In this document: positions 1 through 64,000 of the stretch, piece after piece
Layout of the letters: every line of letters begins with the position of its first letter
How positions within the stretch are numbered: the stretch's first letter is position 1
Source: Demequina pelophila
GTDB lineage: Bacteria > Actinomycetota > Actinomycetes > Actinomycetales > Demequinaceae
Length of the DNA stretch: 64,000 nucleotides
Reading direction: 5' to 3'
Assembly: GCF_000971175.1 (NCBI RefSeq)
Contig: NZ_BBLY01000009.1
Coordinates: forward strand, 1 to 64,000
Notes under the pieces: model-generated
Database searches by the model: none
The model's input: only the letters and a program-made list of their open reading frames with translations
Told to the model about the DNA's origin: nothing
Program-made: the position numbers and the translations under genes

Positions 1-732
1 GGTGTGCTCGCGCATGTTGGTGCTTCCGGTCTCGATCCAGATGGTGTGGTGGACGATGCGGTCCATGATGGCATCGGCGTGGACGCCGCCGCCGAGTCGC
101 TGGTGCCAGTCCTTCTTGGCGTACTGGGTGCAGAACACCGTCGACGCTTCGTCGTAGCGACGCTCGAGCAGTTCCAGGAGCATGCTGCGGACATCGCCGG
201 TGGGCGGGTCGAGGAGCCATTCATCGATCACGAGGAGCGTGAACGCCGCGTATTTGCGCAGCCACTTGTCCTTGCCGCCGGGCCGGTCCTTCGCCGCGAC
301 CCACGATTCCTCAAGGTCGGGCATGCGGATGTAGTGGGCGCGGTAGCGGTGCGTGCAGGCCTGCTTCGCCAACGCCGATCCCAGATACGACTTGCCCGAT
401 CCCGTGAAGCCTTGGAACACGACGTTCTGATGGCGGGTGATGAACTGGCAGGTGCCCAGCTGCGCGATGACGCCACGGTCCAGGCCGCGCTGTTCGAGCA
501 GGTCGAGCCGTCGCAGGTCGGCGTCGGGGTAGCGCAGTCCGGCGCGACGGATCAGGCCATCGACCTTGGCGTGCGTGTAGGCGGCGTGGGCGTCATCCAC
601 GGCGAGCTTGATGCGCTCCTCGAACACCATCCCCAGCGTGAGTGCCTCGTCCTGGGCGTCGAGGGCGTCGACCAAGGTCGCGACGCCCATCTCTCGTAGC
701 TTGCGCTTGGACTCGACGTCGATGCGGCTCAT
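1..732 (-). CDS. istB: IS21 helper ATPase IstB (C-terminus outside window)
   Basis: This is the ATP-binding helper of IS21-type transposition, an AAA+ DnaC-like protein that loads on target DNA and stimulates IstA. The minus-strand frame from ATG at 732 is open for 244 codons to the window edge. It starts MSRIDVESKRKLREMG and has a Walker A motif GFTGSGKS about 110 residues in. Further on come a DEW Walker-B-like stretch and the family motif STVFCTQ. The start overlaps the istA stop (ATGA), so the two are translationally coupled. The protein itself looks undamaged up to the edge. It can act only with an intact IstA, which this copy lacks. Confidence 0.9.
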   Translation of the reverse strand, partial: MSRIDVESKRKLREMGVATLVDALDAQDEALTLGMVFEERIKLAVDDAHAAYTHAKVDGLIRRAGLRYPDADLRRLDLLEQRGLDRGVIAQLGTCQFITRHQNVVFQGFTGSGKSYLGSALAKQACTHRYRAHYIRMPDLEESWVAAKDRPGGKDKWLRKYAAFTLLVIDEWLLDPPTGDVRSMLLELLERRYDEASTVFCTQYAKKDWHQRLGGGVHADAIMDRIVHHTIWIETGSTNMREHT

Positions 733-1683
733 CGGGCACCACCGGCGTAGTAGTCCGCACCACGCACATAGCCGCTCGTATCGGCGGCCGACGCAGGTTG
801 CTCGGCTGCATGGCGTTGCAGTTCTTGGCGGGACTCGAGGATGGGGCGCAGGTGCGCGTAGCGGGGCGAGTGCACCGCGGTCAGCGCGATGCCGGCGGCC
901 GCTTCGACACGTTCACCGGAGTAGCGGCGTGTCAGGCGCAGCACCGCCAACGCCGCATCGAGGCCTTGCTCGTCGATGGCGACGGATTCGAAGATCCGGT
1001 TCACGACCGTGGTCGTGTCGGGACCGATCCGTCCCGCCCACTGGCGTACCCGAGCAGCGTCCCACGGTTCGTAGCGGCCACCGTCAGGGACATGGCTGTC
1101 GTGGGTGCGGTAGTCGTTGACGACCCCCGGCGGGGCCAGCAGGTGCGACGCGATGCGCTGATCGGAAGCGAAGATCTCGACCATCGAGTCCGTGACGCGC
1201 AGATCCACCGCCGTCCCGATGTGGGCGTACGGCACCGAGTAGAAGTTCTTGTCGAAGACCACGTGGCCGTTCTTCTGCACACGACGGCCGTAGACCCAGG
1301 AAGCGATCTCAAACGGCACGGCCGGCAGCGGCCGCAGCAGCGGGCGCTCCTCAGACGTGAAGACGCTCGTGCGGGATCCGGCACGCTTTTGGAACGGCTC
1401 GGCGTTGAAGACTGCGACGCGCTCATGGATCGCGGCCCGTAGGTCCGCCAGGGTCGCGAAGGACTCGTGGCGCAGCGTGGCGATGACGGCGGTGGCGATG
1501 TTGCCCACGGTTCCTTCCACCGACGCCTTGTCCTTCGGCTTGCGAACGCGGCCCGGCAGCACTGCGGCCGAGTAGTGCGCCGCGAGTTCCCGATACGCGT
1601 CGTTGAGGACGATCTCGCCTTCGCGGGGACGCTTGGTGACGCCGGTCTTGAGGTTGTCGGGCACGATCCTCGGCGTCGTGCCG
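729..1683 (-). pseudogene. istA: IS21 transposase IstA, C-terminal fragment
   Basis: Only the last ~318 residues of the DDE transposase remain. They begin near PRIVPDNLKTGV, the block around the second catalytic Asp region of IstA, continue through the KDKASVEGTVGNI block, and run to the normal C-terminus. The N-terminal helix-turn-helix and first catalytic Asp are absent. The frame stays open past 1683 into IS256 sequence as far as 2054, but that part is not IstA-like and is an artefact of the junction. The stop overlaps the istB start. No function as a transposase is expected. Confidence 0.85.
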
Positions 1684-1717
1684 GAGCCTGTCAAGTTGTT
1701 TGTGTAAGGCGCGGGGT

Positions 1718-2386
1718 TCATAGGTAGGGCTCGATGCGCTCGGGGTAGGCCAGCGCGAGTTGTTCGAGGGCTTGCTTCCAGTTGGTGGTGACCTGGCCCT
1801 CGACGAGTCGTCCGGATGCCTTGCGTTCGGATGCGGGTGCTCCGCGTTCTCGTTGCCGGTCGCGTGCGCGCTTGTCCTCGATGTCGCAGATCGCCAGCCA
1901 CAGCAGCTTGATCGCGGCTTGGTCGTTGGGGAAGTGGCCGCGGTTCTTGGTGACCTTGCGCAGCTGGAAGTTCAGCGACTCGATCGCGTTGGTCGTGTAG
2001 ATCACCCGCCGCAGCGCGGGCGGGAACGCGAGGAACGGGATGAACTTCTCCCATGCGTCGCGGAATGCCTTCACCGTCGACGGGTACTTGACGCCGAGTT
2101 CGGATGCGGCGAACTCCTCGAGCGCCTCAGCGGCGGCATCGACGGATGGGGCCTGGTAGATCGGTTTCAAAGCGGCTGCGACGGTCTTGCGGTCCGCGTA
2201 GTTCACGAACCGCATAGCGGCGCGGATGAGGTGCACCACGCACGTCTGGACGGTCGCTTCGGGCCAGGTCGCGCCGATCGCCTCAGGAAAGCCGGTCAGT
2301 CCGTCGCAGCACACGATGAGGACGTCACGCACGCCCCTGTTGGCGAGCTCGGCGCACACCGAAGCCCAGAACTTCGCTCCCTCGGT
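1718..2386 (-). pseudogene. IS256 transposase, C-terminal part (split by ISL3)
   Basis: This is the second half of the Mutator-family DDE transposase. It starts at TEGAKFW and includes VCCDGLTGFPEAI (second catalytic Asp region), VHLIRAAMRFVNY and the TTNAIESLN block bearing the catalytic Glu. It ends EPYL at 1718. Joined to the part at 3819-4505 across one copy of the 8-bp duplication it reads ...LGIWVQT|TEGAKFW... in frame and gives a normal ~451-residue transposase. The long open frame upstream to 2629 is ISL3 sequence and not part of the protein. Confidence 0.9.
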
Positions 2387-2394
2387 GGTTTGGA

Positions 2395-3818
2395 GGCTCT
2401 TCGCAGATGGGGCTGTAGCGCCGTCGCACGGGTGACTGGTCGGGGGTAGGGGTCGAGGTCCCCCAGGATGGAAGTTCCTACACACCCATCCGGAAGACCT
2501 CGACTTGCTCAACGCTACCTTCGGCGCGCCCGACCTCACGACCTTCTGCAACCTCGACGCCCTCGGCTTGACCGTCACCGGGCAGCGGATCGACACCCAC
2601 CGCGCGGTGCTCGAGTGCCGCGTCGCCATGATCGACGATGTCTGCCACGAGTGCGGTGACCGGGGCCGTTCCCTGGGTACGCAGTCGCGTTACCTCGCCC
2701 ATGAGCCCTTCGGGTGCCGACCTACGACGCTGCTGGTGCGGGTGCGTCGCTACCGGTGCGAGCCGTGCGACAGGTTCTGGCTCGACGACCTCCGTGCGGC
2801 GGCGGAGCCACGCGCGAAGATCTCCCGCGGCGGACTCGCATGGGCGCTGCGCGCGCTCGTCGTGGACCACCTGAGCATCTCCCGCATCGCTGCGGGCCTC
2901 GGCGTCGCATGGCACACCGCGAACGACGCGGTCCTGACCGAGGGGCACCGCCAGCTCATCAACGACCCCACCCGCTTCCAGGGCGTGCGCGTGCTCGGCG
3001 TCGACGAGCACGTGTGGCGACACACCCGCTACGGCGGCAACTACGTCACGGTCATCATCGACCTCACCCCGGTACGCGACGGGGTAGGTCCGGCACGGCT
3101 GCTCGACATGATCCCTGGCAGGTCGAAGGCGACGTTCCAGACGTGGCTGGCCGAACGGCCCCGGTGCTGGAGGGAACGGATCGAGTCGATCGCCATGGAT
3201 GGCTTCAGCGGGTTCAAGACCGCCGCCGCAGAAGAACTCCCGACCGCGACCGCCGTGATGGACCCGTTCCACGTCGTCAAGCTCGCCGGCGACGCCCTCG
3301 ACCAGTGCCGTCGCCGACTACAGCAAGCCATCCACGGCCATCGAGGACGGGCCGGCGACCCGCTGTACATGGCCCGCCGGATCCTCCACACCGGCTTGGA
3401 GTACCTCACCGACCGCCAGTGGGCACGCCTCGAGGCGCTGTTCGACACCGACGACCATGCTGAGGTCGAAGTCACCTGGGGTGTCTACCAGCGCATCATC
3501 ACCGCCTACCGCCACCCCGACCGCGTCGCCGCCCGCGCCAACTTCGCCGGCCTCATCGAGTCACTGCGCACCGGCGTGCCGGCACCGCTCGTCGAACTGC
3601 GCCGCCTCGGCCGGACCCTGAGCCATCGCGCCGCCGACGTCCTGGCGTACTTCGACCGGCCAGGAACCTCGAACGGACCCACCGAGGCCATCAACGGTCG
3701 CCTCGAGCACCTCCGCGGATCAGCCCTGGGCTTCCGCAACCTCACCCACTACATCGCCAGGTCCCTCCTCGAAACCGGCGGCTTCAGGCCGCAGCTACAG
3801 CCTCATCTGTGAAGAGCC
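2395..3818 (+). mobile_element. Complete ISL3-family insertion sequence
   Basis: Inverted repeats of about 25 bp bound this 1424-bp element: 2395-2419 (GGCTCTTCGCAGATGGGGCT) and 3794-3818, whose reverse complement reads GGCTCTTCACAGATGAGGCT. A perfect 8-bp direct repeat GGTTTGGA flanks it at 2387-2394 and 3819-3826, the target duplication length usual for ISL3. It carries one full-length transposase gene whose stop codon lies inside the right inverted repeat. Its terminal repeats, duplication and open frame are all intact, so it is the youngest insertion of the three and may still be mobile. Confidence 0.95.
2505..3812 (+). CDS. ISL3-family transposase
   Basis: A 435-residue transposase of the ISL3 (transposase_12-type DDE) family. 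The N-terminal zinc-ribbon-like region has paired cysteines (CHECGDR about residue 45, CEPC about residue 86). A helix-turn-helix follows (ISRIAAGLGVAWHTAND). The catalytic core includes GVDEHVW, VIIDLTP, SIAMDGFSGF, MDPFHVVKLA and the C-terminal GPTEAINGRLEHLRG block with the catalytic Glu. No ATG is in frame near the start. TTG at 2505 is the best candidate, giving a length normal for the family. It is probably functional, because nothing in the frame is broken. Confidence 0.93.
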   Translation: MLNATFGAPDLTTFCNLDALGLTVTGQRIDTHRAVLECRVAMIDDVCHECGDRGRSLGTQSRYLAHEPFGCRPTTLLVRVRRYRCEPCDRFWLDDLRAAAEPRAKISRGGLAWALRALVVDHLSISRIAAGLGVAWHTANDAVLTEGHRQLINDPTRFQGVRVLGVDEHVWRHTRYGGNYVTVIIDLTPVRDGVGPARLLDMIPGRSKATFQTWLAERPRCWRERIESIAMDGFSGFKTAAAEELPTATAVMDPFHVVKLAGDALDQCRRRLQQAIHGHRGRAGDPLYMARRILHTGLEYLTDRQWARLEALFDTDDHAEVEVTWGVYQRIITAYRHPDRVAARANFAGLIESLRTGVPAPLVELRRLGRTLSHRAADVLAYFDRPGTSNGPTEAINGRLEHLRGSALGFRNLTHYIARSLLETGGFRPQLQPHL

Positions 3819-4505
3819 GGTTTGGACCCAGATCCCCAGGACGTGCTTGATGCCGTCCATGTCGACGCCGACGGCGATGTGGGCGGCCTTGTTGCGTACG
3901 TGGCCGCCGTCGCGGATCTTCACCACGATCGCGTCGAGGTAGATCACCGGATACAGGGGCTCCAGCGGGCGTGACTGCCAGGCAAGGACCTCGTCCGATA
4001 CGGCGTCGACGATCTTCGAGATCGTCTCGTGGGACAGCTCGGTGCCGATGGTGGACGCCAGATGGTGGCCGATGTCACGGATCGTCATCCCGCCCGCGTA
4101 CAGCGAGATGATCATCGCGTCCAGGCCGTCGAGTCGGCGCTGCCCTTTGGGGATCAGCATCGGGGTGAACGTGCCATCACGGTCGCGCGGGATCGCAAGG
4201 TCCACGTCACCGATCTCGGACGCGACCGTCTTCGCGTAACTGCCGTTGCGGGAATCGGGCAGGTACTGGCCGGCGGGGTCGCCACGTTCGTAGCCCACGT
4301 GAGCGGTCAGCTCGGCCTCGAGCCCGCGTTCGAGGGTGGCTTTGAGCATGCCCTTGATCAGACCCTCATGGCCGGTCAGGGGCTCGCCGGCATCGATGAG
4401 CGCGAAAACCTCATCCAACGCGCCCGACGCTTTCAGCGCGTCAGCGACCTGCTCCTGCTGACGACGCCGCAGTTCACGCTCCGGGTCCGTACTCGCCATG
4501 GACAT
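3819..4505 (-). pseudogene. IS256 transposase, N-terminal part (split by ISL3)
   Basis: This is the first ~229 residues of the Mutator-type transposase, starting MSMASTDPE. It has the family blocks KATLERGLEAELTAHVGYE, RNGSYAKTV, DRDGTFTP, SLYAGGMTIRDI, LSHETISKIVD and YLDAIVVKIRDGG, which carries the first catalytic Asp. It breaks at LGIWVQT exactly at the ISL3 target duplication. An internal ATG at 4499 is an alternative start. The gene is inactive while the ISL3 copy is present, but precise excision would restore it. Confidence 0.9.
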
Positions 4506-4816
4506 CAGTGTTCTCCGATCAGATCGGAACCACAGCCTTTACACAAACCATCTGACACGCCCGCTCAGAGCCCGCTACAGTTCGAGAACACCCACCCATC
4601 ACGAGCACTCGACTCCTCAGACGCGAGCCCGTGAAACCGGGGCAGGATCACCGTGTCCACGAGACCGGGTCAGGCTCCGGGCGCATCACTCGAGCACGCC
4701 GACACAACCCTTGGTTTGGGCTCCGACGCCGACTCGAAAAAGCGACATCCTTCTCGGTGCGACAGCGGCAAGGTCCCAACCATCACCCGGTTGAACAACC
4801 TGCCCGAGCACTACAC

Positions 4817-5692
4817 CTAGCCGTCGATGCGGCGAAGCTTGCTCAGCGGAGCCAATTCGCCGGGAAAAACCTTCTTGACTCCATCGCCAAGAGCCTCCTC
4901 AATGATCCGGATATCCCGGCACAGCGAGATGAACCCCTTGGGCTCCAGCGACGCCGCATGATCCGAACCCCACATGGTGCGGTCAAGAGTGATGTGGCGC
5001 TCAACGGCCACGGCGCCCAACGCCACAGCGGCGATCGAAATCTGCAAGCCCGGCTCGTGACCTGAGTAGCCCACGGGCACGCCATAGCGGTCCTTGAGCG
5101 TTCGAATCATCAGGAGGTTCGCCTCGCCCGGGGGCAACGGGTAGGTCGACGTGGCATGCAAGATGATGAGGTTGTCCTTGCCGAGGGTCTCGACCGCGGT
5201 GTCGATCTGCTCGATGGTCGACATGCCCGTCGACAGGATGACCGGCTTCCCGGTCGCCCTGATCCGGCGCAACATGCCCAGATCCGTGACCGAGGCGGAG
5301 GCGATCTTGTAGGCGACCGCGTTCATCGACTCAAGGAAGTCGACGCTCGGCTCGTCCCACGGCGAGGCGAACCACACGACGCCCTTCTCCTTGCAGTACC
5401 CATCGATCTCGGCGTACTCGGCCTGCTCGAACTCCACCTTGAAGCGGTACTCGAGATAGGTCATCGTGCCCCACGGCGTCTCGCGAGGGGTCGACTTCAT
5501 GTGCTCCGGGGTCGCGATCTCTGGGGTGCGCTTCTGAAACTTCACAGCTTGGGCACCAGCCTCGACGGCGACGTCGATGAGCCTCTTCGCGTTCTCGACC
5601 GAACCGTTGTGGTTCAGCCCGATCTCTGCGATCACGTAGACCGGCTGGTTGGCACCGACGAGGTCCGCGCCGATCTTCACTGTGTCAGCCAC
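4817..5692 (-). CDS. neuB: NeuB-type nonulosonic acid synthase
   Basis: A 291-residue member of the NeuB family, which condenses phosphoenolpyruvate with a hexose-type aldehyde (ManNAc, Man-6-P or a related sugar) to form a sialic-acid-like nonulosonate. Visible family blocks are EIGLNHNG near the N-terminus, VKFQKR, YKIASASVTD, STGMST, GYSGHEPG and the HITLDRTMWGSDHAASLEP stretch. It ends right after the barrel, so it lacks the C-terminal antifreeze-like (SAF) domain that most ~340-residue NeuB proteins carry. The GTG start overlaps the preceding gene by 8 bases and has a GGAGC ribosome site. It is the last gene of the minus-strand polysaccharide operon. Which nonulosonate it makes cannot be read from the sequence. 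Confidence 0.88.
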   Translation of the reverse strand: MADTVKIGADLVGANQPVYVIAEIGLNHNGSVENAKRLIDVAVEAGAQAVKFQKRTPEIATPEHMKSTPRETPWGTMTYLEYRFKVEFEQAEYAEIDGYCKEKGVVWFASPWDEPSVDFLESMNAVAYKIASASVTDLGMLRRIRATGKPVILSTGMSTIEQIDTAVETLGKDNLIILHATSTYPLPPGEANLLMIRTLKDRYGVPVGYSGHEPGLQISIAAVALGAVAVERHITLDRTMWGSDHAASLEPKGFISLCRDIRIIEEALGDGVKKVFPGELAPLSKLRRIDG

Positions 5693-6968
5693 GAGGGGCT
5701 CCTTTCGTCCCGTTGCTCGTGCTCAGCGTAGTCGCTTCTGCAGGCCTACCGCGCCGCAGCAGTCGGACTAGAGGCCGCAGCGAGCGTGTGGCATGCCGGG
5801 CGGTTCTCCCCAGGATTCGGCGCAGCGCGAAGTCCTCGTCACCAAGCGCCTCGAAGCGACGTCGAGAGCGGTTTGCAATCCCCACCGCACCGCGACGAGG
5901 AGCACGATATGACGGACGCGCACCACCCTCTGCCTCGCCGAGTAGCCGGGTCGCCGCGGCTACCCAATCGTCAGCGTCTGATCCGTGGAAGTAGTTGTCT
6001 CGCATCCAACCAGGGTCGGGGTGGCGGAAGTCGAGCCGAGTGAGGTCCGCGAGCGTTCCGAACAGACCCGAACCTTCGAACACGACATTGATGGTCTTGG
6101 CGTCGACGCCGAAGTCGGAGAGACACAGCACCGGCACTCCCGCCGCGATGGCTTCAAGCGCAGCGGTCGAACTGACGGTGACGAAACCCGCGCAGCCGGG
6201 GAGGTGCTCGCGAAGTGGCCCATAGCCGAATCCCAAGTTCAAGGGCCACCTGTGCTCGGGAACCTCTGCGGCGAGTTCGGGGAAGGATGCGAACTCCGCG
6301 TGCGTCTGCGCCTCGCCCTCTTCTCCGCGCAACTTGATCACGAACTCGAGCTCGGGGTGCTGGTACGCGGCCGTGACAAGACCAGCGAGCAGCTGTCGTC
6401 GGTCGCCGACGGTGCGAGGCACGAGTGCCTGGGGAGCGAATACAACTGTGCGCGGCGGCGCACTCGCCAGCGCATCCGTCGAGATCAGCGATGCGAGCCC
6501 CGTGGCACGCAGGTTCCCGAGCGGCAACAGGGCGCCCACGTGCTTGCGCTCGCGCTCGCTGTGCACGATGATCAGGTCTGTCGCTGACCTCAACTCGAGG
6601 CCGAGCCGCGTGGGCGGCATCCAGATTCCGGGAATGCCCGCGATCGCCACCCGGCACGGGGGGGTACCCGCGAAGGTCTCCTCGAGCAACAGTTGAATGA
6701 GCGGGCCACGGCACGCGAGCAGAAGAAGATCGGGCTCGTCTGTGCGTAGCCGCGCGACGAGTTCGGGGTAGCCAATTACGGGCAGGTCATCGAGACGACC
6801 GTCGACTGCCGCTTCCCTTTGGGCGGCACTGGGGGTCACCGCGTTTCGCACCACGACCACCTCGACGTCCCACTCGGGCGGCGCCTCGAGAGCGCGGGTC
6901 ACCCCCCATTTCAGGTATGAATCCGAGTCCGCGACGATGAGCAACCGCACCCGGCGTGGCGGCGTCAT
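5685..6968 (-). CDS. DUF6716-type putative glycosyltransferase
   Basis: A 427-residue soluble protein that begins with a Rossmann-like strand (VRLLIVADSDSYLKWG). It has a GT-B-like shape with a conserved C-terminal region (GFVTVSSTAALEAIAAGVPVLCLSDFG), like the nucleotide-binding half of GT-B enzymes. It resembles the actinobacterial DUF6716 group that sits beside neuA/neuB genes. It is sandwiched between the CMP-synthetase fusion (ATGA overlap) and neuB (8-base overlap). This suggests it transfers or modifies the nonulosonate. Residues 370-427 are Arg/Ser-rich, possibly membrane-associating. The acceptor is unknown. Confidence 0.65.
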   Translation of the reverse strand: MTPPRRVRLLIVADSDSYLKWGVTRALEAPPEWDVEVVVVRNAVTPSAAQREAAVDGRLDDLPVIGYPELVARLRTDEPDLLLLACRGPLIQLLLEETFAGTPPCRVAIAGIPGIWMPPTRLGLELRSATDLIIVHSERERKHVGALLPLGNLRATGLASLISTDALASAPPRTVVFAPQALVPRTVGDRRQLLAGLVTAAYQHPELEFVIKLRGEEGEAQTHAEFASFPELAAEVPEHRWPLNLGFGYGPLREHLPGCAGFVTVSSTAALEAIAAGVPVLCLSDFGVDAKTINVVFEGSGLFGTLADLTRLDFRHPDPGWMRDNYFHGSDADDWVAAATRLLGEAEGGARPSYRAPRRGAVGIANRSRRRFEALGDEDFALRRILGRTARHATRSLRPLVRLLRRGRPAEATTLSTSNGTKGAPRG

Positions 6969-8134
6969 CCGAGCTCCCGCGCCACGAGAATCCGCTCAGC
7001 CAGCTCGCGCAGGGCGCCCGCCCCGCCAGGACGAGTCAGCGTGACGCGCGCCGCGCGCGCCGCGTCAGGGTGCGCGTCCGGCACCACGACGGGCCACCCG
7101 ACGATCTCCAGCGCCGGAACGTCGTTCACGTCGTTGCCAACATAGGCCACGCGCTCCAGGTCGAGACCGTGGCCGACGCACCACTCGCGCAATGCAGTGG
7201 CCTTGTCGTCGACGGCGTGGAGCACTTCGATGCCCAGCTTCGCCCCGCGTGCGGCGACCACTGGGTTGCGCTCCTTTGACAGGATCAGCATGGGGATACC
7301 GGAAGCCCGGAGCTTCCCGATGCCCATGCCGTCGGAGCGGCTCACCCGCACCGCCTCGACACCATGCTGGTCGACGGAGACGGTGTCGTCCGTATGCACC
7401 CCGTCAAAGTCCATCACCAGCGCGTCGACATCGATCGGCTCCATCCCGTCGAGGAACGAGGCAAGTGTTCGAGCGAGATCCAGTTCGTGGACCGCATCAA
7501 TCTCAACCCCTGCGGACTGCTCGACCTCGGCGATGCCGACACGGCCAAAGAACCGGAAGCCGCGGTCGCGGAAGCCGGCGGTCTCCATCACGTAGAACGC
7601 GCCGGTCTCCTGATAGTGCGGCTCCCGGTCCTGACGACGGGGTCGAAACGAGCGATCATGGTTGACCCCAACGGCGCCCTCGGCGCTGTCTGCCCACAGG
7701 AAGGCGTAGGTCTCGAACGCCGAGAACATCGAGTCGTAGTTGCCGTCGAGCACTGAGCGCACGGCGGAGTCGAGCGCAGCGGAGTCGATGAACGGCGAAG
7801 TCGCCTGGAGAAACGCAAGGACCCGCGGCTCGATGCCGTCCGCGGCGAGTACGTCGAGCGCATGCAAGAGCGCAGACTCGGAGGTCGCGGTGTCGCCCGC
7901 GATCTCCGAAGGTCGGTCAACCACCCGTGCGCCCGCGGCGCGGGCGACAGCGGCGATCGCGGCATCGTCCGTTGACACATACACAGCGTCGATGCTGGGC
8001 GCCGCGAGCGCGGCGCGCACCGCGCGGGTCACCAGGGGTACACCGCCGACGCGCGCGATGTTCTTGCCCGGAACGCCCTTCGATCCTCCCCGCGCAGGAA
8101 TAATGGCTACGGCCTTGGTTTCGGGTGATGACAC
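6965..8134 (-). CDS. neuA: CMP-nonulosonate synthetase fused to HAD phosphatase
   Basis: A bifunctional protein of 389 residues. The N-terminal ~225 residues are an acylneuraminate cytidylyltransferase (IIPARGGSKGVPGKN, FLQATSPF, YQETGAFYV). From about residue 237 a C0-type HAD phosphatase follows, with DFDGVHTDD (motif I), LSKERN (motif II/III Lys) and GNDVNDVPAL (motif IV). The HAD part resembles KDO-8-P and Kdn-9-P phosphatases. It would remove the phosphate before or around CTP activation, giving CMP-sugar donor. GTG at 8134 is chosen: it lies two bases after the previous stop and behind GAGGAG. The open frame continues to 8200, but that part overlaps the upstream gene. Confidence 0.88.
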   Translation of the reverse strand: MSSPETKAVAIIPARGGSKGVPGKNIARVGGVPLVTRAVRAALAAPSIDAVYVSTDDAAIAAVARAAGARVVDRPSEIAGDTATSESALLHALDVLAADGIEPRVLAFLQATSPFIDSAALDSAVRSVLDGNYDSMFSAFETYAFLWADSAEGAVGVNHDRSFRPRRQDREPHYQETGAFYVMETAGFRDRGFRFFGRVGIAEVEQSAGVEIDAVHELDLARTLASFLDGMEPIDVDALVMDFDGVHTDDTVSVDQHGVEAVRVSRSDGMGIGKLRASGIPMLILSKERNPVVAARGAKLGIEVLHAVDDKATALREWCVGHGLDLERVAYVGNDVNDVPALEIVGWPVVVPDAHPDAARAARVTLTRPGGAGALRELAERILVARELG

Positions 8135-8136
8135 CT

Positions 8137-9087
8137 CTAGCTCCTCGGAACGGTATCGGATAGCGCGCGCCGCATGCTGGCATCTGCCGCATCGGTCCAC
8201 CAGTGCGGAGGCACGGGCTCGATCCGGTGTAGCACGGCGCTTGGCAGCACATGAGCGAGAGTTGCAGCTGTGCTCGACGGCAAGGAGATCACCGACCTCA
8301 GTCCGGGCGACGTTGCTAGCACCAGTTCAGCCGGCAACTCGGTGCGCACCACGTTCAAGCCCGCATCGGTGAGTCTGTACAGGACTTCGGCGGACTCGCG
8401 GCGATGCGGGAGGTACGTGGCGCCCGGGCCTCCGGCCGTAGTTGCCCAACGCTCATAGGCATCTGCATCGATGTAGCCGTCTGCCGCAAGGGCCGAGCCG
8501 ATGACCACGTGCTGCCCGACTGCGTGCGGTTCCAGTGGCGTCACGGACCGCACCCACTGGTAGCGGTTCATCGTCACGGTCACGCCCAGGTCGACGAGGC
8601 CCCGTACCTCGGCGACGTCATAGGCTGTGAAGAGTTCGAGGCGGCCGGCGCTGGCGGCCCTGACGAGGCGCGCGCGCGTCGCGAGGCCGAGCGCACGTGC
8701 CACGGTTGACTCGTGCTGCCCCATACGGCCAAAAGCCTCCCCATGCCGGAGAACCCTCGCCAGGTGAAGGGTAGCGGAACCGTCGTCGACGACCACAGCC
8801 TCACGGGTCGTGGAAAGCACGGTCAGTAGCCGGAAGTGACCGGAGAACGCGTCGCCGACCACCCATCGTGTTGCAGACCGTAGCCCCGCGCGGAACGGGT
8901 CCGCAGCCGTCACCATCTCGACATGCGGAATCGAGTTGGTCACCAAGGGCAGCAGCCGTGCACGCAACGGATCTAGCGACGGTACGCCACTGCGCAACAC
9001 GACGTTGCACGGCTCGCCCGTGGCGTGCGCCCACTCGAGGACGTTGAGTGCTTGAAGCGGCGATTCGACCCATGCAGCGGTGGTCAC
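8137..9087 (-). CDS. Putative sialyl/polysialyltransferase-like protein
   Basis: A 316-residue protein starting AAWVESPLQALNVLEWA. The SPLQ...N..E pattern is typical of the GT52/polysialyltransferase superfamily N-terminus. A VVVDDGSATLHLAR stretch and a GQHVVIGSALA stretch fit the two halves of a GT-B-type enzyme. The GTG start overlaps the upstream ABC ATPase stop by four bases. The stop lies two bases before the CMP-synthetase start, so the acceptor enzyme and donor supply are coupled. It most likely adds nonulosonate residues from the CMP-sugar to the growing glycan. The family call is by motif only. Confidence 0.6.
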   Translation of the reverse strand: MTTAAWVESPLQALNVLEWAHATGEPCNVVLRSGVPSLDPLRARLLPLVTNSIPHVEMVTAADPFRAGLRSATRWVVGDAFSGHFRLLTVLSTTREAVVVDDGSATLHLARVLRHGEAFGRMGQHESTVARALGLATRARLVRAASAGRLELFTAYDVAEVRGLVDLGVTVTMNRYQWVRSVTPLEPHAVGQHVVIGSALAADGYIDADAYERWATTAGGPGATYLPHRRESAEVLYRLTDAGLNVVRTELPAELVLATSPGLRSVISLPSSTAATLAHVLPSAVLHRIEPVPPHWWTDAADASMRRALSDTVPRS

Positions 9088-9818
9088 TTCGACCTCTCGT
9101 ATGCCCTGATCACCTCTTTGGGCGTACCGTCCATCTTGAGAACTCCGTGGTCGATCCAGATGACACGATTGCAGGTGTCGCGGATCGATTTCATCGAGTG
9201 GCTCACCAGGAACACGGTGCCCGCTTGATCGCGAAGATCCCTGATACGTTGCTCGCTCTTCGCCTGGAACTCCTTGTCGCCTACGGCGAGCGCCTCATCT
9301 ACGAGCAAGATCTGGTGGTCCCTCGAGATTGCGATGGAGAACCGCAGCCTCGCCTGCATGCCCGACGAGTAGGTCTTCATGGGCAGGTCGATGAACTCCT
9401 CGAGACCCGAGAATTCGACGATCTCGTCCCTGATCCCGTCGATCTCGTCAAGGCCGTGGCCGAGCGCTAGCGCACCCAACGTGATGTTCTTGTCTCCGGA
9501 CAGGTCGGGGATTAGCGCCGCGTTGACACCGAGCAGGGCTGGCCTACTGGCGGCGTGCACGCTCCCGCGGGTGGGTGCCTGTAGACCCGCGATCGTGCGC
9601 ATGAGAGTGGACTTGCCGGAGCCGTTGTGACCGATGACACCGATCGACTCGCCCTCGTGTGCAACGAACGACACGCCCTTGACGGCGCGGACGATACGCA
9701 CGCCGCGCTGTCGCTTGAGCAACGCGCGCCTATCGCTTGCCGCCTTGCCGGACGCAAACGTGCGGTATTCGACATGGACCCCGTCGACGACGATGTTCGG
9801 CCTACCGATCTCAGCCAC
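9084..9818 (-). CDS. ABC-2 polysaccharide exporter ATPase (second pair)
   Basis: A 244-residue nucleotide-binding subunit of the Wzt/TagH type. It has Walker A GHNGSGKST, a signature region in the exporter form KTYSSGMQARLRF, Walker B ILLVDEALAVGD and a switch His in LVSHSM. The GTG start at 9818 is preceded by GAGGAG and overlaps the permease stop by eight bases. No C-terminal glycan-binding extension is present, so export should not depend on a terminal cap. The long open frame upstream to 9962 is antisense to the permease. It pairs with the permease at 9811-10677 to move a lipid-linked polymer across the membrane. Confidence 0.9.
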   Translation of the reverse strand: MAEIGRPNIVVDGVHVEYRTFASGKAASDRRALLKRQRGVRIVRAVKGVSFVAHEGESIGVIGHNGSGKSTLMRTIAGLQAPTRGSVHAASRPALLGVNAALIPDLSGDKNITLGALALGHGLDEIDGIRDEIVEFSGLEEFIDLPMKTYSSGMQARLRFSIAISRDHQILLVDEALAVGDKEFQAKSEQRIRDLRDQAGTVFLVSHSMKSIRDTCNRVIWIDHGVLKMDGTPKEVIRAYERSK

Positions 9819-10677
9819 GGCCGTACCTCTCCTCGGCCCGCCAGAAGAAGACAAGGCCAGAGACGAGGAACACGACCGCCGCAACGGACGCGGTGACCCA
9901 CAGCACTCCCGGCACATCTTGCGTCTCTTGCAGCGCGCCCCGCGAGAGCTCGATGAATGCATGCACGGGGTTCAGCTGCGCGACCTGGAGCACCCACGCC
10001 GGGTGCTTCGGAGGCGCGAGGACCAGCTCGAGCGAGTAGAAGATTCCCGACATGTAGAAGATGATGCGGGTAATGATCGGGATCAACTGCGAAACGTCGC
10101 GCAGATGCACGGTCAGTCGAGCCGCGATGAGCGCGATGCCGGTATTGAACATGGTCATCAGCACGAGGATGGGGACCATCATCAGCCAGGTCCAGCTCGG
10201 GAACTCACCGAAGCCGACAAGGATCACCGCAAGCACCGCGAGCATCGGCACCAGTTCATACAGTTGGCGCATGACCGCGGAGATCGGCAGGAGCATGCGC
10301 GGGAATGCGAGGCTGCGCACCAGTGAGAGGTTCGCCGAGATCGACTTTGCGCCCTGCGAAAACGACTTCGAGAAGAACGTAAAGATGAAGAAGCCGGTGA
10401 CAAGGAACGGGATGAACTTAGGTGGGCGTGACTCGCTTGACATGATGACGCCAAAGATGAGTCCGTAGACGGCGGCCTGCAGCAGAGGGTTGAGGACCAC
10501 CCACGCCAGGCCGAGCCGGTTCTCCGCCATGGTCGCCTCAACCCGGAACCGCGCCATCGTGGATGCGAAGTGCCGGCGTCTCCACAGTTCGCGCATGTAG
10601 GCGATGAACGGTGCCCGCGCCCCCACGCGCGGCAGCCCCGCGTCCCGCGCCACCCCGCCGTAGTCGATCTCGCTCAC
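9811..10677 (-). CDS. ABC-2 polysaccharide exporter permease (second pair)
   Basis: A 288-residue Wzm/TagG-type permease with about six membrane segments: around residues 58-80, 88-108, 140-160, 168-190, 200-220 and 255-278. The N-terminal amphipathic part reads MRELWRRRHF and the family stretch RLGLAWVVLNPLLQ follows. It starts with GTG (SEIDYGG) and sits 25 bases after the GT2 gene. It forms an exporter with the overlapping ATPase. Its closeness to the nonulosonate genes suggests that this pair carries the nonulosonate polymer, but substrate cannot be proven from sequence. Confidence 0.9.
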   Translation of the reverse strand: MSEIDYGGVARDAGLPRVGARAPFIAYMRELWRRRHFASTMARFRVEATMAENRLGLAWVVLNPLLQAAVYGLIFGVIMSSESRPPKFIPFLVTGFFIFTFFSKSFSQGAKSISANLSLVRSLAFPRMLLPISAVMRQLYELVPMLAVLAVILVGFGEFPSWTWLMMVPILVLMTMFNTGIALIAARLTVHLRDVSQLIPIITRIIFYMSGIFYSLELVLAPPKHPAWVLQVAQLNPVHAFIELSRGALQETQDVPGVLWVTASVAAVVFLVSGLVFFWRAEERYGRG

Positions 10678-10702
10678 ATCTCTCCTGGATCCTGCGCAGC
10701 CG

Positions 10703-11776
10703 TCAACGCCCCGCGTACGCGTTCTGCCCCTCAGGGGCTTTCACGATACCCGCGATGCAGCCCGCCCCCCACGCGGCGTGCATGGTGGGCAGCACCGCCA
10801 GCAGCCGAACGCGCAGCGCCGGCGCCACGTCCGCGCGCGAGGCGGTCCACGCCAGCCATCCACCGTAGACGATGAACGGGCTGGCCCCAAGCCCGGCCAC
10901 GAGCCACGCGATCGCGCCGTGCAGCGCGAGCGGCCCCACGACGAGCAGCACCGCGCCGATGACGAACGACACCACCAACGCGGGCGGCACGAAGTAGCGG
11001 ATGGGTTGGCTCGCCCCGAGCCTGCGAATGAGCTCGCCGCGCCACCGGCCGGAGGCGTGGAACTGGCGCACCAGGGCGGGCAGGTTGGGGCGGGGCCGGT
11101 AGACCACCTCGAGTTCGGGCTCGAACCACACCACACCGCCCGAGCGCGCGAGGCGCCGGTTGAACTCCCAGTCCTCGCCGCGCGCGAGATCCTCGTCGAA
11201 CCCCCCGATGGCCAGGACCGGCTCACGGCGGAAGACGCCCAGGTAGGCGGACTCCGCGAGGCCGGCCTCGCCGCCCGTGTGATAGATGGCGCCGCCGAGA
11301 CCGGCGGGCGAGTTGTAACCCCACGCGACCGCCCTCTCGAAGCGGGACACGCCCTCGGCGCGCATGCGGCCTCCCACGTTCGCCGCGCCCGTCCGCTGCA
11401 GCGTGCGGATCGCCGTCTGCGCGTAGTCGGGCGGGAGCACCGCGTGCGCGTCGACCCGCACGATGTACGGGTGCACCGCCTCGGCGATGCCGATGTTCAT
11501 CGCGATCGAGATCGCGTTGCGCGGATTGGGCAGCGCCCTCACGCGCGAGTCCTCTGCCACGAGCCGCGCGACGATCTCGTCGGTGCGGTTGCGGTTGCGG
11601 GAGCGCCCGAGCATCACGAGCAACTCGAACTCCTCGAGCCCGCGTTGCGCGAGCACCGATCGGATCGCGGCCTCGACGTGCCGCTCCTCGTCGGGCACAG
11701 GTATGACGAATGTCGCCGCGAGGCGCGCGGGGCGCGCATCCATGCGACGCTCGCGCGGCACCCCCGGCTCGCTCAC
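10703..11776 (-). CDS. Family 2 glycosyltransferase, membrane-anchored
   Basis: A 357-residue GT2 enzyme of the ExoA-like type. The GT-A domain covers about residues 20-240, with the donor-site Asp in VRVDAHAVLPPDY, an acceptor region GEDWEFNRRL and YRPRPNLPALVRQFHASGRWR. The C-terminal ~110 residues hold three or four hydrophobic segments. One oddity is the sequence VIPVPDEERH where most relatives have NEER. The GTG start overlaps the ATPase stop (GTGA). It sits between the two exporter pairs and is probably a main chain or side-chain transferase of the glycan. Confidence 0.85.
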   Translation of the reverse strand: MSEPGVPRERRMDARPARLAATFVIPVPDEERHVEAAIRSVLAQRGLEEFELLVMLGRSRNRNRTDEIVARLVAEDSRVRALPNPRNAISIAMNIGIAEAVHPYIVRVDAHAVLPPDYAQTAIRTLQRTGAANVGGRMRAEGVSRFERAVAWGYNSPAGLGGAIYHTGGEAGLAESAYLGVFRREPVLAIGGFDEDLARGEDWEFNRRLARSGGVVWFEPELEVVYRPRPNLPALVRQFHASGRWRGELIRRLGASQPIRYFVPPALVVSFVIGAVLLVVGPLALHGAIAWLVAGLGASPFIVYGGWLAWTASRADVAPALRVRLLAVLPTMHAAWGAGCIAGIVKAPEGQNAYAGR

Positions 11777-12516
11777 GCCTCTCCCCTCATGCGCCGCACC
11801 ACGGCATGCGGTTCATCGTCCATCACGACCACCCCATGCTCGAGCAGGATCCCGCGATCGCACAGGTCCGCCACCATGTTGAGATCGTGGCTCACGATCA
11901 CGAGCGTCTTGCCCTCGGCGCGCAGCGAGCGGATGCGGTCCAGGCACTTGCGCTGGAACGGCTCGTCGCCCACGGCCAGGATCTCGTCGACCAGGAACAC
12001 ATCGGGATCAGTGTGCACCGCGACCGCGAACGCCAGGCGCAGAAACATGCCCGACGAGTAGAACTTGACCTCCTGGTCGATGAACTCCTCGATCTCGGAG
12101 AACGCGACGATCGCCTCGAAGCGCTCCTCGATCTCCGCCTCGGTCATGCCCAGGATGGCACCGTTGAGGTAGACGTTCTCGCGGCCCGTGAGGTCCGGGT
12201 GGAAGCCGGCGCCCACCTCGATGAGGCCCGCGATGCGGCCGCGCACGCCCACCTGGCCCTCGTCGGGGGTGAGCACACCGGAGATGCACTTGAGCAGCGT
12301 GGACTTGCCAGAGCCGTTGAAGCCCAGCAGCGCCACCGTCTCGCCCTCGGCGATGGTGAGCGAGACATCCTTGAGCGCGGTGAACTCGTCGACGTTCTCC
12401 GAGCGGCCGCGCACCCACCGGGCGACGGTCTCCTTGAGCGAGTGGACGTGGCGGAACCGGAAGCGCTTGACCAGCGCGTCGACGACGATGGCCTCGCGGC
12501 CCGTGGCGGACCCCAT
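11773..12516 (-). CDS. ABC-2 polysaccharide exporter ATPase (first pair)
   Basis: A 247-residue Wzt/TagH-type ATPase with Walker A GFNGSGKST, a KFYSSGMFLRLAF signature, Walker B VFLVDEILAVGD and VSHDLN. ATG at 12516 follows the permease stop with a one-base overlap (TGATG). The longer open frame to 12951 is a shadow of the permease. Like the second copy it lacks a C-terminal carbohydrate-binding domain. It directly follows glfT2 and its permease, so galactofuranan is the most likely cargo, as for the Rv3781/Rv3783-type galactan exporter of mycobacteria. Confidence 0.9.
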   Translation of the reverse strand: MGSATGREAIVVDALVKRFRFRHVHSLKETVARWVRGRSENVDEFTALKDVSLTIAEGETVALLGFNGSGKSTLLKCISGVLTPDEGQVGVRGRIAGLIEVGAGFHPDLTGRENVYLNGAILGMTEAEIEERFEAIVAFSEIEEFIDQEVKFYSSGMFLRLAFAVAVHTDPDVFLVDEILAVGDEPFQRKCLDRIRSLRAEGKTLVIVSHDLNMVADLCDRGILLEHGVVVMDDEPHAVVRRMRGEA

Positions 12517-13395
12517 CACAGCTCCTGCGCGAACGTGCGGGACATGCGGGTGAACACGCGGTCGCCCACCCACAGCAGCACCACGCTGACCGCGAGCGCG
12601 ATGACGCCACGGGTCATGACGTGGTCGACCAGGGCGCCGTCGCGGATGCCCGGCTCGGCGGCGTTCCACCAGAAGGCCCGGTGGAACAGCTCGACGGCGA
12701 TGGTGAGCGGGTTGGCCTGGTAGAGCCAGGTGAGCCAGCTGTCGGCGCCGAAGTGGTCGCGGACCAGGGCGATGTTGTACAGCACGGGCGAGAACCACAC
12801 GGCGACCATGAGGATGAGGTCGACCGTGTTCTCGGTGTCGCGGTAGGCGACGTTGATCGCGGCGAACAGCAGGCCCAGGCCCAGCGCGAACACCAGGGTG
12901 AGGGCGATGCCCAGCACGCCGGCGACCACGCCCAGCAGGTCCGGCCGCCATCCGGAGATGAGCGCGCCGACGACGAGGATCACCAGCTGCGGCAGGAAGT
13001 GCACCAGCGCAACCAGGACGGAGGACAGCGGGAACAGCTGGCGCGGCAGGAAGATCTTGCGCACGAGCGCGCCGTTGCCCACCACGGAGCGGGTCGCGTT
13101 GCCCAGGATCTCCGAGAACAGGTTGATGACCACGATGCCGGAGAACAGGAAGATCGCGTACGGCGGCAGCGACCGGGACAGATTGAGGAACTGCCCCATG
13201 ACGAAGTAGAAGACGGCGAACTGCGCGCCGGGCTTCACATAGGACCAGGCGAGGCCCAGCACGGAGGCCTGGTAACGCACGCGCAGCTCCTTGCGGACCA
13301 GCAGCGTGAGCAGGTAGCGGTCGCGCACCAGGCTCAGCAGCCCGCGCGCGACCCCCGGACGCTCCATCCCCTCGGGAAGGGGACGGAGCGCGGCG

Positions 13396-13403
<8 letters not shown>
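12516..13403 (-). CDS. ABC-2 polysaccharide exporter permease (first pair)
   Basis: A 295-residue permease with about six membrane helices and the family motif RYQASVLGLAWSYVKPGAQ near residues 43-62. It overlaps the end of glfT2 by eight bases and the ATPase start by one base, so galactan polymerase and exporter are made from one transcript. It resembles Rv3783 of the mycobacterial galactan exporter in position and type. It should flip lipid-linked galactan to the outer face. Confidence 0.9.
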
Positions 13404-18587
<5,184 letters not shown>

Positions 18588-18600
<13 letters not shown>

Positions 18601-19730
18601 GCCCGGACGCGGTCGATGAGCGTCCGGCCGAGCGCCTCGGGGCTGTAGGTCGCGGCGGCGAAGTCGCGCCCGCGCGCGGCCAGTGCCGCGGCCCGGGAGC
18701 GATCGGCTGCGAGCGCCTCCAGCGCATCGGCCAACGCCACCGCGTCGCCCGGCGGGACGAACGCGACCGCGTCGCCGAGCATCCGGCGCTGCGGCGGGGT
18801 GTCCGAGGTCACCACCGCGCATCCCGCGGCGAGCCCCTGGTAGACCTTGTTGGGCACCACGCGGGCGCCCTTGTCGGTGGTGCCCACGATGCCCAGGCAC
18901 ACGTCGTGCGACGCGACCAGCGCGGGCAGCTCGGCGGGCTCCACCCAGTCGCGCCACTCGACGTCCGCGTCGCCCGCGGCCTCGCGGGTGGCCTCGAGGT
19001 CCTGCCCCGAACCGATCATGGTCAGACTCACCGCCGCGCCCCGGTCGGCGAGGATGCGGGCGGCGGCACCGATGGTGGGCGCGCCCTGCAACGGCGTGTA
19101 AAGGCCGTAGAAGACCACGCGCAGCGGGCCGTCGTGCGCGCCGGCCGGCGCGCGACCCTCCCCCACCGCGAACCACTCCCCGGGCGCGCCAACAGGGACC
19201 ACGACACCCTTGGGGGCCTGGCGCGGGGACAGCATCGCGAGGTGCTCCTCCGTGTCGAGCACCACGACGTCCGCAGACGCGAGCGCCCAGCGGTCCAGCA
19301 GCTTCAGCGCCGCGCGCATCGCACCCCCGCCCACCTGCCTGTCGCTCGCGGTGTCCGCGGCGAAGATGAGGTGGTCGAGGACGATGCGGGCGCGGGGGAA
19401 CATCAGGCGCGCCGCGATGACGTCGAGATGGCCCAGGTAGCCCACCAGCAGCACGTCGCGCTCGGGCAACGCGCGCGTGCGCCGGTGCAGCCTCGCCCAC
19501 ACGCGGGGCATCTTCGCGACGCGGCCGAGCGCGGCCCGCTTCGACGCAACCTGCGCCACCCGGTCCGCGGTGGATGACGTGTCCGGCTCGTTGACCTCGA
19601 CCACGCGGGCTCCGGCCGCGCGCAGGCCGGCGAGCAGAATACCTGCGCGGGGGTGGCGGGCGGCGTCGTAGGTGCCCCAGCCCACCACGGTCATGCCCTG
19701 ACGAGCTCGCCGTTCGACGGCCCGATTCAT
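18588..19730 (-). CDS. Family 4-like glycosyltransferase
   Basis: A 380-residue GT-B enzyme of the GT4 type. The N-terminal Rossmann half reads VVGWGTYD...HPRAGILLAGL. The C-terminal nucleotide-sugar half contains VVFYGLYTPLQGAPTI and MIGSGQDLE. PNKVYQGLAAGCAVVTSDTPPQ follows and corresponds to the E-x7-E donor region in degenerate form. ATG at 19730 gives the longest product. ATG at 19694 (MTVVGWGTYD) is an equally likely start because neither has a strong ribosome site. It belongs with the upstream GT2 genes of the same strand. Acceptor unknown. Confidence 0.8.
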
Positions 19731-19907
19731 GCCACCGACGCCGCGACGAGAGCCGACCCGTCAGACGCGGGCGAGGTGGACCGCATGGGCTCTTCCTCGG
19801 ACGGGAGGTCACGGGGATGGATCAGCGCGTGACGCGCGGCTGGGCACCTGCCGAGCGGTGCACTCGTCACGCACGCGACACTCATCGGCCGTTGTTCCAC
19901 CTCGGCC

Positions 19908-20879
19908 TCAAACGCCGTCGCTCAGCGGGGACGCCGGGCGGGCAGGTCCGTACTGGCGCTCCTTGAGCCTCTCGAGCGTCTGTTCATGCAGGATGCGCCC
20001 CGTCTTGAGCAGGTCGGAGAGGACTCCGAGCGCAATGGAGAGCAGCGCCCCGATGATGAGCAGCGTGCCCAGCATGAGCGACTGGAAGTGGTTGCCCTGG
20101 TCGTTCATCAGCAGCAGCACCGCGTACCGCACGAACGGGAACAGGCCGATGAGCCCGAAGATGGTGGCCAGGGTCGCGAAGATGGTCCACGGCTTGAACA
20201 TGATGTACGAGCGCAGGATGGCCTGGCCGGACTTGAGCATGTGCTCGAACACGTTGGAGAACAGCCGCGACTCGCGTGTCTTGGGGTTGGTGTCGACCTC
20301 GATCGATGCGATCGCGAGGCGCTTGTTGCCCGCCTGGATGATGGTCTCCATGCAGTAGCTGAACTGGGTGACCACGTTGAGCCGGTACAGCGAGTAGCGG
20401 GAGTACGCGCGGAAGCCGGACGCCGCATCGGGCAGGTCCGTGCCCGCGGCCTTGTTCACCACCCACGAGCCGAACCGCTGCATCGTCTTCTTGAACGGTG
20501 AGAAGTGCTCGATGGTGTGCGTTTGGCGGTCGCCGATGACAATGTCGGCCTCGCCGCGCAGGATCGGCTGGACCAGGTCGTCGATCCGCTCCTGCGGGTA
20601 CTGGTTGTCGCCGTCCGTGTTGACCACGATGTCGGCCCCGTTGGCCAGCGCGTAGTCCACGCCGTCGCGGAAGGACTGGGCGAGGCCCATGGGTTTGGGG
20701 TGACGCAACACATGCGCGCCGAACTCCTTGGCGATCTCACCCGTGCGATCCGAGGAGCCGTCGTCGATGATCAGCAGCTCGATCTCGTCGATTCCCTCGA
20801 TGTGGCGGGGGATCGAGTCGAGGACGATCGCGAGGGTCGCCTCCTCGTTGAGACAGGGGACCTGGACGAAGAGCTTCAC
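19908..20879 (-). CDS. Family 2 glycosyltransferase with C-terminal membrane helices
   Basis: A 323-residue GT2 enzyme of the GtrB/dolichyl-phosphate-mannose-synthase-like group. It has VPCLNEEATL, IDDGSSDRTGEIA and the metal site NTDGDNQYPQ at about residue 95. It also has AASGFRAYSRYSL and KTRESRLF. Two membrane helices lie near residues 232-252 and 268-290. Such enzymes usually charge polyprenyl phosphate with a sugar for use outside the cell. That would supply a donor for the GT-C-like protein encoded nearby. The start is GTG. Confidence 0.85.
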   Translation of the reverse strand: MKLFVQVPCLNEEATLAIVLDSIPRHIEGIDEIELLIIDDGSSDRTGEIAKEFGAHVLRHPKPMGLAQSFRDGVDYALANGADIVVNTDGDNQYPQERIDDLVQPILRGEADIVIGDRQTHTIEHFSPFKKTMQRFGSWVVNKAAGTDLPDAASGFRAYSRYSLYRLNVVTQFSYCMETIIQAGNKRLAIASIEVDTNPKTRESRLFSNVFEHMLKSGQAILRSYIMFKPWTIFATLATIFGLIGLFPFVRYAVLLLMNDQGNHFQSLMLGTLLIIGALLSIALGVLSDLLKTGRILHEQTLERLKERQYGPARPASPLSDGV

Positions 20880-20941
20880 GCGAGCCAGGGTAGCCGAGCA
20901 GCGCCTCAGGGCGCGTGATGCGGGGCGTGAGCCTCACACAC

Positions 20942-20957
20942 GGCCGAGATCTCGGCC
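20942..20957. repeat. Perfect 16-bp palindrome in the intergenic gap
   Basis: GGCCGAGATCTCGGCC is self-complementary without a loop and lies between the stop of the LGFP protein gene and the start of the GT2 gene. It could be a regulator site or the base of a terminator. No adjacent T-run is seen. Confidence 0.4.
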
Positions 20958-20973
20958 ACCGTCCCACCGACCG

Positions 20974-22728
20974 TCACCCAGCCCGCGGGCCGTCCCAGTC
21001 ACCCACCAGCACCACGTCGTCAGGACGCCCGTAGTCCACCACGTGATCCGCCGCTCCCGAGCCGAGCGAGTTCTTGATGTGGTAGGTGCGACCCCGGCGG
21101 ATGGTGAAGGTGTCGCGACCGTCGGCGTTCCAGTCGCCCACCAGGACCGCGTCGCCCACCCGGCCGTAGGTGAAGGTGTGATCGGCCCCGCCGCCCGCAA
21201 GGGAGTTCTTCACGTAGAGGGTGCTGCCGCGACGCACCGCGAGGGTGTCGACGCCGTCGCCATTCCAGTCGCCCACCAGCACCTCGTCGTCTGCGCGACC
21301 GTAGACCACCACCGCATCGGCCTCGCCACCCGTGAGCGAGTTCTTGAAGTAGTACGTGGCACCACGGCGCACCGCGAGCGTATCGATACCGTCACCGTCC
21401 CAGTCCCCGACAAGGACCTGGTCCGCGGGCCGGCCGTAGACGGCCACCACATCGGCCTCCCCGCCCGTGAGCGAGTTCTTGAAGTAGTACGTGGCACCAC
21501 GGCGCACCGCGAGAGTATCGGTGCCACGACGCCACGGGCTGAGGTGCAGCCACTCCTCCGGGGAGACGACCTTCACCGCATCCGTCCCCTCCTGGGTCAG
21601 CACCATGTTCTGGAACTCGATCGCGCAGAGCCCGTCGAGGCATCGCAGCTCCGTGGTGGGCCAACCGAAGTCGCCCGCGGGACCGCCCGCGGCGATGTAG
21701 GCCTCGTGCATCGCGGTGCCGGCCTCGAAATACGCGCCCGTGCCGGTCGCGGTCGAGTGGTAGATCGTGCCGAAGTCGAAGGTCTGGTACCAGCCACCCC
21801 CATGGGCGACCTCCTCGATCGCGGAGCTGATGGGGCCGCCCAGCGTCTCCTGACCGCCGCGCGCGTTGTAGGTCTCGAGGATCGGCGAAGTCACCGGCAA
21901 CCGGGTGGTCGAGCCGAACCACGAGGTGTAGTAGCCGTAGAAGTTGCGATTGCCGTAACTGGAGCAGACGTCGCCCTTGCCGAAGCCGGCGTCGAGGGCC
22001 GCCTGGTTGGGCACGTACGGGGTGTAGATGTACAAGCCGGCCGTGGCCTGGTTCTCGATATACACGTCGACCGTGGGGCAGTCCTTGGTCGCGTCGGTAT
22101 CGGACGGGTGGTGCTTGATGATGTTGGTGCGCCCCGCCTGATAGTTGTACCGAGTCGGCAACGCCTGGTAGCGCTTGAATTGCCAGGCGGCGGTGTAGAC
22201 CTGATTGAAGAAGCCCGCGTACTCGGGTTTGCAGCTCCCGTCGTCAGGGCAGGCATATCCCATCGCCTTGCGGTAGCGGAAGTCGCTCGGCCACGTGTGG
22301 GTGACCAACCCCTGCTCCTTCTGGAGCGTGACCAGGAGGGTCTTCTGGCTGATCCCGCACGAACGGGCGACGGCGTCGATGATCTGCGCCGCGGTTTGCA
22401 CGAGGCCGCCCTCGTAGCCCCTGCAGAAGTCGTCGGCGGAACGCTCGGAAGTAGTGGTCGAGTAGTCCTTGAGGCACACGATCGGATCGTGCTCGCCGGC
22501 GCTGAGATCCTCCCGGCAGGTCTTCACCTTGCCTTCGAGGAACGTCTGGATCTGCGCCGCGGTCATCGAGTTGGAGTCGTAGAACAGATCGTCGGTGATG
22601 ATCATTCCCGGGTCGAAGTCGTCCATGATGGACGACGCCGCCGCGGACTCCCCGTTGCCGGGCACGATGAGCGCCGCGCTCAGCGCGACGCCCGCGGTCA
22701 GCGCGAGCGCGCGCCTGACAATGCTCAC
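20974..22728 (-). CDS. Secreted lysozyme-like/LGFP protein with four 45-residue repeats
   Basis: A 584-residue exported protein. A signal peptide (RRALALTAGVALSAALIV) leads into a region with GISQKTLLVTLQKEQGLV and YAGFFNQVYTAAWQFKRY. This is a lysozyme/transglycosylase-like fold whose Glu may be catalytic. An LGFP-type region (LGGPISSAIEEV ... AYIAAGGPAGDFGWPTTE) suits cell-wall attachment. Four tandem 45-residue units (pattern DTLAVRRG.TYYFKNSL...YGR...VLVGDWDGDG) end the protein. GTG at 22728 overlaps the lipoprotein stop (GTGA). The open frame to 23346 is a shadow. It probably acts on or binds the wall being built by this locus. Confidence 0.8.
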   Translation of the reverse strand: MSIVRRALALTAGVALSAALIVPGNGESAAASSIMDDFDPGMIITDDLFYDSNSMTAAQIQTFLEGKVKTCREDLSAGEHDPIVCLKDYSTTTSERSADDFCRGYEGGLVQTAAQIIDAVARSCGISQKTLLVTLQKEQGLVTHTWPSDFRYRKAMGYACPDDGSCKPEYAGFFNQVYTAAWQFKRYQALPTRYNYQAGRTNIIKHHPSDTDATKDCPTVDVYIENQATAGLYIYTPYVPNQAALDAGFGKGDVCSSYGNRNFYGYYTSWFGSTTRLPVTSPILETYNARGGQETLGGPISSAIEEVAHGGGWYQTFDFGTIYHSTATGTGAYFEAGTAMHEAYIAAGGPAGDFGWPTTELRCLDGLCAIEFQNMVLTQEGTDAVKVVSPEEWLHLSPWRRGTDTLAVRRGATYYFKNSLTGGEADVVAVYGRPADQVLVGDWDGDGIDTLAVRRGATYYFKNSLTGGEADAVVVYGRADDEVLVGDWNGDGVDTLAVRRGSTLYVKNSLAGGGADHTFTYGRVGDAVLVGDWNADGRDTFTIRRGRTYHIKNSLGSGAADHVVDYGRPDDVVLVGDWDGPRAG

Positions 22729-23393
22729 GGAAGCGTCACCTCTCTCGGCGCGCTGGCGCCCTCGAATCCGTCGGCCGCGTAGCGGACCACCAGCGTGGCT
22801 GTCTCGCCGGAGTGTCCCTCGACCCGCACCTCGAGGTCGGCGGCGCAGCTCGACGAGGTCGCTGAGCGTTCGGCGGGGCCGGTGGCGGTCTGCAGGGTGC
22901 CGGCAACGGCCACCTCGAGAGTGCACTCGCCGTCCTCGGCCACCACGGCCTCGACCAACGCGGAAGCGCTCAGGAAGCCCGCGTCCACGCCCCAGCCGGT
23001 GAGCTGCACCACGACCTCGGCCACGTCCTCGCCGCCCGTGGGCGTCGGGGTGTGCTGCGGAAGGTCCACGGCGACGCCATCGTCCGGGTCGTTCGAGATG
23101 GTCGCGGTGGGCGCGGGCTCGGGGATCGCGGGTGCCGTGGAGGTGGGCTCCGCGGTCGCCGATGCGCCCGGAGACGGGCTCGCACTCACCTCCGGGGCAA
23201 TACTTGGCGCCTGGGTGGTCGGCGCATCGGTCCCCGCGGTCGCGGTGACGCGCGGCACCGAGGCCACGGGCGACGCGCTCGCGCCCACCTCCCGACCGGC
23301 GCTGGTGCACCCGGCGAGCACGACCAGCGCGCTCACGGCCGCGCACGCCCCAGCGACTCTCGACACCGCTATTCTCCGACTCACGTGGCCCAT
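22725..23393 (-). CDS. Putative lipoprotein, Ser/Thr/Pro-rich
   Basis: A 222-residue protein with a lipoprotein signal (ALVVLAGC, lipidated Cys about residue 29). A long Thr/Ser/Ala/Pro linker (about 30-105) crosses the wall. A compact beta-type domain rich in Val follows (VAEVVVQLTGWGVDAG ... TLVVRYAADGFEG), with two Cys that may pair. It is translationally coupled to the following LGFP-repeat protein. This suggests a joint role at the cell surface. No family is recognised. Confidence 0.65.
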   Translation of the reverse strand: MGHVSRRIAVSRVAGACAAVSALVVLAGCTSAGREVGASASPVASVPRVTATAGTDAPTTQAPSIAPEVSASPSPGASATAEPTSTAPAIPEPAPTATISNDPDDGVAVDLPQHTPTPTGGEDVAEVVVQLTGWGVDAGFLSASALVEAVVAEDGECTLEVAVAGTLQTATGPAERSATSSSCAADLEVRVEGHSGETATLVVRYAADGFEGASAPREVTLP

Positions 23394-23445
23394 GGTGTCG
23401 GAAAGCCCGGCGACTATGGCCGCGCCACGCGGATTGTGACGCGGC

Positions 23446-24273
23446 TCACTGCTGCTTGCTGCCGAACACCCGCCGGTAGAGGTTCCGGCGCACCACGGTG
23501 GGCACCAGTCGGTAGCCTCCCCGCACCACGATGTTGCGCGCGTATTCGGCGCGCGTGGTGAAGCCGATGCTGCGGAAGGCCCGTTGCACAGCGACCTCCG
23601 AGCGAAGCATCTCGAGGCCGCCGCGGCGCTCGTACGCGCCGGCGTCGACGCGGTAGCCCAGGAGCGGCTCGGCGACGTTGTCCACGCGCGCGCCGCCGTG
23701 GATCATCCGGGCCCACAGCCAGTAGTCCTCCATGCGCCCCAGCGGCTGGAAGCCTCCCGCGGACCGCACCGCCGAGCGCCGGAACACCACCGTCGGGTGG
23801 TTGAACGGCGAGTGGAAGCGCGCGAATGGGGCAATGGCAGCGCCCGTGGGAGGGATGCGCGAACGGACCACGTGCGTGAGGTCGCCGTGGAACTCGACCA
23901 GGCCGGAGCCGATCAGGTCGAGGCCCTCGTCCATGCGGGCCACCTGCCGCGCGAAGCGTGGGGGCAGGGACAGGTCGTCGGCGTCCATGCGGGCCACGAC
24001 ATCGTGCGCGACCGCGTCGAGCCCGCGCTCGAGCGCGGTCGCCAGGCCCATATTCGCCTCGAGGTTCACCCGGTTCACCGGCACCGGCGAGGCCGCCGCG
24101 AGAGACGCGAGCGCGTCCTCGAGATCGTGCGAGACCGGGCCGTCGCGCACGATGACCACCTCGGCGGGCTGCCGTGTCTGCTCGTCCACACTCGAGCGGA
24201 ACGCGGACGTGACGTGTTCGGGGACGTCGCCGCCGTAGACCGGCAGGAGCAGGGAGAAGGGTGCGTCAGCCAT
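23446..24273 (-). CDS. Family 2 glycosyltransferase
   Basis: A 275-residue soluble GT2 enzyme with LLLPVYGGD at the start. It continues with VIVRDGPVS, ANMGLATALERGLDA, the donor-site ARMDADDLSLPPRF (DAD) and an acceptor-side GGFQPLGRMEDYWLWARM. ATG at 24273 is used rather than 24306 because the extra N-terminus overlaps the upstream gene and is not GT2-like. It overlaps the upstream GlfT1-like gene by eight bases. Sugar specificity is unknown. Confidence 0.83.
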   Translation of the reverse strand: MADAPFSLLLPVYGGDVPEHVTSAFRSSVDEQTRQPAEVVIVRDGPVSHDLEDALASLAAASPVPVNRVNLEANMGLATALERGLDAVAHDVVARMDADDLSLPPRFARQVARMDEGLDLIGSGLVEFHGDLTHVVRSRIPPTGAAIAPFARFHSPFNHPTVVFRRSAVRSAGGFQPLGRMEDYWLWARMIHGGARVDNVAEPLLGYRVDAGAYERRGGLEMLRSEVAVQRAFRSIGFTTRAEYARNIVVRGGYRLVPTVVRRNLYRRVFGSKQQ

Positions 24274-25210
24274 CGGCGCCCCCGTCGATTCCGCGCACCG
24301 CGTCACCCAACCCGGCGAGCACCAGGGAGTTGGGGCGGGGGTCGGTGGTCCAGCCCTCGCGCCACCCCTCGACGAAGGCCGCGCGGAGCACGTCGCGCTG
24401 AGCCGACTTCGCGAACGTCCGCGCCCAACGCATCACCGACGACCCGCCGTACATGACCTTCTCGCCCGCCACGAGGGACCGCGACCGGCGCAGCATCCAC
24501 ACCTTGTTGCGCACCTCGAAACGGAACCGCGCACCGGGGTCCACGTCGGTGGCGCCCAGTTTGGCGGTCTTGTGCACCACCACGGAGGCGGGCACGAAGA
24601 TGCCGAGCCGCTCGCGCAGCACCCGGGTGGAGAACTCGAAGTCGTCGTTCCAGATGAAGTAGTCGGCGAGCGGCAGCCCTGCCTCGCGCACCGCATCGGC
24701 CGCGACCAGCATCGACACGAACGACGAGGAACGGACGCTGATCGCCCCCACGGCCGCGGCGGCGGCCGCGCGTTCGGGCGCGTCGAACGCGCGGGCACGC
24801 GGCGTGTTCATCGGGTGGTCCGAGCCGTCGTGCCACACGACGCGGGAGCCCGCGACCGCGGCCCCGGAGGCCGATGCGGCGTCGACGAGCTCCGCGAGCG
24901 CCGTGGGCGTGGGGATGGTGTCGTCGTCCATAAGCCACACCCAGTCGGGCCTATGCGCGGCGACTGCGCGGTGCAGGCCCACGGCGAAGCCGCCGGCCCC
25001 GCCGGTGTTGCGCGCGAGCGCCACGACGTCGGCACCGGGGGCAGCGACCCGCGCCGCGTCCGCAGAGCCATCCGTGGACGCGTTGTCCACCACCACGACC
25101 GCGTCGGGCAGGCGCGTCTGGGCCGCGAGCGCCTCGAGCGCCTCGACCAGCAGGTCGCGGCGGTTGTACGACACGACCACGGCGACGACGCGCTCGCGGG
25201 TGGATGACAT
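24266..25210 (-). CDS. GlfT1-like galactofuranosyltransferase (GT2)
   Basis: A 314-residue GT2 enzyme with VSYNRRDLL, VDNASTDGS, ARNTGGAGGFAVGL, the metal site WLMDDDTIPTPTA, and YFIWNDDFEFSTRVL carrying the catalytic acid. VVVHKTAKL follows. The GG.GGF and DDD/NDDFEF pattern is that of galactofuranosyltransferases such as GlfT1, which adds the first galactofuranoses to the lipid-linked primer. Together with glf and glfT2 it completes a galactan pathway, though another beta-Gal/rhamnosyl role is possible. It is the upstream gene of the locus as seen here. Confidence 0.72.
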   Translation of the reverse strand: MSSTRERVVAVVVSYNRRDLLVEALEALAAQTRLPDAVVVVDNASTDGSADAARVAAPGADVVALARNTGGAGGFAVGLHRAVAAHRPDWVWLMDDDTIPTPTALAELVDAASASGAAVAGSRVVWHDGSDHPMNTPRARAFDAPERAAAAAAVGAISVRSSSFVSMLVAADAVREAGLPLADYFIWNDDFEFSTRVLRERLGIFVPASVVVHKTAKLGATDVDPGARFRFEVRNKVWMLRRSRSLVAGEKVMYGGSSVMRWARTFAKSAQRDVLRAAFVEGWREGWTTDPRPNSLVLAGLGDAVRGIDGGADG

Positions 25211-25260
25211 GGCGCCAGTCTCTCAGGTCGAAGCGGCCGGAAGAATTCGTTCCGTCCCGG

Positions 25261-26355
25261 TCAGCGCGCGGCGAACGGTGCGTCCGCGAGCGCGGCGAGG
25301 AATGCGTCGTTCTCCGCGGGTGCGCCGATGGTGACGCGCACGCCCTCGCCTGCGAACGGGCGCACCAGGATGGCCGGGCTGAGCCCGCCCAGGTGCGTCG
25401 CGAGGGGGATGGCGTCCTCGCCCAGGGCGAGCCACACGAAGTTGCCCTGCGCCTCGGGGAGCGTCCACCCGGCGGCGCGGAGCGCATCGGTCACGCGGGC
25501 CCGCTCGGCGACGACGTCCGCGGCCCGGGCCGCCACCTCCTCGGCGGCGTCGAGCGCGGCGACGGCGGCGGCCTGCGCGGGGCTCGAGACGGAGAACGGG
25601 GTGACGCACGCGCGAATGGGCGCGATGAGCGCGGGGACGCCCACCGCGTAGCCCACGCGCAGGCCCGCGAGGCCCCAGGCCTTGGAGAAGGTCCGCAGGA
25701 CCACCAGGTTGGGGTGGCGGTCCAGCAGCGCGAGGCCATCCGGGGCGTCGTCGGCGCGCACGTACTCGAGGTACGCCTCGTCGAGGACCACCAGGACCCG
25801 GCGCGGCACGGCGGCGAGGAAGGCCTCGAGCTCGCCGGTGCGCAGGGTGGGACCCGTGGGGTTGTTGGGAGAGCAGACCATCACCACCCGGGTGCGGTCC
25901 GTGACCGCGGCGGCCATGGCGGGCAGGTCGTGGCGGGCCTCGGCGTCGAGGGGGACCGTGACGGGCTCCGCGCCGGCGATGCGCGTGAGGATCGGGTAGG
26001 CCTCGAAGCTGCGCCACGCGAACAGCACCTGGTCGCCCGGGCCCGCGTACGCCTGGAGAAGGTGCGCGAGCACGGCGACCGAGCCGGCCGCGACCGCGAT
26101 GTGCTCCGCGGGGCGGCCCACGTGCGCGGCGATCCTCCCGGTGAGCGCGGTCATGGCCATGTCGGGGTAGCGGTTGACGCCCTCGGCCTGGGCCCGCGCG
26201 GCAGCCGTCACGGCCGGCACCGGCGCCAGCGCCGACTCGTTCGAGGACAGCTTGATGGGCGGGACGTCCGCGTCCCCGCGGGCTCCGGGGACGTAGGCGG
26301 GAAGCGCCGCGACCGAGGCGCGGGGCGTGGGCAGGGCGTCGTGCTCCGGGGTCAT
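25261..26355 (-). CDS. HisC-type aminotransferase (histidinol-phosphate/aromatic)
   Basis: A 364-residue fold-type I PLP enzyme. It has KLSSNESALAP, VAAGSVAVLAHLLQAY, SPNNPTG, DEAYLEY and the Schiff-base Lys in TFSKAWGLAGLRVGYA. The C-terminal Arg of VRPFAGEGVRVTIG would bind the substrate carboxylate or phosphate. These traits fit both HisC and the actinobacterial aromatic aminotransferase Pat. With no other his genes beside it, Pat-like use in phenylalanine/tyrosine synthesis is the better guess. It is divergent from the small membrane protein with only 33 bases between starts. Confidence 0.85.
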   Translation of the reverse strand: MTPEHDALPTPRASVAALPAYVPGARGDADVPPIKLSSNESALAPVPAVTAAARAQAEGVNRYPDMAMTALTGRIAAHVGRPAEHIAVAAGSVAVLAHLLQAYAGPGDQVLFAWRSFEAYPILTRIAGAEPVTVPLDAEARHDLPAMAAAVTDRTRVVMVCSPNNPTGPTLRTGELEAFLAAVPRRVLVVLDEAYLEYVRADDAPDGLALLDRHPNLVVLRTFSKAWGLAGLRVGYAVGVPALIAPIRACVTPFSVSSPAQAAAVAALDAAEEVAARAADVVAERARVTDALRAAGWTLPEAQGNFVWLALGEDAIPLATHLGGLSPAILVRPFAGEGVRVTIGAPAENDAFLAALADAPFAAR

Positions 26356-26388
26356 GGGGGCAAGGATGGCATGTGGAATGCTTCAGCC

Positions 26389-26778
26389 ATGCGTTTCGTG
26401 ATCGTCTCCGCCATCACCGCCGTGGCCGTCTGGCTCGTCACCCTCCTGCCCCTCGACGTGGTCGTCGACGGCGGGGAGACCGGGACCTGGGCTCGCCTGG
26501 GCGTGTACCTGCTCATCGGCGCGGTGATCGCGCTGGCCAACATGATCGTCAAGCCCATCGTCGACGTGCTCACCCTGCCGGTGAAGATCCTCACGCTGGG
26601 ACTGTTCTCCCTGGTGGTGAGCTGGTTCATGCTGTGGTTCGCCGCATGGCTCACCACGCTGGTGCCGTGGGCCGAGCTGTCGATCGGCGGCTTCTGGCCC
26701 ACCCTGGGCGCCGCGCTGCTCATCTCGATCATCACCGCGGTGCTCAGCGCCGTGGTGCCGGGGGCGCGCAAGCGCTGA
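26389..26778 (+). CDS. Small four-helix membrane protein (phage holin family 4-like)
   Basis: A 129-residue protein with four hydrophobic segments and the family stretch ANMIVKPIVDVLTLPVKILTLGLFSLV. This places it in the bacterial group often labelled phage holin family 4 (mycobacterial 4TMS). These are ordinary chromosomal membrane proteins of unknown role, not lysis holins. ATG at 26389 starts the conserved MRFVIV; an in-frame ATG at 26371 is possible. The end lies just before a 9-bp tandem repeat. Confidence 0.8.
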   Translation: MRFVIVSAITAVAVWLVTLLPLDVVVDGGETGTWARLGVYLLIGAVIALANMIVKPIVDVLTLPVKILTLGLFSLVVSWFMLWFAAWLTTLVPWAELSIGGFWPTLGAALLISIITAVLSAVVPGARKR

Positions 26779-26781
26779 GTT

Positions 26782-26840
26782 CGGGGCGCTCGGGGCGCTC
26801 GGGGCGCTCGGGGCGCTCGGGGCGCTCGGGGCGCTCGGGG
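26782..26840. repeat. 9-bp tandem repeat, six copies plus partial
   Basis: The unit CGGGGCGCT is repeated six times without error from 26782 to 26835, followed by CGGGG. It lies directly after the stop of the small membrane protein, in the gap before a convergent gene. Perfect copies suggest recent slippage. Confidence 0.9.
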
Positions 26841-26843
26841 CAG

Positions 26844-26900
26844 GCGACACGATTCGCTCCCTGAGACGCATCCGCGGCTCGAAAGCGACACAATCCGCTC
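26844..26900 (+). repeat. 57-bp intergenic repeat with paired GCGACACRATTCGCTC motif, copy 1
   Basis: Two 16-base motifs, GCGACACGATTCGCTC (26844-26859) and GCGACACAATCCGCTC (26885-26900), start 41 bases apart. The whole 57-bp block matches the reverse complement of 63540-63596 at 44 of 57 positions by hand alignment. Both copies lie in gaps between convergent genes. Confidence 0.8.
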
Positions 26901-26917
26901 TTCTCGGGTCGGCCGGT

Positions 26918-28441
26918 TCAGGAAGCCGGGCGATACGCGGTGAGCGTGGCGGGGCCGGGTTCCAGGAACGGGCTCGCGCCCTGGCGCCAGGCGGTGGACG
27001 ATGCGGTGAGCCCCTCGTCCACGAGCGCGGCCGTCTGGGCGTAGCCCTCGAGGGCGTGCGCCTGGCCCGGGGTGGTCGACCGGTCCGGGGCGTCCGCGCG
27101 GGTCGAGGCACGGCGGTCGTGGACCACGGTGGTGCGATTCGCGGCGGCGGGGTTCGTGCGGCCGTCGAGCCCGGGGACCAGGTCGCGCGAGTTCTCGAGA
27201 TGGAGCGTCTGGACCGCGGCCGGGACGGCGATCCGGCCCGTGGGCGAGCCCGCGGTCACCACGTGGGTGACGGTGAACCGCGGCGCCGCGAGGGCGTCGC
27301 CGGTGCCCGGGCGCGGCGGCCCAAGTGCCGCGACGGCGCCGGGCCCCGCGTGGGCTCCCGCGGCCGGCGCGCCGCCGAGCCACCCTCGCGTCGTCGCCCC
27401 GACGGTCGCCGCGAGCAGCGTCGCGATGATGCCGCCCTGGCTGTGGCCGGCGAGCATCACGGGCTCGGTCCGCCCGATGCCGTGCGCCTCCATCGCCTCC
27501 ACGACGAGCCTCGACATGTCCGACGGGTCGCCGGTCACGGCGCGCGCGTTGGCCTCCATGTCCGCGGGGTTGACGTCCCTGACGCCCCAGTCCTGGGTGC
27601 CCGGGATGTAGACGATGTGCCGCCGTCCGGACGCGTCCTCCCGGGTCTCGATCGCCACCGCCGCGCCGCCGAGCGCCTCGACCGCGTCGAGCCGGGCCAT
27701 CACCGAGGACAGCGAGTTCGCTGACTGTCCCAGAGCGGGTGCGGCGGCGGCCGCCGAGCCCGCCCGCGCGGCGGCTGTGAGCTCCGCCTCCAGGTCCACG
27801 ATGGTCTCCAGCTCGCCGGACTCGGGCTCCAGGAGCCCCTCGGCGCGGGCGAGCGCCTCCGCGAGGGACCGTGCCGACTCGTCGTAGTCGTCGAGCCGGG
27901 CCATCGCGGCCGACGTGTTGGGCTCGTTGACCAGGCCCGTGATGGCGGGCATCGCGGACCGAGGCAGCAAGGCGTCGGCGACCCCGGGGACGCGGGCCGG
28001 CACCGCCATCCCCACCGGCGTGGTCCAGACCAGCACTCCCGCCCACGCCCGCCGCGCCCAATCCGCGATTCCCGGCAGGTCCGTGAGGACGCCGCGCGCC
28101 CCTCCCACCTCGCGCACCCGGGCGAGGACCCTCGCCTCGGCGTCCAGGTACGCGGCGCAGGCCGCTGCGGCGCGTGCCGCGAGGTCGTCGAGCCGGCCGG
28201 ACTCAGCGGCCGAGGCGGCGGCGGCCTCCCCCAGCCCGACGGCGCGGGCCGCGGGCCCATCGTGCATGCCCGTCGCCACCCCCGAGCCGGCCAGTCGCGC
28301 CGCGACCGCCAGCGCCCGCGCCGCCGCGTCGAGCATGCGGGCCGCGTCGCGCATGGCGACCGTCGCGGACTCGAGCTCGTCGACCGCCACCTCGACGCCG
28401 CCGACACCGCCGTACGTCCAGGCCTCGGCCGCCTCAGCCAC
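26918..28441 (-). CDS. Alpha/beta hydrolase with N-terminal WXG/LXG-like helical region
   Basis: A 507-residue protein. The first ~270 residues are Ala-rich and helical with no signal peptide, like the N-termini of type VII-associated proteins. The C-terminal half is an alpha/beta hydrolase with the nucleophile motif MLAGHSQGG. A later Asp (ENSRDLVPGLDG) and His (GQAHALEGY) suit a catalytic triad. GTG at 28441 follows GGGGAG and overlaps the small WXG100-like gene by eight bases. The longer open frame to 28945 runs through the minisatellite and is rejected. It may be a lipase/esterase effector partnered with the upstream small protein. Confidence 0.65.
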   Translation of the reverse strand: MAEAAEAWTYGGVGGVEVAVDELESATVAMRDAARMLDAAARALAVAARLAGSGVATGMHDGPAARAVGLGEAAAASAAESGRLDDLAARAAAACAAYLDAEARVLARVREVGGARGVLTDLPGIADWARRAWAGVLVWTTPVGMAVPARVPGVADALLPRSAMPAITGLVNEPNTSAAMARLDDYDESARSLAEALARAEGLLEPESGELETIVDLEAELTAAARAGSAAAAAPALGQSANSLSSVMARLDAVEALGGAAVAIETREDASGRRHIVYIPGTQDWGVRDVNPADMEANARAVTGDPSDMSRLVVEAMEAHGIGRTEPVMLAGHSQGGIIATLLAATVGATTRGWLGGAPAAGAHAGPGAVAALGPPRPGTGDALAAPRFTVTHVVTAGSPTGRIAVPAAVQTLHLENSRDLVPGLDGRTNPAAANRTTVVHDRRASTRADAPDRSTTPGQAHALEGYAQTAALVDEGLTASSTAWRQGASPFLEPGPATLTAYRPAS

Positions 28442-28634
28442 CCGACGCTCCCCAGCCGGCCAGATCCCGGACGCGCTCCCGCAGCATCGCGGCCGCGCGA
28501 GCCCGGTCCTCGAGGGACCGGCGGTAGCCGTCCGCGGCCGGGCCGCGGTAGTCCACCCGGGCCGCGCTCGCCAGCACCGCGAGAGCGTCGGAGATCTCCC
28601 TCTCCGCCGCGGCGATGAGCTGGTCCACCTCCAC
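28434..28634 (-). CDS. Small WXG100-like protein
   Basis: A 66-residue helical protein (EVDQLIAAAEREISDALAV ... RGPAADGYRRSLEDRA). The central VDYRGPAADGYR resembles the turn of WXG100/EsxA-like proteins, with Tyr in place of the usual Trp. The start is GTG at 28634 or 28628; neither has an ideal ribosome site. It ends eight bases inside the hydrolase gene. It is probably the partner or chaperone of that hydrolase. Confidence 0.6.
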   Translation of the reverse strand: MEVDQLIAAAEREISDALAVLASAARVDYRGPAADGYRRSLEDRARAAAMLRERVRDLAGWGASGG

Positions 28635-28730
28635 CCCGTCGACGGTAGGAGCGCACCGACACCCGAGCCCCGGCGCGGCCCGGGCCTGGGGATCGGGTGC
28701 TGCGCGGCGGCCTGGGAGCATCGGCGGAGC

Positions 28731-28850
28731 CGGGCAGGGCCGGGCAGGGCCGGGCAGGGCCGGGCACGGCCGAGCAGGGCCGGGCACGGCCGAGCAGGGC
28801 CGGGCGGGGCCGAGCAGGGCCGGGCACGGCCGAGCAGGGCCGGGCGGCGC
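28731..28850. repeat. 10-bp minisatellite, twelve units, between divergent genes
   Basis: Twelve consecutive 10-base units follow the pattern CGGGCAGGGC, with variants CGGGCACGGC, CGAGCAGGGC, CGGGCGGGGC and CGGGCGGCGC. CGGGCACGGC and CGAGCAGGGC alternate, giving a 20-base higher-order period. The array lies 58 bases before purB and 97 bases before the small WXG100-like gene, so it occupies both upstream regions. Confidence 0.93.
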
Positions 28851-28907
28851 CCGGCGGGTCCCCACCCGGCCCCCGTCCGCGCATCGTCCCCATGGAAGAA
28901 TGTCCGC

Positions 28908-30314
28908 GTGACCTGGAACTCCCTTGCCGACCTCCAGCCCCCCATCGCCCTCGGGCCGCTCGACGGCCGCTATCGCGGCGCCGTCGCGGGGCTGGTCGAC
29001 CACCTGTCCGAGCCGGCGCTCAACCGCATGCGCCTCCACGTCGAGGTCGAGTGGTTCATCCACCTGTGCGCGACGGCCGCGGTGCCGGGTGCGCGCGAGC
29101 TCACCGACGAGGAGACGGCGCTGTTGCGCGGCATCCCCGCCGGGTTCGACGCGGAGACCATCCGCGAGCACGCCGAGTTCGAGAAGGTGACGGTCCACGA
29201 CGTCAAGGCCGTCGAGTACGTCATCAAGGCGCGCATCACGGGCACGAGCCTCGAGCCGCTGAGCGAGCTGGTGCACTTCGCGTGCACGTCCGAGGACATC
29301 AACAACCTCTCCTATGCGCTCATGGTCAAGGGCGCGGTCGAGGACGTGTGGGCGCCGGCCGCCGCCGCGCTCATCGAGGACGTGAAGTCTCTGGCACGCG
29401 CCGCGAAGGCGACGCCCATGCTGTCGCGCACGCACGGCCAGACCGCGACGCCGACCACGCTGGGCAAGGAGTTCGCGGTGCTCGCGCACCGGCTCGAGCG
29501 GCAGCTCTCGCGCGTCGGCCGCCAGGAGTTCCTGGGCAAGATCAACGGCGCGACGGGCACGTTCGGCGCGCACACCGCGGCGGTGCCGGGCACGGACTGG
29601 ATCGAGGTCTCGCGCACGTTCGTCGAGGGCCTCGGGCTCACGTGGAATCCGCTCACCACGCAGATCGAGTCCCACGACTGGCAGGCCGAGCTCTACGCGG
29701 ACGTGGCCCGCTACGGCCGGATCCTGCACAACCTCGCGACCGACGTGTGGACGTACGTGTCGCTCGGCTACTTCGCGCAGGCGACCACCAAGGGCTCGAT
29801 CGGCTCGTCCGCGATGCCGCACAAGATCAACCCCATCCGCTTCGAGAACGCCGAGGCGAACCTCGAGATCTCCGCCGCGCTGTTCGACACGCTCGGCGCG
29901 ACGCTCGTGACCTCGCGCCTCCAGCGCGACCTCACGGACTCGAGCTCGCAGCGCAACATCGGGGTCGCGTTCGGGCACTCGCTGCTCGCGATCGACAACG
30001 TCCGGCGAGGCCTGAAGACCCTCTCGGTGAACGATGCGGCGCTCGCCGCGGACCTGGACGCCTCCTGGGAGGTGCTCGCCGAGCCCATCCAGTCCGCGAT
30101 GCGTGCGGCCGCCGTCGCCGGCGTGCCCGGGATGGACAATCCGTACGAGCGTCTCAAGGACCTCACCCGCGGGCACGCGATCGACGCCGACGCGATCCGC
30201 GCCTTCGTGGGCGGGCTCGACCTGCCCGCGGATACGGCGGAGCGCCTCGCGGCGCTGACGCCGGGCGGGTACGTGGGCCTGGCCGAGTCGCTCGTGGACC
30301 GGTTCCTCCAGTAG
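28908..30314 (+). CDS. purB: Adenylosuccinate lyase
   Basis: A 468-residue enzyme of the fumarase/aspartase superfamily. It acts twice in purine synthesis, splitting fumarate from SAICAR and from adenylosuccinate. It has PLDGRYRG at the N-terminus, VHFACTSEDINNLSYA, SRTHGQTATPTTLG and the superfamily signature GSSAMPHKINPIRFEN. The catalytic His and Ser lie in the last two of these blocks. GTG at 28908 is preceded by GGAAGA and begins the conserved N-terminus. Length is normal. This is the classic long (~455-470 residue) E. coli-like form. Confidence 0.97.
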   Translation: MTWNSLADLQPPIALGPLDGRYRGAVAGLVDHLSEPALNRMRLHVEVEWFIHLCATAAVPGARELTDEETALLRGIPAGFDAETIREHAEFEKVTVHDVKAVEYVIKARITGTSLEPLSELVHFACTSEDINNLSYALMVKGAVEDVWAPAAAALIEDVKSLARAAKATPMLSRTHGQTATPTTLGKEFAVLAHRLERQLSRVGRQEFLGKINGATGTFGAHTAAVPGTDWIEVSRTFVEGLGLTWNPLTTQIESHDWQAELYADVARYGRILHNLATDVWTYVSLGYFAQATTKGSIGSSAMPHKINPIRFENAEANLEISAALFDTLGATLVTSRLQRDLTDSSSQRNIGVAFGHSLLAIDNVRRGLKTLSVNDAALAADLDASWEVLAEPIQSAMRAAAVAGVPGMDNPYERLKDLTRGHAIDADAIRAFVGGLDLPADTAERLAALTPGGYVGLAESLVDRFLQ

Positions 30315-30347
30315 GACGACCACCAGCTACCCCTGGGAGGCGGAGAC

Positions 30348-31184
30348 GTGGCAGAACCGACCACCAGCTACCCATTCGGGGCTGAGGGCGCGGCGGCACC
30401 CGCGGGAGCGAAGTCGTCGGGCGTGAGCAGGCCGCGGCTGCGGGCCGAGGTGCTCATCGTGCTCGGGCTGTCGCTCGGGCAGTCGGCGATCTTCGCCGCG
30501 ATCCGCCTGGTCGAGCGGTACATGGCCACCACGCCCATCGGCGGGCAGTCGACCACGCTCAACCCGTCCGCCTCCCAGATCGACTGGCTCGACTTCTTCC
30601 TCCAGCTCCTGCGGATCGGCTTCTCGCTCATGCCGGTGGCGCTCACGCTGTACCTGCTGAGCCAGCGCGGCGCATCGTGGGCGCGGCGGCTGGGGCTGAC
30701 CGGCCCCGGCCGCGCCTGGTGGCGCGACGTGGGCTGGGGCTTCATCCTCGCGGCGTGCATCGGCCTGCCCGGGCTGGCGCTGTACTCCATCTCCCGGGCG
30801 ATGGGCCAGACGGTGCGCATCGACACGTCCGGCCTCCCCGACCTGTGGTGGTCGGCGACCGTGCTGCTGCTCGCGGCCGCGGCGGCGGGCGTGCTCGAGG
30901 AGTTCATCGCGGTGGGCTACCTGGCCACCCGGCTCAAGGATCTGGGCTGGTCCGTGCCGGCGATCATCCTCGCGTCCTCCCTGCTCCGCGGCGCCTACCA
31001 CCTCTACCAGGGCTGGCCCATGGCGCTGGGCAACGTCGTGATGGGCGTCGTGTTCACCTACGTCTACCTGCGCCGGGGCCGCCTCGCACCGCTGGTGCTC
31101 GCGCACTGGACGCTCGACGCGGTGGCGTTCGTCGGCCCCGAGGTGGTGCCGCATTCTTGGATGACGGCACTTGGTCTCACGTAG
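30348..31184 (+). CDS. CPBP-family intramembrane metalloprotease
   Basis: A 278-residue protein with about seven membrane helices. The CPBP (CAAX protease/bacteriocin-processing) motifs are present: EEFIAVGYLATR (about residue 184, EExxxxR-type), LLRGAYHLYQG with the metal His, and LVLAHWTLD. Start GTG at 30348 has a GGAGG-like site. It follows purB by 33 bases on the same strand and may be co-transcribed. The substrate is unknown, as for most members. Confidence 0.85.
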   Translation: MAEPTTSYPFGAEGAAAPAGAKSSGVSRPRLRAEVLIVLGLSLGQSAIFAAIRLVERYMATTPIGGQSTTLNPSASQIDWLDFFLQLLRIGFSLMPVALTLYLLSQRGASWARRLGLTGPGRAWWRDVGWGFILAACIGLPGLALYSISRAMGQTVRIDTSGLPDLWWSATVLLLAAAAAGVLEEFIAVGYLATRLKDLGWSVPAIILASSLLRGAYHLYQGWPMALGNVVMGVVFTYVYLRRGRLAPLVLAHWTLDAVAFVGPEVVPHSWMTALGLT

Positions 31185-31200
31185 CGGACATTCGCCCTCT

Positions 31201-31206
31201 TAGACT
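31201..31206 (+). promoter_or_regulatory. Candidate -10 box of a leaderless transcript
   Basis: TAGACT ends six bases before the ATG at 31213, so transcription would start at or next to the A of the start codon. No ribosome site precedes this ATG. The same six-base spacing is seen before vapB in this window. No clear -35 box is visible. Confidence 0.4.
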
Positions 31207-31212
31207 CGGGCC

Positions 31213-33687
31213 ATGACGTCGGCCGAGCCCCTCGCGAGCGAGGACGCGCACCCGGACAGGCCTCCGGTGCGGATCGTCGACGAACCCCAGACGCGGGTGC
31301 GCCGGACCACGGACCTGCTCGCGCTGATCCTCACGCTCGTCGGCGTCGTGCTGGTGCTGCTGCTCGCCGAGTACGCACTGTCCACCACGCAGGGCATCTC
31401 CCAGGACATCGCCGACCTGTCCCCGCTGCTCCAGCGCATCCTCGTGGCGCCGGTGAACCTGTTCACGGGCATCGTCGCCATCGTCATCCCCGGCGTGATG
31501 ATCGTGGACCTGCTCGTCCGTCGCGAGCCCCGGCGCCTGGTCGAGATGCTCGGCGCGGCGCTGCTCGCGCTCGTGCTCACGGTGGTCGTCGCCATCGCCG
31601 TCGTGTCCTGGGGCGACACGGACCTCATCACCGCGATGTCCCCGCGGGGGGCGCCGGCGCCGCAGTTCCCCGCCACCGTCGCCGCGAACGTCGCGCTGCT
31701 CACCGCGGCCGGCCGCCGCAACGCCCGCCGCACCCTGGGCCTGTCGTGGAACATCCTGTGGGTGGCGCTCGCGATCGGCACCATCTCCGGCGTCGTCACC
31801 ATCCCGGCGACGCTGCTCACCATCCTCCTCGGCCGCCTCGCGGGCCTGGGCCTGCGCTACTGGCTCGGCTCGACCGCGGACCGCGCCTACGGCCGGGACT
31901 TGGTCGAGGGCCTCGAGCGCGCCGGCTTCCAGCCGCGCGCGATCGTGCGCGCGGACATGACGCACGAGCACGAGCACCCCGAGCTGGACGCGGTGACCGA
32001 TGCGCTGGCCAGGACCCGCTCCGGCCGCGTCTACGCGGTGACGACGGTGGAGCAGTTCCACCTCCTCGCGGTCGCGCTCGACGGCGACCAGCAGGCCGCC
32101 GGCTTCCTGTCCAGGCTGTGGAACTCGATGCGCCTGCGCGGGATCGACACCCGCGCGGACGTGTCGCTGCGCCAGACCGCGGAGTCCACGGCGCTCGTCT
32201 CGCATGCGGCGCGCGTCGCCGGCGTGCGCACCGGCCGTGTGCTGGGCATGAGCCAGATCCGCGACACCATGCTCGTGGTCTATCAACGCCCGCCGGCCTC
32301 GCAGCCGCTGTCCGACATGCCCGACGAGGAGGTCACGGACGCGCTCCTCGACGCCATCTGGGCGGAGATCGCGCGCAGCCACGCCGCGGGCATCTCGCAC
32401 CGCGGACTCACGGCCGACTCGATCCTGGTGGCCGAGGGCCCCACCCCGGAGGAGCCGCTCGTGTGGCTCACCTCGTGGGAGATGGGCGAGACCGCCACCT
32501 CGGAGCTCGCCAAGCGCATCGACGTCGCCCAGGTCCTGGCCGCCACGTCGGTGGCGGTGGGCGCGGAGCGAGCCGTCGCATCGGCCTTCCGCACCCTGGG
32601 CGACTCGGACGTCGAGCAGGCCGCCCCGCTGCTGCAGACGATCGCCCTGCCGCGCGGCACGCGCGCGGCCATCAAGGCGAGCGACGACCACAAGCTGCTC
32701 GAGTCCGTGCGCGGCGCCATCCTGGCGCGCTCGCCCGAGGCCGAGGTACAGAGCGAGGACATCACCCGGTTCGGGTGGAAGACCGTCATCACGATCGGCC
32801 TGGGCCTGGTCGCCGTGGGCGTGCTGGTCGCGAGCTTTAATACGCAGGACTTCATCGACGCGGTGCAGCAGGCGAACCCGTGGTGGCTGCTCATCGGCTT
32901 CGCGTGGGCGCTGCTGACGTTCGTGGGCGCGGGGCTCGCGCTGGCGGCGTTCAGCCCCATCAAGCTGCCGTGGAGCCGGGTGCTGTTCACGCAGGTGGCG
33001 GCCGCGTACATCTCGATCGCGGTGCCCGCCGGCGTGGGCCCGGCGGCGCTCAACCTGAGGCTGCTGACGCGGCGCAAGGTGGCCACGCCGCTGGCCGTCG
33101 CGACCGTGGCGCTCGTGCAGGTGAGCGCGGTGGTCGTGACGGTGGTGGGCCTGATCGTGCTCACGCTCGTGTCGGGGTCGAACGGCGCGCTGGCGGCGCT
33201 GCCGAGCACCTCGGTGCTCATCGGGCTGGGCGTCGTGGTCGCGGTGTGCGCCGCGGCGCTCACGGTGCCGGCCGTGCGGTCGTGGGCCTCCAAGCGGATC
33301 ATGCCGACGCTGCGCCAGACCTGGCCGCGCCTCACCCAGGTGCTGGGCCAGCCGTGGCGCCTCGCGCTGGGGCTCAGCGGCAACCTGCTGCTCACCGTGG
33401 GGTTTGTGGGCGCGTTCCACGCGTCGCTCTCGGCGCTCGGCCAGGAGCTCGCGATCATCGACGTCGCGGTGCTGTTCTTCGTGGGCAACGCGGTGGGTGC
33501 GGCCGTGCCGACTCCTGGTGGTCTGGGTGCGGTGGAGCTCGCGCTGACCACGGGTCTCACCGGTGCGGGAGTGCCGTATCCGATCGCGCTGTCGTCGGTG
33601 CTGATCTACCGTCTCTTGACCTATTGGCTCCGGATGCCCCTGGGCTACGCGGCCATGAAGTTCCTGGAAGGCAAGGGAGAGCTGTAG
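31213..33687 (+). CDS. LPG-synthase-type flippase with kinase-like middle domain
   Basis: An 824-residue membrane protein. Three N-terminal helices (about 35-60, 77-95, 110-130) and a short fourth segment precede a soluble region (about 215-500). This reads like a degenerate protein kinase/APH fold (AGISHRGLTADSILVAEG resembles the catalytic loop HRDLxxxNIL). The C-terminal ~300 residues are the lysylphosphatidylglycerol-synthase TM/UPF0104 domain (AVPAGVGPAALNLRLL, AAVPTPGGLGAVELAL). It has no aminoacyl-transferase domain, so it likely moves a lipid rather than making lysyl-PG. It probably starts from a leaderless mRNA. Confidence 0.75.
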   Translation: MTSAEPLASEDAHPDRPPVRIVDEPQTRVRRTTDLLALILTLVGVVLVLLLAEYALSTTQGISQDIADLSPLLQRILVAPVNLFTGIVAIVIPGVMIVDLLVRREPRRLVEMLGAALLALVLTVVVAIAVVSWGDTDLITAMSPRGAPAPQFPATVAANVALLTAAGRRNARRTLGLSWNILWVALAIGTISGVVTIPATLLTILLGRLAGLGLRYWLGSTADRAYGRDLVEGLERAGFQPRAIVRADMTHEHEHPELDAVTDALARTRSGRVYAVTTVEQFHLLAVALDGDQQAAGFLSRLWNSMRLRGIDTRADVSLRQTAESTALVSHAARVAGVRTGRVLGMSQIRDTMLVVYQRPPASQPLSDMPDEEVTDALLDAIWAEIARSHAAGISHRGLTADSILVAEGPTPEEPLVWLTSWEMGETATSELAKRIDVAQVLAATSVAVGAERAVASAFRTLGDSDVEQAAPLLQTIALPRGTRAAIKASDDHKLLESVRGAILARSPEAEVQSEDITRFGWKTVITIGLGLVAVGVLVASFNTQDFIDAVQQANPWWLLIGFAWALLTFVGAGLALAAFSPIKLPWSRVLFTQVAAAYISIAVPAGVGPAALNLRLLTRRKVATPLAVATVALVQVSAVVVTVVGLIVLTLVSGSNGALAALPSTSVLIGLGVVVAVCAAALTVPAVRSWASKRIMPTLRQTWPRLTQVLGQPWRLALGLSGNLLLTVGFVGAFHASLSALGQELAIIDVAVLFFVGNAVGAAVPTPGGLGAVELALTTGLTGAGVPYPIALSSVLIYRLLTYWLRMPLGYAAMKFLEGKGEL

Positions 33688-33753
33688 CTGTGTCAGTTGG
33701 GAGCGCTATTGTAGCGACGCACCCGATCGTCTATCGCTCGAAGGTTAAACTCC

Positions 33754-34503
33754 ATGCCGATTCCGCCAACGTTGAAGGCCCAGATTTCGCTCAACACGGT
33801 CCAACCAGCATTCGCCATCAACGTCGACTCGTGGCGTGAGTGGCTCAACGGTGTCGGGGTCAACTTCGACGACTTTGGGATTCCCGACCGGCTCGATCGC
33901 ATGGCCGTTTCCACGATTGTGCACGAGCGCCTGGCGAACGGCCTCACCTCCGCTTCGAACGCGAGCGGGATTACGTGCGCATACATTGCTGTGAACGCTT
34001 GGGGCTACGGAGACGCCGGATATGGGCCGCATCGGGTGGCGGAGGCCCTCGCCGGAGGCCCCCAGACTGGACACCGAACGGTCGACTCCACTGTGCTCGA
34101 CCGGCTGGGCGAGGGCGCCAAGCTGGTGCTCGACCCTGACTACGCGCGAGCATCGGCCGAGACTCAGGGGTGGAAAGCAGGCGACTTCGAACTCGACCCC
34201 TCGACGTACGGGTACTACTACCTGAACAACGACGTCGGCCACGTTCGTGGCCTTGGGCCAGCGTTCTTCACGAAATGGCTGTGGGCAGTCTCCACACAGG
34301 GAGACCCCGAGACGGCATCGGCGCTCCCGATCCTCGACAAGCGGGTGCTCACATGGATGAATGCCAACTCAGATCTGGAGCTGGTCGACGGGCGCACGCC
34401 GTCATATGGAAAGTACGTCGAGCGGATCCGCGAGTGGGCTCGCGAGGCTGACACCACGCCGGGTCGGGTCGAGGAAGCCATCTTCGCTTTGACCGCACGC
34501 TAG
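33754..34503 (+). CDS. OGG-fold (8-oxoguanine glycosylase-like) protein
   Basis: A 249-residue protein resembling the OGG-fold domain proteins of actinobacteria. YYYLNNDVGHVRGLGPAFFTKWLW matches their helix-hairpin-helix-like core, and LPILDKRVLTWMN provides the conserved Asp that follows it. A Lys before the Asp-bearing loop is less certain. Base composition looks less GC-rich than that of its neighbours. A 66-base gap precedes it and a 480-base gene-free stretch follows, suggesting acquisition. A DNA-repair or defence-type DNA glycosylase role is inferred, not shown. Confidence 0.55.
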   Translation: MPIPPTLKAQISLNTVQPAFAINVDSWREWLNGVGVNFDDFGIPDRLDRMAVSTIVHERLANGLTSASNASGITCAYIAVNAWGYGDAGYGPHRVAEALAGGPQTGHRTVDSTVLDRLGEGAKLVLDPDYARASAETQGWKAGDFELDPSTYGYYYLNNDVGHVRGLGPAFFTKWLWAVSTQGDPETASALPILDKRVLTWMNANSDLELVDGRTPSYGKYVERIREWAREADTTPGRVEEAIFALTAR

Positions 34504-34985
34504 GCGAACTGCCCCCAGGCCAGAATGCCGATCAGCCGGCGGCTGCGCCGAAATCGGTTCACGAAGGGGCCAGGCCCGGCCGACAACGGACTGGATGCAC
34601 CTGGGAATTGCTCAGATACGAAGGCACCGTTTCGCGGCCTCCAGCCCGCCGCCCGAGCCCGTCTCGTGCTCAGACCCATCTGAGGAATTGCTCACCTACG
34701 GATGGATCTCACATTTGTTGCGCGGGAGGCGTGTGGCGACGCTCCGCTCCAGTTGCGACATCGACGAAGGCCAGTAGCGAGACTCGCCCCGGCCGCGCGC
34801 CGGCCCGATGCCTGTGAGTTCCGTCACGCCCCTCCAGGAGCGCCCGATCGAGCGGTCTGAGCGCGGCTGCGCCGCCGCTATTCTGGCACCGCTCTCCAGC
34901 CGCGCACCTTGCGTGTACGCCATCCCCAGGGAGCTGTCCCCGGTCCACCCCACCGGCACAGTCACGCCCACCTTGGAGGCACTAG
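34504..34985. other. 482-base gap without a convincing gene
   Basis: No credible coding frame is seen. It contains two similar ~20-base blocks (GGAATTGCTCAGATACGAAG at 34604-34623 and GGAATTGCTCACCTACGGAT at 34684-34703), 80 bases apart. At the end GGAGG serves as ribosome site for the next gene. The less GC-rich part next to the OGG-fold gene may be debris of transferred DNA. Confidence 0.6.
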
Positions 34986-37058
34986 GTGTCACAACTCCGT
35001 TCGACTTCTGCACCCCTGCGCGCCTCGATCCTTCGCGGGTGGGCAGGAGCCCTCGCCGCTGCGGTGCTGGTGACCGCAGGCCTGACGAGTGCGTCGGACG
35101 CCGCGGCGACCAACACCGAGACCGCGGCGCCGGGCGCGCTGACGGCGAGTCCGGGGAGCCGCGGCACGGATACGCTCGCGGTGCGCCGCGGCAACACCTA
35201 CTTCATCAAGAACTCGCTCACGCCCGGGGCGGCGGACATCACCTTCGCGTACGGCCGCGCAGACGACGTTGTGCTGGTGGGCGACTGGAACGGCGACGGC
35301 ATCGACACCCTCGCCGTCCGCCGCGGACGCACCTACCACTTCAAGAACTCCCTCGACGGCGGAGCCGCCGACGCCGTGGTCGTCTACGGCCGCGAGAACG
35401 ACACCGTCCTCGTCGGCGACTGGAACGGCGACGGCATCGACACCCTCGCCGTCCGCCGCGGACGCACCTACCACTTCAAGAACTCCCTCGACGGCGGAGC
35501 CGCCGACGCCGTGGTCGTCTACGGCCGCGAGAACGACACCGTCCTCGTCGGCGACTGGAACGGCGACGGCATCGACACCCTCGCCGTCCGCCGCGGACGC
35601 ACCTACCTGATCCGCAATGCAGTTTCCACCGGGATCGCGGATCGCGTGGTGAACTACGGGCGGGAGGACGATGCGGTGCTCGTGGGCGACTGGGATGGCG
35701 ACGCGGCGGGGTCGCCCGACGACGAAGCCGCGCCCGAGTCGCCTGACGACGACGAAGACTCGATTCCCGTGAGCGGTCCGCTCAGTTTCGACGCCGCTGT
35801 CGCGACGGTTTCGGAGTTGGGCGCCGCCTGGGCGGGCAGCTCGGTCAACGCGACCAGTTTCCGCCGCAGCGCCATCGTCTCCGGAACCTACGAGGGTGTC
35901 GAATTCCAGGTCGCCTCGTACTACTCGCCTACGGGTGACGTGATGCTCGCCCGCAGGGACGAGGGCGAGGCGGAGTGGACCGTCACGCGGACCGGGCTCA
36001 CGGGCAACGTCGACGACGCGCACAACGTCATCTCGCTCGGCGTCGACGGCAACGGCACCGTCCACCTGTCGTGGGGCATGCACAGCGCGCGACTGCGCTA
36101 CGCCACCTCGGCCGAGGGCGGCCAGGGCGCGGTCAGGGAGGTGCCGATGCTGGGCACCGACGAGGCTCATGTCACGTACCCCGAGTTCTACACGCGCACC
36201 GACGGCGACCTGTTCTTCCTCTACCGCAACGGCGGCAGCGGCCACGGCGACCTGGTGCTCAACAGGTTCGACGCCGCAAGCGGCGCATGGTCGCGCGTGT
36301 CGACCGCCGTGATCTCGGGCGAGGGGAAGCGAAGCGCCTACTGGCAGGCCGCGCTGGACGCGAACGACTGCCTCCACCTCACGTGGACGTGGCGCGAGAC
36401 TGCCGACGTCCGCACCAACCACGACGTCATGTACGCCGTGGCGACCGATGACACGGCCACCCGCTGGCAGCGGCACGACGGCACTCCGTACTCCCTCCCC
36501 ATCACCGCGGCGACCGGGGACGTGGTGGTCCCGATCCCGCAGGGCTCGAACCTCATCAACCAGACCGGCATGACCGTGGACGCGGCGGGCGTGCCGTACC
36601 TCGCCACGTACTGGGAGATCGGGGGCGTCACTCAGTACGCCGTCGTCACCCCGCGGACGGGCGAGTGGACCGTCGAGAACACGGGCATCCGGACCACCAT
36701 GTTCGATCTCGGCGGCATAGGCACGCGGGCGCTGCCGCTGTCCCGCCCCGATATCGCCGTCACCGGGTCCGGGGACGATGCGGTGGCGTATCTCATGCTG
36801 CGCGACCAGGAGCGCGGCAACGCGTTCACGATCGCGTCGCGCCGGCTTGCGGGGGACGATGCGTGGTCGCTTCGCGACGTCACCGCCTCGTCCGTCGGCC
36901 GGTGGGAGCCCTCATACGACCGTAGCGCGTGGCATCGTTCGGGCGAGCTGACGCTCTACGTCCAGCAGGTGGCGCAGATCAACGGCGACACGGTTGCGAT
37001 GGATAGCGCGGCGCCGGCCTATGTCGTCGACCTCGACCTCGGGGCGCTCGCCCGGTAG
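34986..37058 (+). CDS. Secreted BNR_4-type protein with four N-terminal 45-residue repeats
   Basis: A 690-residue exported protein with a signal peptide (GWAGALAAAVLVTAGLTSA). Four tandem 45-residue units follow (pattern DTLAVRRGRTYHFKNSLDGG...YGR...VLVGDWNGDG). An acidic linker (about 245-262) comes next, and then a ~420-residue BNR_4-like beta-propeller (DDAHNVISLGVDGNGTVHLSWGMHSARLRYA, YPEFYTRTDGDLFFLYRNGGSG). Such propellers occur in polysaccharide lyases and glycan-binding proteins. The GTG start has GGAGG eight bases upstream. The repeat module is the same as in the LGFP protein at 20974-22728, but here it sits at the N-terminus. Confidence 0.8.
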   Translation: MSQLRSTSAPLRASILRGWAGALAAAVLVTAGLTSASDAAATNTETAAPGALTASPGSRGTDTLAVRRGNTYFIKNSLTPGAADITFAYGRADDVVLVGDWNGDGIDTLAVRRGRTYHFKNSLDGGAADAVVVYGRENDTVLVGDWNGDGIDTLAVRRGRTYHFKNSLDGGAADAVVVYGRENDTVLVGDWNGDGIDTLAVRRGRTYLIRNAVSTGIADRVVNYGREDDAVLVGDWDGDAAGSPDDEAAPESPDDDEDSIPVSGPLSFDAAVATVSELGAAWAGSSVNATSFRRSAIVSGTYEGVEFQVASYYSPTGDVMLARRDEGEAEWTVTRTGLTGNVDDAHNVISLGVDGNGTVHLSWGMHSARLRYATSAEGGQGAVREVPMLGTDEAHVTYPEFYTRTDGDLFFLYRNGGSGHGDLVLNRFDAASGAWSRVSTAVISGEGKRSAYWQAALDANDCLHLTWTWRETADVRTNHDVMYAVATDDTATRWQRHDGTPYSLPITAATGDVVVPIPQGSNLINQTGMTVDAAGVPYLATYWEIGGVTQYAVVTPRTGEWTVENTGIRTTMFDLGGIGTRALPLSRPDIAVTGSGDDAVAYLMLRDQERGNAFTIASRRLAGDDAWSLRDVTASSVGRWEPSYDRSAWHRSGELTLYVQQVAQINGDTVAMDSAAPAYVVDLDLGALAR
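35169..35708 (+). repeat. Four tandem 135-bp coding repeats, two of them identical
   Basis: Units begin at 35169, 35304, 35439 and 35574. The units at 35304-35438 and 35439-35573 are identical over all 135 bases as read. The outer two units are diverged, so the central duplication is recent. The period keeps the reading frame. Confidence 0.92.
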
Positions 37059-37063
37059 GACCC

Positions 37064-37090
37064 GTGCGGCACGCCGGAGGCGCGCCGCAC
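37064..37090. terminator. Bidirectional hairpin terminator between convergent genes
   Basis: GTGCGGCACGCC (37064-37075) and GGCGCGCCGCAC (37079-37090) pair over 12 bases with one mismatch around a GGA loop. It fills the 43-base gap between the BNR_4 protein gene and the CNNM/HlyC gene. No T-run is present. Confidence 0.7.
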
Positions 37091-37101
37091 AGACCCCTGG
37101 G

Positions 37102-38292
37102 CTACTCCTGCTCGGATGCCGGCGCCGCCGCGAGCGTCACGGCGACGATGCGCCGCGCATCGGCCTCGACCACCTCGATCTCGTGATCGCCGGCCGGCAC
37201 CACGTCGCCCTCCTTCGCGAGCGCGCCCAGCCGCTCCACCACGTAGCCGCCGACGGTGTCGTACGGGCCTCGCGGCAGTTCGACCCCGGTGAGCTCCTCG
37301 AACTCGTCGAGGGTGACGATGCCGTCGGTGCCGCCGTACTCGTCCACCACCACCGCGATGTGCGAACCCGCGGTGCGGAGCTGCGACAGGGTGGGCACCA
37401 CGCGATTGGTGACGGGCACGGACGCGATGGGGCGCATCAGTCCGGCGATCGGCTCGTCCGACCCCCGTCCCAGGAGGTCGCGGACGTGGAGGAAGCCCAC
37501 CACATCGTCCACGTCCTCGCCGATGACGGGATAGCGCGAGTAGGGACGCTCGGCGACGGCGCGCGTCGCCGCACCGACGGTCATGCCGGCATCGAGGAAC
37601 GCGACCTCGCCACGCGGTCGCAGCACGGCGCCGATCGAGCGGTCGCCCGCGTCGATGACGTCGCCCAGGATGCGGCGCTCATCCTCCTCGAGCGACTCAT
37701 GCGCGGTGACCAGGTCGCGGATCTCGTCCTCCGTCATGGCCTCACCGGTCGCGCGCGGGTCTCCGCCGAGCAGCCTCACCACCGCATCGGTCGAGACCGA
37801 CAGCAGCCACACGACGGGCCGCATGAGCATGGCGAAGCGGTCGAGCGGCGGGCCGACCAGCCGGGCCACGGCGGTCGAGCGCTGCAACGCGATGCGCTTG
37901 GGCACCAGCTCGCCCAGCACCAGCGACAGGAACGCGATGACGAGCGTGAGCAGCACGAGCGCGACCGTCTGGGCCGCGCCCGTGCCCAGCCCCAGGCCCT
38001 CGAACACGGGGGCCAGGGAGGGCGCGATGGACGAGGCGCCGTACGCGGCGGAGGCGAAGCCCGCGACCGTCACCCCGATCTGCACCGCGGCGAGGAAGCG
38101 GTTGGGGTCGCGCGCGACCCGGGCGACGCGCGCGCCGCGCCGGCCCGACCGCTCGAGCTGGCGCAGTTGGCTCTCGCGCAGCGAGACGAGCGCGAGCTCG
38201 GTGCCGGCGAACAGCCCGCCGATCAGAATGAACAGCAGCACGAGCCCGACGCTGAGCCACACCGACTGGTCCACGGTCACCACCCCCGACAC
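37102..38292 (-). CDS. CNNM/HlyC-type transporter-associated protein (CBS domains)
   Basis: A 396-residue protein with an N-terminal CNNM/DUF21 membrane domain of three to four helices (about 8-30, 65-90, 105-130, 150-172). It contains the motifs GLFAGTELALVSL and LGELVPKRIAL. A pair of CBS domains (about 205-320) and a CorC/HlyC-type C-terminal domain (VVVDEYGGTDGIVTLDEF at about 320) follow. The family is linked to magnesium/cobalt efflux. Many actinobacteria carry two such genes in tandem; only one is seen here. It follows the SDR gene on the same strand with a 113-base gap. Confidence 0.9.
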   Translation of the reverse strand: MSGVVTVDQSVWLSVGLVLLFILIGGLFAGTELALVSLRESQLRQLERSGRRGARVARVARDPNRFLAAVQIGVTVAGFASAAYGASSIAPSLAPVFEGLGLGTGAAQTVALVLLTLVIAFLSLVLGELVPKRIALQRSTAVARLVGPPLDRFAMLMRPVVWLLSVSTDAVVRLLGGDPRATGEAMTEDEIRDLVTAHESLEEDERRILGDVIDAGDRSIGAVLRPRGEVAFLDAGMTVGAATRAVAERPYSRYPVIGEDVDDVVGFLHVRDLLGRGSDEPIAGLMRPIASVPVTNRVVPTLSQLRTAGSHIAVVVDEYGGTDGIVTLDEFEELTGVELPRGPYDTVGGYVVERLGALAKEGDVVPAGDHEIEVVEADARRIVAVTLAAAPASEQE

Positions 38293-38405
38293 GCTCGGGC
38301 GGCCCGGGGCCGCGCAGGGCAGGGGTGGCCGGCTCTGCCGGTGGGGTCATCCATGGCCCGCAGTGAAGCAAACCCGGCACGCCGGGTCAAACGGCCCGAC
38401 CCGGG

Positions 38406-39140
38406 CTACGGCACCCGGTGCACCACCTGGGCGGACACCTGGTCGCGCGGCATGATGAACACGTTGTCGATGTTCACGTGCGACGGACGGGAGGCGATCC
38501 AGCGCACGGTCTCGGCGATGTCCTCCGCGACCAGCGGCGTCATCCCCGCGTAGACCTTGTCCGCCTTGTCCTGGTCGCCATCGAAGCGCACCACGGAGAA
38601 CTCGGTCTCCACCAGACCCGGGTCGATCTGCGACACCCGGAGCGGCCGACCGATCATCTCCTTGCGGAGCACGCCCGACAGCGCGCCCACGGCGTGCTTG
38701 GCCGCGTTGTATCCGCCGCCGCCCGGGTAGGGCTCGCGGGCCGCGATCGAACCGATCGTGATGACCTGCCCGTCGCCTGACGCGAGCAGCTGCGGCAGCA
38801 GCGCGCGCGTCACCCGCAGCGTGCCCATGACATTCATCTCGTACATGCGCAGCCACTCGTCGTCCTTCGCCTCCGCAATGGAGGTGGTGCCCAGCGCGCC
38901 GCCCGCGTTGTTGACCAGCAGGTGGCACGCATCGACCCGCGCGGCGAACTCCTCGACCGACTCCGGGTCGGTGACATCCAGGCGCAGCGCGGTGCCCCCG
39001 ATCTCCGCGGCGAGCGCCTCGAGCCGGTCCAGGCGGCGGGCCGCGACCACCACGTGCCAGCCATCCGCGGCCAGCGCCCGCGCGCTCGCCGCACCGATTC
39101 CGCTGCTCGCTCCCGTCACGACCGCGACACGCTGGGACAT
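38406..39140 (-). CDS. Short-chain dehydrogenase/reductase
   Basis: A 244-residue classical SDR with the cofactor motif TGASSGIG, an Arg pair after strand two (AARRLDR) that favours NADP(H), LDVTD, and NNAGG. The catalytic Ser lies in ITIGSIAAREPYPGG and Tyr/Lys in YNAAKHAV. It ends with DNVFIMPRDQ, as in the YdfG/serine 3-dehydrogenase group. ATG at 39140 begins the conserved N-terminus; the open frame further to 39767 is antisense to the next gene. The true substrate is not known. Confidence 0.9.
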   Translation of the reverse strand: MSQRVAVVTGASSGIGAASARALAADGWHVVVAARRLDRLEALAAEIGGTALRLDVTDPESVEEFAARVDACHLLVNNAGGALGTTSIAEAKDDEWLRMYEMNVMGTLRVTRALLPQLLASGDGQVITIGSIAAREPYPGGGGYNAAKHAVGALSGVLRKEMIGRPLRVSQIDPGLVETEFSVVRFDGDQDKADKVYAGMTPLVAEDIAETVRWIASRPSHVNIDNVFIMPRDQVSAQVVHRVP

Positions 39141-39360
39141 GGATGCTCCGTTCACTCCGCGCCGGCCCGGCACCTCCGGGGGCGACGCGACCAGCATGGC
39201 GAGCCGGAACGCGCCGGGCCAGTACCAGAGCCCGTGTTGTCGCAGGTGCCACCGTGTTTCCCCGACGTAAAGACTGACCCCGCATCGTGGCCCCGCGTGG
39301 CCCTGGCCGTTCCGACCGCCGGACCCCACACTCGAGAACCATGACCAAGGAACCGCCCCG

Positions 39361-40095
39361 ATGACCCCGCTCGCGTGGGCTCTGGCGGCGCTGATCGTGG
39401 TGATCGCCACGGCGGTCCAGGCCGGCACCGGCTTGGGCTTCGGCATCGTCGCCGTGCCGCTGCTCGCGATCGGCGCGCCCGGCCTGGGCATCGGCGCGGT
39501 GCTCACGCTCACCGTGCTGGTGATGGTCGCCGTCGCCTGGGCCGAGCGGCACTGGCTGCGACTGGGGGACCTGACCCTCGCGTCAGCCGCCGCCGTTCCC
39601 GGCCTGGTCGCGGGCACGGCACTGGCGGGTGTGCTGCCACCGGCGTCCACCCACGTGGCGATCGGAGCCGTCGTGGTCGCCGCGTCGGGGGCGGCGCTGA
39701 CCACCTGGACCGTGCGCACCACGCCCGCCTCGCTCGCCATCGCGGGGGCGCTCGGCGGGCTCCTCACTCCCGTCGCCGCACTGCCCGGCCCGCCGATGGC
39801 CCTGGCCTACCGTCCGGACGACGTGCGCACCATGCGCGCCACCCTCAGCGCCTATTTCGCGGTGGCATCGACGTTGTCCCTGGCATCGCTATCCTTGGCC
39901 GCAGGCGACAGCGGCGTTGCCACCCTGGGACGCGACATGCTGGCGGGAGCCGGCCTCGCACCAGCGGTGATCGCGGGGGCAGCCGTCGCGGCACCCGTGG
40001 TGCGGAGCCTGTCACCCGAGTTCGTGCGGAGGGCGGCCCTGGTGCTCTCGCTGGTCTCCGGCGCGGCGCTCGTGGCTCGCGGGGTGGCGACGTAG
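39361..40095 (+). CDS. TSUP/TauE-SafE family membrane exporter
   Basis: A 244-residue protein with seven to eight hydrophobic segments and the TSUP pattern (QAGTGLGFGIVAVPLL near the N-terminus and a related GALGGLLTPVAALPGPPMAL in the second half). TSUP proteins move sulfite, sulfoacetate or other sulfonates. It lies 31 bases before a MocR-type regulator on the same strand, beside a taurine-type uptake and transamination operon. Export of sulfite from taurine breakdown is therefore the likely job. The ATG follows AAGGA. Confidence 0.8.
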   Translation: MTPLAWALAALIVVIATAVQAGTGLGFGIVAVPLLAIGAPGLGIGAVLTLTVLVMVAVAWAERHWLRLGDLTLASAAAVPGLVAGTALAGVLPPASTHVAIGAVVVAASGAALTTWTVRTTPASLAIAGALGGLLTPVAALPGPPMALAYRPDDVRTMRATLSAYFAVASTLSLASLSLAAGDSGVATLGRDMLAGAGLAPAVIAGAAVAAPVVRSLSPEFVRRAALVLSLVSGAALVARGVAT

Positions 40096-40126
40096 ACCCC
40101 CGGACGCTGCGCCGCGAGGAGGACTG

Positions 40127-41680
40127 GTGAAGGTCGAGCCCCTGGCGGACTCGGACGAGGCGATCGGCGCCCGCGCGCGCCAGTACATCGACCCCGACAG
40201 CAAGGAGCCGCTGTTCCAGCAGGTGCGGCGCTTCCTCGAGCAGTCATTGCTCGAGGGGCGCTTCAAGCCGCATCGTCCCCTGCCGTCCTCGCGCCACCTG
40301 GCGGGCGTGCTCGGGGTGTCGCGCAACACCGTGAGCGCGGCCTACCAGGAGCTCACCGCCCTGGGACTGATCGAGTCCCGCCCCCGCAGCGGCCTCTACG
40401 CAGCCGCCGCCGTCGACCCCGAGTCGTCGCCCTCGGCCCCGGCCGGGCCCGGAGCCACGCCGCCCGCCGCACCCTCCGCCCACACCCGAGGCGTGCACAC
40501 CGGCCAGGTCGACTGGGGCGCGCGGGTGCCACGTCCGCTGGGCGACGACCTGCCGCACGCCGCCGCGCACGTCGACTGGAACCGCCACCCCTTCCCGTTC
40601 CTGCCCGGCCAGCCCGAGCTGGGCACGTTCCCTGCGCGCGCCTGGCTTCGCGCCCTCAACGAGGCGCTCGCCGGCCCGCACCTGAGCGCGAGCCTGCGCG
40701 ACAGCGTCGACGGCGACGACGAGCTCCTGGTCCAGGCCATCTGCCGTGAAATCCTGCCGCCGCGGGGCATGTCCGTGACCCCGTCCGAGGTGATCGTCAC
40801 CAACGGCGCGCAGCAGGCGCTGTCACTGCTCGCAGACCTGCTTATCCGGCCCGACAGCACGGTGAGCGTCGAGAACCCCGGCTACGTCGACGCGTGGCAC
40901 ATCTTCCGCAACGCGGGAGCCACGCTGCGCCCGCTGGCCGTGGACGCGGGCGGGGCCCGCTTCACCAGGGCCGATGCTGCGGCATCCGAATTCGTCTATC
41001 TCACCCCCAGCCACCATCACCCGACGTCGGTCACCACGACCTACGCGCGCCGGGCCGCCATCCTGCGCGCTGCGCAGAGCGAGGACGCGCTGGTGATCGA
41101 GGATGACTTCGACTCCGAGGTGCGCTTCCGCGGCCGCCCCACGCCGTCGCTCAAGTCCCTCGACCGCACCGGTCGCGTCATCTACGTGGGCACGTTCTCC
41201 AAATTCGTGGCGCCGGGACTGAGGCTGGGCTTCATCGTGGCCGATGCCCCGCTCATCGCCGCGCTACGTCGCCGTCGGCGGTACCTCACCAAGCACCCTG
41301 CGGGACACCTGCAGCGCGCGCTCGGCATCTTCATCGAGTCGGGCGAGTACCACCGTGCGCTCCGCGCGCACAGGCGCCACCTCGTGCGCAAGTGGGAGGC
41401 GGTGACGGAGGGGCTCGAGCGGCACCTGCCGTTCGACCTGCCGCCCGTTCCCGCAGGCGGCCTCAGCGTCTGGGTGAGCGGCCCGCCGGAGTTCGACGGG
41501 ACGCGGGCCACAGAGCTCGCACGCACCCGCGGCGTGCTCGTGGACGCGGGCGAGCGGTTCTATCTCGCGGACCCGGAGCGCCACCACATCCGCGTGGGCT
41601 TCAACGCGATCCCGTTGCAGGCGATCCCACGCGGGCTGGAACTGCTCGGCGAGGCCATCCGGGAGCAGCTCGCCGAGTAG
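40127..41680 (+). CDS. MocR-type regulator (GntR-aminotransferase fusion), TauR-like
   Basis: A 517-residue MocR regulator. A GntR winged helix lies at about 25-95 (PLFQQVRRFLEQSLLEGRF, LPSSRHLAGVLGVSRNTVSAAYQELTALG). A linker and a fold-type I aminotransferase-like domain (about 165-510) follow. The PLP Lys is in GTFSKFVAPGLRLG and the phosphate/ring contacts in IEDDFDSEVRF. It is transcribed with the TSUP exporter and faces tauABC tail to tail. Taurine control by MocR proteins is known (TauR), so a sensor of a taurine-PLP adduct is a reasonable inference. Confidence 0.85.
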   Translation: MKVEPLADSDEAIGARARQYIDPDSKEPLFQQVRRFLEQSLLEGRFKPHRPLPSSRHLAGVLGVSRNTVSAAYQELTALGLIESRPRSGLYAAAAVDPESSPSAPAGPGATPPAAPSAHTRGVHTGQVDWGARVPRPLGDDLPHAAAHVDWNRHPFPFLPGQPELGTFPARAWLRALNEALAGPHLSASLRDSVDGDDELLVQAICREILPPRGMSVTPSEVIVTNGAQQALSLLADLLIRPDSTVSVENPGYVDAWHIFRNAGATLRPLAVDAGGARFTRADAAASEFVYLTPSHHHPTSVTTTYARRAAILRAAQSEDALVIEDDFDSEVRFRGRPTPSLKSLDRTGRVIYVGTFSKFVAPGLRLGFIVADAPLIAALRRRRRYLTKHPAGHLQRALGIFIESGEYHRALRAHRRHLVRKWEAVTEGLERHLPFDLPPVPAGGLSVWVSGPPEFDGTRATELARTRGVLVDAGERFYLADPERHHIRVGFNAIPLQAIPRGLELLGEAIREQLAE

Positions 41681-41710
41681 CCCGCGTTGGGCTGTTCTCC
41701 CGCTCCGCGC

Positions 41711-41807
41711 GGACGCTCCGCACGGATTGGCCGGGGACACGCCGCCGGGGACCGGGCCTGGCGGCCCGATCCCCGGGGTGTCGCACGCGATTCCGTGCGG
41801 AGCGTCC
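41711..41807. repeat. 97-nt long imperfect hairpin between convergent operons
   Basis: Perfect 16-base arms GGACGCTCCGCACGGA (41711-41726) and TCCGTGCGGAGCGTCC (41792-41807) enclose a second pair GACAC/GTGTC. Inside lies an inner stem GGGGACCGGGCC / GGCCCGATCCCC around TGGC. It fills most of the gap between the MocR gene and tauA. It may be a strong bidirectional terminator or a short mobile palindromic element. Confidence 0.8.
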
Positions 41808-41824
41808 AGTCGTGCGACGCGGGG

Positions 41825-42907
41825 TCAGCCCCCGATCGACTCGAGCGCGCCGGTGTAGACCGCGCCGGCGTAGTGCTCGTCGTCCGCGGCGGCGTCGATC
41901 TCGCCCTGCTCGGCGAGGAACGCCGCGGTGTCCGACAGCACCGGCGCGAGGTCGCCCCCGAAGTACCCGTCGAGCAGCTCCGCGGCCGTGAGGTAGCCGG
42001 TGCCCGCCAGCTGGCCCTCGACCACCGCCGCGTCGGAGCCCATCTGAATCGCGATCGCCTCGGCGGCCTGCGCCGGCGAGTCCTGGATCAGCTGGACGGC
42101 CCAGTCCTGCGCCTTGGTCCAGGCCTCCATGAAGGCGGGGTTGGCCTCGATGAACGCGGTCGAGGCGACGCTCAGGTCGAACGTGGGCGCACCGATCTCC
42201 GCGGCCTGCGTGCTCGACAGCAGCTGGGTGCCGTCGGCGAGGATCTCGCTGAGGGTCGGGTCCCAGATGTAGGCCGCGTCGATCTCGTCGCCCTTCCACG
42301 CACCCAGGATCGCGTCCGGTGCGAGGTTGATGATGGTGAGGTCGGTCGCCGGGTCCAGACCAGCATCGGTCACCGCGGCGAGCACGGAGAAGTGGGCCGT
42401 GGAGCCGAACGGCACCGCGATAGTGGTGCCGGCCAGGTCCGCCGTCGAGGCGATCGCCGCATCCTTCACCACGAGCGCCTCGGCGTCGCCGATCACGTCC
42501 TGGACGTAGACCACCTGCACGTCGAGGTCGAGCGGCGCGGACAGCGCCTTGACCGTGGGGCTCGATCCCACGGTGCCGATGTCCACCGAGTCGGACCCGA
42601 AGGCCTGGACCACGTCGCCGCCAGAGGCGTACTGGGTCCACGCGATGTCCGCGTTGGGCAGGCACGCCTCGAGGATGCCGTGATCCTTGACGATCAGGTC
42701 GCCCGAGGGCAGCACCTGGAACGCGACCCGGACCGTGCCCGTCACGGACTCGTCGGCCTCGAACGGGCAGGCGGACGCGGTCGGGACGTCGGTGGCGTCG
42801 GCCTCCGCGTTCGCCGCCTCGAGAGCGTCGGAGCTCGAGGTGCAGCCCGCGGTGGCGGCGGTGGCGGCGAACAGGAACGGGATCGCGAACAGGTGCTTGC
42901 GTGCCAT
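41825..42907 (-). CDS. tauA: Taurine/sulfonate ABC transporter binding lipoprotein
   Basis: A 360-residue lipoprotein (lipobox ATAGC, Cys about 22) of the SsuA/TauA type. It has VRVAFQVLPSGDLIVKDHGILEA, YASGGDVVQAFGSDSVDIGTVGSSPTVKAL and LAGTTIAVPFGSTAHFSVLAA. A later ILGAWKGDEIDAAYIWDP segment would contact the sulfonate. It is followed on the same strand by its ATPase and permease genes upstream in order tpa-tauC-tauB-tauA. It captures taurine or another sulfonate outside the membrane. Confidence 0.85.
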   Translation of the reverse strand: MARKHLFAIPFLFAATAATAGCTSSSDALEAANAEADATDVPTASACPFEADESVTGTVRVAFQVLPSGDLIVKDHGILEACLPNADIAWTQYASGGDVVQAFGSDSVDIGTVGSSPTVKALSAPLDLDVQVVYVQDVIGDAEALVVKDAAIASTADLAGTTIAVPFGSTAHFSVLAAVTDAGLDPATDLTIINLAPDAILGAWKGDEIDAAYIWDPTLSEILADGTQLLSSTQAAEIGAPTFDLSVASTAFIEANPAFMEAWTKAQDWAVQLIQDSPAQAAEAIAIQMGSDAAVVEGQLAGTGYLTAAELLDGYFGGDLAPVLSDTAAFLAEQGEIDAAADDEHYAGAVYTGALESIGG

Positions 42908-42941
42908 GTTGGTACTTCCTTTCGTGATGGGTGTGCGGAAA

Positions 42942-43775
42942 TCAGTGGTCGACGGGCGTGGCGCCGTGGACGTTCTGCGCGGCGTAGATGGCCGCGGAGA
43001 CCTTGTCGCGCAAGGCGACGAACTCGGGCAGGGAGCGCAGCTCGGAGCCAGCCTCGGGGCCCGCGAGGTGCACGGGCTGGTCGAGGATCACGCGTCCCGG
43101 GCGCGCGCTCATGACCAGCACGCGGGTGCCCAGGAAGATCGCCTCGTCGACGCTGTGGGTGATGAAGATGACGGTCTTGCGCTTCTGACGCCAGATCTCG
43201 AGCAGCTCGAGCTGGAGGCGCTCGCGCGTGAGGGCGTCGAGCGCGCCGAACGGCTCGTCCATGAGGATCACCTCGGGATCGTTCGCGAGGACGCGCGCGA
43301 TCTGGCACCGCTGCTGCATGCCGCCGGACAGCTCGTACGGCCGGCGCTCCATGAACTGCTCGAGCCCCACGAGCGTGAGAAAGCGCTCGGCGAGCTCGCG
43401 CCGCTCCCGTGCCCGCACGCCGCGCAGGCGCGGCCCGAGCTCGACGTTGTGGCGCACGCTCATCCACGGGAACAGGTTGGGCTGCTGGAAGACGACGCCG
43501 CGGTCCTGGCCGGGTGCGGTGACGACGCGCTCGCCCACGCTCACCGTGCCGCCCGTGGGCGGCAGGAAGCCGGCCACCATGTCCATGAGCGTCGACTTGC
43601 CGCACCCGGACGGGCCGACGATGCACACGAACTCGCCTGGCTCGATGGCGAGGTCGACCTGGGCGACCGCGTGCACGGTATCCCCGCTGTCCGTGACGAA
43701 GTCCTTGGTCACCCCCGCGAGGGTGATGGGCGGGGTGTCGGCGGTCGCGGCGGGCGGGGAGTCGACGAAGGTCAT
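42942..43775 (-). CDS. tauB: Taurine/sulfonate ABC transporter ATPase
   Basis: A 277-residue ABC ATPase of the TauB/SsuB group. It has Walker A GPSGCGKST (about 54-62), Q-loop VFQQPNLFPWMSV, signature LSGGMQQR, Walker B VILMDEPFGALD and ITHSVDEA. ATG at 43775 has a clear GAGAGGA site. The open frame begins at 43844, just after the permease stop, but that start has no good site and its extra residues are not ABC-like. It powers the permease encoded just upstream. Confidence 0.9.
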   Translation of the reverse strand: MTFVDSPPAATADTPPITLAGVTKDFVTDSGDTVHAVAQVDLAIEPGEFVCIVGPSGCGKSTLMDMVAGFLPPTGGTVSVGERVVTAPGQDRGVVFQQPNLFPWMSVRHNVELGPRLRGVRARERRELAERFLTLVGLEQFMERRPYELSGGMQQRCQIARVLANDPEVILMDEPFGALDALTRERLQLELLEIWRQKRKTVIFITHSVDEAIFLGTRVLVMSARPGRVILDQPVHLAGPEAGSELRSLPEFVALRDKVSAAIYAAQNVHGATPVDH

Positions 43776-43847
43776 GGCGTTCCTCTCGGCGGGGCGGGCG
43801 ATGGCGCGGGCGGTGCGGACGATGCGCGGGCTGGCGAGGGTCATGGA

Positions 43848-44738
43848 TCAGGCCTTCGCCTTCCCGTACCAGGGCACCGCCACGGCGCCGAGCAGCTTGA
43901 GCGCGGAGTCGAGCGCGATCGCGGCGAGGCCGATGACGATGATGCAGGCGATGACGAGCGGGGTCTGGAGCTGGGTGCCGGCCACGTACGCAAGCCCGCC
44001 GATGCCGGGGATACCGTTGTTGAGCTCCGCCGCGACCACGGTGGTCCAGGCGAAGCCCACCGCGATGCGCACTCCGGAGATGACGCCCGGCAGGGTCGAC
44101 GGGAACACCACGTGAACCAGCACCTGCCAGCGGGACGCACCGAGCGACTCGACGGCGTGGATGCGGGACGCGTGGATGCCGCGCACGCCGGCGATGGTCG
44201 CCATGGTGATGGGCGGGAAGGCCGCGAGGAAGAGCAACCAGATCTTCGACACGTCGCCGATCCCGAACCACACGATCAGGAGGCCGATGTAGCCCAGCGG
44301 CGGAAGGGCCCGCAGGAAGTTGAGGTACGGCTCGAGCACCATGCCGAACCCGCGCATCGTCCCCATGAGAAAGCCGAGCAGTACGCCGAAGGCGACCGCG
44401 GCGCTCACGCCGATCGCGATGCGCTGGAGGCTCGCCAGCAGGTGTTCCCACAGGAAGTAGTTCTGTGCACCGCAGACGATGCGGGAGGACGTCTCATTCA
44501 CCGGGTGGCACGTGTTCGCGTCGACGAAGGCCTGCCAGACCGCGGCGGGGCCGGGCAGGAACAGAGGGTCGATGAGCGACGCTGCGGTCACGCCCCACCA
44601 GGTCAGCATCAACGCGGCGAAGACGGAGGCATGGACGGCCCCGCGCCGCAGCCCAGTGGGCCAGGAGCGGGCGCGCCCGCGGGGCCCGCCCTGGGCCGGC
44701 CCGGATTCCGTCGCCGCGGTGGCGACCGCGGCGCTCAC
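43848..44738 (-). CDS. tauC: Taurine/sulfonate ABC transporter permease
   Basis: A 296-residue BPD-type permease with six membrane helices and the EAA loop in the form ESLGASRWQVLVHVVFPSTLPGVISG (about 195-220). PPLGYIGLLIVWFGIGDVSKIW is characteristic of SsuC/TauC proteins. An unusual ~25-residue external insert between helices one and two contains two Cys (NTCHPVNE, RIVCGAQN) that may form a disulfide. The start overlaps the aminotransferase stop. Confidence 0.9.
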   Translation of the reverse strand: MSAAVATAATESGPAQGGPRGRARSWPTGLRRGAVHASVFAALMLTWWGVTAASLIDPLFLPGPAAVWQAFVDANTCHPVNETSSRIVCGAQNYFLWEHLLASLQRIAIGVSAAVAFGVLLGFLMGTMRGFGMVLEPYLNFLRALPPLGYIGLLIVWFGIGDVSKIWLLFLAAFPPITMATIAGVRGIHASRIHAVESLGASRWQVLVHVVFPSTLPGVISGVRIAVGFAWTTVVAAELNNGIPGIGGLAYVAGTQLQTPLVIACIIVIGLAAIALDSALKLLGAVAVPWYGKAKA

Positions 44739-46093
44739 GCCGTCTCCAGGGAAGCGGTGAACGAGTCCGCCCAGGCGAGCGCCTCGTCGAGGATCGCGAG
44801 TCCCGCGCGTGCCTCGTCGTCGGAGACGGTGCAGGGCGGGACCACGTGGATGCGGTGGTACTGGTTGAACAACAGCAGGCCCGCGTCCCGGGCCGCCGCC
44901 AGCACGCCGCCGACCGCCGGCGAAGCGCCGCCGTAGGGCGCGAGCGGCTCCTTACTCTCCCGGTCCTTGACCAGCTCGAGCGCCCAGAACACTCCCAGGC
45001 CGCGGACGTCGCCGATCGCCGGGTGGCGCTCGGCGAGCTCGCGCAACCCCGGCCCGAGCACCTCGGCACCCACCCGGGCGGCGTTGGCGACCACGTCCTC
45101 CTCGTGCATGGCCTCGATGGTCGCGACCGCAGCCGCCGCGGCGAGGGGATGCCCCGAGTAGGTCAACCCGCCGGGGTAGGCGACGTTGTCCCAGGTGGCC
45201 GCGACCTCGTCGCGCATGATCACGCCGCCCATGGGCACGTAGCCGGAGTTGACGCCCTTGGCGAAGGTGATGAGGTCCGGAGTGATGCCGTAGTGGTCGA
45301 TCGCGAACCAGGCGCCCGTGCGGCCGAATCCAGCCATCACCTCATCGCAGATCATGACGATGCCGAACCGGTCGCACAGCTCGCGGACGCCGGCGAGGTA
45401 TCCCGGCGGCGGCGGCATGATGCCCGAGGTGCCCGGAACCGTCTCGAGGACGATCGCGGCGATGGTCGAGGGCCCCTCGAACACGATGGTCTGCTCGAGG
45501 TGCTCGAGCGCGCGGTCGCACTCCTCCTGCTCGGTGGTCGCGTGGAACGGCGAGCGGTAGAGGAACGGGCCGAAGAAGTGGGCCGTGCCCGCTGGGGCAA
45601 ACTCGTTGGCCCAGCGACGGGGGTCGCCGGTGACCTGGATCGCCGTGGCGGTGGAGCCGTGGTACGAGCGGTACGTGCTCATCACCTTGGTGCGCCCGGT
45701 GTGCAGGCGCGCCATGCGTATGGCGTTCTCGATCGCGTCCGCGCCGCCGTTCGTGAAGAACACCTTCTCCATGCCCTCGGGGGTCAGGTCGGTGATCAGC
45801 TTCGCGGCGAGCGAGCGCTTGTCGTTGGCGTGCGACGGCGCGATCGTCGCGAGCGTCGCGGCCTGGTCCTGGATCGCCTTGACGACCTTGGGGTGCTGGT
45901 GGCCGATGTTCGTGAAGACCAGCTGCGACGAGAAGTCGAGGTAGCGCTTGCCGTCGGCGTCCCACAGGTAGCTGCCCTCGCCGCCCGCGATGACGAGCGG
46001 GTCGAGCTGGCGCTGCGCGGACCACGAGTGGAAGACATGGGCGCGGTCGAGCTCGTAGGCGAGGCGACCGGCAGGGTCCTGGGGAATGGGCAC
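44735..46093 (-). CDS. Class III aminotransferase, taurine:pyruvate type
   Basis: A 452-residue PLP enzyme of class III. It has YLDFSSQLVFTNIGHQHPKVVKAI, FFTNGGADAIENAIRMARLHTGR, ICDEVMAGFGRTG and the PLP Lys in LITFAKGVNSGYVPMGG. GTG at 46093 follows AAAGGAG; the longer frame to 46192 has no such site. It is first in an operon with tauC, tauB and tauA, so transfer of the amino group of taurine to pyruvate (giving sulfoacetaldehyde and alanine) is the likely reaction. Beta-alanine or other omega-amino acids remain possible substrates. No xsc gene for the next step is in the window. Confidence 0.82.
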   Translation of the reverse strand: MPIPQDPAGRLAYELDRAHVFHSWSAQRQLDPLVIAGGEGSYLWDADGKRYLDFSSQLVFTNIGHQHPKVVKAIQDQAATLATIAPSHANDKRSLAAKLITDLTPEGMEKVFFTNGGADAIENAIRMARLHTGRTKVMSTYRSYHGSTATAIQVTGDPRRWANEFAPAGTAHFFGPFLYRSPFHATTEQEECDRALEHLEQTIVFEGPSTIAAIVLETVPGTSGIMPPPPGYLAGVRELCDRFGIVMICDEVMAGFGRTGAWFAIDHYGITPDLITFAKGVNSGYVPMGGVIMRDEVAATWDNVAYPGGLTYSGHPLAAAAAVATIEAMHEEDVVANAARVGAEVLGPGLRELAERHPAIGDVRGLGVFWALELVKDRESKEPLAPYGGASPAVGGVLAAARDAGLLLFNQYHRIHVVPPCTVSDDEARAGLAILDEALAWADSFTASLETA

Positions 46094-46357
46094 GTGCTGC
46101 TCCTTTGTCGACGGCCGGCGGGGATGGCTCCGATTCTTCGAGGTCCCGACGAAGGCGTGAAGCGCCAGTGACCAGGCCTTTGCCCGGGCCACCGTTCACG
46201 CGCCGGATACCTGGGTGTCTGTCATGTGACGCCCGGGGGTCCAGATGAAACGGCACGGAAACGCGCGCCAGCGTGGGCGCGCGCGCTGCCGACTCGCGAA
46301 ACTCACTTGGCTGTCTACAGTGGTCGACGAGTGACGCCAGCAGCGAAGGACTTCCCG

Positions 46358-47230
46358 ATGCCCGCCCCCGCAACGCCCGACCCCGCCTCCCGCGCGACCA
46401 CCGATTCCCGCCGCGACCCCGCATACGACCGCCGCCGGCTGATCGCGTTCTTCGCCGGGCTTCTCGCCTTCTACGGAGGCGCGGTGCTGATCCTGCGCCC
46501 CGGCCCCGAGGACATCGACACGATCGCGCTCCCCGTCATGTTCGCGCCCGCGTTCGGCGCACTGATCGCCGTCCTGTTCGCACGCGGCCGGGTCCAGTTC
46601 GGGCGCCTCACCCGACACCTGTGGCTCGCATTCCTGCCGCCGCTGGCGATCCTCGCGACCACCTGGCTCGCGAGCTACGTCACCGATGTCGAGGTGCAGC
46701 CGGGCAACCTGCTGGGCGTGCTCGCGTTCGCGATCCCGTTCGGGCTGCTGGGCTCGATCACGGCGGTGGGCGAGGAGATCGGGTGGCGCGGCTTCCTGTG
46801 GCCGCTGATGCGCCGCCACACCGGCTTCTGGACGGCCGCCGCGATCATGCTCCCGATCTGGTGGCTCTACCACGTGCCCGCCGTGCTGTGGTGGGGGTAC
46901 GGCTACGTGGGCGGGCTGCCTGCCTTCACCGTCGGAATGGTGGGCTTCATCCTCTTCGTCGGCGTCATCACCGAGCGCAGCAACAGCCTCTGGCCGTCGG
47001 TCCTCGCGCACGGCGCGTGGAACTCCCTGGTGGCGGCGGCGTTCCGCGCGGGCCTCGGCGGGCAGTCGCCGTCCTGCGACGGCACCGCCTGCGAGCCCTT
47101 CACCGCAGGGGCGAACCTGTTCACCGGGCCGCAGACCCTGCTGGGCGAGTTCGGCTGGATCGCGGCATTGACGATGCTCGCGCTGGGCGTGGCGACCGCC
47201 GTGTGGCACGTGCGCCGACCGCAGCCCTGA
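46358..47230 (+). CDS. CPBP-family intramembrane metalloprotease
   Basis: A 290-residue protein with about eight membrane helices. CPBP motifs are EEIGWRGFLWPLM (about residue 146), YHVPAVLWWG with the metal His, and SVLAHGAWNSL. ATG at 46358 has GAAGGA seven bases ahead. It is not close to a substrate gene. It ends 18 bases before the convergent vapC gene, and a CCGGCGCGCCGG palindrome (47231-47242) lies between them. Confidence 0.85.
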   Translation: MPAPATPDPASRATTDSRRDPAYDRRRLIAFFAGLLAFYGGAVLILRPGPEDIDTIALPVMFAPAFGALIAVLFARGRVQFGRLTRHLWLAFLPPLAILATTWLASYVTDVEVQPGNLLGVLAFAIPFGLLGSITAVGEEIGWRGFLWPLMRRHTGFWTAAAIMLPIWWLYHVPAVLWWGYGYVGGLPAFTVGMVGFILFVGVITERSNSLWPSVLAHGAWNSLVAAAFRAGLGGQSPSCDGTACEPFTAGANLFTGPQTLLGEFGWIAALTMLALGVATAVWHVRRPQP

Positions 47231-47248
47231 CCGGCGCGCCGGGGCACC

Positions 47249-47641
47249 TCAGTCCCGCCGCGCCGCCAAGCGGATCTCGGCGCGATGGGCACCGCTGCGG
47301 AGCTTCGCGTCGCACGTGACGAGCGGCGCGCCCAGGCCCTCGGCGAGCGCCACGTAGCAGGCGTCGTAGGCGGTGAACTGATGCCGCAACTGCCATACGC
47401 GCTGGGAGAGCGGCGCGACCTCGTAGCGGGCGATGGAGAACTCGAAGAATGCCCGGCGGGCGCGCTCCGCGTCGGCGACGTCGAGCTTTCCCGCAAGCGA
47501 GAGCCCGCGAAGCACCGACAGAACCTCGATGTCGAGCAGGTGCGGCGCGTGCACCTCGCCTGCCAGCGCGTCGAAGAGTGCTGAGTCGACGTCCTTCCCG
47601 ACGAGCGCCTCGACCATCGCCGAGGCGTCGACGACGATCAC
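47249..47641 (-). CDS. vapC: VapC-type PIN-domain toxin
   Basis: A 130-residue PIN-domain ribonuclease with the acidic residues expected at the active site: VVDASAMVEAL (first Asp), HLLDIEVLSVL (Glu), and TAYDACYVALAE with LVTCDAKL (C-terminal Asps). VapC toxins cut tRNA or other RNA when freed from VapB. The GTG start overlaps the antitoxin stop by four bases, which ties its translation to that of the antitoxin. All key residues are present, so it should be active. Confidence 0.92.
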   Translation of the reverse strand: MIVVDASAMVEALVGKDVDSALFDALAGEVHAPHLLDIEVLSVLRGLSLAGKLDVADAERARRAFFEFSIARYEVAPLSQRVWQLRHQFTAYDACYVALAEGLGAPLVTCDAKLRSGAHRAEIRLAARRD

Positions 47642-47865
47642 CGTCGTCCAGCCTCGAGTTCGGTCAGGATCTCCGCGGTCGACGGACCCACCGACCTGTC
47701 ACGCTCGCGGAGTCGCGCCACGAGCTGGGCATTGGTCGGCCGAGCGGCGATCCTCACCAGTTCGGCGCCCACGAGCGCGGACAGCGAGCGCCCCTCCGAC
47801 GCTGCGCGCGCCTTGAGCGCCTCCACGACGTCAGCGGGAACGTCCCGGACATACACGGTGGCCAT
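47638..47865 (-). CDS. vapB: VapB/FitA-type antitoxin (ribbon-helix-helix)
   Basis: A 75-residue protein with an N-terminal ribbon-helix-helix (TVYVRDVPADVVEALKARAASEGRS). A C-terminal tail (STAEILTELEAGRR) would wrap the toxin. It binds its own operator, and two GCTAGC boxes lie just upstream. The ATG is six bases after a TAGCGT -10 box, so the message is probably leaderless. It is the first gene of the pair. Confidence 0.9.
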   Translation of the reverse strand: MATVYVRDVPADVVEALKARAASEGRSLSALVGAELVRIAARPTNAQLVARLRERDRSVGPSTAEILTELEAGRR

Positions 47866-47871
47866 GCCGCG

Positions 47872-47900
47872 ACGCTAGCAATCAGCTAGCACCTGGGCAA
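47872..47900 (-). promoter_or_regulatory. vapBC promoter and operator, leaderless
   Basis: On the minus strand TTGCCC (47895-47900) and TAGCGT (47872-47877) are 17 bases apart. Two palindromic GCTAGC boxes (47885-47890 and 47874-47879) lie in the spacer and over the -10 box, where the VapB/VapC complex could block polymerase. The vapB ATG follows after six bases. Confidence 0.7.
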
Positions 47901-47951
47901 GGGGCGGGGCCTGGTCGGCCCGGGCCGTCGTGCCTGCCCGACAACGGCCCG

Positions 47952-48221
47952 CTACCGGTCGAAGTAGCCGGCGGCGCGCAGCTCGTCCGAGATGCGGTCC
48001 CAGGTCCGCTTCTGCCCGAGCCCGTAGACGAACACGGCCGCGCCGGCCGCGAGCGCCCACCCGAACCAGTGGGCCTCGCCGTCGCTCGTTGCGAAGGCCG
48101 CGAGCGCACCCATGATCACGATGCTGGCGCCGATGAAGTAGGCGGAGTGCGCGTTGCTCAGGGCGCGCATCGACCTCCGATCGAGCGCTTCGAGCTCGGC
48201 GCGTGTACGCGAGCCGTTCAC
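47952..48221 (-). CDS. Small two-helix membrane protein
   Basis: An 89-residue protein. A charged N-terminus (RTRAELEALDRRSMRAL) precedes two membrane helices (HSAYFIGASIVIMGALAAFA; WFGWALAAGAAVFVYGLG) and a cytoplasmic tail. The GTG start overlaps the stop of the upstream membrane-protein gene (GTGA). It likely forms a complex with that protein. No family or function is recognised. Confidence 0.65.
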   Translation of the reverse strand: MNGSRTRAELEALDRRSMRALSNAHSAYFIGASIVIMGALAAFATSDGEAHWFGWALAAGAAVFVYGLGQKRTWDRISDELRAAGYFDR

Positions 48222-48535
48222 AGCAGGCCCATGTTGTGCGCCATCAGGTAGACCGTGCCGAATGCCAGTGCCGCGGTGCCGATCGCCCACGGCATGATGC
48301 GGCGCTTGAAGTCCGACCAGTCGCGGCAGCCGCGGTGCACCACGAACGCGGCGATCAGGGCCACGAGCCCGCCCGTGGACAGGGCGAACTCCGGCGTGTA
48401 CCCGAGCGAGGCCACGGCGAGCATCTGCGCGACGGTCGAGGTGAGCGCCACGGTCGCCAGAGTCGCGCTGACGAGCTTCCACGTGGCCGGGCGCTCGGTC
48501 TTGACGGGAACGTCGGGGTAGGTGGGCTCGGCCAT
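48218..48535 (-). CDS. Small membrane protein, three helices
   Basis: A 105-residue protein with three hydrophobic segments (LVSATLATVALTSTVAQML, LSTGGLVALIAAFVV, IMPWAIGTAALAFGTVYLMA). ATG at 48535 is preceded by GGAGC; the open frame beyond it to 48745 lacks a credible start. It is coupled to the following two-helix protein. The pair is probably a two-subunit membrane protein of unknown function. Confidence 0.65.
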   Translation of the reverse strand: MAEPTYPDVPVKTERPATWKLVSATLATVALTSTVAQMLAVASLGYTPEFALSTGGLVALIAAFVVHRGCRDWSDFKRRIMPWAIGTAALAFGTVYLMAHNMGLL

Positions 48536-48911
48536 GGCTGCTCCATTGCTCGTGGGGACCCGGCCGCACTGACACGGGCCGCCCGAAGATGTGGCGCCGC
48601 CCGCTGTGTCCACGAAGCGGCTCGCCCTCACCGTACGCAGGCCTGCGCCGGGACCTCCGGGTCCGGCCGCGGTGACACTCCTCACACGCACGAACGGGGG
48701 TGCCCCCGATGAGACACAGATCACGCCGTCTCGGACCTCACGCACGAGCCAAGAGCCGCATCCTGGTCACACCCCGGTCGGGGCACGCCCACCCCGCGTC
48801 GCACCGAAGCTGTTCAACCCACCCGCGAGCGGAGACCCCCTGTGAACCCCACAGACGCCCTCGCCTCCGCGGGGGTGCGCGCCACCTGAATCGGCTCGCG
48901 ATCCGGCGCGC
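48536..48911. other. 376-base gap without a convincing gene
   Basis: It lies downstream of the AraC-type regulator and upstream of the small membrane-protein pair. It holds two short GC hairpins, CGGGGG/CCCCCG at 48695-48708 and CCCCG/CGGGG near 48773-48784. The first or second may end the regulator transcript. The short open frames here have no ribosome site and no recognisable product. Confidence 0.55.
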
Positions 48912-49868
48912 CTAGGACGCCGCGGGCAGCCCCCGCAGGCACCCGGCCCGCCACTCGCTGGGCGTCATCCCGTGCTCGCGCCGGAAGGCCCGGGTGAACG
49001 TGGTCGCGTCCTCGAAGCCGGCGCCGGCGGCGACCTCGGCGATCGACAGCTCCGCGAAGTCGGGGTCGGCCAGCCGATCCGCCGCGAGCGTGAGCCGGTG
49101 ACGGCGCAGGTAGTCGCTGGGCGTCGTGCCCACCTCCTCGAACACGTGATAAACGGTCCGGCGGGAGATGAAGAACTCCGCCGCGATGTCGTCCACCCGC
49201 ACCCGCGGCAGGTTGACGGACACGAAGTCCTCGATCGCGCGCAGCAGCCCGCCGCGCGTGCGGGGCAGCACCCGCGTGCCCTCCGCGGCCGCGCGGATCA
49301 TGGTCGAGGCCAGGTCGCGCGCGACCTCCCCGGCGGGGGACGATGCCTCGCCTCCCGGGTCTCCGGCGAGGCCCTGGTTGCGGTGCAGGTCGAGCGCGTA
49401 CGAGAAGAACACCCGCGTGGCCGCCGAGGACGGCAGCGCGAGGCTGCTCAGGCCGCCCGCGATCGCGCCCCCCGGCGCGTCCAACGCCGCCCGCGACACC
49501 TGCACAATGAGCTGCCGCTGACCGGGCTCCGAGTAGTCGAGGTAGTACGGCGAGTCGGTGGCGTACATCGAGGCGGCGCCGGGGCGCACGGAGATCATCC
49601 GCCGCCCCTGGCGCACGGTGCCCCGCGAGGCGACCTGGAGGGACAGGTGGAGCGCGTCCCCCTCCGCGCGTGCCGCGAGCCGCTCCGAGCGGTCGACGGT
49701 GTGCCCGTCGGTCGCCACGCAGGAGATGGACACCGCGTCATCGAGCTCCAGCTGATCCATGCGCCCGCGGAAGCCCGGCTCGAACTTCCCGCAATTGATG
49801 GGGACGAAGCACCGTCCGACGACGTCGCGCCACTCGTCCGCGCTGTCCGCCGCGAGAACTACCACCAC
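48912..49868 (-). CDS. AraC-family regulator, FeaR-like
   Basis: A 318-residue regulator. An N-terminal cupin-like sensing domain (about 1-190; FVPINCGKFEPGFRGRM, YYLDYSEPGQRQLIVQV) resembles the FeaR/AraC_binding_2 group. A C-terminal AraC DNA-binding domain (about 215-310) has two helix-turn-helices (VDDIAAEFFISRRTVYHVF; SIAEVAAGAGFEDATTFTRAF). GTG at 49868 or 49865 fits the GGAGG site. It follows an aldehyde dehydrogenase gene. FeaR-type regulators control aromatic amine/aldehyde catabolism in E. coli, so control of that operon is likely. Confidence 0.85.
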   Translation of the reverse strand: MVVVLAADSADEWRDVVGRCFVPINCGKFEPGFRGRMDQLELDDAVSISCVATDGHTVDRSERLAARAEGDALHLSLQVASRGTVRQGRRMISVRPGAASMYATDSPYYLDYSEPGQRQLIVQVSRAALDAPGGAIAGGLSSLALPSSAATRVFFSYALDLHRNQGLAGDPGGEASSPAGEVARDLASTMIRAAAEGTRVLPRTRGGLLRAIEDFVSVNLPRVRVDDIAAEFFISRRTVYHVFEEVGTTPSDYLRRHRLTLAADRLADPDFAELSIAEVAAGAGFEDATTFTRAFRREHGMTPSEWRAGCLRGLPAAS

Positions 49869-49892
49869 CGCCTCCTTGCGCTGATTCTTCGC

Positions 49893-49921
49893 AAACTAGG
49901 GCGCATCACCCCTGGTGTCAA
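49893..49921 (-). promoter_or_regulatory. Candidate promoter of the AraC-type regulator
   Basis: TTGACA (49916-49921) and TAGTTT (49893-49898) on the minus strand are 17 bases apart. A GCGCATC...GATGCGC inverted repeat (49901-49907, 49927-49933) straddles the -35 box and may be an autoregulatory site. The regulator start follows within 30 bases. Confidence 0.6.
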
Positions 49922-49941
49922 CGGAAGATGCGCGATCGTGA

Positions 49942-51450
49942 TCAGAACGGGTACGTCGCGATCGACCCCTGGATGGTGACCCACTGGGTCTCCGTGAAGG
50001 CCTCGATGTTGGCCTCGTGGCCGCCGAAGCGGACGCCGGTGCCCGATGCCCCCACCCCGCCGAAGGGCGCCTGCGCCTCGTCGTCGACGGTCTGGTCGTT
50101 GATGTGAACGATGCCGCTGCGCATGCGGTCCGCGAGCTCGAAGGCCGCATAGGCGTCGCCGGCGAGGATGCCGAGCGACAGCCCGTAGGGCGAGGAGTTC
50201 ACCAGCTGCACCAGCTCCTCCGTGGTGGAGAAGGACGTGACCGAGGCGACGGGGCCAAAGATCTCCTCCTCGAACGCCGCCTGGCCGGGCGCCACGTCCG
50301 CGAGCACGGTGGGCGAGTAGAACAGCGCGTCGTACGAGCCGCCCGCGAGCACCCGCGCGCCCGCGTCGACGCTGCGCGTCACGATCGAGTGCACCTTGTC
50401 CCGCTGACCCGCGTCGATGATGGGCCCCAGCGGCGCTCCGCTCGCGGGCGGCCCGGCGGACAGGCGCGAGGCCTTCTCCGCGAGCAGCTCGACGTAGCGG
50501 TCGTAGAGGCTCTCGTGGACCAGGTGGCGGCCCGTGGTCATGCAGATCTGCCCCTGGTGCAGGAAGGACCCCCACGCGCCGGCCGAGGCCGCGGCCTCGA
50601 CGTCCGCGTCCTCGAGGACCACGAGCGCGTTGTTGCCGCCCAGCTCGAGGTGGGCGCGCTTGAGCAGCTCCCCGGCCCGCGCGCCGATCGCGCGGCCCGC
50701 CGGCGTGGATCCGGTGAAGGAGATGACCGGCACGCGCGGCTCGTCGACCAGCGCCGCGCCCACGTCGGCGCCGCCGGGGACCACATTGAGGACGCCGGGC
50801 GGCAGGCCCGCCTCCTCGAGGATGGCCGCCAGGTACAGGCCGCCCGCCACCGTGGTCCGCGGGTCCGGCTTGAGGACCACCGCGTTGCCCAGGGCCAGCG
50901 CCGGCGCGATGGACCGCGCGGCGAGGATGGCGGGGAAGTTGAACGGCGAGATCACGCCGACGACGCCCACGGGCACCCGGCGCGCGAGCGACGTGCGCGG
51001 CCGGCCGGTGCGCAGCAGCTGTCCGTACGGCATCATCGCGGTCGCCGCGGCCAGGTGGAACTCGGAGGCCACCAGTCCCGCCTCGAACGCGGCCTTGCCG
51101 TGCGCGGATCCGGCCTCGTCCGCGAGCCACGTCGCGAGCACCTCCGTGGTGCCCTCGAGCAGGGCCGCGGCCTTGCGCAGCACCGCCGCCTTCTCCTCAG
51201 GGGAGGTGGCCGCCCACGTCTTCTGCGCGCTCACCGCGAGGTCCACGGCCGTCTCCACGTCCGCCGCCGTGGCGACCGCGAAGGAACCCAGGCGCTCCCC
51301 GGTCGACGGGGACACCGCATCGGCCGTCGCCCCCAGGGTTGTCCATCCGCCCAGGTAGGTCCGCGAATCCCAGCCGTTCTGATCGAAGAGCAACATGCCC
51401 CCACCCTCTCCGGCCGCTACGGCCGTCTCGCTCGAAGTCTGCTTGTTCAC
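49942..51450 (-). CDS. Aldehyde dehydrogenase, benzaldehyde/vanillin type
   Basis: A 502-residue NAD(P)-dependent aldehyde dehydrogenase. It has VGVISPFNFPAIL, VLKPDPRT, FTGSTPAGRAIG and the general base Glu in HLELGGNNALVVL. The catalytic Cys lies in QGQICMTTGRHLVHE and the C-terminal block is GGVGASGTGVRFGG. QICMTTGR and the ILAARSIAPALALGNAVV block resemble benzaldehyde/vanillin dehydrogenases. GTG at 51450 is three bases after the livM-like stop and has GGGGAAG, so it is part of the transporter operon. It should oxidise an aldehyde derived from the imported compound to its acid. Confidence 0.88.
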   Translation of the reverse strand: MNKQTSSETAVAAGEGGGMLLFDQNGWDSRTYLGGWTTLGATADAVSPSTGERLGSFAVATAADVETAVDLAVSAQKTWAATSPEEKAAVLRKAAALLEGTTEVLATWLADEAGSAHGKAAFEAGLVASEFHLAAATAMMPYGQLLRTGRPRTSLARRVPVGVVGVISPFNFPAILAARSIAPALALGNAVVLKPDPRTTVAGGLYLAAILEEAGLPPGVLNVVPGGADVGAALVDEPRVPVISFTGSTPAGRAIGARAGELLKRAHLELGGNNALVVLEDADVEAAASAGAWGSFLHQGQICMTTGRHLVHESLYDRYVELLAEKASRLSAGPPASGAPLGPIIDAGQRDKVHSIVTRSVDAGARVLAGGSYDALFYSPTVLADVAPGQAAFEEEIFGPVASVTSFSTTEELVQLVNSSPYGLSLGILAGDAYAAFELADRMRSGIVHINDQTVDDEAQAPFGGVGASGTGVRFGGHEANIEAFTETQWVTIQGSIATYPF

Positions 51451-51453
51451 CGT

Positions 51454-52515
51454 TCACTTCCCCGTTCCGGCCGCCATGGCCATCCGTCGCTCGCCGCGCA
51501 CGCCCGCCCCGGGCGCCACCGCGACGACGCGATGGCCGATGGGGAAGACCGCGAGGTTGTACCGCGCCGACAGCGCCCCCCAGATGCCGCGGGGGAAGAA
51601 GAGCGTCACCGCGATGGCCAGCGCGCCGAGCACCACGAGGTACCACAGGCCCATCTGGCTGAAATAGAGATCCATGACGTAGTAGATGACGGCGCCGATG
51701 ATGGGCCCCTCGATGGTGCCGATCCCCCCGATGAGCACCATGAACACCATGAAGGCGGAGTAGCTCACGGAGAAGATCTGCGACGGCGACTGCACCCCGA
51801 TCGCCTGGAGGCAGATCACGGACCCCGCGAGCCCGGCGCCGATGCCCGCGATGACGAACACGATGCGCTTGGTGCGGGCGACGTGGATGCCCAGGGCGCG
51901 CGCGGCCACCTCGTTGTCGCGGATGGACTGCAGGGCGATGCCCATCCGGCTGCGCAGCAGGAACAGCGTCGCGATCAGGGTCGCGGCGAGGATGCCCAGC
52001 GCGAGCCAGTACGTGAAGAGGTTCCGCATCACGGGGTCCGACGTGTAGTCGGAGATGCTGCGGCCGCGGCCGGCGCCCAGCGAGTCGAAGCGGACCACGA
52101 TCTGCCGGACGGCCTCGGCGATCACCCAGGTGCCGATCGCGAAGTAGCCGCCGCGCAGGCGGAACGCCACGAAGGACAGCGCGAACGCGATGATCCCGAT
52201 CGCGACGGACGCGACGAGCGCGCTCGAATACGGGTCCAGCCCCAGGTCGTTGAACACGAAGATCCCGTACGCGCCCAGCCCGATGTACGCCTGCTGCCCC
52301 ACGGACACCATGCCCGCGTAGCCGGCCAGCAGGTTCCACACGGTGGCGAGCGTGATGAGGTAGAAGAGCTTGATCCACGAACTCGTGACGGCGGGCTCGA
52401 ACACGTACGGCGCGAACGCGAGCGCGACGATGATCGCGGCACCGACGATCTGCGTGACCGTCATGCGCCGGCGGTACCGGTCGACGCGCACGGCGTCGGC
52501 TGCCTCGGGGGACAT
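51454..52515 (-). CDS. livM: Branched-chain-type ABC transporter permease LivM
   Basis: A 353-residue LivM-type permease with about nine to ten membrane helices. It has the family segments LLAGYAGMVSVGQQAYIGLGAYG, RLRGGYFAIGTWVIAEAVRQ, SIRDNEVAARALGI and GGIGTIEGPIIGAVIYY. ATG at 52515 overlaps the livH stop (TGATG). The frame beyond is antisense or overlapping sequence. It pairs with the LivH-type subunit; substrates of such transporters include branched amino acids, amides, urea and aromatic acids. Confidence 0.9.
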   Translation of the reverse strand: MSPEAADAVRVDRYRRRMTVTQIVGAAIIVALAFAPYVFEPAVTSSWIKLFYLITLATVWNLLAGYAGMVSVGQQAYIGLGAYGIFVFNDLGLDPYSSALVASVAIGIIAFALSFVAFRLRGGYFAIGTWVIAEAVRQIVVRFDSLGAGRGRSISDYTSDPVMRNLFTYWLALGILAATLIATLFLLRSRMGIALQSIRDNEVAARALGIHVARTKRIVFVIAGIGAGLAGSVICLQAIGVQSPSQIFSVSYSAFMVFMVLIGGIGTIEGPIIGAVIYYVMDLYFSQMGLWYLVVLGALAIAVTLFFPRGIWGALSARYNLAVFPIGHRVVAVAPGAGVRGERRMAMAAGTGK

Positions 52516-53387
52516 CAGACCACCACCTTGCTGCGGACGATGCCCGCGGGCCGGAACATGAGGACGGCGAGGAAGACGAGGTTGCCGACGAGCAGCGGCA
52601 GCTCGGGGCTGACGACGCCGGCGAGGGTCTGCGCGACGCCCAGCACGATGCCGCCGGCGAGCGTGCCCCACAGGGACCCGAGGCCGCCGATGATCACGGC
52701 CTCGAAGGCGAACAGCACCGCGAGATGCCCGTCGAAGGGGGTGACGCCGCCCTGGCGCATCCCCAGGAAGATGCCGGCGAAGGCCGCGATGCCGAACGCG
52801 AGCGCCATCGCGAGCGCGTACAGGCGCCGGTGGTCCACGCCCATGAGCCGGAGCGTCTCGGAGTCGTCGGCGGCGGCCCGCATGTAGCGCCCGGTGCGGG
52901 TGCGGGCCAGGAACAGCTGGGTGGCGGCGATGAGCGCCACGGCCACGATCATGGTGATGAGCGGCAGGACGCCGATGCTCACCCCCTCGACCACCTGGAT
53001 GCTGCGCACCGCGAGGCCGCCGGTGGCGATCTGCTGCTTGTTGGTGGTGAACAGCTCGATGAGCACGTTGGGGATGATGATCGCGATCCCGAAGGTCACC
53101 AGGAGTGGCGCGAGCTCGCTGATGCGGAGCGCCCGTTGCAGCAGCAGCCGCTGGACCCAGTAGCCCACGAAGCCCAGCACGGGCACCACGATGAGCATGC
53201 TCACCCACACGTTGAGGCCCGCCCACGACAGGCCGATCGCGGCGATGTACGCGCCGACGGTCATGATCTCGCCGTGGGCCAGGTTGACCACGCGCAGGAC
53301 GCCGAACGCGATGCTCAGCCCCAGCGCGGCCATGGCGAACAGGCCGCCCAGCAGGATGCCCTGGACGAGGGCGTTGACGACTACCAC
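52515..53387 (-). CDS. livH: Branched-chain-type ABC transporter permease LivH
   Basis: A 290-residue LivH-type permease with eight or so membrane helices. It has NALVQGILLGGLFAMAALGLS, FGVLRVVNLAHGEIMTVGAY, RTRTGRYMRAAADDSETLRLMG and EAVIIGGLGSLWGTLAGG. GTG at 53387 is chosen because GGAGG lies six bases ahead. It overlaps the LivF-type ATPase by seven bases. It forms the membrane channel with the LivM-type subunit. Confidence 0.9.
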   Translation of the reverse strand: MVVVNALVQGILLGGLFAMAALGLSIAFGVLRVVNLAHGEIMTVGAYIAAIGLSWAGLNVWVSMLIVVPVLGFVGYWVQRLLLQRALRISELAPLLVTFGIAIIIPNVLIELFTTNKQQIATGGLAVRSIQVVEGVSIGVLPLITMIVAVALIAATQLFLARTRTGRYMRAAADDSETLRLMGVDHRRLYALAMALAFGIAAFAGIFLGMRQGGVTPFDGHLAVLFAFEAVIIGGLGSLWGTLAGGIVLGVAQTLAGVVSPELPLLVGNLVFLAVLMFRPAGIVRSKVVV

Positions 53388-54145
53388 CGGCCACCTCCGG
53401 ACCCGGCCGCCGCCGCATCGTCCCCGGTCCCGCCGTGCAGGGCGATCGCGTGGCCGAAGTAGGCGTCGGTGATCTGCTCGTGAGTGAGGGTCGCGGGCGT
53501 GCCCGCGAGGACGGCCTCGCCCTCGAGCATGCAGACGATGCGGTCGGCGACCGCGAGCGTGCGCTCGAGGTCCTGCTCGACCAGGACGATGCCCAGGCCG
53601 GTCTCCCGGACCGGCGCGAGCGAGGCGTACAGCTCGTCGATGACGATGGGCGCGAGGCCCAGCGACACCTCGTCGAGCAGCAGCACCTCGGGGTTGGACA
53701 TGAGGGCCCTGCCGATCGCGACGGCCTGCTGCTGGCCGCCCGACAGCTGCGACGCGTTGCGGTCCAGCAGGGGCGCGAGCACCGGCAGGGCGTCGGTCAC
53801 CGTCCCCAGGTCCCACCGGCCGGAGCGCTGCGACCCTCCCCCCACCAGGAGGTTCTCCCTCACGGTGAGGCTCGCGAACAGCCGGCGCCCCTCGGGCACC
53901 AGGCAGATCCCGCGCCGGTTGCGCTCGAAGTCGCGCAGCCGGGTGACGTCCTCGCCCTGGTAGGCCACGGTGCCGGAGAAGGGACGATGCGCGCCGGCCA
54001 GCACGCGCAGGAGCGTCGACTTTCCGGCGCCGTTGGCGCCGACGAGGGCGAGCAGCTCGCCCTGGTCGAGGGTCAGGGACACGTCGGTGACGGCGCGCAC
54101 GTCGCCGTAGCGGGCGTCGATGTCGTGGGCCTCGAGGAGCGCCAT
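53381..54145 (-). CDS. livF: Branched-chain-type ABC transporter ATPase LivF
   Basis: A 254-residue ATPase of the LivF type. It has Walker A GANGAGKST, GICLVPEGRRLFASLTVRENL (typical LivF Q-loop), signature LSGGQQQAVAIGRAL, Walker B VLLLDEVSLGLAP and LVEQDL. ATG at 54145 overlaps the livG stop (TGATG). The C-terminal Gly/Ala-rich tail (GGTGDDAAAAGSGGG) is unusual but probably harmless. Confidence 0.92.
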   Translation of the reverse strand: MALLEAHDIDARYGDVRAVTDVSLTLDQGELLALVGANGAGKSTLLRVLAGAHRPFSGTVAYQGEDVTRLRDFERNRRGICLVPEGRRLFASLTVRENLLVGGGSQRSGRWDLGTVTDALPVLAPLLDRNASQLSGGQQQAVAIGRALMSNPEVLLLDEVSLGLAPIVIDELYASLAPVRETGLGIVLVEQDLERTLAVADRIVCMLEGEAVLAGTPATLTHEQITDAYFGHAIALHGGTGDDAAAAGSGGGRW

Positions 54146-54888
54146 CACATGCCTCCGCCCAGGTAGACCTTGCGCACCTCGTCGCTGCGCATGACCTCGT
54201 CGGGCGCGCCGTCGGCGACGATGACGCCGGACGCGAGGCAGACGAGGCGCTCGACCACGGCCAGCAGCGCCTTCACCACGTGCTCGATCCAGATGATGGT
54301 GATGCCCTCCCGGTGCAGCGACCGGATGGTCGCGATGAGGCTGTCGCACTCGGCCTCGGTGAGGCCGCCCGCGATCTCGTCGAGCAGCAGCAGCTGCGGG
54401 TCGGTCGCGAGCGCGCGGGCCAGCTCGAGGCGCTTGCGCTTGAGCAGGGGAAGCGTGCCGGCGGGCGTGTTGGCCACGTCGAGCATGTCCGCCATCTCGA
54501 GCGCCTCGAGCGCCCGCAGGTCCGCGGCGTGGCCGTGCAGCCCGGCGCCGAACTCGGCGCCCGCCAGCGCGTTCTCGAACACGGTCAGGTGCGTGAACGG
54601 CCGCGGGATCTGGAACGTGCGGCCCATCCCGGCGCGGGCCCGGTCCGCCGGACCCACCGCCGTGACGTCGCGCCCGCCGAACCTCACCGTGCCCGCCGAC
54701 GCCTTCTCCGTGCCGTTGATGACGCTCAGCAGCGTCGACTTGCCGGCCCCGTTCGGGCCGACAATTCCCAGGGCCTGGCCGGTGGGGACCGTCAGGTCGA
54801 CCGCCGTCAGCACGTCGAGCGCGCCGTACGACTTCGCGACCTGGTCCACCTCCAGGAGGGCCGTGCCGGTCCCCACCGTGCCTGTCAT
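54145..54888 (-). CDS. livG: Branched-chain-type ABC transporter ATPase LivG
   Basis: A 247-residue ATPase of the LivG type. It has Walker A GPNGAGKST, MGRTFQIPRPFTHLTVFENAL (LivG Q-loop) and Walker B LLLLDEIAGGL. It also has IIWIEHVVKAL and the C-terminal YLGGG. The signature site reads LPLLKRKRLELARAL, where most relatives have LSYGxxRRLE, a marked change of the ABC signature. ATG at 54888 overlaps the binding-protein stop (ATGA). Confidence 0.9.
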   Translation of the reverse strand: MTGTVGTGTALLEVDQVAKSYGALDVLTAVDLTVPTGQALGIVGPNGAGKSTLLSVINGTEKASAGTVRFGGRDVTAVGPADRARAGMGRTFQIPRPFTHLTVFENALAGAEFGAGLHGHAADLRALEALEMADMLDVANTPAGTLPLLKRKRLELARALATDPQLLLLDEIAGGLTEAECDSLIATIRSLHREGITIIWIEHVVKALLAVVERLVCLASGVIVADGAPDEVMRSDEVRKVYLGGGM

Positions 54889-56282
54889 GACCAGTCGAGC
54901 TCCGCGATGGGACGGTCGACGGGCAGGTCCGGGACGTCGCCGGCGTCGACCACGACCCACTCCCACTCGCCCTCGTCCGTCTTCTCCCACTGGCCCATGG
55001 CCGTCGGGATGGTCGCGATGCCCGGGAAGGGTCCGGACGTGAAGTCGATCTGTCCGCCCAGGGTCATCATGTTGATGTCGTCGAAGGCCGCGTGGACGGC
55101 GTCCTTGTCGAACGGGTCGCCCGAGGCCTCGAGGCCCACCTTGGCGACCTCGAAGAGCGCCCCGTTGAGCGGGGTGGCCTGGTTCCACACCAGCCCCTCA
55201 CCCTCGGGGCTCGCGCTGAAGGCGTCGATCCACTCCTGCGGGGTGGTGCCGTCGAAGCTCGACTCGTAGGGGAAGGTGGGACCCCACCAGGTGGCGAATG
55301 CGAGGCCCTCGCCCAGGTCGTCCGGGATGGACGGCACCGTGGTCGGGAAGAACAGAGCCTTGCCCACGGTCGCGACCTTGGGCTCGAAGCCCTGCTGCGC
55401 GGCCTGCGTCCAGAAGGTGACGAAGTCCGGGGGGATCGGGATGCCCGCGATGATCTCGACGTCGTTGTCCTTGAACGTCTGGATGATCGACGTGAAGTCG
55501 GCGGTGCCGTTCTCGTACGCGCCCGGGTCGACCACGGTGTATCCGTGCGCCTCGACCAGCGGCGTGTAGCCGGTGTCGGGGTTGCGGAAGGCGCCGCCGT
55601 CCGAGTCGTTCGGCCACAGCACGCCCACCTTCTTGTTGGTGTCGATCTGATCCCACGCGAGCGGGTCGATGTCACCGAAGCCCTCGATGCCGAAGAAGAA
55701 GTGGTGGGTCCACTCGAGCGGGTTGTCGGGGCCGAATCCGGCGCCGAACACCACCGCCTGCCACGGCGCGTTCGCCGTGAGGCACGGCACCGCGTTCGCC
55801 TCGCACTGCGCGACCACCGGGTTGACCGTCTCCGGGGTCGAGGTGGCCATGAGCAGGTCCACCTGCTCGTCGACGATGAGCTCCTGCGCGAGCTCGCCCG
55901 CCTTGGCGGCGTCGGAGCCGGAGTCGCGGTCGAGGATCTCGACCTCGTAGGTGGTGCCGTCGATGGTGATGCCGTCCGCGAACTGCTCGCGCACCACGGA
56001 CAGCATGTAGGGGTCGCCGTCCGTGAATCCGGTCAGTGCGCCGGTGACCGGTGCGATGTAGCCGATCTTGATGGTCTCGGCGGCCATGCCACCGTCGCCA
56101 CCGCTGCCGGCGTCTGCGGTCGAGTCGTCGGCTGCGGCCGCGGTGGGCGCGTCGTCGTCCTCGGAACCGACCGGCGAGCAGGCCGCGAGTGCGAGGAGTG
56201 CGGCGGCTGAGAAGGGTGCCGCGACGAGCGCCGCGCGCCTCCCGCTCACCCACCGCGGATTGCCTGGTGCGTGCTGCGTCAT
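54885..56282 (-). CDS. livK: Substrate-binding lipoprotein of Liv-type ABC transporter
   Basis: A 465-residue lipoprotein (lipobox LAAC, Cys about 35) with a Ser/Asp/Ala linker and a periplasmic-binding-protein type I fold. It has IKIGYIAPVTGALTGF, VREQFADG, LDRDSGSDAAKAGELAQELI, LLMATSTPETVNPV and VGVLWPNDSDGGAF. It is longer than classical LivK (~370). ATG at 56282 starts the signal peptide. It is the first gene of the operon that ends with the aldehyde dehydrogenase. The ligand is likely an organic acid or amide related to that enzyme, not necessarily an amino acid. Confidence 0.88.
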   Translation of the reverse strand: MTQHAPGNPRWVSGRRAALVAAPFSAAALLALAACSPVGSEDDDAPTAAAADDSTADAGSGGDGGMAAETIKIGYIAPVTGALTGFTDGDPYMLSVVREQFADGITIDGTTYEVEILDRDSGSDAAKAGELAQELIVDEQVDLLMATSTPETVNPVVAQCEANAVPCLTANAPWQAVVFGAGFGPDNPLEWTHHFFFGIEGFGDIDPLAWDQIDTNKKVGVLWPNDSDGGAFRNPDTGYTPLVEAHGYTVVDPGAYENGTADFTSIIQTFKDNDVEIIAGIPIPPDFVTFWTQAAQQGFEPKVATVGKALFFPTTVPSIPDDLGEGLAFATWWGPTFPYESSFDGTTPQEWIDAFSASPEGEGLVWNQATPLNGALFEVAKVGLEASGDPFDKDAVHAAFDDINMMTLGGQIDFTSGPFPGIATIPTAMGQWEKTDEGEWEWVVVDAGDVPDLPVDRPIAELDWS

Positions 56283-56412
56283 GGGGACTGTCCAATCCGT
56301 CGTCGCCCACGGCGTTGTGGGCGGTTTCAGGCTAGGAAGGTCGTCCGCACAGGGGAATCGATCGGGCGCGTGCGTGCACAGAATGCCGATTGCTGCGCCC
56401 CGACGCACGACA

Positions 56413-56446
56413 GGGGCGGCGCGACCCCCCTTGGTCGCGCCGCCCC
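56413..56446 (-). terminator. Strong hairpin terminator after the AztD-like gene
   Basis: Perfect 14-base arms GGGGCGGCGCGACC (56413-56426) and GGTCGCGCCGCCCC (56433-56446) surround a six-base loop. It is 67 bases after the stop of the AztD-like gene and before the livK start, so it separates the two units. No T-run follows. Confidence 0.8.
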
Positions 56447-56513
56447 TTGGCCGTGGACGATGCGGCGGTCACCGCATCGTCACGGGTCGCCTGTGGCGAC
56501 CCGGAGAGGTGGG

Positions 56514-57872
56514 TCAGCCGCTGACGCCGACCATCTCGTTCATCTCGACGCCCACCTCGACGGACTTCCACACGGCGCCGCCCACGTAGTCCACGATGTG
56601 CACGGTGCCGGTCGACGGCTCCGTGACGTACGCCATGCCGGCGAGGACGGTGAGGGCGGGGTGCGGGGTCTGCCACGCCTCGGGGACGTCCCAGGCCGCG
56701 GTGACGTCGATGGTGCGCAGCACCTCGCCGGTGTTCTCGTCGAGGACGCGCAGTGCGCCGTCGGTGCCCAGGACCAGGGCCTCGCCCTTGTCGCCGCGGG
56801 CGAGTCCGCGCCAGGTGTACTCGGCGTCGGCGCCCTCGAACGGGTCGACCACCGTGATGACCTCGGTCTCGGCGTTGACCAGGACCACCTCGTTCAGGCC
56901 GATGCCCTGCGCGGGGTCGGTCTTGCGGTCGCCCAGCACCACGTCGGAGCCGTCGACGGAGAAGAGGTTGCCGGTGCGGGCGTACTCCAGGCCGGACGCG
57001 ACCTTGTGGATGTGGTCGCCGTGGAAGACGAGCACGCCGTCCTCGCAGCCGACCATGAGCAGGTCCTCGCCGCCGGCGGTGGTGAAGGCGGTCTCGCCGT
57101 GGACGCCGGGGCAGCGGTCGCTCGACACGATGGTCTCGCCGTCCGCGTCGAGCAGCATCGCGCCGGTGCGGCCGTCCGCGTCGCCGATGGTGACCATGAG
57201 CTCGCCGGCCGCGGTCGGGATCGCGACGCCGTGGTGGGCCTCGTCGGCGGTGTAGTCGCGGATCACGTGGAGGTGGCCGTGCTCGACCATGTCGACCCAC
57301 TCGCTGGTCTCCACGATGGTGACCTCGCCGGTGCCGTCGTCGAAGAACGCGGTGAAGCCGTCGTGGGCGACCACGTGGCCGGGGACGTCCGCCTCGACGA
57401 GCACGTCGGTCAGCTGCGGCTGGGTCGTGTAGTAGTGGAAGTGGTCGCCGTGCGCCCAGGTCCACGTGCCCGCGTCGACGATCGCGAAGCCGCCCGCGGT
57501 GGACACCGCGACGTGGCGGTCGTCGCCCACCGGCTTGATGCGGTTGAAGCCGTCGAGCGCGAGGTCCGCCTCGACCTCGAGCGAGTTCGCGTCGAGGACC
57601 ACCAGGCCGCCGTCGTAGGTCAGCACCAGGCGGGGGGTCTGGGTCGGCATCTCGACCTTGACCGCCGCCTGCTCCTCGGCCTCCTGGTCGTGGTCGTCGT
57701 GCCCCTCGGCCTCGTGGTCGTGGTCGTCGTGGTCGTCGTGCGCGTCGGCCTCGACGGTGGCCGCCGCGTCGACCTCGTCGGCCTCTGCGGTGCCGCAGGC
57801 GGCCAGGAGCAGGGCGAAGGCGGCGGCGCCGGCCGCCACCGCGGCGCGACGCTGGAAGATCTCGAGAGACAT
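56514..57872 (-). CDS. AztD-like zinc-binding lipoprotein (beta-propeller)
   Basis: A 452-residue lipoprotein (lipobox LLAAC, Cys about 26). A His/Asp-rich stretch (HDDHDDHDHEAEGHDDHD, about 45-70) can bind zinc. A propeller-type body of repeated short beta units follows, with further His clusters (WAHGDHFHYY, EHGHLHVI, FHGDHIH). This matches the AztD zinc metallochaperone family, which passes zinc to an AztC-type binding protein. No aztABC genes are next to it, so its partner is elsewhere. The upstream gap holds a Zur-like box over the promoter, giving repression when zinc is ample. Confidence 0.82.
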   Translation of the reverse strand: MSLEIFQRRAAVAAGAAAFALLLAACGTAEADEVDAAATVEADAHDDHDDHDHEAEGHDDHDQEAEEQAAVKVEMPTQTPRLVLTYDGGLVVLDANSLEVEADLALDGFNRIKPVGDDRHVAVSTAGGFAIVDAGTWTWAHGDHFHYYTTQPQLTDVLVEADVPGHVVAHDGFTAFFDDGTGEVTIVETSEWVDMVEHGHLHVIRDYTADEAHHGVAIPTAAGELMVTIGDADGRTGAMLLDADGETIVSSDRCPGVHGETAFTTAGGEDLLMVGCEDGVLVFHGDHIHKVASGLEYARTGNLFSVDGSDVVLGDRKTDPAQGIGLNEVVLVNAETEVITVVDPFEGADAEYTWRGLARGDKGEALVLGTDGALRVLDENTGEVLRTIDVTAAWDVPEAWQTPHPALTVLAGMAYVTEPSTGTVHIVDYVGGAVWKSVEVGVEMNEMVGVSG

Positions 57873-57968
57873 GGTTCACCGGACCCGGGCGGGGTCCACC
57901 TTTCTGAAGTCGTGACGCGCCGGGGACGTATCCCGTCCGAGCCGACGCCCGTCAGTGGGACTGGTTCG

Positions 57969-57999
57969 AGGGTAACAACAAACGAGAACGATTATCAAC
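57969..57999 (-). promoter_or_regulatory. Zur-like box overlapping the aztD-type promoter
   Basis: The sequence ACGAGAACGATTATCAAC (57982-57999) resembles the Zur/Fur palindrome TGAAAACGATTTTCA. On the minus strand it contains TTGATA (57993-57998) as a -35 box. TACCCT (57969-57974) lies 18 bases on as the -10. Zinc-loaded Zur bound here would block transcription. The divergent GyrI-like gene starts 136 bases away and could share the site. Confidence 0.65.
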
Positions 58000-58134
58000 C
58001 GCGATAGTGTGACCCGTGCCACAGCGCCCGGGCCGGGAGCCCCGCCGCCCACCACCGCCCGGCCCCCTCACCGGCGCGGCGTAGGCTCGAACCGGGCCCG
58101 CACATCGGCCCTCACCACCCGACCCGGAGGCGCG

Positions 58135-58740
58135 ATGACCGAGAAGGTCGACCTCAAGAAACTGGACGGCTACCAGGGCCGTCGCGGCGAGATCCGACAG
58201 TTGGAGCTGCCGCCGGCGCGCTACCTCGCGGTCGACGGCGCGGGCGACCCCAACGGCTCGCCGGCGTTCGAGCGCGCCATCGGGGCGCTCTACCCCGTCG
58301 CCTACGCGCTCAAGTTCGCGAGCAAGGCGCGCGGCCGCGACTACGTGGTGCCGCCGCTCGAGGGCCTGTGGTGGGCCGAGGACATGGACGCCTTCGCCGT
58401 CGCGCGCGACAAGTCGCGCTGGAGCTGGACGCTCCTGCTGCTCATCCCCGACTTCGTGGACGACACCCTGGTGGCCGACGCTCGCGAGGCCGCCGCGGCC
58501 AAGGCGGACGTCGAATCCGTCCGCGTCGAGGCCCTCGACGAGGGACGATGCGTCCAGACCCTCCACGTGGGGCCGTTCGACGACGAGGGGCCCGTCATCG
58601 AGCGGATGCACCAGGAGTTCATGCCCGCGCACGGACTGCGGCCGTCGGGCCACCACCACGAGATCTACCTGAGCGACTTCCGGCGCGCGGCGCCGGAGAA
58701 GTGGCGAACCCTCATCCGCCAGCCGGTCGAGGCGGTCTGA
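58135..58740 (+). CDS. GyrI-like small-molecule-binding protein
   Basis: A 201-residue soluble protein of the GyrI-like group (AraC effector-binding fold). It has LPPARYLAVDGAGDPNGSPAFERAIGALYPVAYALKF, VPPLEGLWWAEDM and QTLHVGPFDDEGPVIERMHQEF, followed by HHEIYLSDFRRA. ATG at 58135 follows GGAGG six bases ahead; the frame from 58009 has no site. Related proteins bind or hydrolyse hydrophobic small molecules and toxins. It is divergent from the zinc gene and convergent with the TetR gene. Confidence 0.85.
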   Translation: MTEKVDLKKLDGYQGRRGEIRQLELPPARYLAVDGAGDPNGSPAFERAIGALYPVAYALKFASKARGRDYVVPPLEGLWWAEDMDAFAVARDKSRWSWTLLLLIPDFVDDTLVADAREAAAAKADVESVRVEALDEGRCVQTLHVGPFDDEGPVIERMHQEFMPAHGLRPSGHHHEIYLSDFRRAAPEKWRTLIRQPVEAV

Positions 58741-58792
58741 CCGCGCCACCGGAGCGCCGCCGGCTCAGACCCGCACCGGCCGGCGGTACGGC

Positions 58793-59368
58793 TCAGACCC
58801 GCGCCGGCACCGCCACCGTCACCAGCAGCCGCGCGGTCGCCTTCACCGCATCGGCCCGGCGCGTGCCGGGATCGACCGCGCCGGCGGCGAGCGCACCGTC
58901 GAGCAGCGCGCTCAGAGACGCGGCGATCCGGTCCGGGTCGTCCACCCCGGCCTGCGCGGCGAGGCCCCGCATCCAGTCCCGCACGTCCTCCTTGTGGCGG
59001 ACGATGCGCGCATGGGCGCGCGAGTCCGGGTCCACCTCCGCGGCGGCGTTGATGAAGGCGCAGCCGCGGAAGTAGCCGGCCTCGCACAGCCGGCCCACGG
59101 CGTCGAACATCCCGACCAGTCGGTCCGCGGGCGTGGGGCCCGCGGCCTCGGCGGCCTCGCGCAGACGGCCCCGCCACCACCGGTCGACCTCGTCCAGGTA
59201 GGCCTCGACCAGGTGGTCCTTGCTGGAGAAGTGCGAGTACAGCGTGGCCTTCGCGACGTCGGCCGCCCCGACCACCCTGTCCACCCCGACGCCGCGGATC
59301 CCGTACGAGTAGAAGAGGAAGCGGGCGGCCTCGAGGATGCGCGCGCGGGCGGAGGTGGCGGAGGGCAT
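58793..59368 (-). CDS. TetR-family regulator
   Basis: A 191-residue TetR regulator. An N-terminal helix-turn-helix (about 8-50: ARILEAARFLFYSYGIRGVGVDRVVGAADVAKATLYSHFSSKD) is followed by a ligand domain with FRGCAFINAAAEV, a Cys-bearing helix seen in the AcrR/LfrR-like group. A 16-base palindrome lies 75 bases upstream. Likely it controls itself and perhaps the divergent unknown gene at 59579. Confidence 0.88.
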   Translation of the reverse strand: MPSATSARARILEAARFLFYSYGIRGVGVDRVVGAADVAKATLYSHFSSKDHLVEAYLDEVDRWWRGRLREAAEAAGPTPADRLVGMFDAVGRLCEAGYFRGCAFINAAAEVDPDSRAHARIVRHKEDVRDWMRGLAAQAGVDDPDRIAASLSALLDGALAAGAVDPGTRRADAVKATARLLVTVAVPARV

Positions 59369-59441
59369 GAGGGGAACCCTAGGCAGGCCGGACCGGTCGT
59401 TCCGGCGGCCGTGGGTCCCGCTCCCGCACGAAATCGGGCAC

Positions 59442-59457
59442 CAGACAGACCTGTCTG
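59442..59457. promoter_or_regulatory. TetR-type operator palindrome
   Basis: CAGACAG AC CTGTCTG is a perfect seven-base inverted repeat around two bases, of the class bound by TetR proteins. It lies between the divergent TetR gene and the acidic-protein gene, 74 and 121 bases from their starts. Confidence 0.7.
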
Positions 59458-59578
59458 TCGGCGTGTCGGGAGCGCACGGGCCGGTCCGGACGCCCGGTGC
59501 GCGTCGAGGGGCCCTACCACCGCCGGGGCCCGCCCGGACCGGTCAGTCGGCGGGACCGGACCGGTCTACCGTGGAGGG

Positions 59579-60022
59579 GTGAGCGCACTTCCCCCCGACG
59601 ATGAGGACGCCCTCGAGATCGAGGTCGAGGAGTTCCGCGAGCTGTACGCCGACGACCCGGACATCGCCGCACGCGTCCACGCCGCGGTCCGTCGCGACCA
59701 CCCGGACCGGGCCTCGCTGGCCGATGCGGTGGTCGACTCCCTGATCGCCGGCTCCGACATGCACGACGACGAGGCCGCGATCGACGAGGTCATCGACGCG
59801 TGCCGACGCCTCATGCCGCTCGCGCCGGTGATCGCCCACCTGCGCGCCGAGGGCCAGTCGGTCCGGGCGGACCTGCTCGAGTCCGCGCCGGCGGCCGCCG
59901 GCCGTTGGCTGTCCGAGGGCGGCTGGGCGATCCACGACGCCGAGGGCGAGGAGGTCGCCTTCGTCTTCGCCCGCCCGGACGTCGACCGGTCCTGGGTGAT
60001 GATGCTCGACGGCGGGCGCTGA
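59579..60022 (+). CDS. Acidic protein of unknown function
   Basis: A 147-residue soluble protein, very rich in Asp and Glu at the N-terminus (PPDDEDALEIEVEEFRELYADD). A mostly helical middle is followed by a short beta-type end (GRWLSEGGWAIHDAEGEEVAFVFARPD). GTG at 59579 is used although GGAGG sits too close to be ideal. No family is recognised. It shares the upstream region with the TetR gene and so may be its target. Confidence 0.55.
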   Translation: MSALPPDDEDALEIEVEEFRELYADDPDIAARVHAAVRRDHPDRASLADAVVDSLIAGSDMHDDEAAIDEVIDACRRLMPLAPVIAHLRAEGQSVRADLLESAPAAAGRWLSEGGWAIHDAEGEEVAFVFARPDVDRSWVMMLDGGR

Positions 60023-60025
60023 CCT

Positions 60026-60079
60026 TTCGACGAGCGCGGAGCCTCCGACGAGCGCTGAACCTCCGACGGGCGCCGAGCC
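60026..60079. repeat. Three imperfect 18-bp tandem repeats between convergent genes
   Basis: Units TTCGACGAGCGCGGAGCC, TCCGACGAGCGCTGAACC and TCCGACGGGCGCCGAGCC follow one another in the 64-base gap between the acidic-protein gene and the UbiB gene. They may have arisen by duplication of the gene end. Confidence 0.75.
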
Positions 60080-60086
60080 CACCCGA

Positions 60087-61760
60087 CTACCGCGACCGGC
60101 GCGCGCCGAACACCGCGTGCAGCAGCGGCACCGCCGATGCGATCATGAGCGCCGAGCCCAGCCCGGGCTCGTCCGGCCGCAGCCACGCCCCGCCGAAGAT
60201 CATCCCGCCGAAGATCACGGCCGAGGTGAGCCGGCGCACCCCGCGCTCGGCCCTCTCCACCAGGGCCTCGACCCGGGGCACATGCACCGCGAGGTCGCCG
60301 GACTCGACCCGCGCGAGCGCGCCATCGAGGCGGCGCGGAGCCCGCAGCGCGATCTGGGCGAGGTCGCGCGCCTCCCGCGCCACGTCACCCAGCACGTTGC
60401 GACCCTCCTCGCGCAGCAGGTGCTGCGCGTACGGCTCCACCGAGTCCCACGCGTTGTAGGCGGGATCGAGCGACGTGCACAGTCCGGACGTCAGCGAGAC
60501 GGCGCGGATGATGAGCAGGAAGTCCTCGGGCAGCTGGAACGGCATCTCGAGGAGCACGTCGCTGAACTCCTCCGCGAACGCGCGGAACTCGCTCGCGTCC
60601 AGCCCCTTGAGCTCTCCCAGGCCCATGCCGCCGAACCGGGCGAACACCTGGGACACCACCCGCTCCAGCTCGACCCGGTCGGCCGAAGGGAGCAGCACCC
60701 CCGCATCGTCCATCGCGTCGACCATGCCCTGGCCGTTGCGCGCGGCCGCGGCGATGATGAGCGCGCGCAGCGCGCCCCGCAGCCGGTCGGGGACCTCGCC
60801 CATCATTCCGAAGTCGACGAACGTGAGCGTCCACGCGGGATCCTCGCCCGGGTGCGGGGTGATGAAGAGGTTCCCCGGGTGCGGGTCCGCGTGGAAGAAG
60901 CCGTGCGTGAACAGCTGGTCGAACATCACGTCCGCGAACGCCTTGGCGACGTCCGCGGAGTCGATCCCCGCCGCTCGCAGGCCGTGGCCGTCCGTGATCT
61001 TGATCGCGCTGACATCCTCGAGGGTGAGCACCTGGCGGGTGGTCCGCTCCCACACCACGTCGGGCACGCGCACGCGCGCGTCCACCGCGAAGCTGTCACG
61101 GAACCGCTCGGCGTTCGCACCCTCGTTGAGGTAGTCGATCTCCTTGAGGCTCGCGGTCGCGAACTCGCCGATCAGCGCGTGCATGTCCACCCGGTCCCGC
61201 ACGGCGCGGAAGCGCATCGCCCATCCGCCCACGCGGCGCAGCGCGGCGAGGTCGACCGCGACGACCTCCGCGATGCCCGGCCTCTGCACCTTGACGATCA
61301 CCTTCGCGAATCCGGCGCGGCGTGCATCGTCCCCCGCCAGGCGCGCCCGGTGGGCCTGGCCCAGCGAGGCCGCCGCGACCGGTTCCTCGTCGAACTCCGC
61401 GTACACCCGATCGAGCGGCACGCCCAGCTGCGCCTCCGCGAGCGCCCGGATGTCCGCGAACCGCTCCGCGGGCACCTCGTCCTGGAGGTCCTCGAGCTCC
61501 TTGGTGAACTCGGGCGGGAGCACGTCCAGCCTGGTCGAGAGGAACTGGCCCAGCTTGATCATCAGCCCGCCGAGTTCGACCGCGAGCACGCGGAACCGGC
61601 TCGCGAACGCCTGCAGCCGCGCCTCGCGCGACCGGTCCGCGACCCGCGCGAGGCCGATCCGCGGGAGAACCCCCTCGTACCACCACGTGCGCAGGAAGTG
61701 CCACGCGGCGAAGCGCAGGATGCGCCGGTAGCGGGCGCGGCCACGGACGGCGTGGGGCAT
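60087..61760 (-). CDS. ABC1/UbiB-family atypical kinase
   Basis: A 557-residue UbiB/ABC1 protein. Kinase-like parts are the Ala-rich loop ASLGQAHRARL, the ATP-site Lys in KVIVKVQRPGI, the catalytic loop FFHADPHPGNLFI and the metal site VDFGMMG. An N-terminal KxGQ motif (LIKLGQFLSTRLDVLPPEF) is typical of the family. Two membrane helices end the protein (about 508-550). Members support quinone or prenyl-lipid metabolism in membranes. It follows padR-type regulator by 29 bases and is probably co-transcribed. Confidence 0.92.
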   Translation of the reverse strand: MPHAVRGRARYRRILRFAAWHFLRTWWYEGVLPRIGLARVADRSREARLQAFASRFRVLAVELGGLMIKLGQFLSTRLDVLPPEFTKELEDLQDEVPAERFADIRALAEAQLGVPLDRVYAEFDEEPVAAASLGQAHRARLAGDDARRAGFAKVIVKVQRPGIAEVVAVDLAALRRVGGWAMRFRAVRDRVDMHALIGEFATASLKEIDYLNEGANAERFRDSFAVDARVRVPDVVWERTTRQVLTLEDVSAIKITDGHGLRAAGIDSADVAKAFADVMFDQLFTHGFFHADPHPGNLFITPHPGEDPAWTLTFVDFGMMGEVPDRLRGALRALIIAAAARNGQGMVDAMDDAGVLLPSADRVELERVVSQVFARFGGMGLGELKGLDASEFRAFAEEFSDVLLEMPFQLPEDFLLIIRAVSLTSGLCTSLDPAYNAWDSVEPYAQHLLREEGRNVLGDVAREARDLAQIALRAPRRLDGALARVESGDLAVHVPRVEALVERAERGVRRLTSAVIFGGMIFGGAWLRPDEPGLGSALMIASAVPLLHAVFGARRSR

Positions 61761-61789
61761 CGGCTCTCCCTCGGCCCCGCCGCGGTCGG

Positions 61790-62353
61790 TCAGTCCTGGG
61801 CGAGGATGCTGTAGATCCTACGGCGGGTCGCCTCGAGCTCCGCCGCCGCGGACTTCTGCTGCTCGGGCGTGCCGGTCCGCGCCACGTGCGCGACCACCTG
61901 CGCGAGCTCGAAACCCGCCCTGCTCACGGCCCCCACGGGCCCGTCGCGGTGGCCCGTCTTGTCCTCGGGCTTCGCCTCGGTGTTCCACGGTGCCGATGCG
62001 GCGGCCGCGGCCGCGTCCACCCTCCCCTCCTCGGTGAGCGAGTAGATCTTGCGATCCTCGGAGGTCTCGACGGAGACGAGGCCCTCGTCGGCGAGCAGCT
62101 GCAGCGTGGGATACACCGAGCCGGCGCTGGGCTTCCACGTGCCGCCCGTGCGCTCCTCGATCTCGCGAATGACCTGGTAGCCGTGCATGGGCTGCTCGTG
62201 GAGCAGCGCCAGGATGGCGGTGCGGACGTCGCCGCGACCCATCCGGGGCGCGACGCGCTTGTCGAACTCGGAGCGGATCTGCTCCATCGCATCCCACATG
62301 GCGTCCATCGCGTCGGCCGCGCGCTTGGTGCCGGGGCGGTAGTTGGTGCTCAT
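61790..62353 (-). CDS. PadR-family regulator
   Basis: A 187-residue PadR regulator. A winged helix (RTAILALLHEQPMHGYQVIREIEERTGGTWKPSAGSVYPTLQLL) is preceded by ~45 residues rich in Met, Asp and Arg, and followed by a C-terminal dimer helix. ATG at 62353 has GGAGG. A GATATATC-centred palindrome lies 41 bases upstream and is the probable own operator. It is first in an operon with the UbiB gene. Confidence 0.92.
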   Translation of the reverse strand: MSTNYRPGTKRAADAMDAMWDAMEQIRSEFDKRVAPRMGRGDVRTAILALLHEQPMHGYQVIREIEERTGGTWKPSAGSVYPTLQLLADEGLVSVETSEDRKIYSLTEEGRVDAAAAAASAPWNTEAKPEDKTGHRDGPVGAVSRAGFELAQVVAHVARTGTPEQQKSAAAELEATRRRIYSILAQD

Positions 62354-62393
62354 GACAACCTCCTCCCGGGGGCGGCCTCGCCCCCGAACGATA

Positions 62394-62413
62394 CTGAGCG
62401 ATATATCTTTCAG
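62394..62413. promoter_or_regulatory. PadR-type operator palindrome
   Basis: CTGAGCGATATATCTTTCAG has arms CTGA/TCAG and a GATATATC centre; only two base pairs between them fail. It is the one AT-rich spot in the region and sits between the divergent PadR and CcdA genes. Confidence 0.65.
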
Positions 62414-62558
62414 GGTCGCACGGGTGCGAGCGGTTGGCAAGGGGTCGCCACCCATGCGGCGGGAGCGGCACACTCGGCACGTGCCGCCCGCCGTCGCGCC
62501 ACCCATCCACGGCGGCGGCCGTCCCGAATAGGGTGGCGACAGCCCGGAAGGAGCCCCC

Positions 62559-63470
62559 ATGGTCGTCGGCGACGTCGCGTACGCCCTGCTGCTGGGCGCG
62601 GTGGCCGCATTCAATCCCTGCGGATTCGCCCTGCTGCCCGCCTATCTCACGCTCATCGTCACCGGTTCCGCCGGCGCGGTGGGCGGCGGCGCCGGGATTG
62701 CCGCCCAGGCACCGCGCGCCGTCGCCCTGCGTCGGGCCCTGGGATTCGCCGGGGCGATGACGGTGGGCTTCGTGGCGGTGTTCCTCGCCTTCGGCCTGCT
62801 CTTCGGCGGGGTGAGCCTGGGCCTGCAGGGATCCGTGCTGCCCTACGTGTCGTACGTGACCGTGGTGCTGGGCGCGCTGGTCGTGGCGCTCGGCGTGGTC
62901 ATGGCCGTCCGGGGCGAACTGTCGGGTCCCGGACTCGGCGCGCTGTCGCGGGGCTCGCGCGCGCCGGGGCGCACCTTCGCGTCGCAGGTGGCGTACGGCG
63001 CGTCGTTTGCGGTCGCGTCGCTCAGCTGCACCATCGGGCTCTTCCTCGTGGTCGTGACGCAGGCGCTCGACGCCCCCGGCCCGGCCGCCGCGATCGCGCC
63101 CTTCCTCGCCTACGGCGTGGGCATGGGAGCGTCCGTGGTGCTCGTCTCGCTCGCGGCCGCACTGGCGGGAACGTCCGCCGCGACGGCCCTGCGGCGCCGG
63201 ACGCCCCTGCTCATGCGGGCCGGCGGGGTCCTCATGGTGCTCGCCGGCCTCTACGTCGTGGTGTTCGGCCTGGCAGAGGTGCTGCCGCGCTTCGGAATCC
63301 ACACCCTCGACGGCGTCCTGCTCACCACCGCCCGCTGGCAGTCCTCGATCACCCACGCCATCCAGGGGTGGGGCACCCCGGTGCTGGTGTCGCTGGCGGC
63401 CCTCGCGGTCGTCGCGACCGCCGCCGTGCTGGTGGCGGCCCGGCGCGCCGAAGCGGTCGCCGCGAAGTAG
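62559..63470 (+). CDS. ccdA: CcdA-type disulfide reductase membrane protein
   Basis: A 303-residue CcdA/DsbD-membrane-domain protein with six to seven helices. The two redox cysteines are in FNPCGFALLPAYL (about residue 20) and ASLSCTIGLFLVV (about residue 155). It carries electrons from cytoplasmic thioredoxin to thiol proteins outside, as needed for cytochrome c maturation or similar. ATG at 62559 follows AAGGAG. A thioredoxin-like gene lies next to it, convergent, and is its likely partner. Confidence 0.92.
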   Translation: MVVGDVAYALLLGAVAAFNPCGFALLPAYLTLIVTGSAGAVGGGAGIAAQAPRAVALRRALGFAGAMTVGFVAVFLAFGLLFGGVSLGLQGSVLPYVSYVTVVLGALVVALGVVMAVRGELSGPGLGALSRGSRAPGRTFASQVAYGASFAVASLSCTIGLFLVVVTQALDAPGPAAAIAPFLAYGVGMGASVVLVSLAAALAGTSAATALRRRTPLLMRAGGVLMVLAGLYVVVFGLAEVLPRFGIHTLDGVLLTTARWQSSITHAIQGWGTPVLVSLAALAVVATAAVLVAARRAEAVAAK

Positions 63471-63539
63471 CGCCCCGCACCTGCGCCCGCGCCTGCGGAC
63501 GCGCCGCGCCCCCGCGCCCCAGCCTCCCCCGCGCCGCTG

Positions 63540-63596
63540 GAGCGAATTGTGTCGCTTTGGACCACTCCGCGCGCCTCACGGAGCGAATCGTGACGC
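63540..63596 (-). repeat. 57-bp intergenic repeat with paired motif, copy 2
   Basis: Read on the minus strand, GCGTCACGATTCGCTC and GCGACACAATTCGCTC start 41 bases apart, the same layout as at 26844-26900. The ends are well conserved and the middle ten bases are diverged. It lies in the gap between ccdA and the convergent thioredoxin-like gene. Confidence 0.8.
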
Positions 63597-63617
63597 TTGC
63601 GCGACGCGATCCTCAAC

Positions 63618-64000
63618 CTAGGACGCGGCGAGGGCCTCGGCTCGCTCCACGATGTCGGCGCCCGTCACGCCGGCGCCCACGACCTCGACCGCGCCCGAGT
63701 CGTCGATGAACAGCAGCGTCGCCTGGCTCGCGACGTCGAAGCGGCGCCACACGGACCCGTCGGTGTCGGCGATGTGCGTGAGGTCGCCCAGCCCGGTGTC
63801 GGCGACGAACCGCCCCATGTACTCGAGGTCCTCGGACAGGCCCGCGACGCCGATGAGCGGCACGCCGTCCGGCATGTCGGTCGCGGCAGCGGCGATCTCC
63901 GCGGCCTCGGCGACGCAGGTGGGGCACCAGGGCGCCCAGAACCACAGCACCACGTCGGTGCCGGCCAGCCCGCTCCCCTCGAAGGTGCCGCCGTCGACGG
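63618..64000 (-). CDS. TlpA/thioredoxin-like protein (N-terminus outside window)
   Basis: The last 127 residues of a thioredoxin-fold protein. The redox motif WCPTC lies in LWFWAPWCPTCVAEA, followed by IGVAGL, and the cis-Pro-equivalent region SQATLLFIDDSGAV. The cis-Pro itself is replaced (QATLLF instead of the usual xPTxF). The frame is open to the window edge (DGGTFEGSGLAGTD precedes VVLWF), so the internal GTG at 63953 is not the true start. It is probably an exported thiol protein reduced by the neighbouring CcdA. Confidence 0.85.
   Translation of the reverse strand, partial: VDGGTFEGSGLAGTDVVLWFWAPWCPTCVAEAAEIAAAATDMPDGVPLIGVAGLSEDLEYMGRFVADTGLGDLTHIADTDGSVWRRFDVASQATLLFIDDSGAVEVVGAGVTGADIVERAEALAAS

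Follow-up and report, generated by a model that had tools for sequence, protein, structure and literature searches.

Chemical work has shown that actinomycete walls can contain polymers of Kdn, a nine-carbon sugar related to sialic acid. In the literature searched, mostly texts available without subscription, no assayed enzyme of an actinobacterial Kdn route was described. In Streptomyces coelicolor, SCO4873-SCO4882 have been called a teichulosonic-acid cluster (available text of PMC13011467), the region being attributed to Ostash et al. (2014), as cited in the available parts of PMC13011467 and PMC8003754. Two further systems appear in the accessible part of PMC6200933. In Bacteroides thetaiotaomicron (BT1714 and partners), mannose-6-phosphate is converted via Kdn-9-phosphate and Kdn to CMP-Kdn, as we propose here, by enzymes cited as three proteins with separate accessions, whereas phosphatase and synthetase are fused in the locus described below. 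In P. parvum, mannose-6-phosphate was the only sugar used by the synthase among seven tested, and its CMP-Kdn synthetase reportedly does not form CMP-Neu5Ac; this 273-aa synthetase has a C-terminal membrane segment in the place where our protein carries a HAD phosphatase, and that part of the source gives it no recognised phosphatase partner (PMC6200933). Among rhizobia, Sinorhizobium fredii SVQ293 produces a polysaccharide of Kdn (PMC7845648, available text). Loci with adjacent genes for NeuB, the synthetase-HAD fusion and DUF6716 were found in S. meliloti ml28 (pSymB) and S. fredii NXT3, the sugar having been analysed in another strain (SVQ293); their fusions are 47-48% identical to ours, and their NeuB proteins, about 35% identical, fall outside the actinobacterial group in the tree. 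Literature searches for a Sinorhizobium K-antigen with Kdn and for KDN9P/KDO8P returned nothing useful.

The window, i.e., the whole stretch of 64,000 nucleotides analysed here, contains a compact gene set (Table 1) that encodes a synthase, an enzyme with two domains, an exporter and two candidate transferases. Very probably, their products convert mannose-6-phosphate into CMP-Kdn, from which a surface polymer is assembled and exported. NeuB would convert mannose-6-phosphate and PEP into Kdn-9-phosphate, the HAD half of the fused protein would remove the 9-phosphate to give Kdn, and its cytidylyltransferase half would use CTP to form CMP-Kdn. The polymer would be assembled by orf316, possibly with help from DUF6716 and the family 2 glycosyltransferase, and exported to the wall by the Wzm/Wzt pair. 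In this scheme we infer the substrates, the reaction order, the identity of the polymer, and what orf316 and DUF6716 do. An earlier note on this DNA had placed the pathway at 4817-8134; the end of that span fits an internal GTG of the fused gene (see below), but DUF6716, lying between the two genes, had gone unmentioned. Directly past NeuB are three transposase ORFs (729-4505), one of which covers about half of its family profile.

Table 1. Features of the module and adjoining genes in the window.
Feature	Position	Strand	Description and basis
NeuB-family synthase, short	4817-5692	minus	291 aa, PF03102; predicted Kdn-9-phosphate synthase (mannose-6-phosphate + PEP)
DUF6716 protein	5685-6968	minus	427 aa, PF20471; GT-B fold, predicted polymer glycosyltransferase
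Fused CMP-Kdn synthetase/C0 HAD Kdn-9-P phosphatase, predicted	6965-8200	minus	411 aa; Pfam, NCBIfam, PDB
orf316, polysialyltransferase-like GT-B, predicted CMP-Kdn transferase	8137-9087	minus	structure model; without Pfam family
ABC exporter ATPase (Wzt/TagH-like)	9084-9962	minus	Pfam and NCBIfam matches
ABC exporter permease (Wzm/TagG-like)	9811-10677	minus	PF01061
Family 2 glycosyltransferase	10703-11776	minus	PF00535

Streptomyces also carries NeuB, the synthetase-HAD fusion, DUF6716 and orf316 together, and the four shared proteins are 31-61% identical between the window and Streptomyces violaceoruber (60.6% for NeuB). The gene order of S. violaceoruber fits the annotations of S. coelicolor SCO4877-SCO4882, the four genes fitting SCO4879-SCO4882, with these numbers assigned by order and annotation only; on this numbering, SCO4880 is the predicted fusion gene and SCO4881 the predicted neuB. 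A table for Planobispora labels the SCO4880 counterpart as "sialic acid synthase", which agrees with our numbering only if the Planobispora gene is a triple fusion. The order DUF6716, fusion, NeuB, orf316 was found in 70 of 80 named loci, in a scan started from a Streptomyces sequence. The window differs from the Streptomyces region in gene order and in that the Wzm/Wzt pair and the family 2 glycosyltransferase gene adjoin the module; furthermore, the Streptomyces locus has a PF07388 polysialyltransferase, whereas none of the 19 window ORFs scanned matched this family. Since a Kdn-linked Streptomyces region contains the same genes, including the two-in-one enzyme, the window pathway is probably a Kdn system of known kind.

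The fusion of a cytidylyltransferase to a HAD phosphatase, proposed in the earlier note, was borne out by profile searches, which located the synthetase domain at about residues 29-245 and the C0 HAD domain at about residues 257-405, with CTP_transf_3 matching the N-terminal half (85.8 bits) and HAD families the C-terminal half. It does not arise from an error of reading frame, because full-length copies occur in 15 of 36 congeners and, elsewhere in the order, in 3 of 22 genomes, and catalytic positions are kept among the copies collected. Fused copies were collected (n = 122), four of less than 370 aa were dropped, and the HAD residues DxD, Ser, Lys and GNDxND were conserved in 116-118 of the 118 remaining. 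Translation plausibly starts at the GTG at 8134, residue 23 of the longest ORF, because for 11 of 18 full-length homologues the alignment sets in at residue 24-30. Among solved structures, 3mmz was closest to the HAD half (171.6 bits), followed by the Bacteroides chain 3e81 (80.8 bits). Glu and Lys residues aligning with E56 and K67 of 3e81, a pair which we take to have a role in the Bacteroides Kdn-9-P phosphatase, were found in 117 and 116 of the 118 copies, respectively; structures of the Bacteroides phosphatase are 3e81 and 3e8m. In four chains labelled KdsC, these places are taken by Arg and by Thr or Ala (alignment read by eye). The NCBIfam models for Kdn-9-P phosphatase (NF058599, 89.9 bits, cut-off 180) and KdsC (NF007019, 89.2 bits, cut-off 208) were tied, both below their cut-offs. 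For the synthetase half, the top NCBIfam match was PseF (125.7 bits, under its cut-off of 205.7), and the closest solved relatives were PpNeuA (9t4z, 115 bits), taken to be the P. parvum CMP-Kdn synthetase, followed by mouse CMP-Neu5Ac synthetase (103 bits). The HAD half is predicted to be a Kdn-9-P phosphatase and the synthetase half is a candidate CMP-Kdn synthetase; the NCBIfam scores of both halves count against this reading.

NeuB matched PF03102 over the entire domain (275.7 bits); the motifs KFQKR, [YF]SGH and ERH were present in 120/120 collected copies, and the length of 291 aa was identical in 15/15 congeners. In the Neisseria enzyme, the N-acetyl group is contacted by the SAF domain. 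Its absence from NeuB, already pointed out in the earlier note, was confirmed by profile scan for the window protein and for all NeuB proteins scanned that adjoin the fusion (0/41), while SAF was found in 19 of 21 NeuB proteins without a fusion nearby, a contrast set composed of 20 hand-picked from a listing and the second NeuB copy of the same genome. The window NeuB scored below the cut-off of TIGR03569 for canonical Neu5Ac synthases (268.8 vs 399.65 bits) and below that of the NCBIfam PseI model (218.3 vs 340.25 bits). It is predicted to be a Kdn-9-phosphate synthase using mannose-6-phosphate and PEP.

The lack of a nearby UDP-GlcNAc 2-epimerase, also noticed before, extended to the whole genome: no PF02350 match was obtained in this 99.99% complete assembly, and the positive control gave matches in 11 of 14 genomes. 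A search for NanE returned a single match, which was IGPS/TrpC and was rejected. With PF02350 absent and the NanE match being TrpC, the pathway of this strain would work without a ManNAc source. PF02350 was found in none of the 16 fusion-bearing genomes of the genus (this one and 15 congeners, one of the 16 being only 88% complete) versus 7 of 21 fusion-free congeners. Outside the genus, it was present in one of the three fusion genomes of the order, in 15 of the 19 of one family (f35), and class-wide in 33 of 72, being absent from 39; because the class-wide test is weaker, we rely on the result at genus level. Phosphomannose isomerase (PMI, ManA) is encoded in the genome, and since PMI was found in 35/36 congeners, it indicates only that mannose-6-phosphate can be made.

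DUF6716 (PF20471, 362.7 bits) could provide the missing epimerase activity, in which case the genes would make CMP-Neu5Ac, via ManNAc-6-P and Neu5Ac-9-P. Its predicted structure (pLDDT 91.7) has a GT-B fold whose nearest folds are UDP-GlcNAc 2-epimerases (Z up to 20.0; 17.4 for NeuC 5zlr), 28 of the first 30 rows of the structure search being named 2-epimerases or NeuC and the first plant UGT having a Z of 17.1; this closeness makes a hidden epimerase conceivable. R127 (51/51) and D131 (50/51) also have the same spacing as epimerase R135 and D139 (by eye), and the HAD domain by itself cannot separate Kdn-9-P from Neu5Ac-9-P. Against this, no acid is conserved at the places of the epimerase motifs YGD, HxEAGLR and PEExNR (matched by eye, not on coordinates), DUF6716 gave no PF02350 match, and hhalign found no relation to four epimerases (probability <1%, with a thin profile). 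An hhalign comparison with orf316 likewise showed no relation, and a profile search of solved chains gave nothing below E 0.5. Since, in addition, NeuB lacks SAF and the matching Streptomyces cluster has been linked to Kdn, we regard the Neu5Ac route as very unlikely. DUF6716 is instead predicted from its model to be a glycosyltransferase of the polymer, and it is perhaps a GT-B protein descended from a 2-epimerase-like fold.

Even less credence is given to another nonulosonate or octulosonate (pseudaminic acid, legionaminic acid or Kdo) as the product. It is suggested by PseF, the highest-scoring NCBIfam model for the synthetase half, and by the tie of KdsC for the HAD half, but the PseI, PseF and KdsC models all stayed below their cut-offs, and no aminotransferase or dehydratase family matched among the 19 ORFs scanned (0.7-24.3 kb of the window). 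Legionaminate synthesis requires a PF02350-type epimerase, absent from this genome, and the Arg of the KdsC-labelled chains is not found at the HAD Glu place. Slighter still is the chance that the module is a decaying remnant beside insertion sequences whose polymer is no longer made: the transposase ORFs next to NeuB, one of them seemingly incomplete against its profile, would fit such decay, but the module ORFs are open, the length of NeuB is constant among congeners and the catalytic residues are kept. CMP-Kdn rather than CMP-Neu5Ac, as the earlier note had proposed, is supported by the intact HAD domain with its Glu/Lys pair, the lack of epimerase and SAF, and the Streptomyces equivalent.

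Bacterial polysialyltransferases carry the motifs D/E-D/E-G and HP. In orf316, DDG was invariant (52/52) and a conserved His was followed by Arg, not Pro (52/52); near-duplicate rows had been removed from this set and from that of DUF6716 by a k-mer filter. Although orf316 matched neither PF07388 nor any other Pfam family in the profile scan, the top structural match of its model (pLDDT 94.7) was the bacterial polysialyltransferase 5wc6 (Z 16.8, rmsd 4.3, 286 aligned), the best row other than a sialyltransferase having a Z of 14.3. The model points to a polysialyltransferase-like enzyme, predicted to be the CMP-Kdn transferase. The exporter ATPase, compared over 9084-9875 only because its ORF overlaps the permease gene, and the permease were retained close to the fusion in 15/15 fusion-bearing congeners. 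The family 2 glycosyltransferase was retained there in 12/15, and it probably belongs to the same operon.

In a class-wide sample of 394 genomes, the fusion was found in 72, of which 61 gave a single match over the full length and 11 gave the halves as two pieces in the same open-frame length; five genomes with the synthetase half only were left out of this count. If the proposed pathway is true, Kdn wall polymers may, given this distribution, be far commoner than chemistry indicates. A SAF-less NeuB adjoining the synthetase-HAD fusion would serve as a sequence marker for probable producers of Kdn as opposed to Neu5Ac, by which automatic annotations such as "N-acetylneuraminate synthase" could be put right. 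We see an even chance that these proteins form a channelled actinobacterial CMP-Kdn factory, in which the synthetase-phosphatase, joined in Streptosporangiaceae by the synthase in a polypeptide of about 690 residues that converts mannose-6-phosphate to CMP-Kdn, would work with orf316 as an unclassified family of CMP-Kdn transferases and with DUF6716, perhaps derived from a 2-epimerase-like fold. Of the 61 genomes of the class in which the fusion matched at full length, 15 had synthetase, HAD and NeuB in one open frame. Such a triple fusion was also found in Streptosporangium canum, and all three activities were on one polypeptide in the 6/6 named Streptosporangiaceae loci of one scan.

The genes of the module (neuB, DUF6716, the synthetase-HAD fusion and orf316), which is predicted to make CMP-Kdn for an exported wall polymer, are transcribed leftward from the minus strand together with the exporter genes and a family 2 glycosyltransferase (GT2) gene, neuB being the operon end. 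The end coordinate of the earlier note, 8134, turned out to be an internal GTG of the fused gene, which is a likelier start than that of the longest ORF.

Genes of the module, its exporter and the GT2 gene in the window
Feature	Position	Strand	Pfam result
NeuB-family protein, 291 aa	4817-5692	-	NeuB, 275.7 bits, whole domain covered
DUF6716 protein, 427 aa	5685-6968	-	DUF6716, 362.7 bits
Fused protein, 411 aa from longest ORF	6965-8200	-	CTP_transf_3, 85.8 bits, and HAD-family matches
orf316	8137-9087	-	no Pfam match
ABC ATPase	9084-9962	-	
ABC permease	9811-10677	-	
Family 2 glycosyltransferase	10703-11776	-	

The neuB end of the cluster looks mobile, since three transposase ORFs (Mu-type, ISL3 and Mutator-family; 729-4505) sit directly beyond it; the match of the Mutator-family ORF covers about the first half of the family profile. 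What looks like a galactan-type cluster (GlfT2, UDP-galactopyranose mutase and a second Wzm/Wzt pair; 11773-16547) lies to the right of the module, and such a cluster also adjoins it in L023, the congener locus with the most similar fusion protein.

The fusion was searched for in 59 genomes (the own genome, 36 congeners and 22 others of the order) and was found at full length in 15 congeners and three other genomes of the order. In all 15 congeners the 17.6-20 kb read around it included NeuB, DUF6716, orf316 and this exporter pair, and in 12 also the GT2 gene. In a class sample of 394 genomes, 72 had the fusion. In 61 of them a single match covers the full length; in the other 11 the two halves match separately but with an identical open-frame length, and these were counted as fusions. 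Five further genomes with the synthetase half alone were left out. All 72 contained a NeuB-family match, which lay at most 3.5 kb from the fusion in 58 of the 61; in two of the other three the fusion is at a contig end. Among the best 80 of 582 relatives in a scan of named genomes started from a Streptomyces sequence, 70 showed the order DUF6716, fusion, NeuB, orf316. The co-occurrence of the module genes is not due to chance. Two congeners carry an extra large ORF among them (L028:11824-13962, 712 aa; L033:11581-14343, 920 aa), perhaps for strain-specific polymer decoration.

The HAD half was compared in 118 full-length fused copies, many from close Streptomyces relatives (4 of 122 were dropped as short). 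The nucleophile Asp, the motif 2 Ser, the motif 3 Lys and both Asp of GNDxND were each kept in 117 copies and the second Asp in 118, confirming that the C0-type HAD phosphatase in the cytidylyltransferase fusion proposed earlier is intact. The closest solved structure was 3mmz (171.6 bits), presumably from S. avermitilis; compared by eye, its sequence almost coincides with the HAD half of Streptomyces fusions, so it seems to be the structure of a fragment of such a protein. The Bacteroides Kdn-9-P phosphatase 3e81 came second (80.8 bits). We take its Glu56 and Lys67 to determine specificity; 117 of the 118 copies share the Glu and 116 the Lys. Chain 4hgq has Ala at the Glu56 place, which fits a mutant of the Bacteroides enzyme; at the two places, the C0-type chains without function label 3n1u and 4nav have Ala/Gln and Arg/Asp, and the KdsC-labelled chains 7t35, 3ij5, 3n07 and 3i6b have, by eye, Arg with Thr or Ala. 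Since the NCBIfam Kdn-9-P phosphatase model scored below its cut-off (89.9 bits; cut-off 180) and tied with the KdsC model (89.2 bits; cut-off 208), it is the residue comparison and not the model that favours Kdn-9-P as the predicted substrate.

The Pfam scan found no SAF domain in the window NeuB, in agreement with the earlier note, nor in any of 41 NeuB proteins adjoining a fusion; 19 of 21 not adjoining one do have it. This domain presumably helps to hold the N-acetyl group in Neisseria NeuB. KFQKR, [YF]SGH and ERH were present in all 120 fusion-associated NeuB proteins collected; by eye, the 21 others have SDH at the [YF]SGH place in 16 cases, and EKH (18) or ERH (3) at the ERH place. We assume that mammalian NANS, which uses 6-phosphorylated sugars, has the SGHE/ERH form. 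In a 70-row tree, 47 actinobacterial fusion NeuB formed one group (support 100/99), with two rhizobial sequences apart, at a place where long branches meet (tool warning). The absence of SAF is by itself no proof of Kdn, because Serratia KL1 and KL2 strains produce both Kdn and Neu5Ac with a NeuB of another architecture (PMC9000132). The own genome encodes a second NeuB-domain protein without SAF (G000:C4:73583-74308; L041:8807-10366, a 519-aa ORF). Near it are ORFs for two cytidylyltransferases and an inositol-phosphatase-like protein, besides a TPR protein; the genome has no PF02350 2-epimerase that would point to its sugar.

The lack of a UDP-GlcNAc 2-epimerase, noted before for the neighborhood, extended to the whole own genome (no PF02350 match; the control search was positive in 11 of 14 named genomes). 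The sole NanE-like match, considered as a ManNAc source, was indole-3-glycerol phosphate synthase. A type I phosphomannose isomerase is present, as in 35 of the 36 congeners. Within the genus, PF02350 was found in 0 of 16 fusion-bearing genomes (one only 88% complete) versus 7 of 21 fusion-free ones, as raw counts that include kinship; at order level it occurred in one of three fusion genomes (G056, more than 2 Mb from the fusion). The pattern was looser class-wide, with PF02350 present in 33 and absent from 39 of the 72 fusion genomes; therefore, about half of the hosts, the own genome included, offer no known epimerase route that could supply a module requiring ManNAc.

What speaks most against the Kdn reading is the epimerase-like fold predicted for DUF6716, a family named putative glycosyltransferase. 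Its model (pLDDT 91.7, GT-B fold) had named 2-epimerases or NeuC in 28 of the first 30 structural rows (top Z 20.0; NeuC 17.4; first plant UGT 17.1), and by eye R127 and D131 form an Arg-Asp pair with the spacing of epimerase R135/D139. That DUF6716 itself is a UDP-GlcNAc 2-epimerase is nevertheless very improbable: it has no PF02350 match, hhalign found no relation to four epimerases (thin profile), and no conserved acid was seen by eye at the YGD, HxEAGLR and PEExNR places, the catalytic acids seemingly being absent. For these reasons DUF6716 was kept as a predicted glycosyltransferase. The orf316 model (pLDDT 94.7) also has a GT-B fold, and its best structural match was the bacterial polysialyltransferase 5wc6 (Z 16.8, rmsd 4.3, 286 aligned), with plant UGTs lower (14.3) and further sialyltransferases also ranking high (2z4t, 13.9); Foldseek's own ranking placed a plant UGT first and the polysialyltransferase second. 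DDG at 101-103, a match to the D/E-D/E-G motif of bacterial sialyltransferases, is invariant in 52 of 52 sequences, and HR stands where the HP motif is expected. The most probable function of orf316 is that of a CMP-Kdn transferase.

Neither Kdn wall polymers nor the Streptomyces region for them is new. SCO4873-SCO4882 of S. coelicolor is named the teichulosonic-acid cluster (PMC13011467), this acid being a galactose-Kdn polymer (PMC11481543, PMC7831098), and the Kdn-9-P route has been described in Bacteroides and Prymnesium (PMC6200933). The window module is of the same kind and has its own exporter. In S. violaceoruber NRRL S-981 (locus L148) the order is polysialyltransferase PF07388, GT2, DUF6716, fusion, NeuB, orf316. 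This fits, position by position, the printed annotations of SCO4877 (hypothetical), SCO4878 (glycosyltransferase), SCO4879 (conserved hypothetical), SCO4880 (putative transferase), SCO4881 (polysaccharide biosynthesis or NeuB) and SCO4882 (hypothetical in the Planobispora table), a match by order and annotation between strains of different NCBI species groups. The Planobispora table calls the SCO4880 counterpart "sialic acid synthase", at first sight against SCO4880 being the fusion; the two can be reconciled only if Planobispora has a three-part fusion at this place. The table has counterparts for SCO4880 and SCO4882 and none for SCO4881, as expected if SCO4880 and SCO4881 are one gene there.

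Such triple fusions were found. In 15 class genomes, 14 from family f35 and one from f9, the fusion and NeuB matches lie in one frame with an identical open-frame length of 692-754 codons; the two are separate in f35 genomes G233, G224, G164 and G403, among others. No stop separates the two matches in any of the six Streptosporangiaceae loci among the best 80 of 582 relatives (Microbispora, Acrocarpospora, Microtetraspora, Nonomuraea and two Streptosporangium) or, by ORF listing, in Streptomyces sp. L160. The translated Streptosporangium canum locus (L172:8001-10100) reads synthetase, HAD, short linker and NeuB with no stop and all motifs present, and the Nonomuraea gerenzanensis protein has 690 residues. 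Single polypeptides of about 690-740 residues were also noted at loci L167, L170, L171, L173, L174, L094, L080 and L039. The triple fusion would unite all steps of the predicted CMP-Kdn pathway in a single polypeptide. Because fused enzymes mostly act in the same pathway, this arrangement supports the predicted order Man-6-P, Kdn-9-P, Kdn, CMP-Kdn.

In the literature searched, with most subscription papers outside its scope, the word DUF6716 had no occurrence and neither the two-part nor the three-part fusion was found described, a silence that is weak evidence of novelty. A rhizobial module on Sinorhizobium meliloti pSymB (L093:8059-13866), whose NeuB is only about 35% identical, lies beside genes annotated alpha-2,3-sialyltransferase and O-acetyltransferase and is a possible Kdn surface polysaccharide locus.
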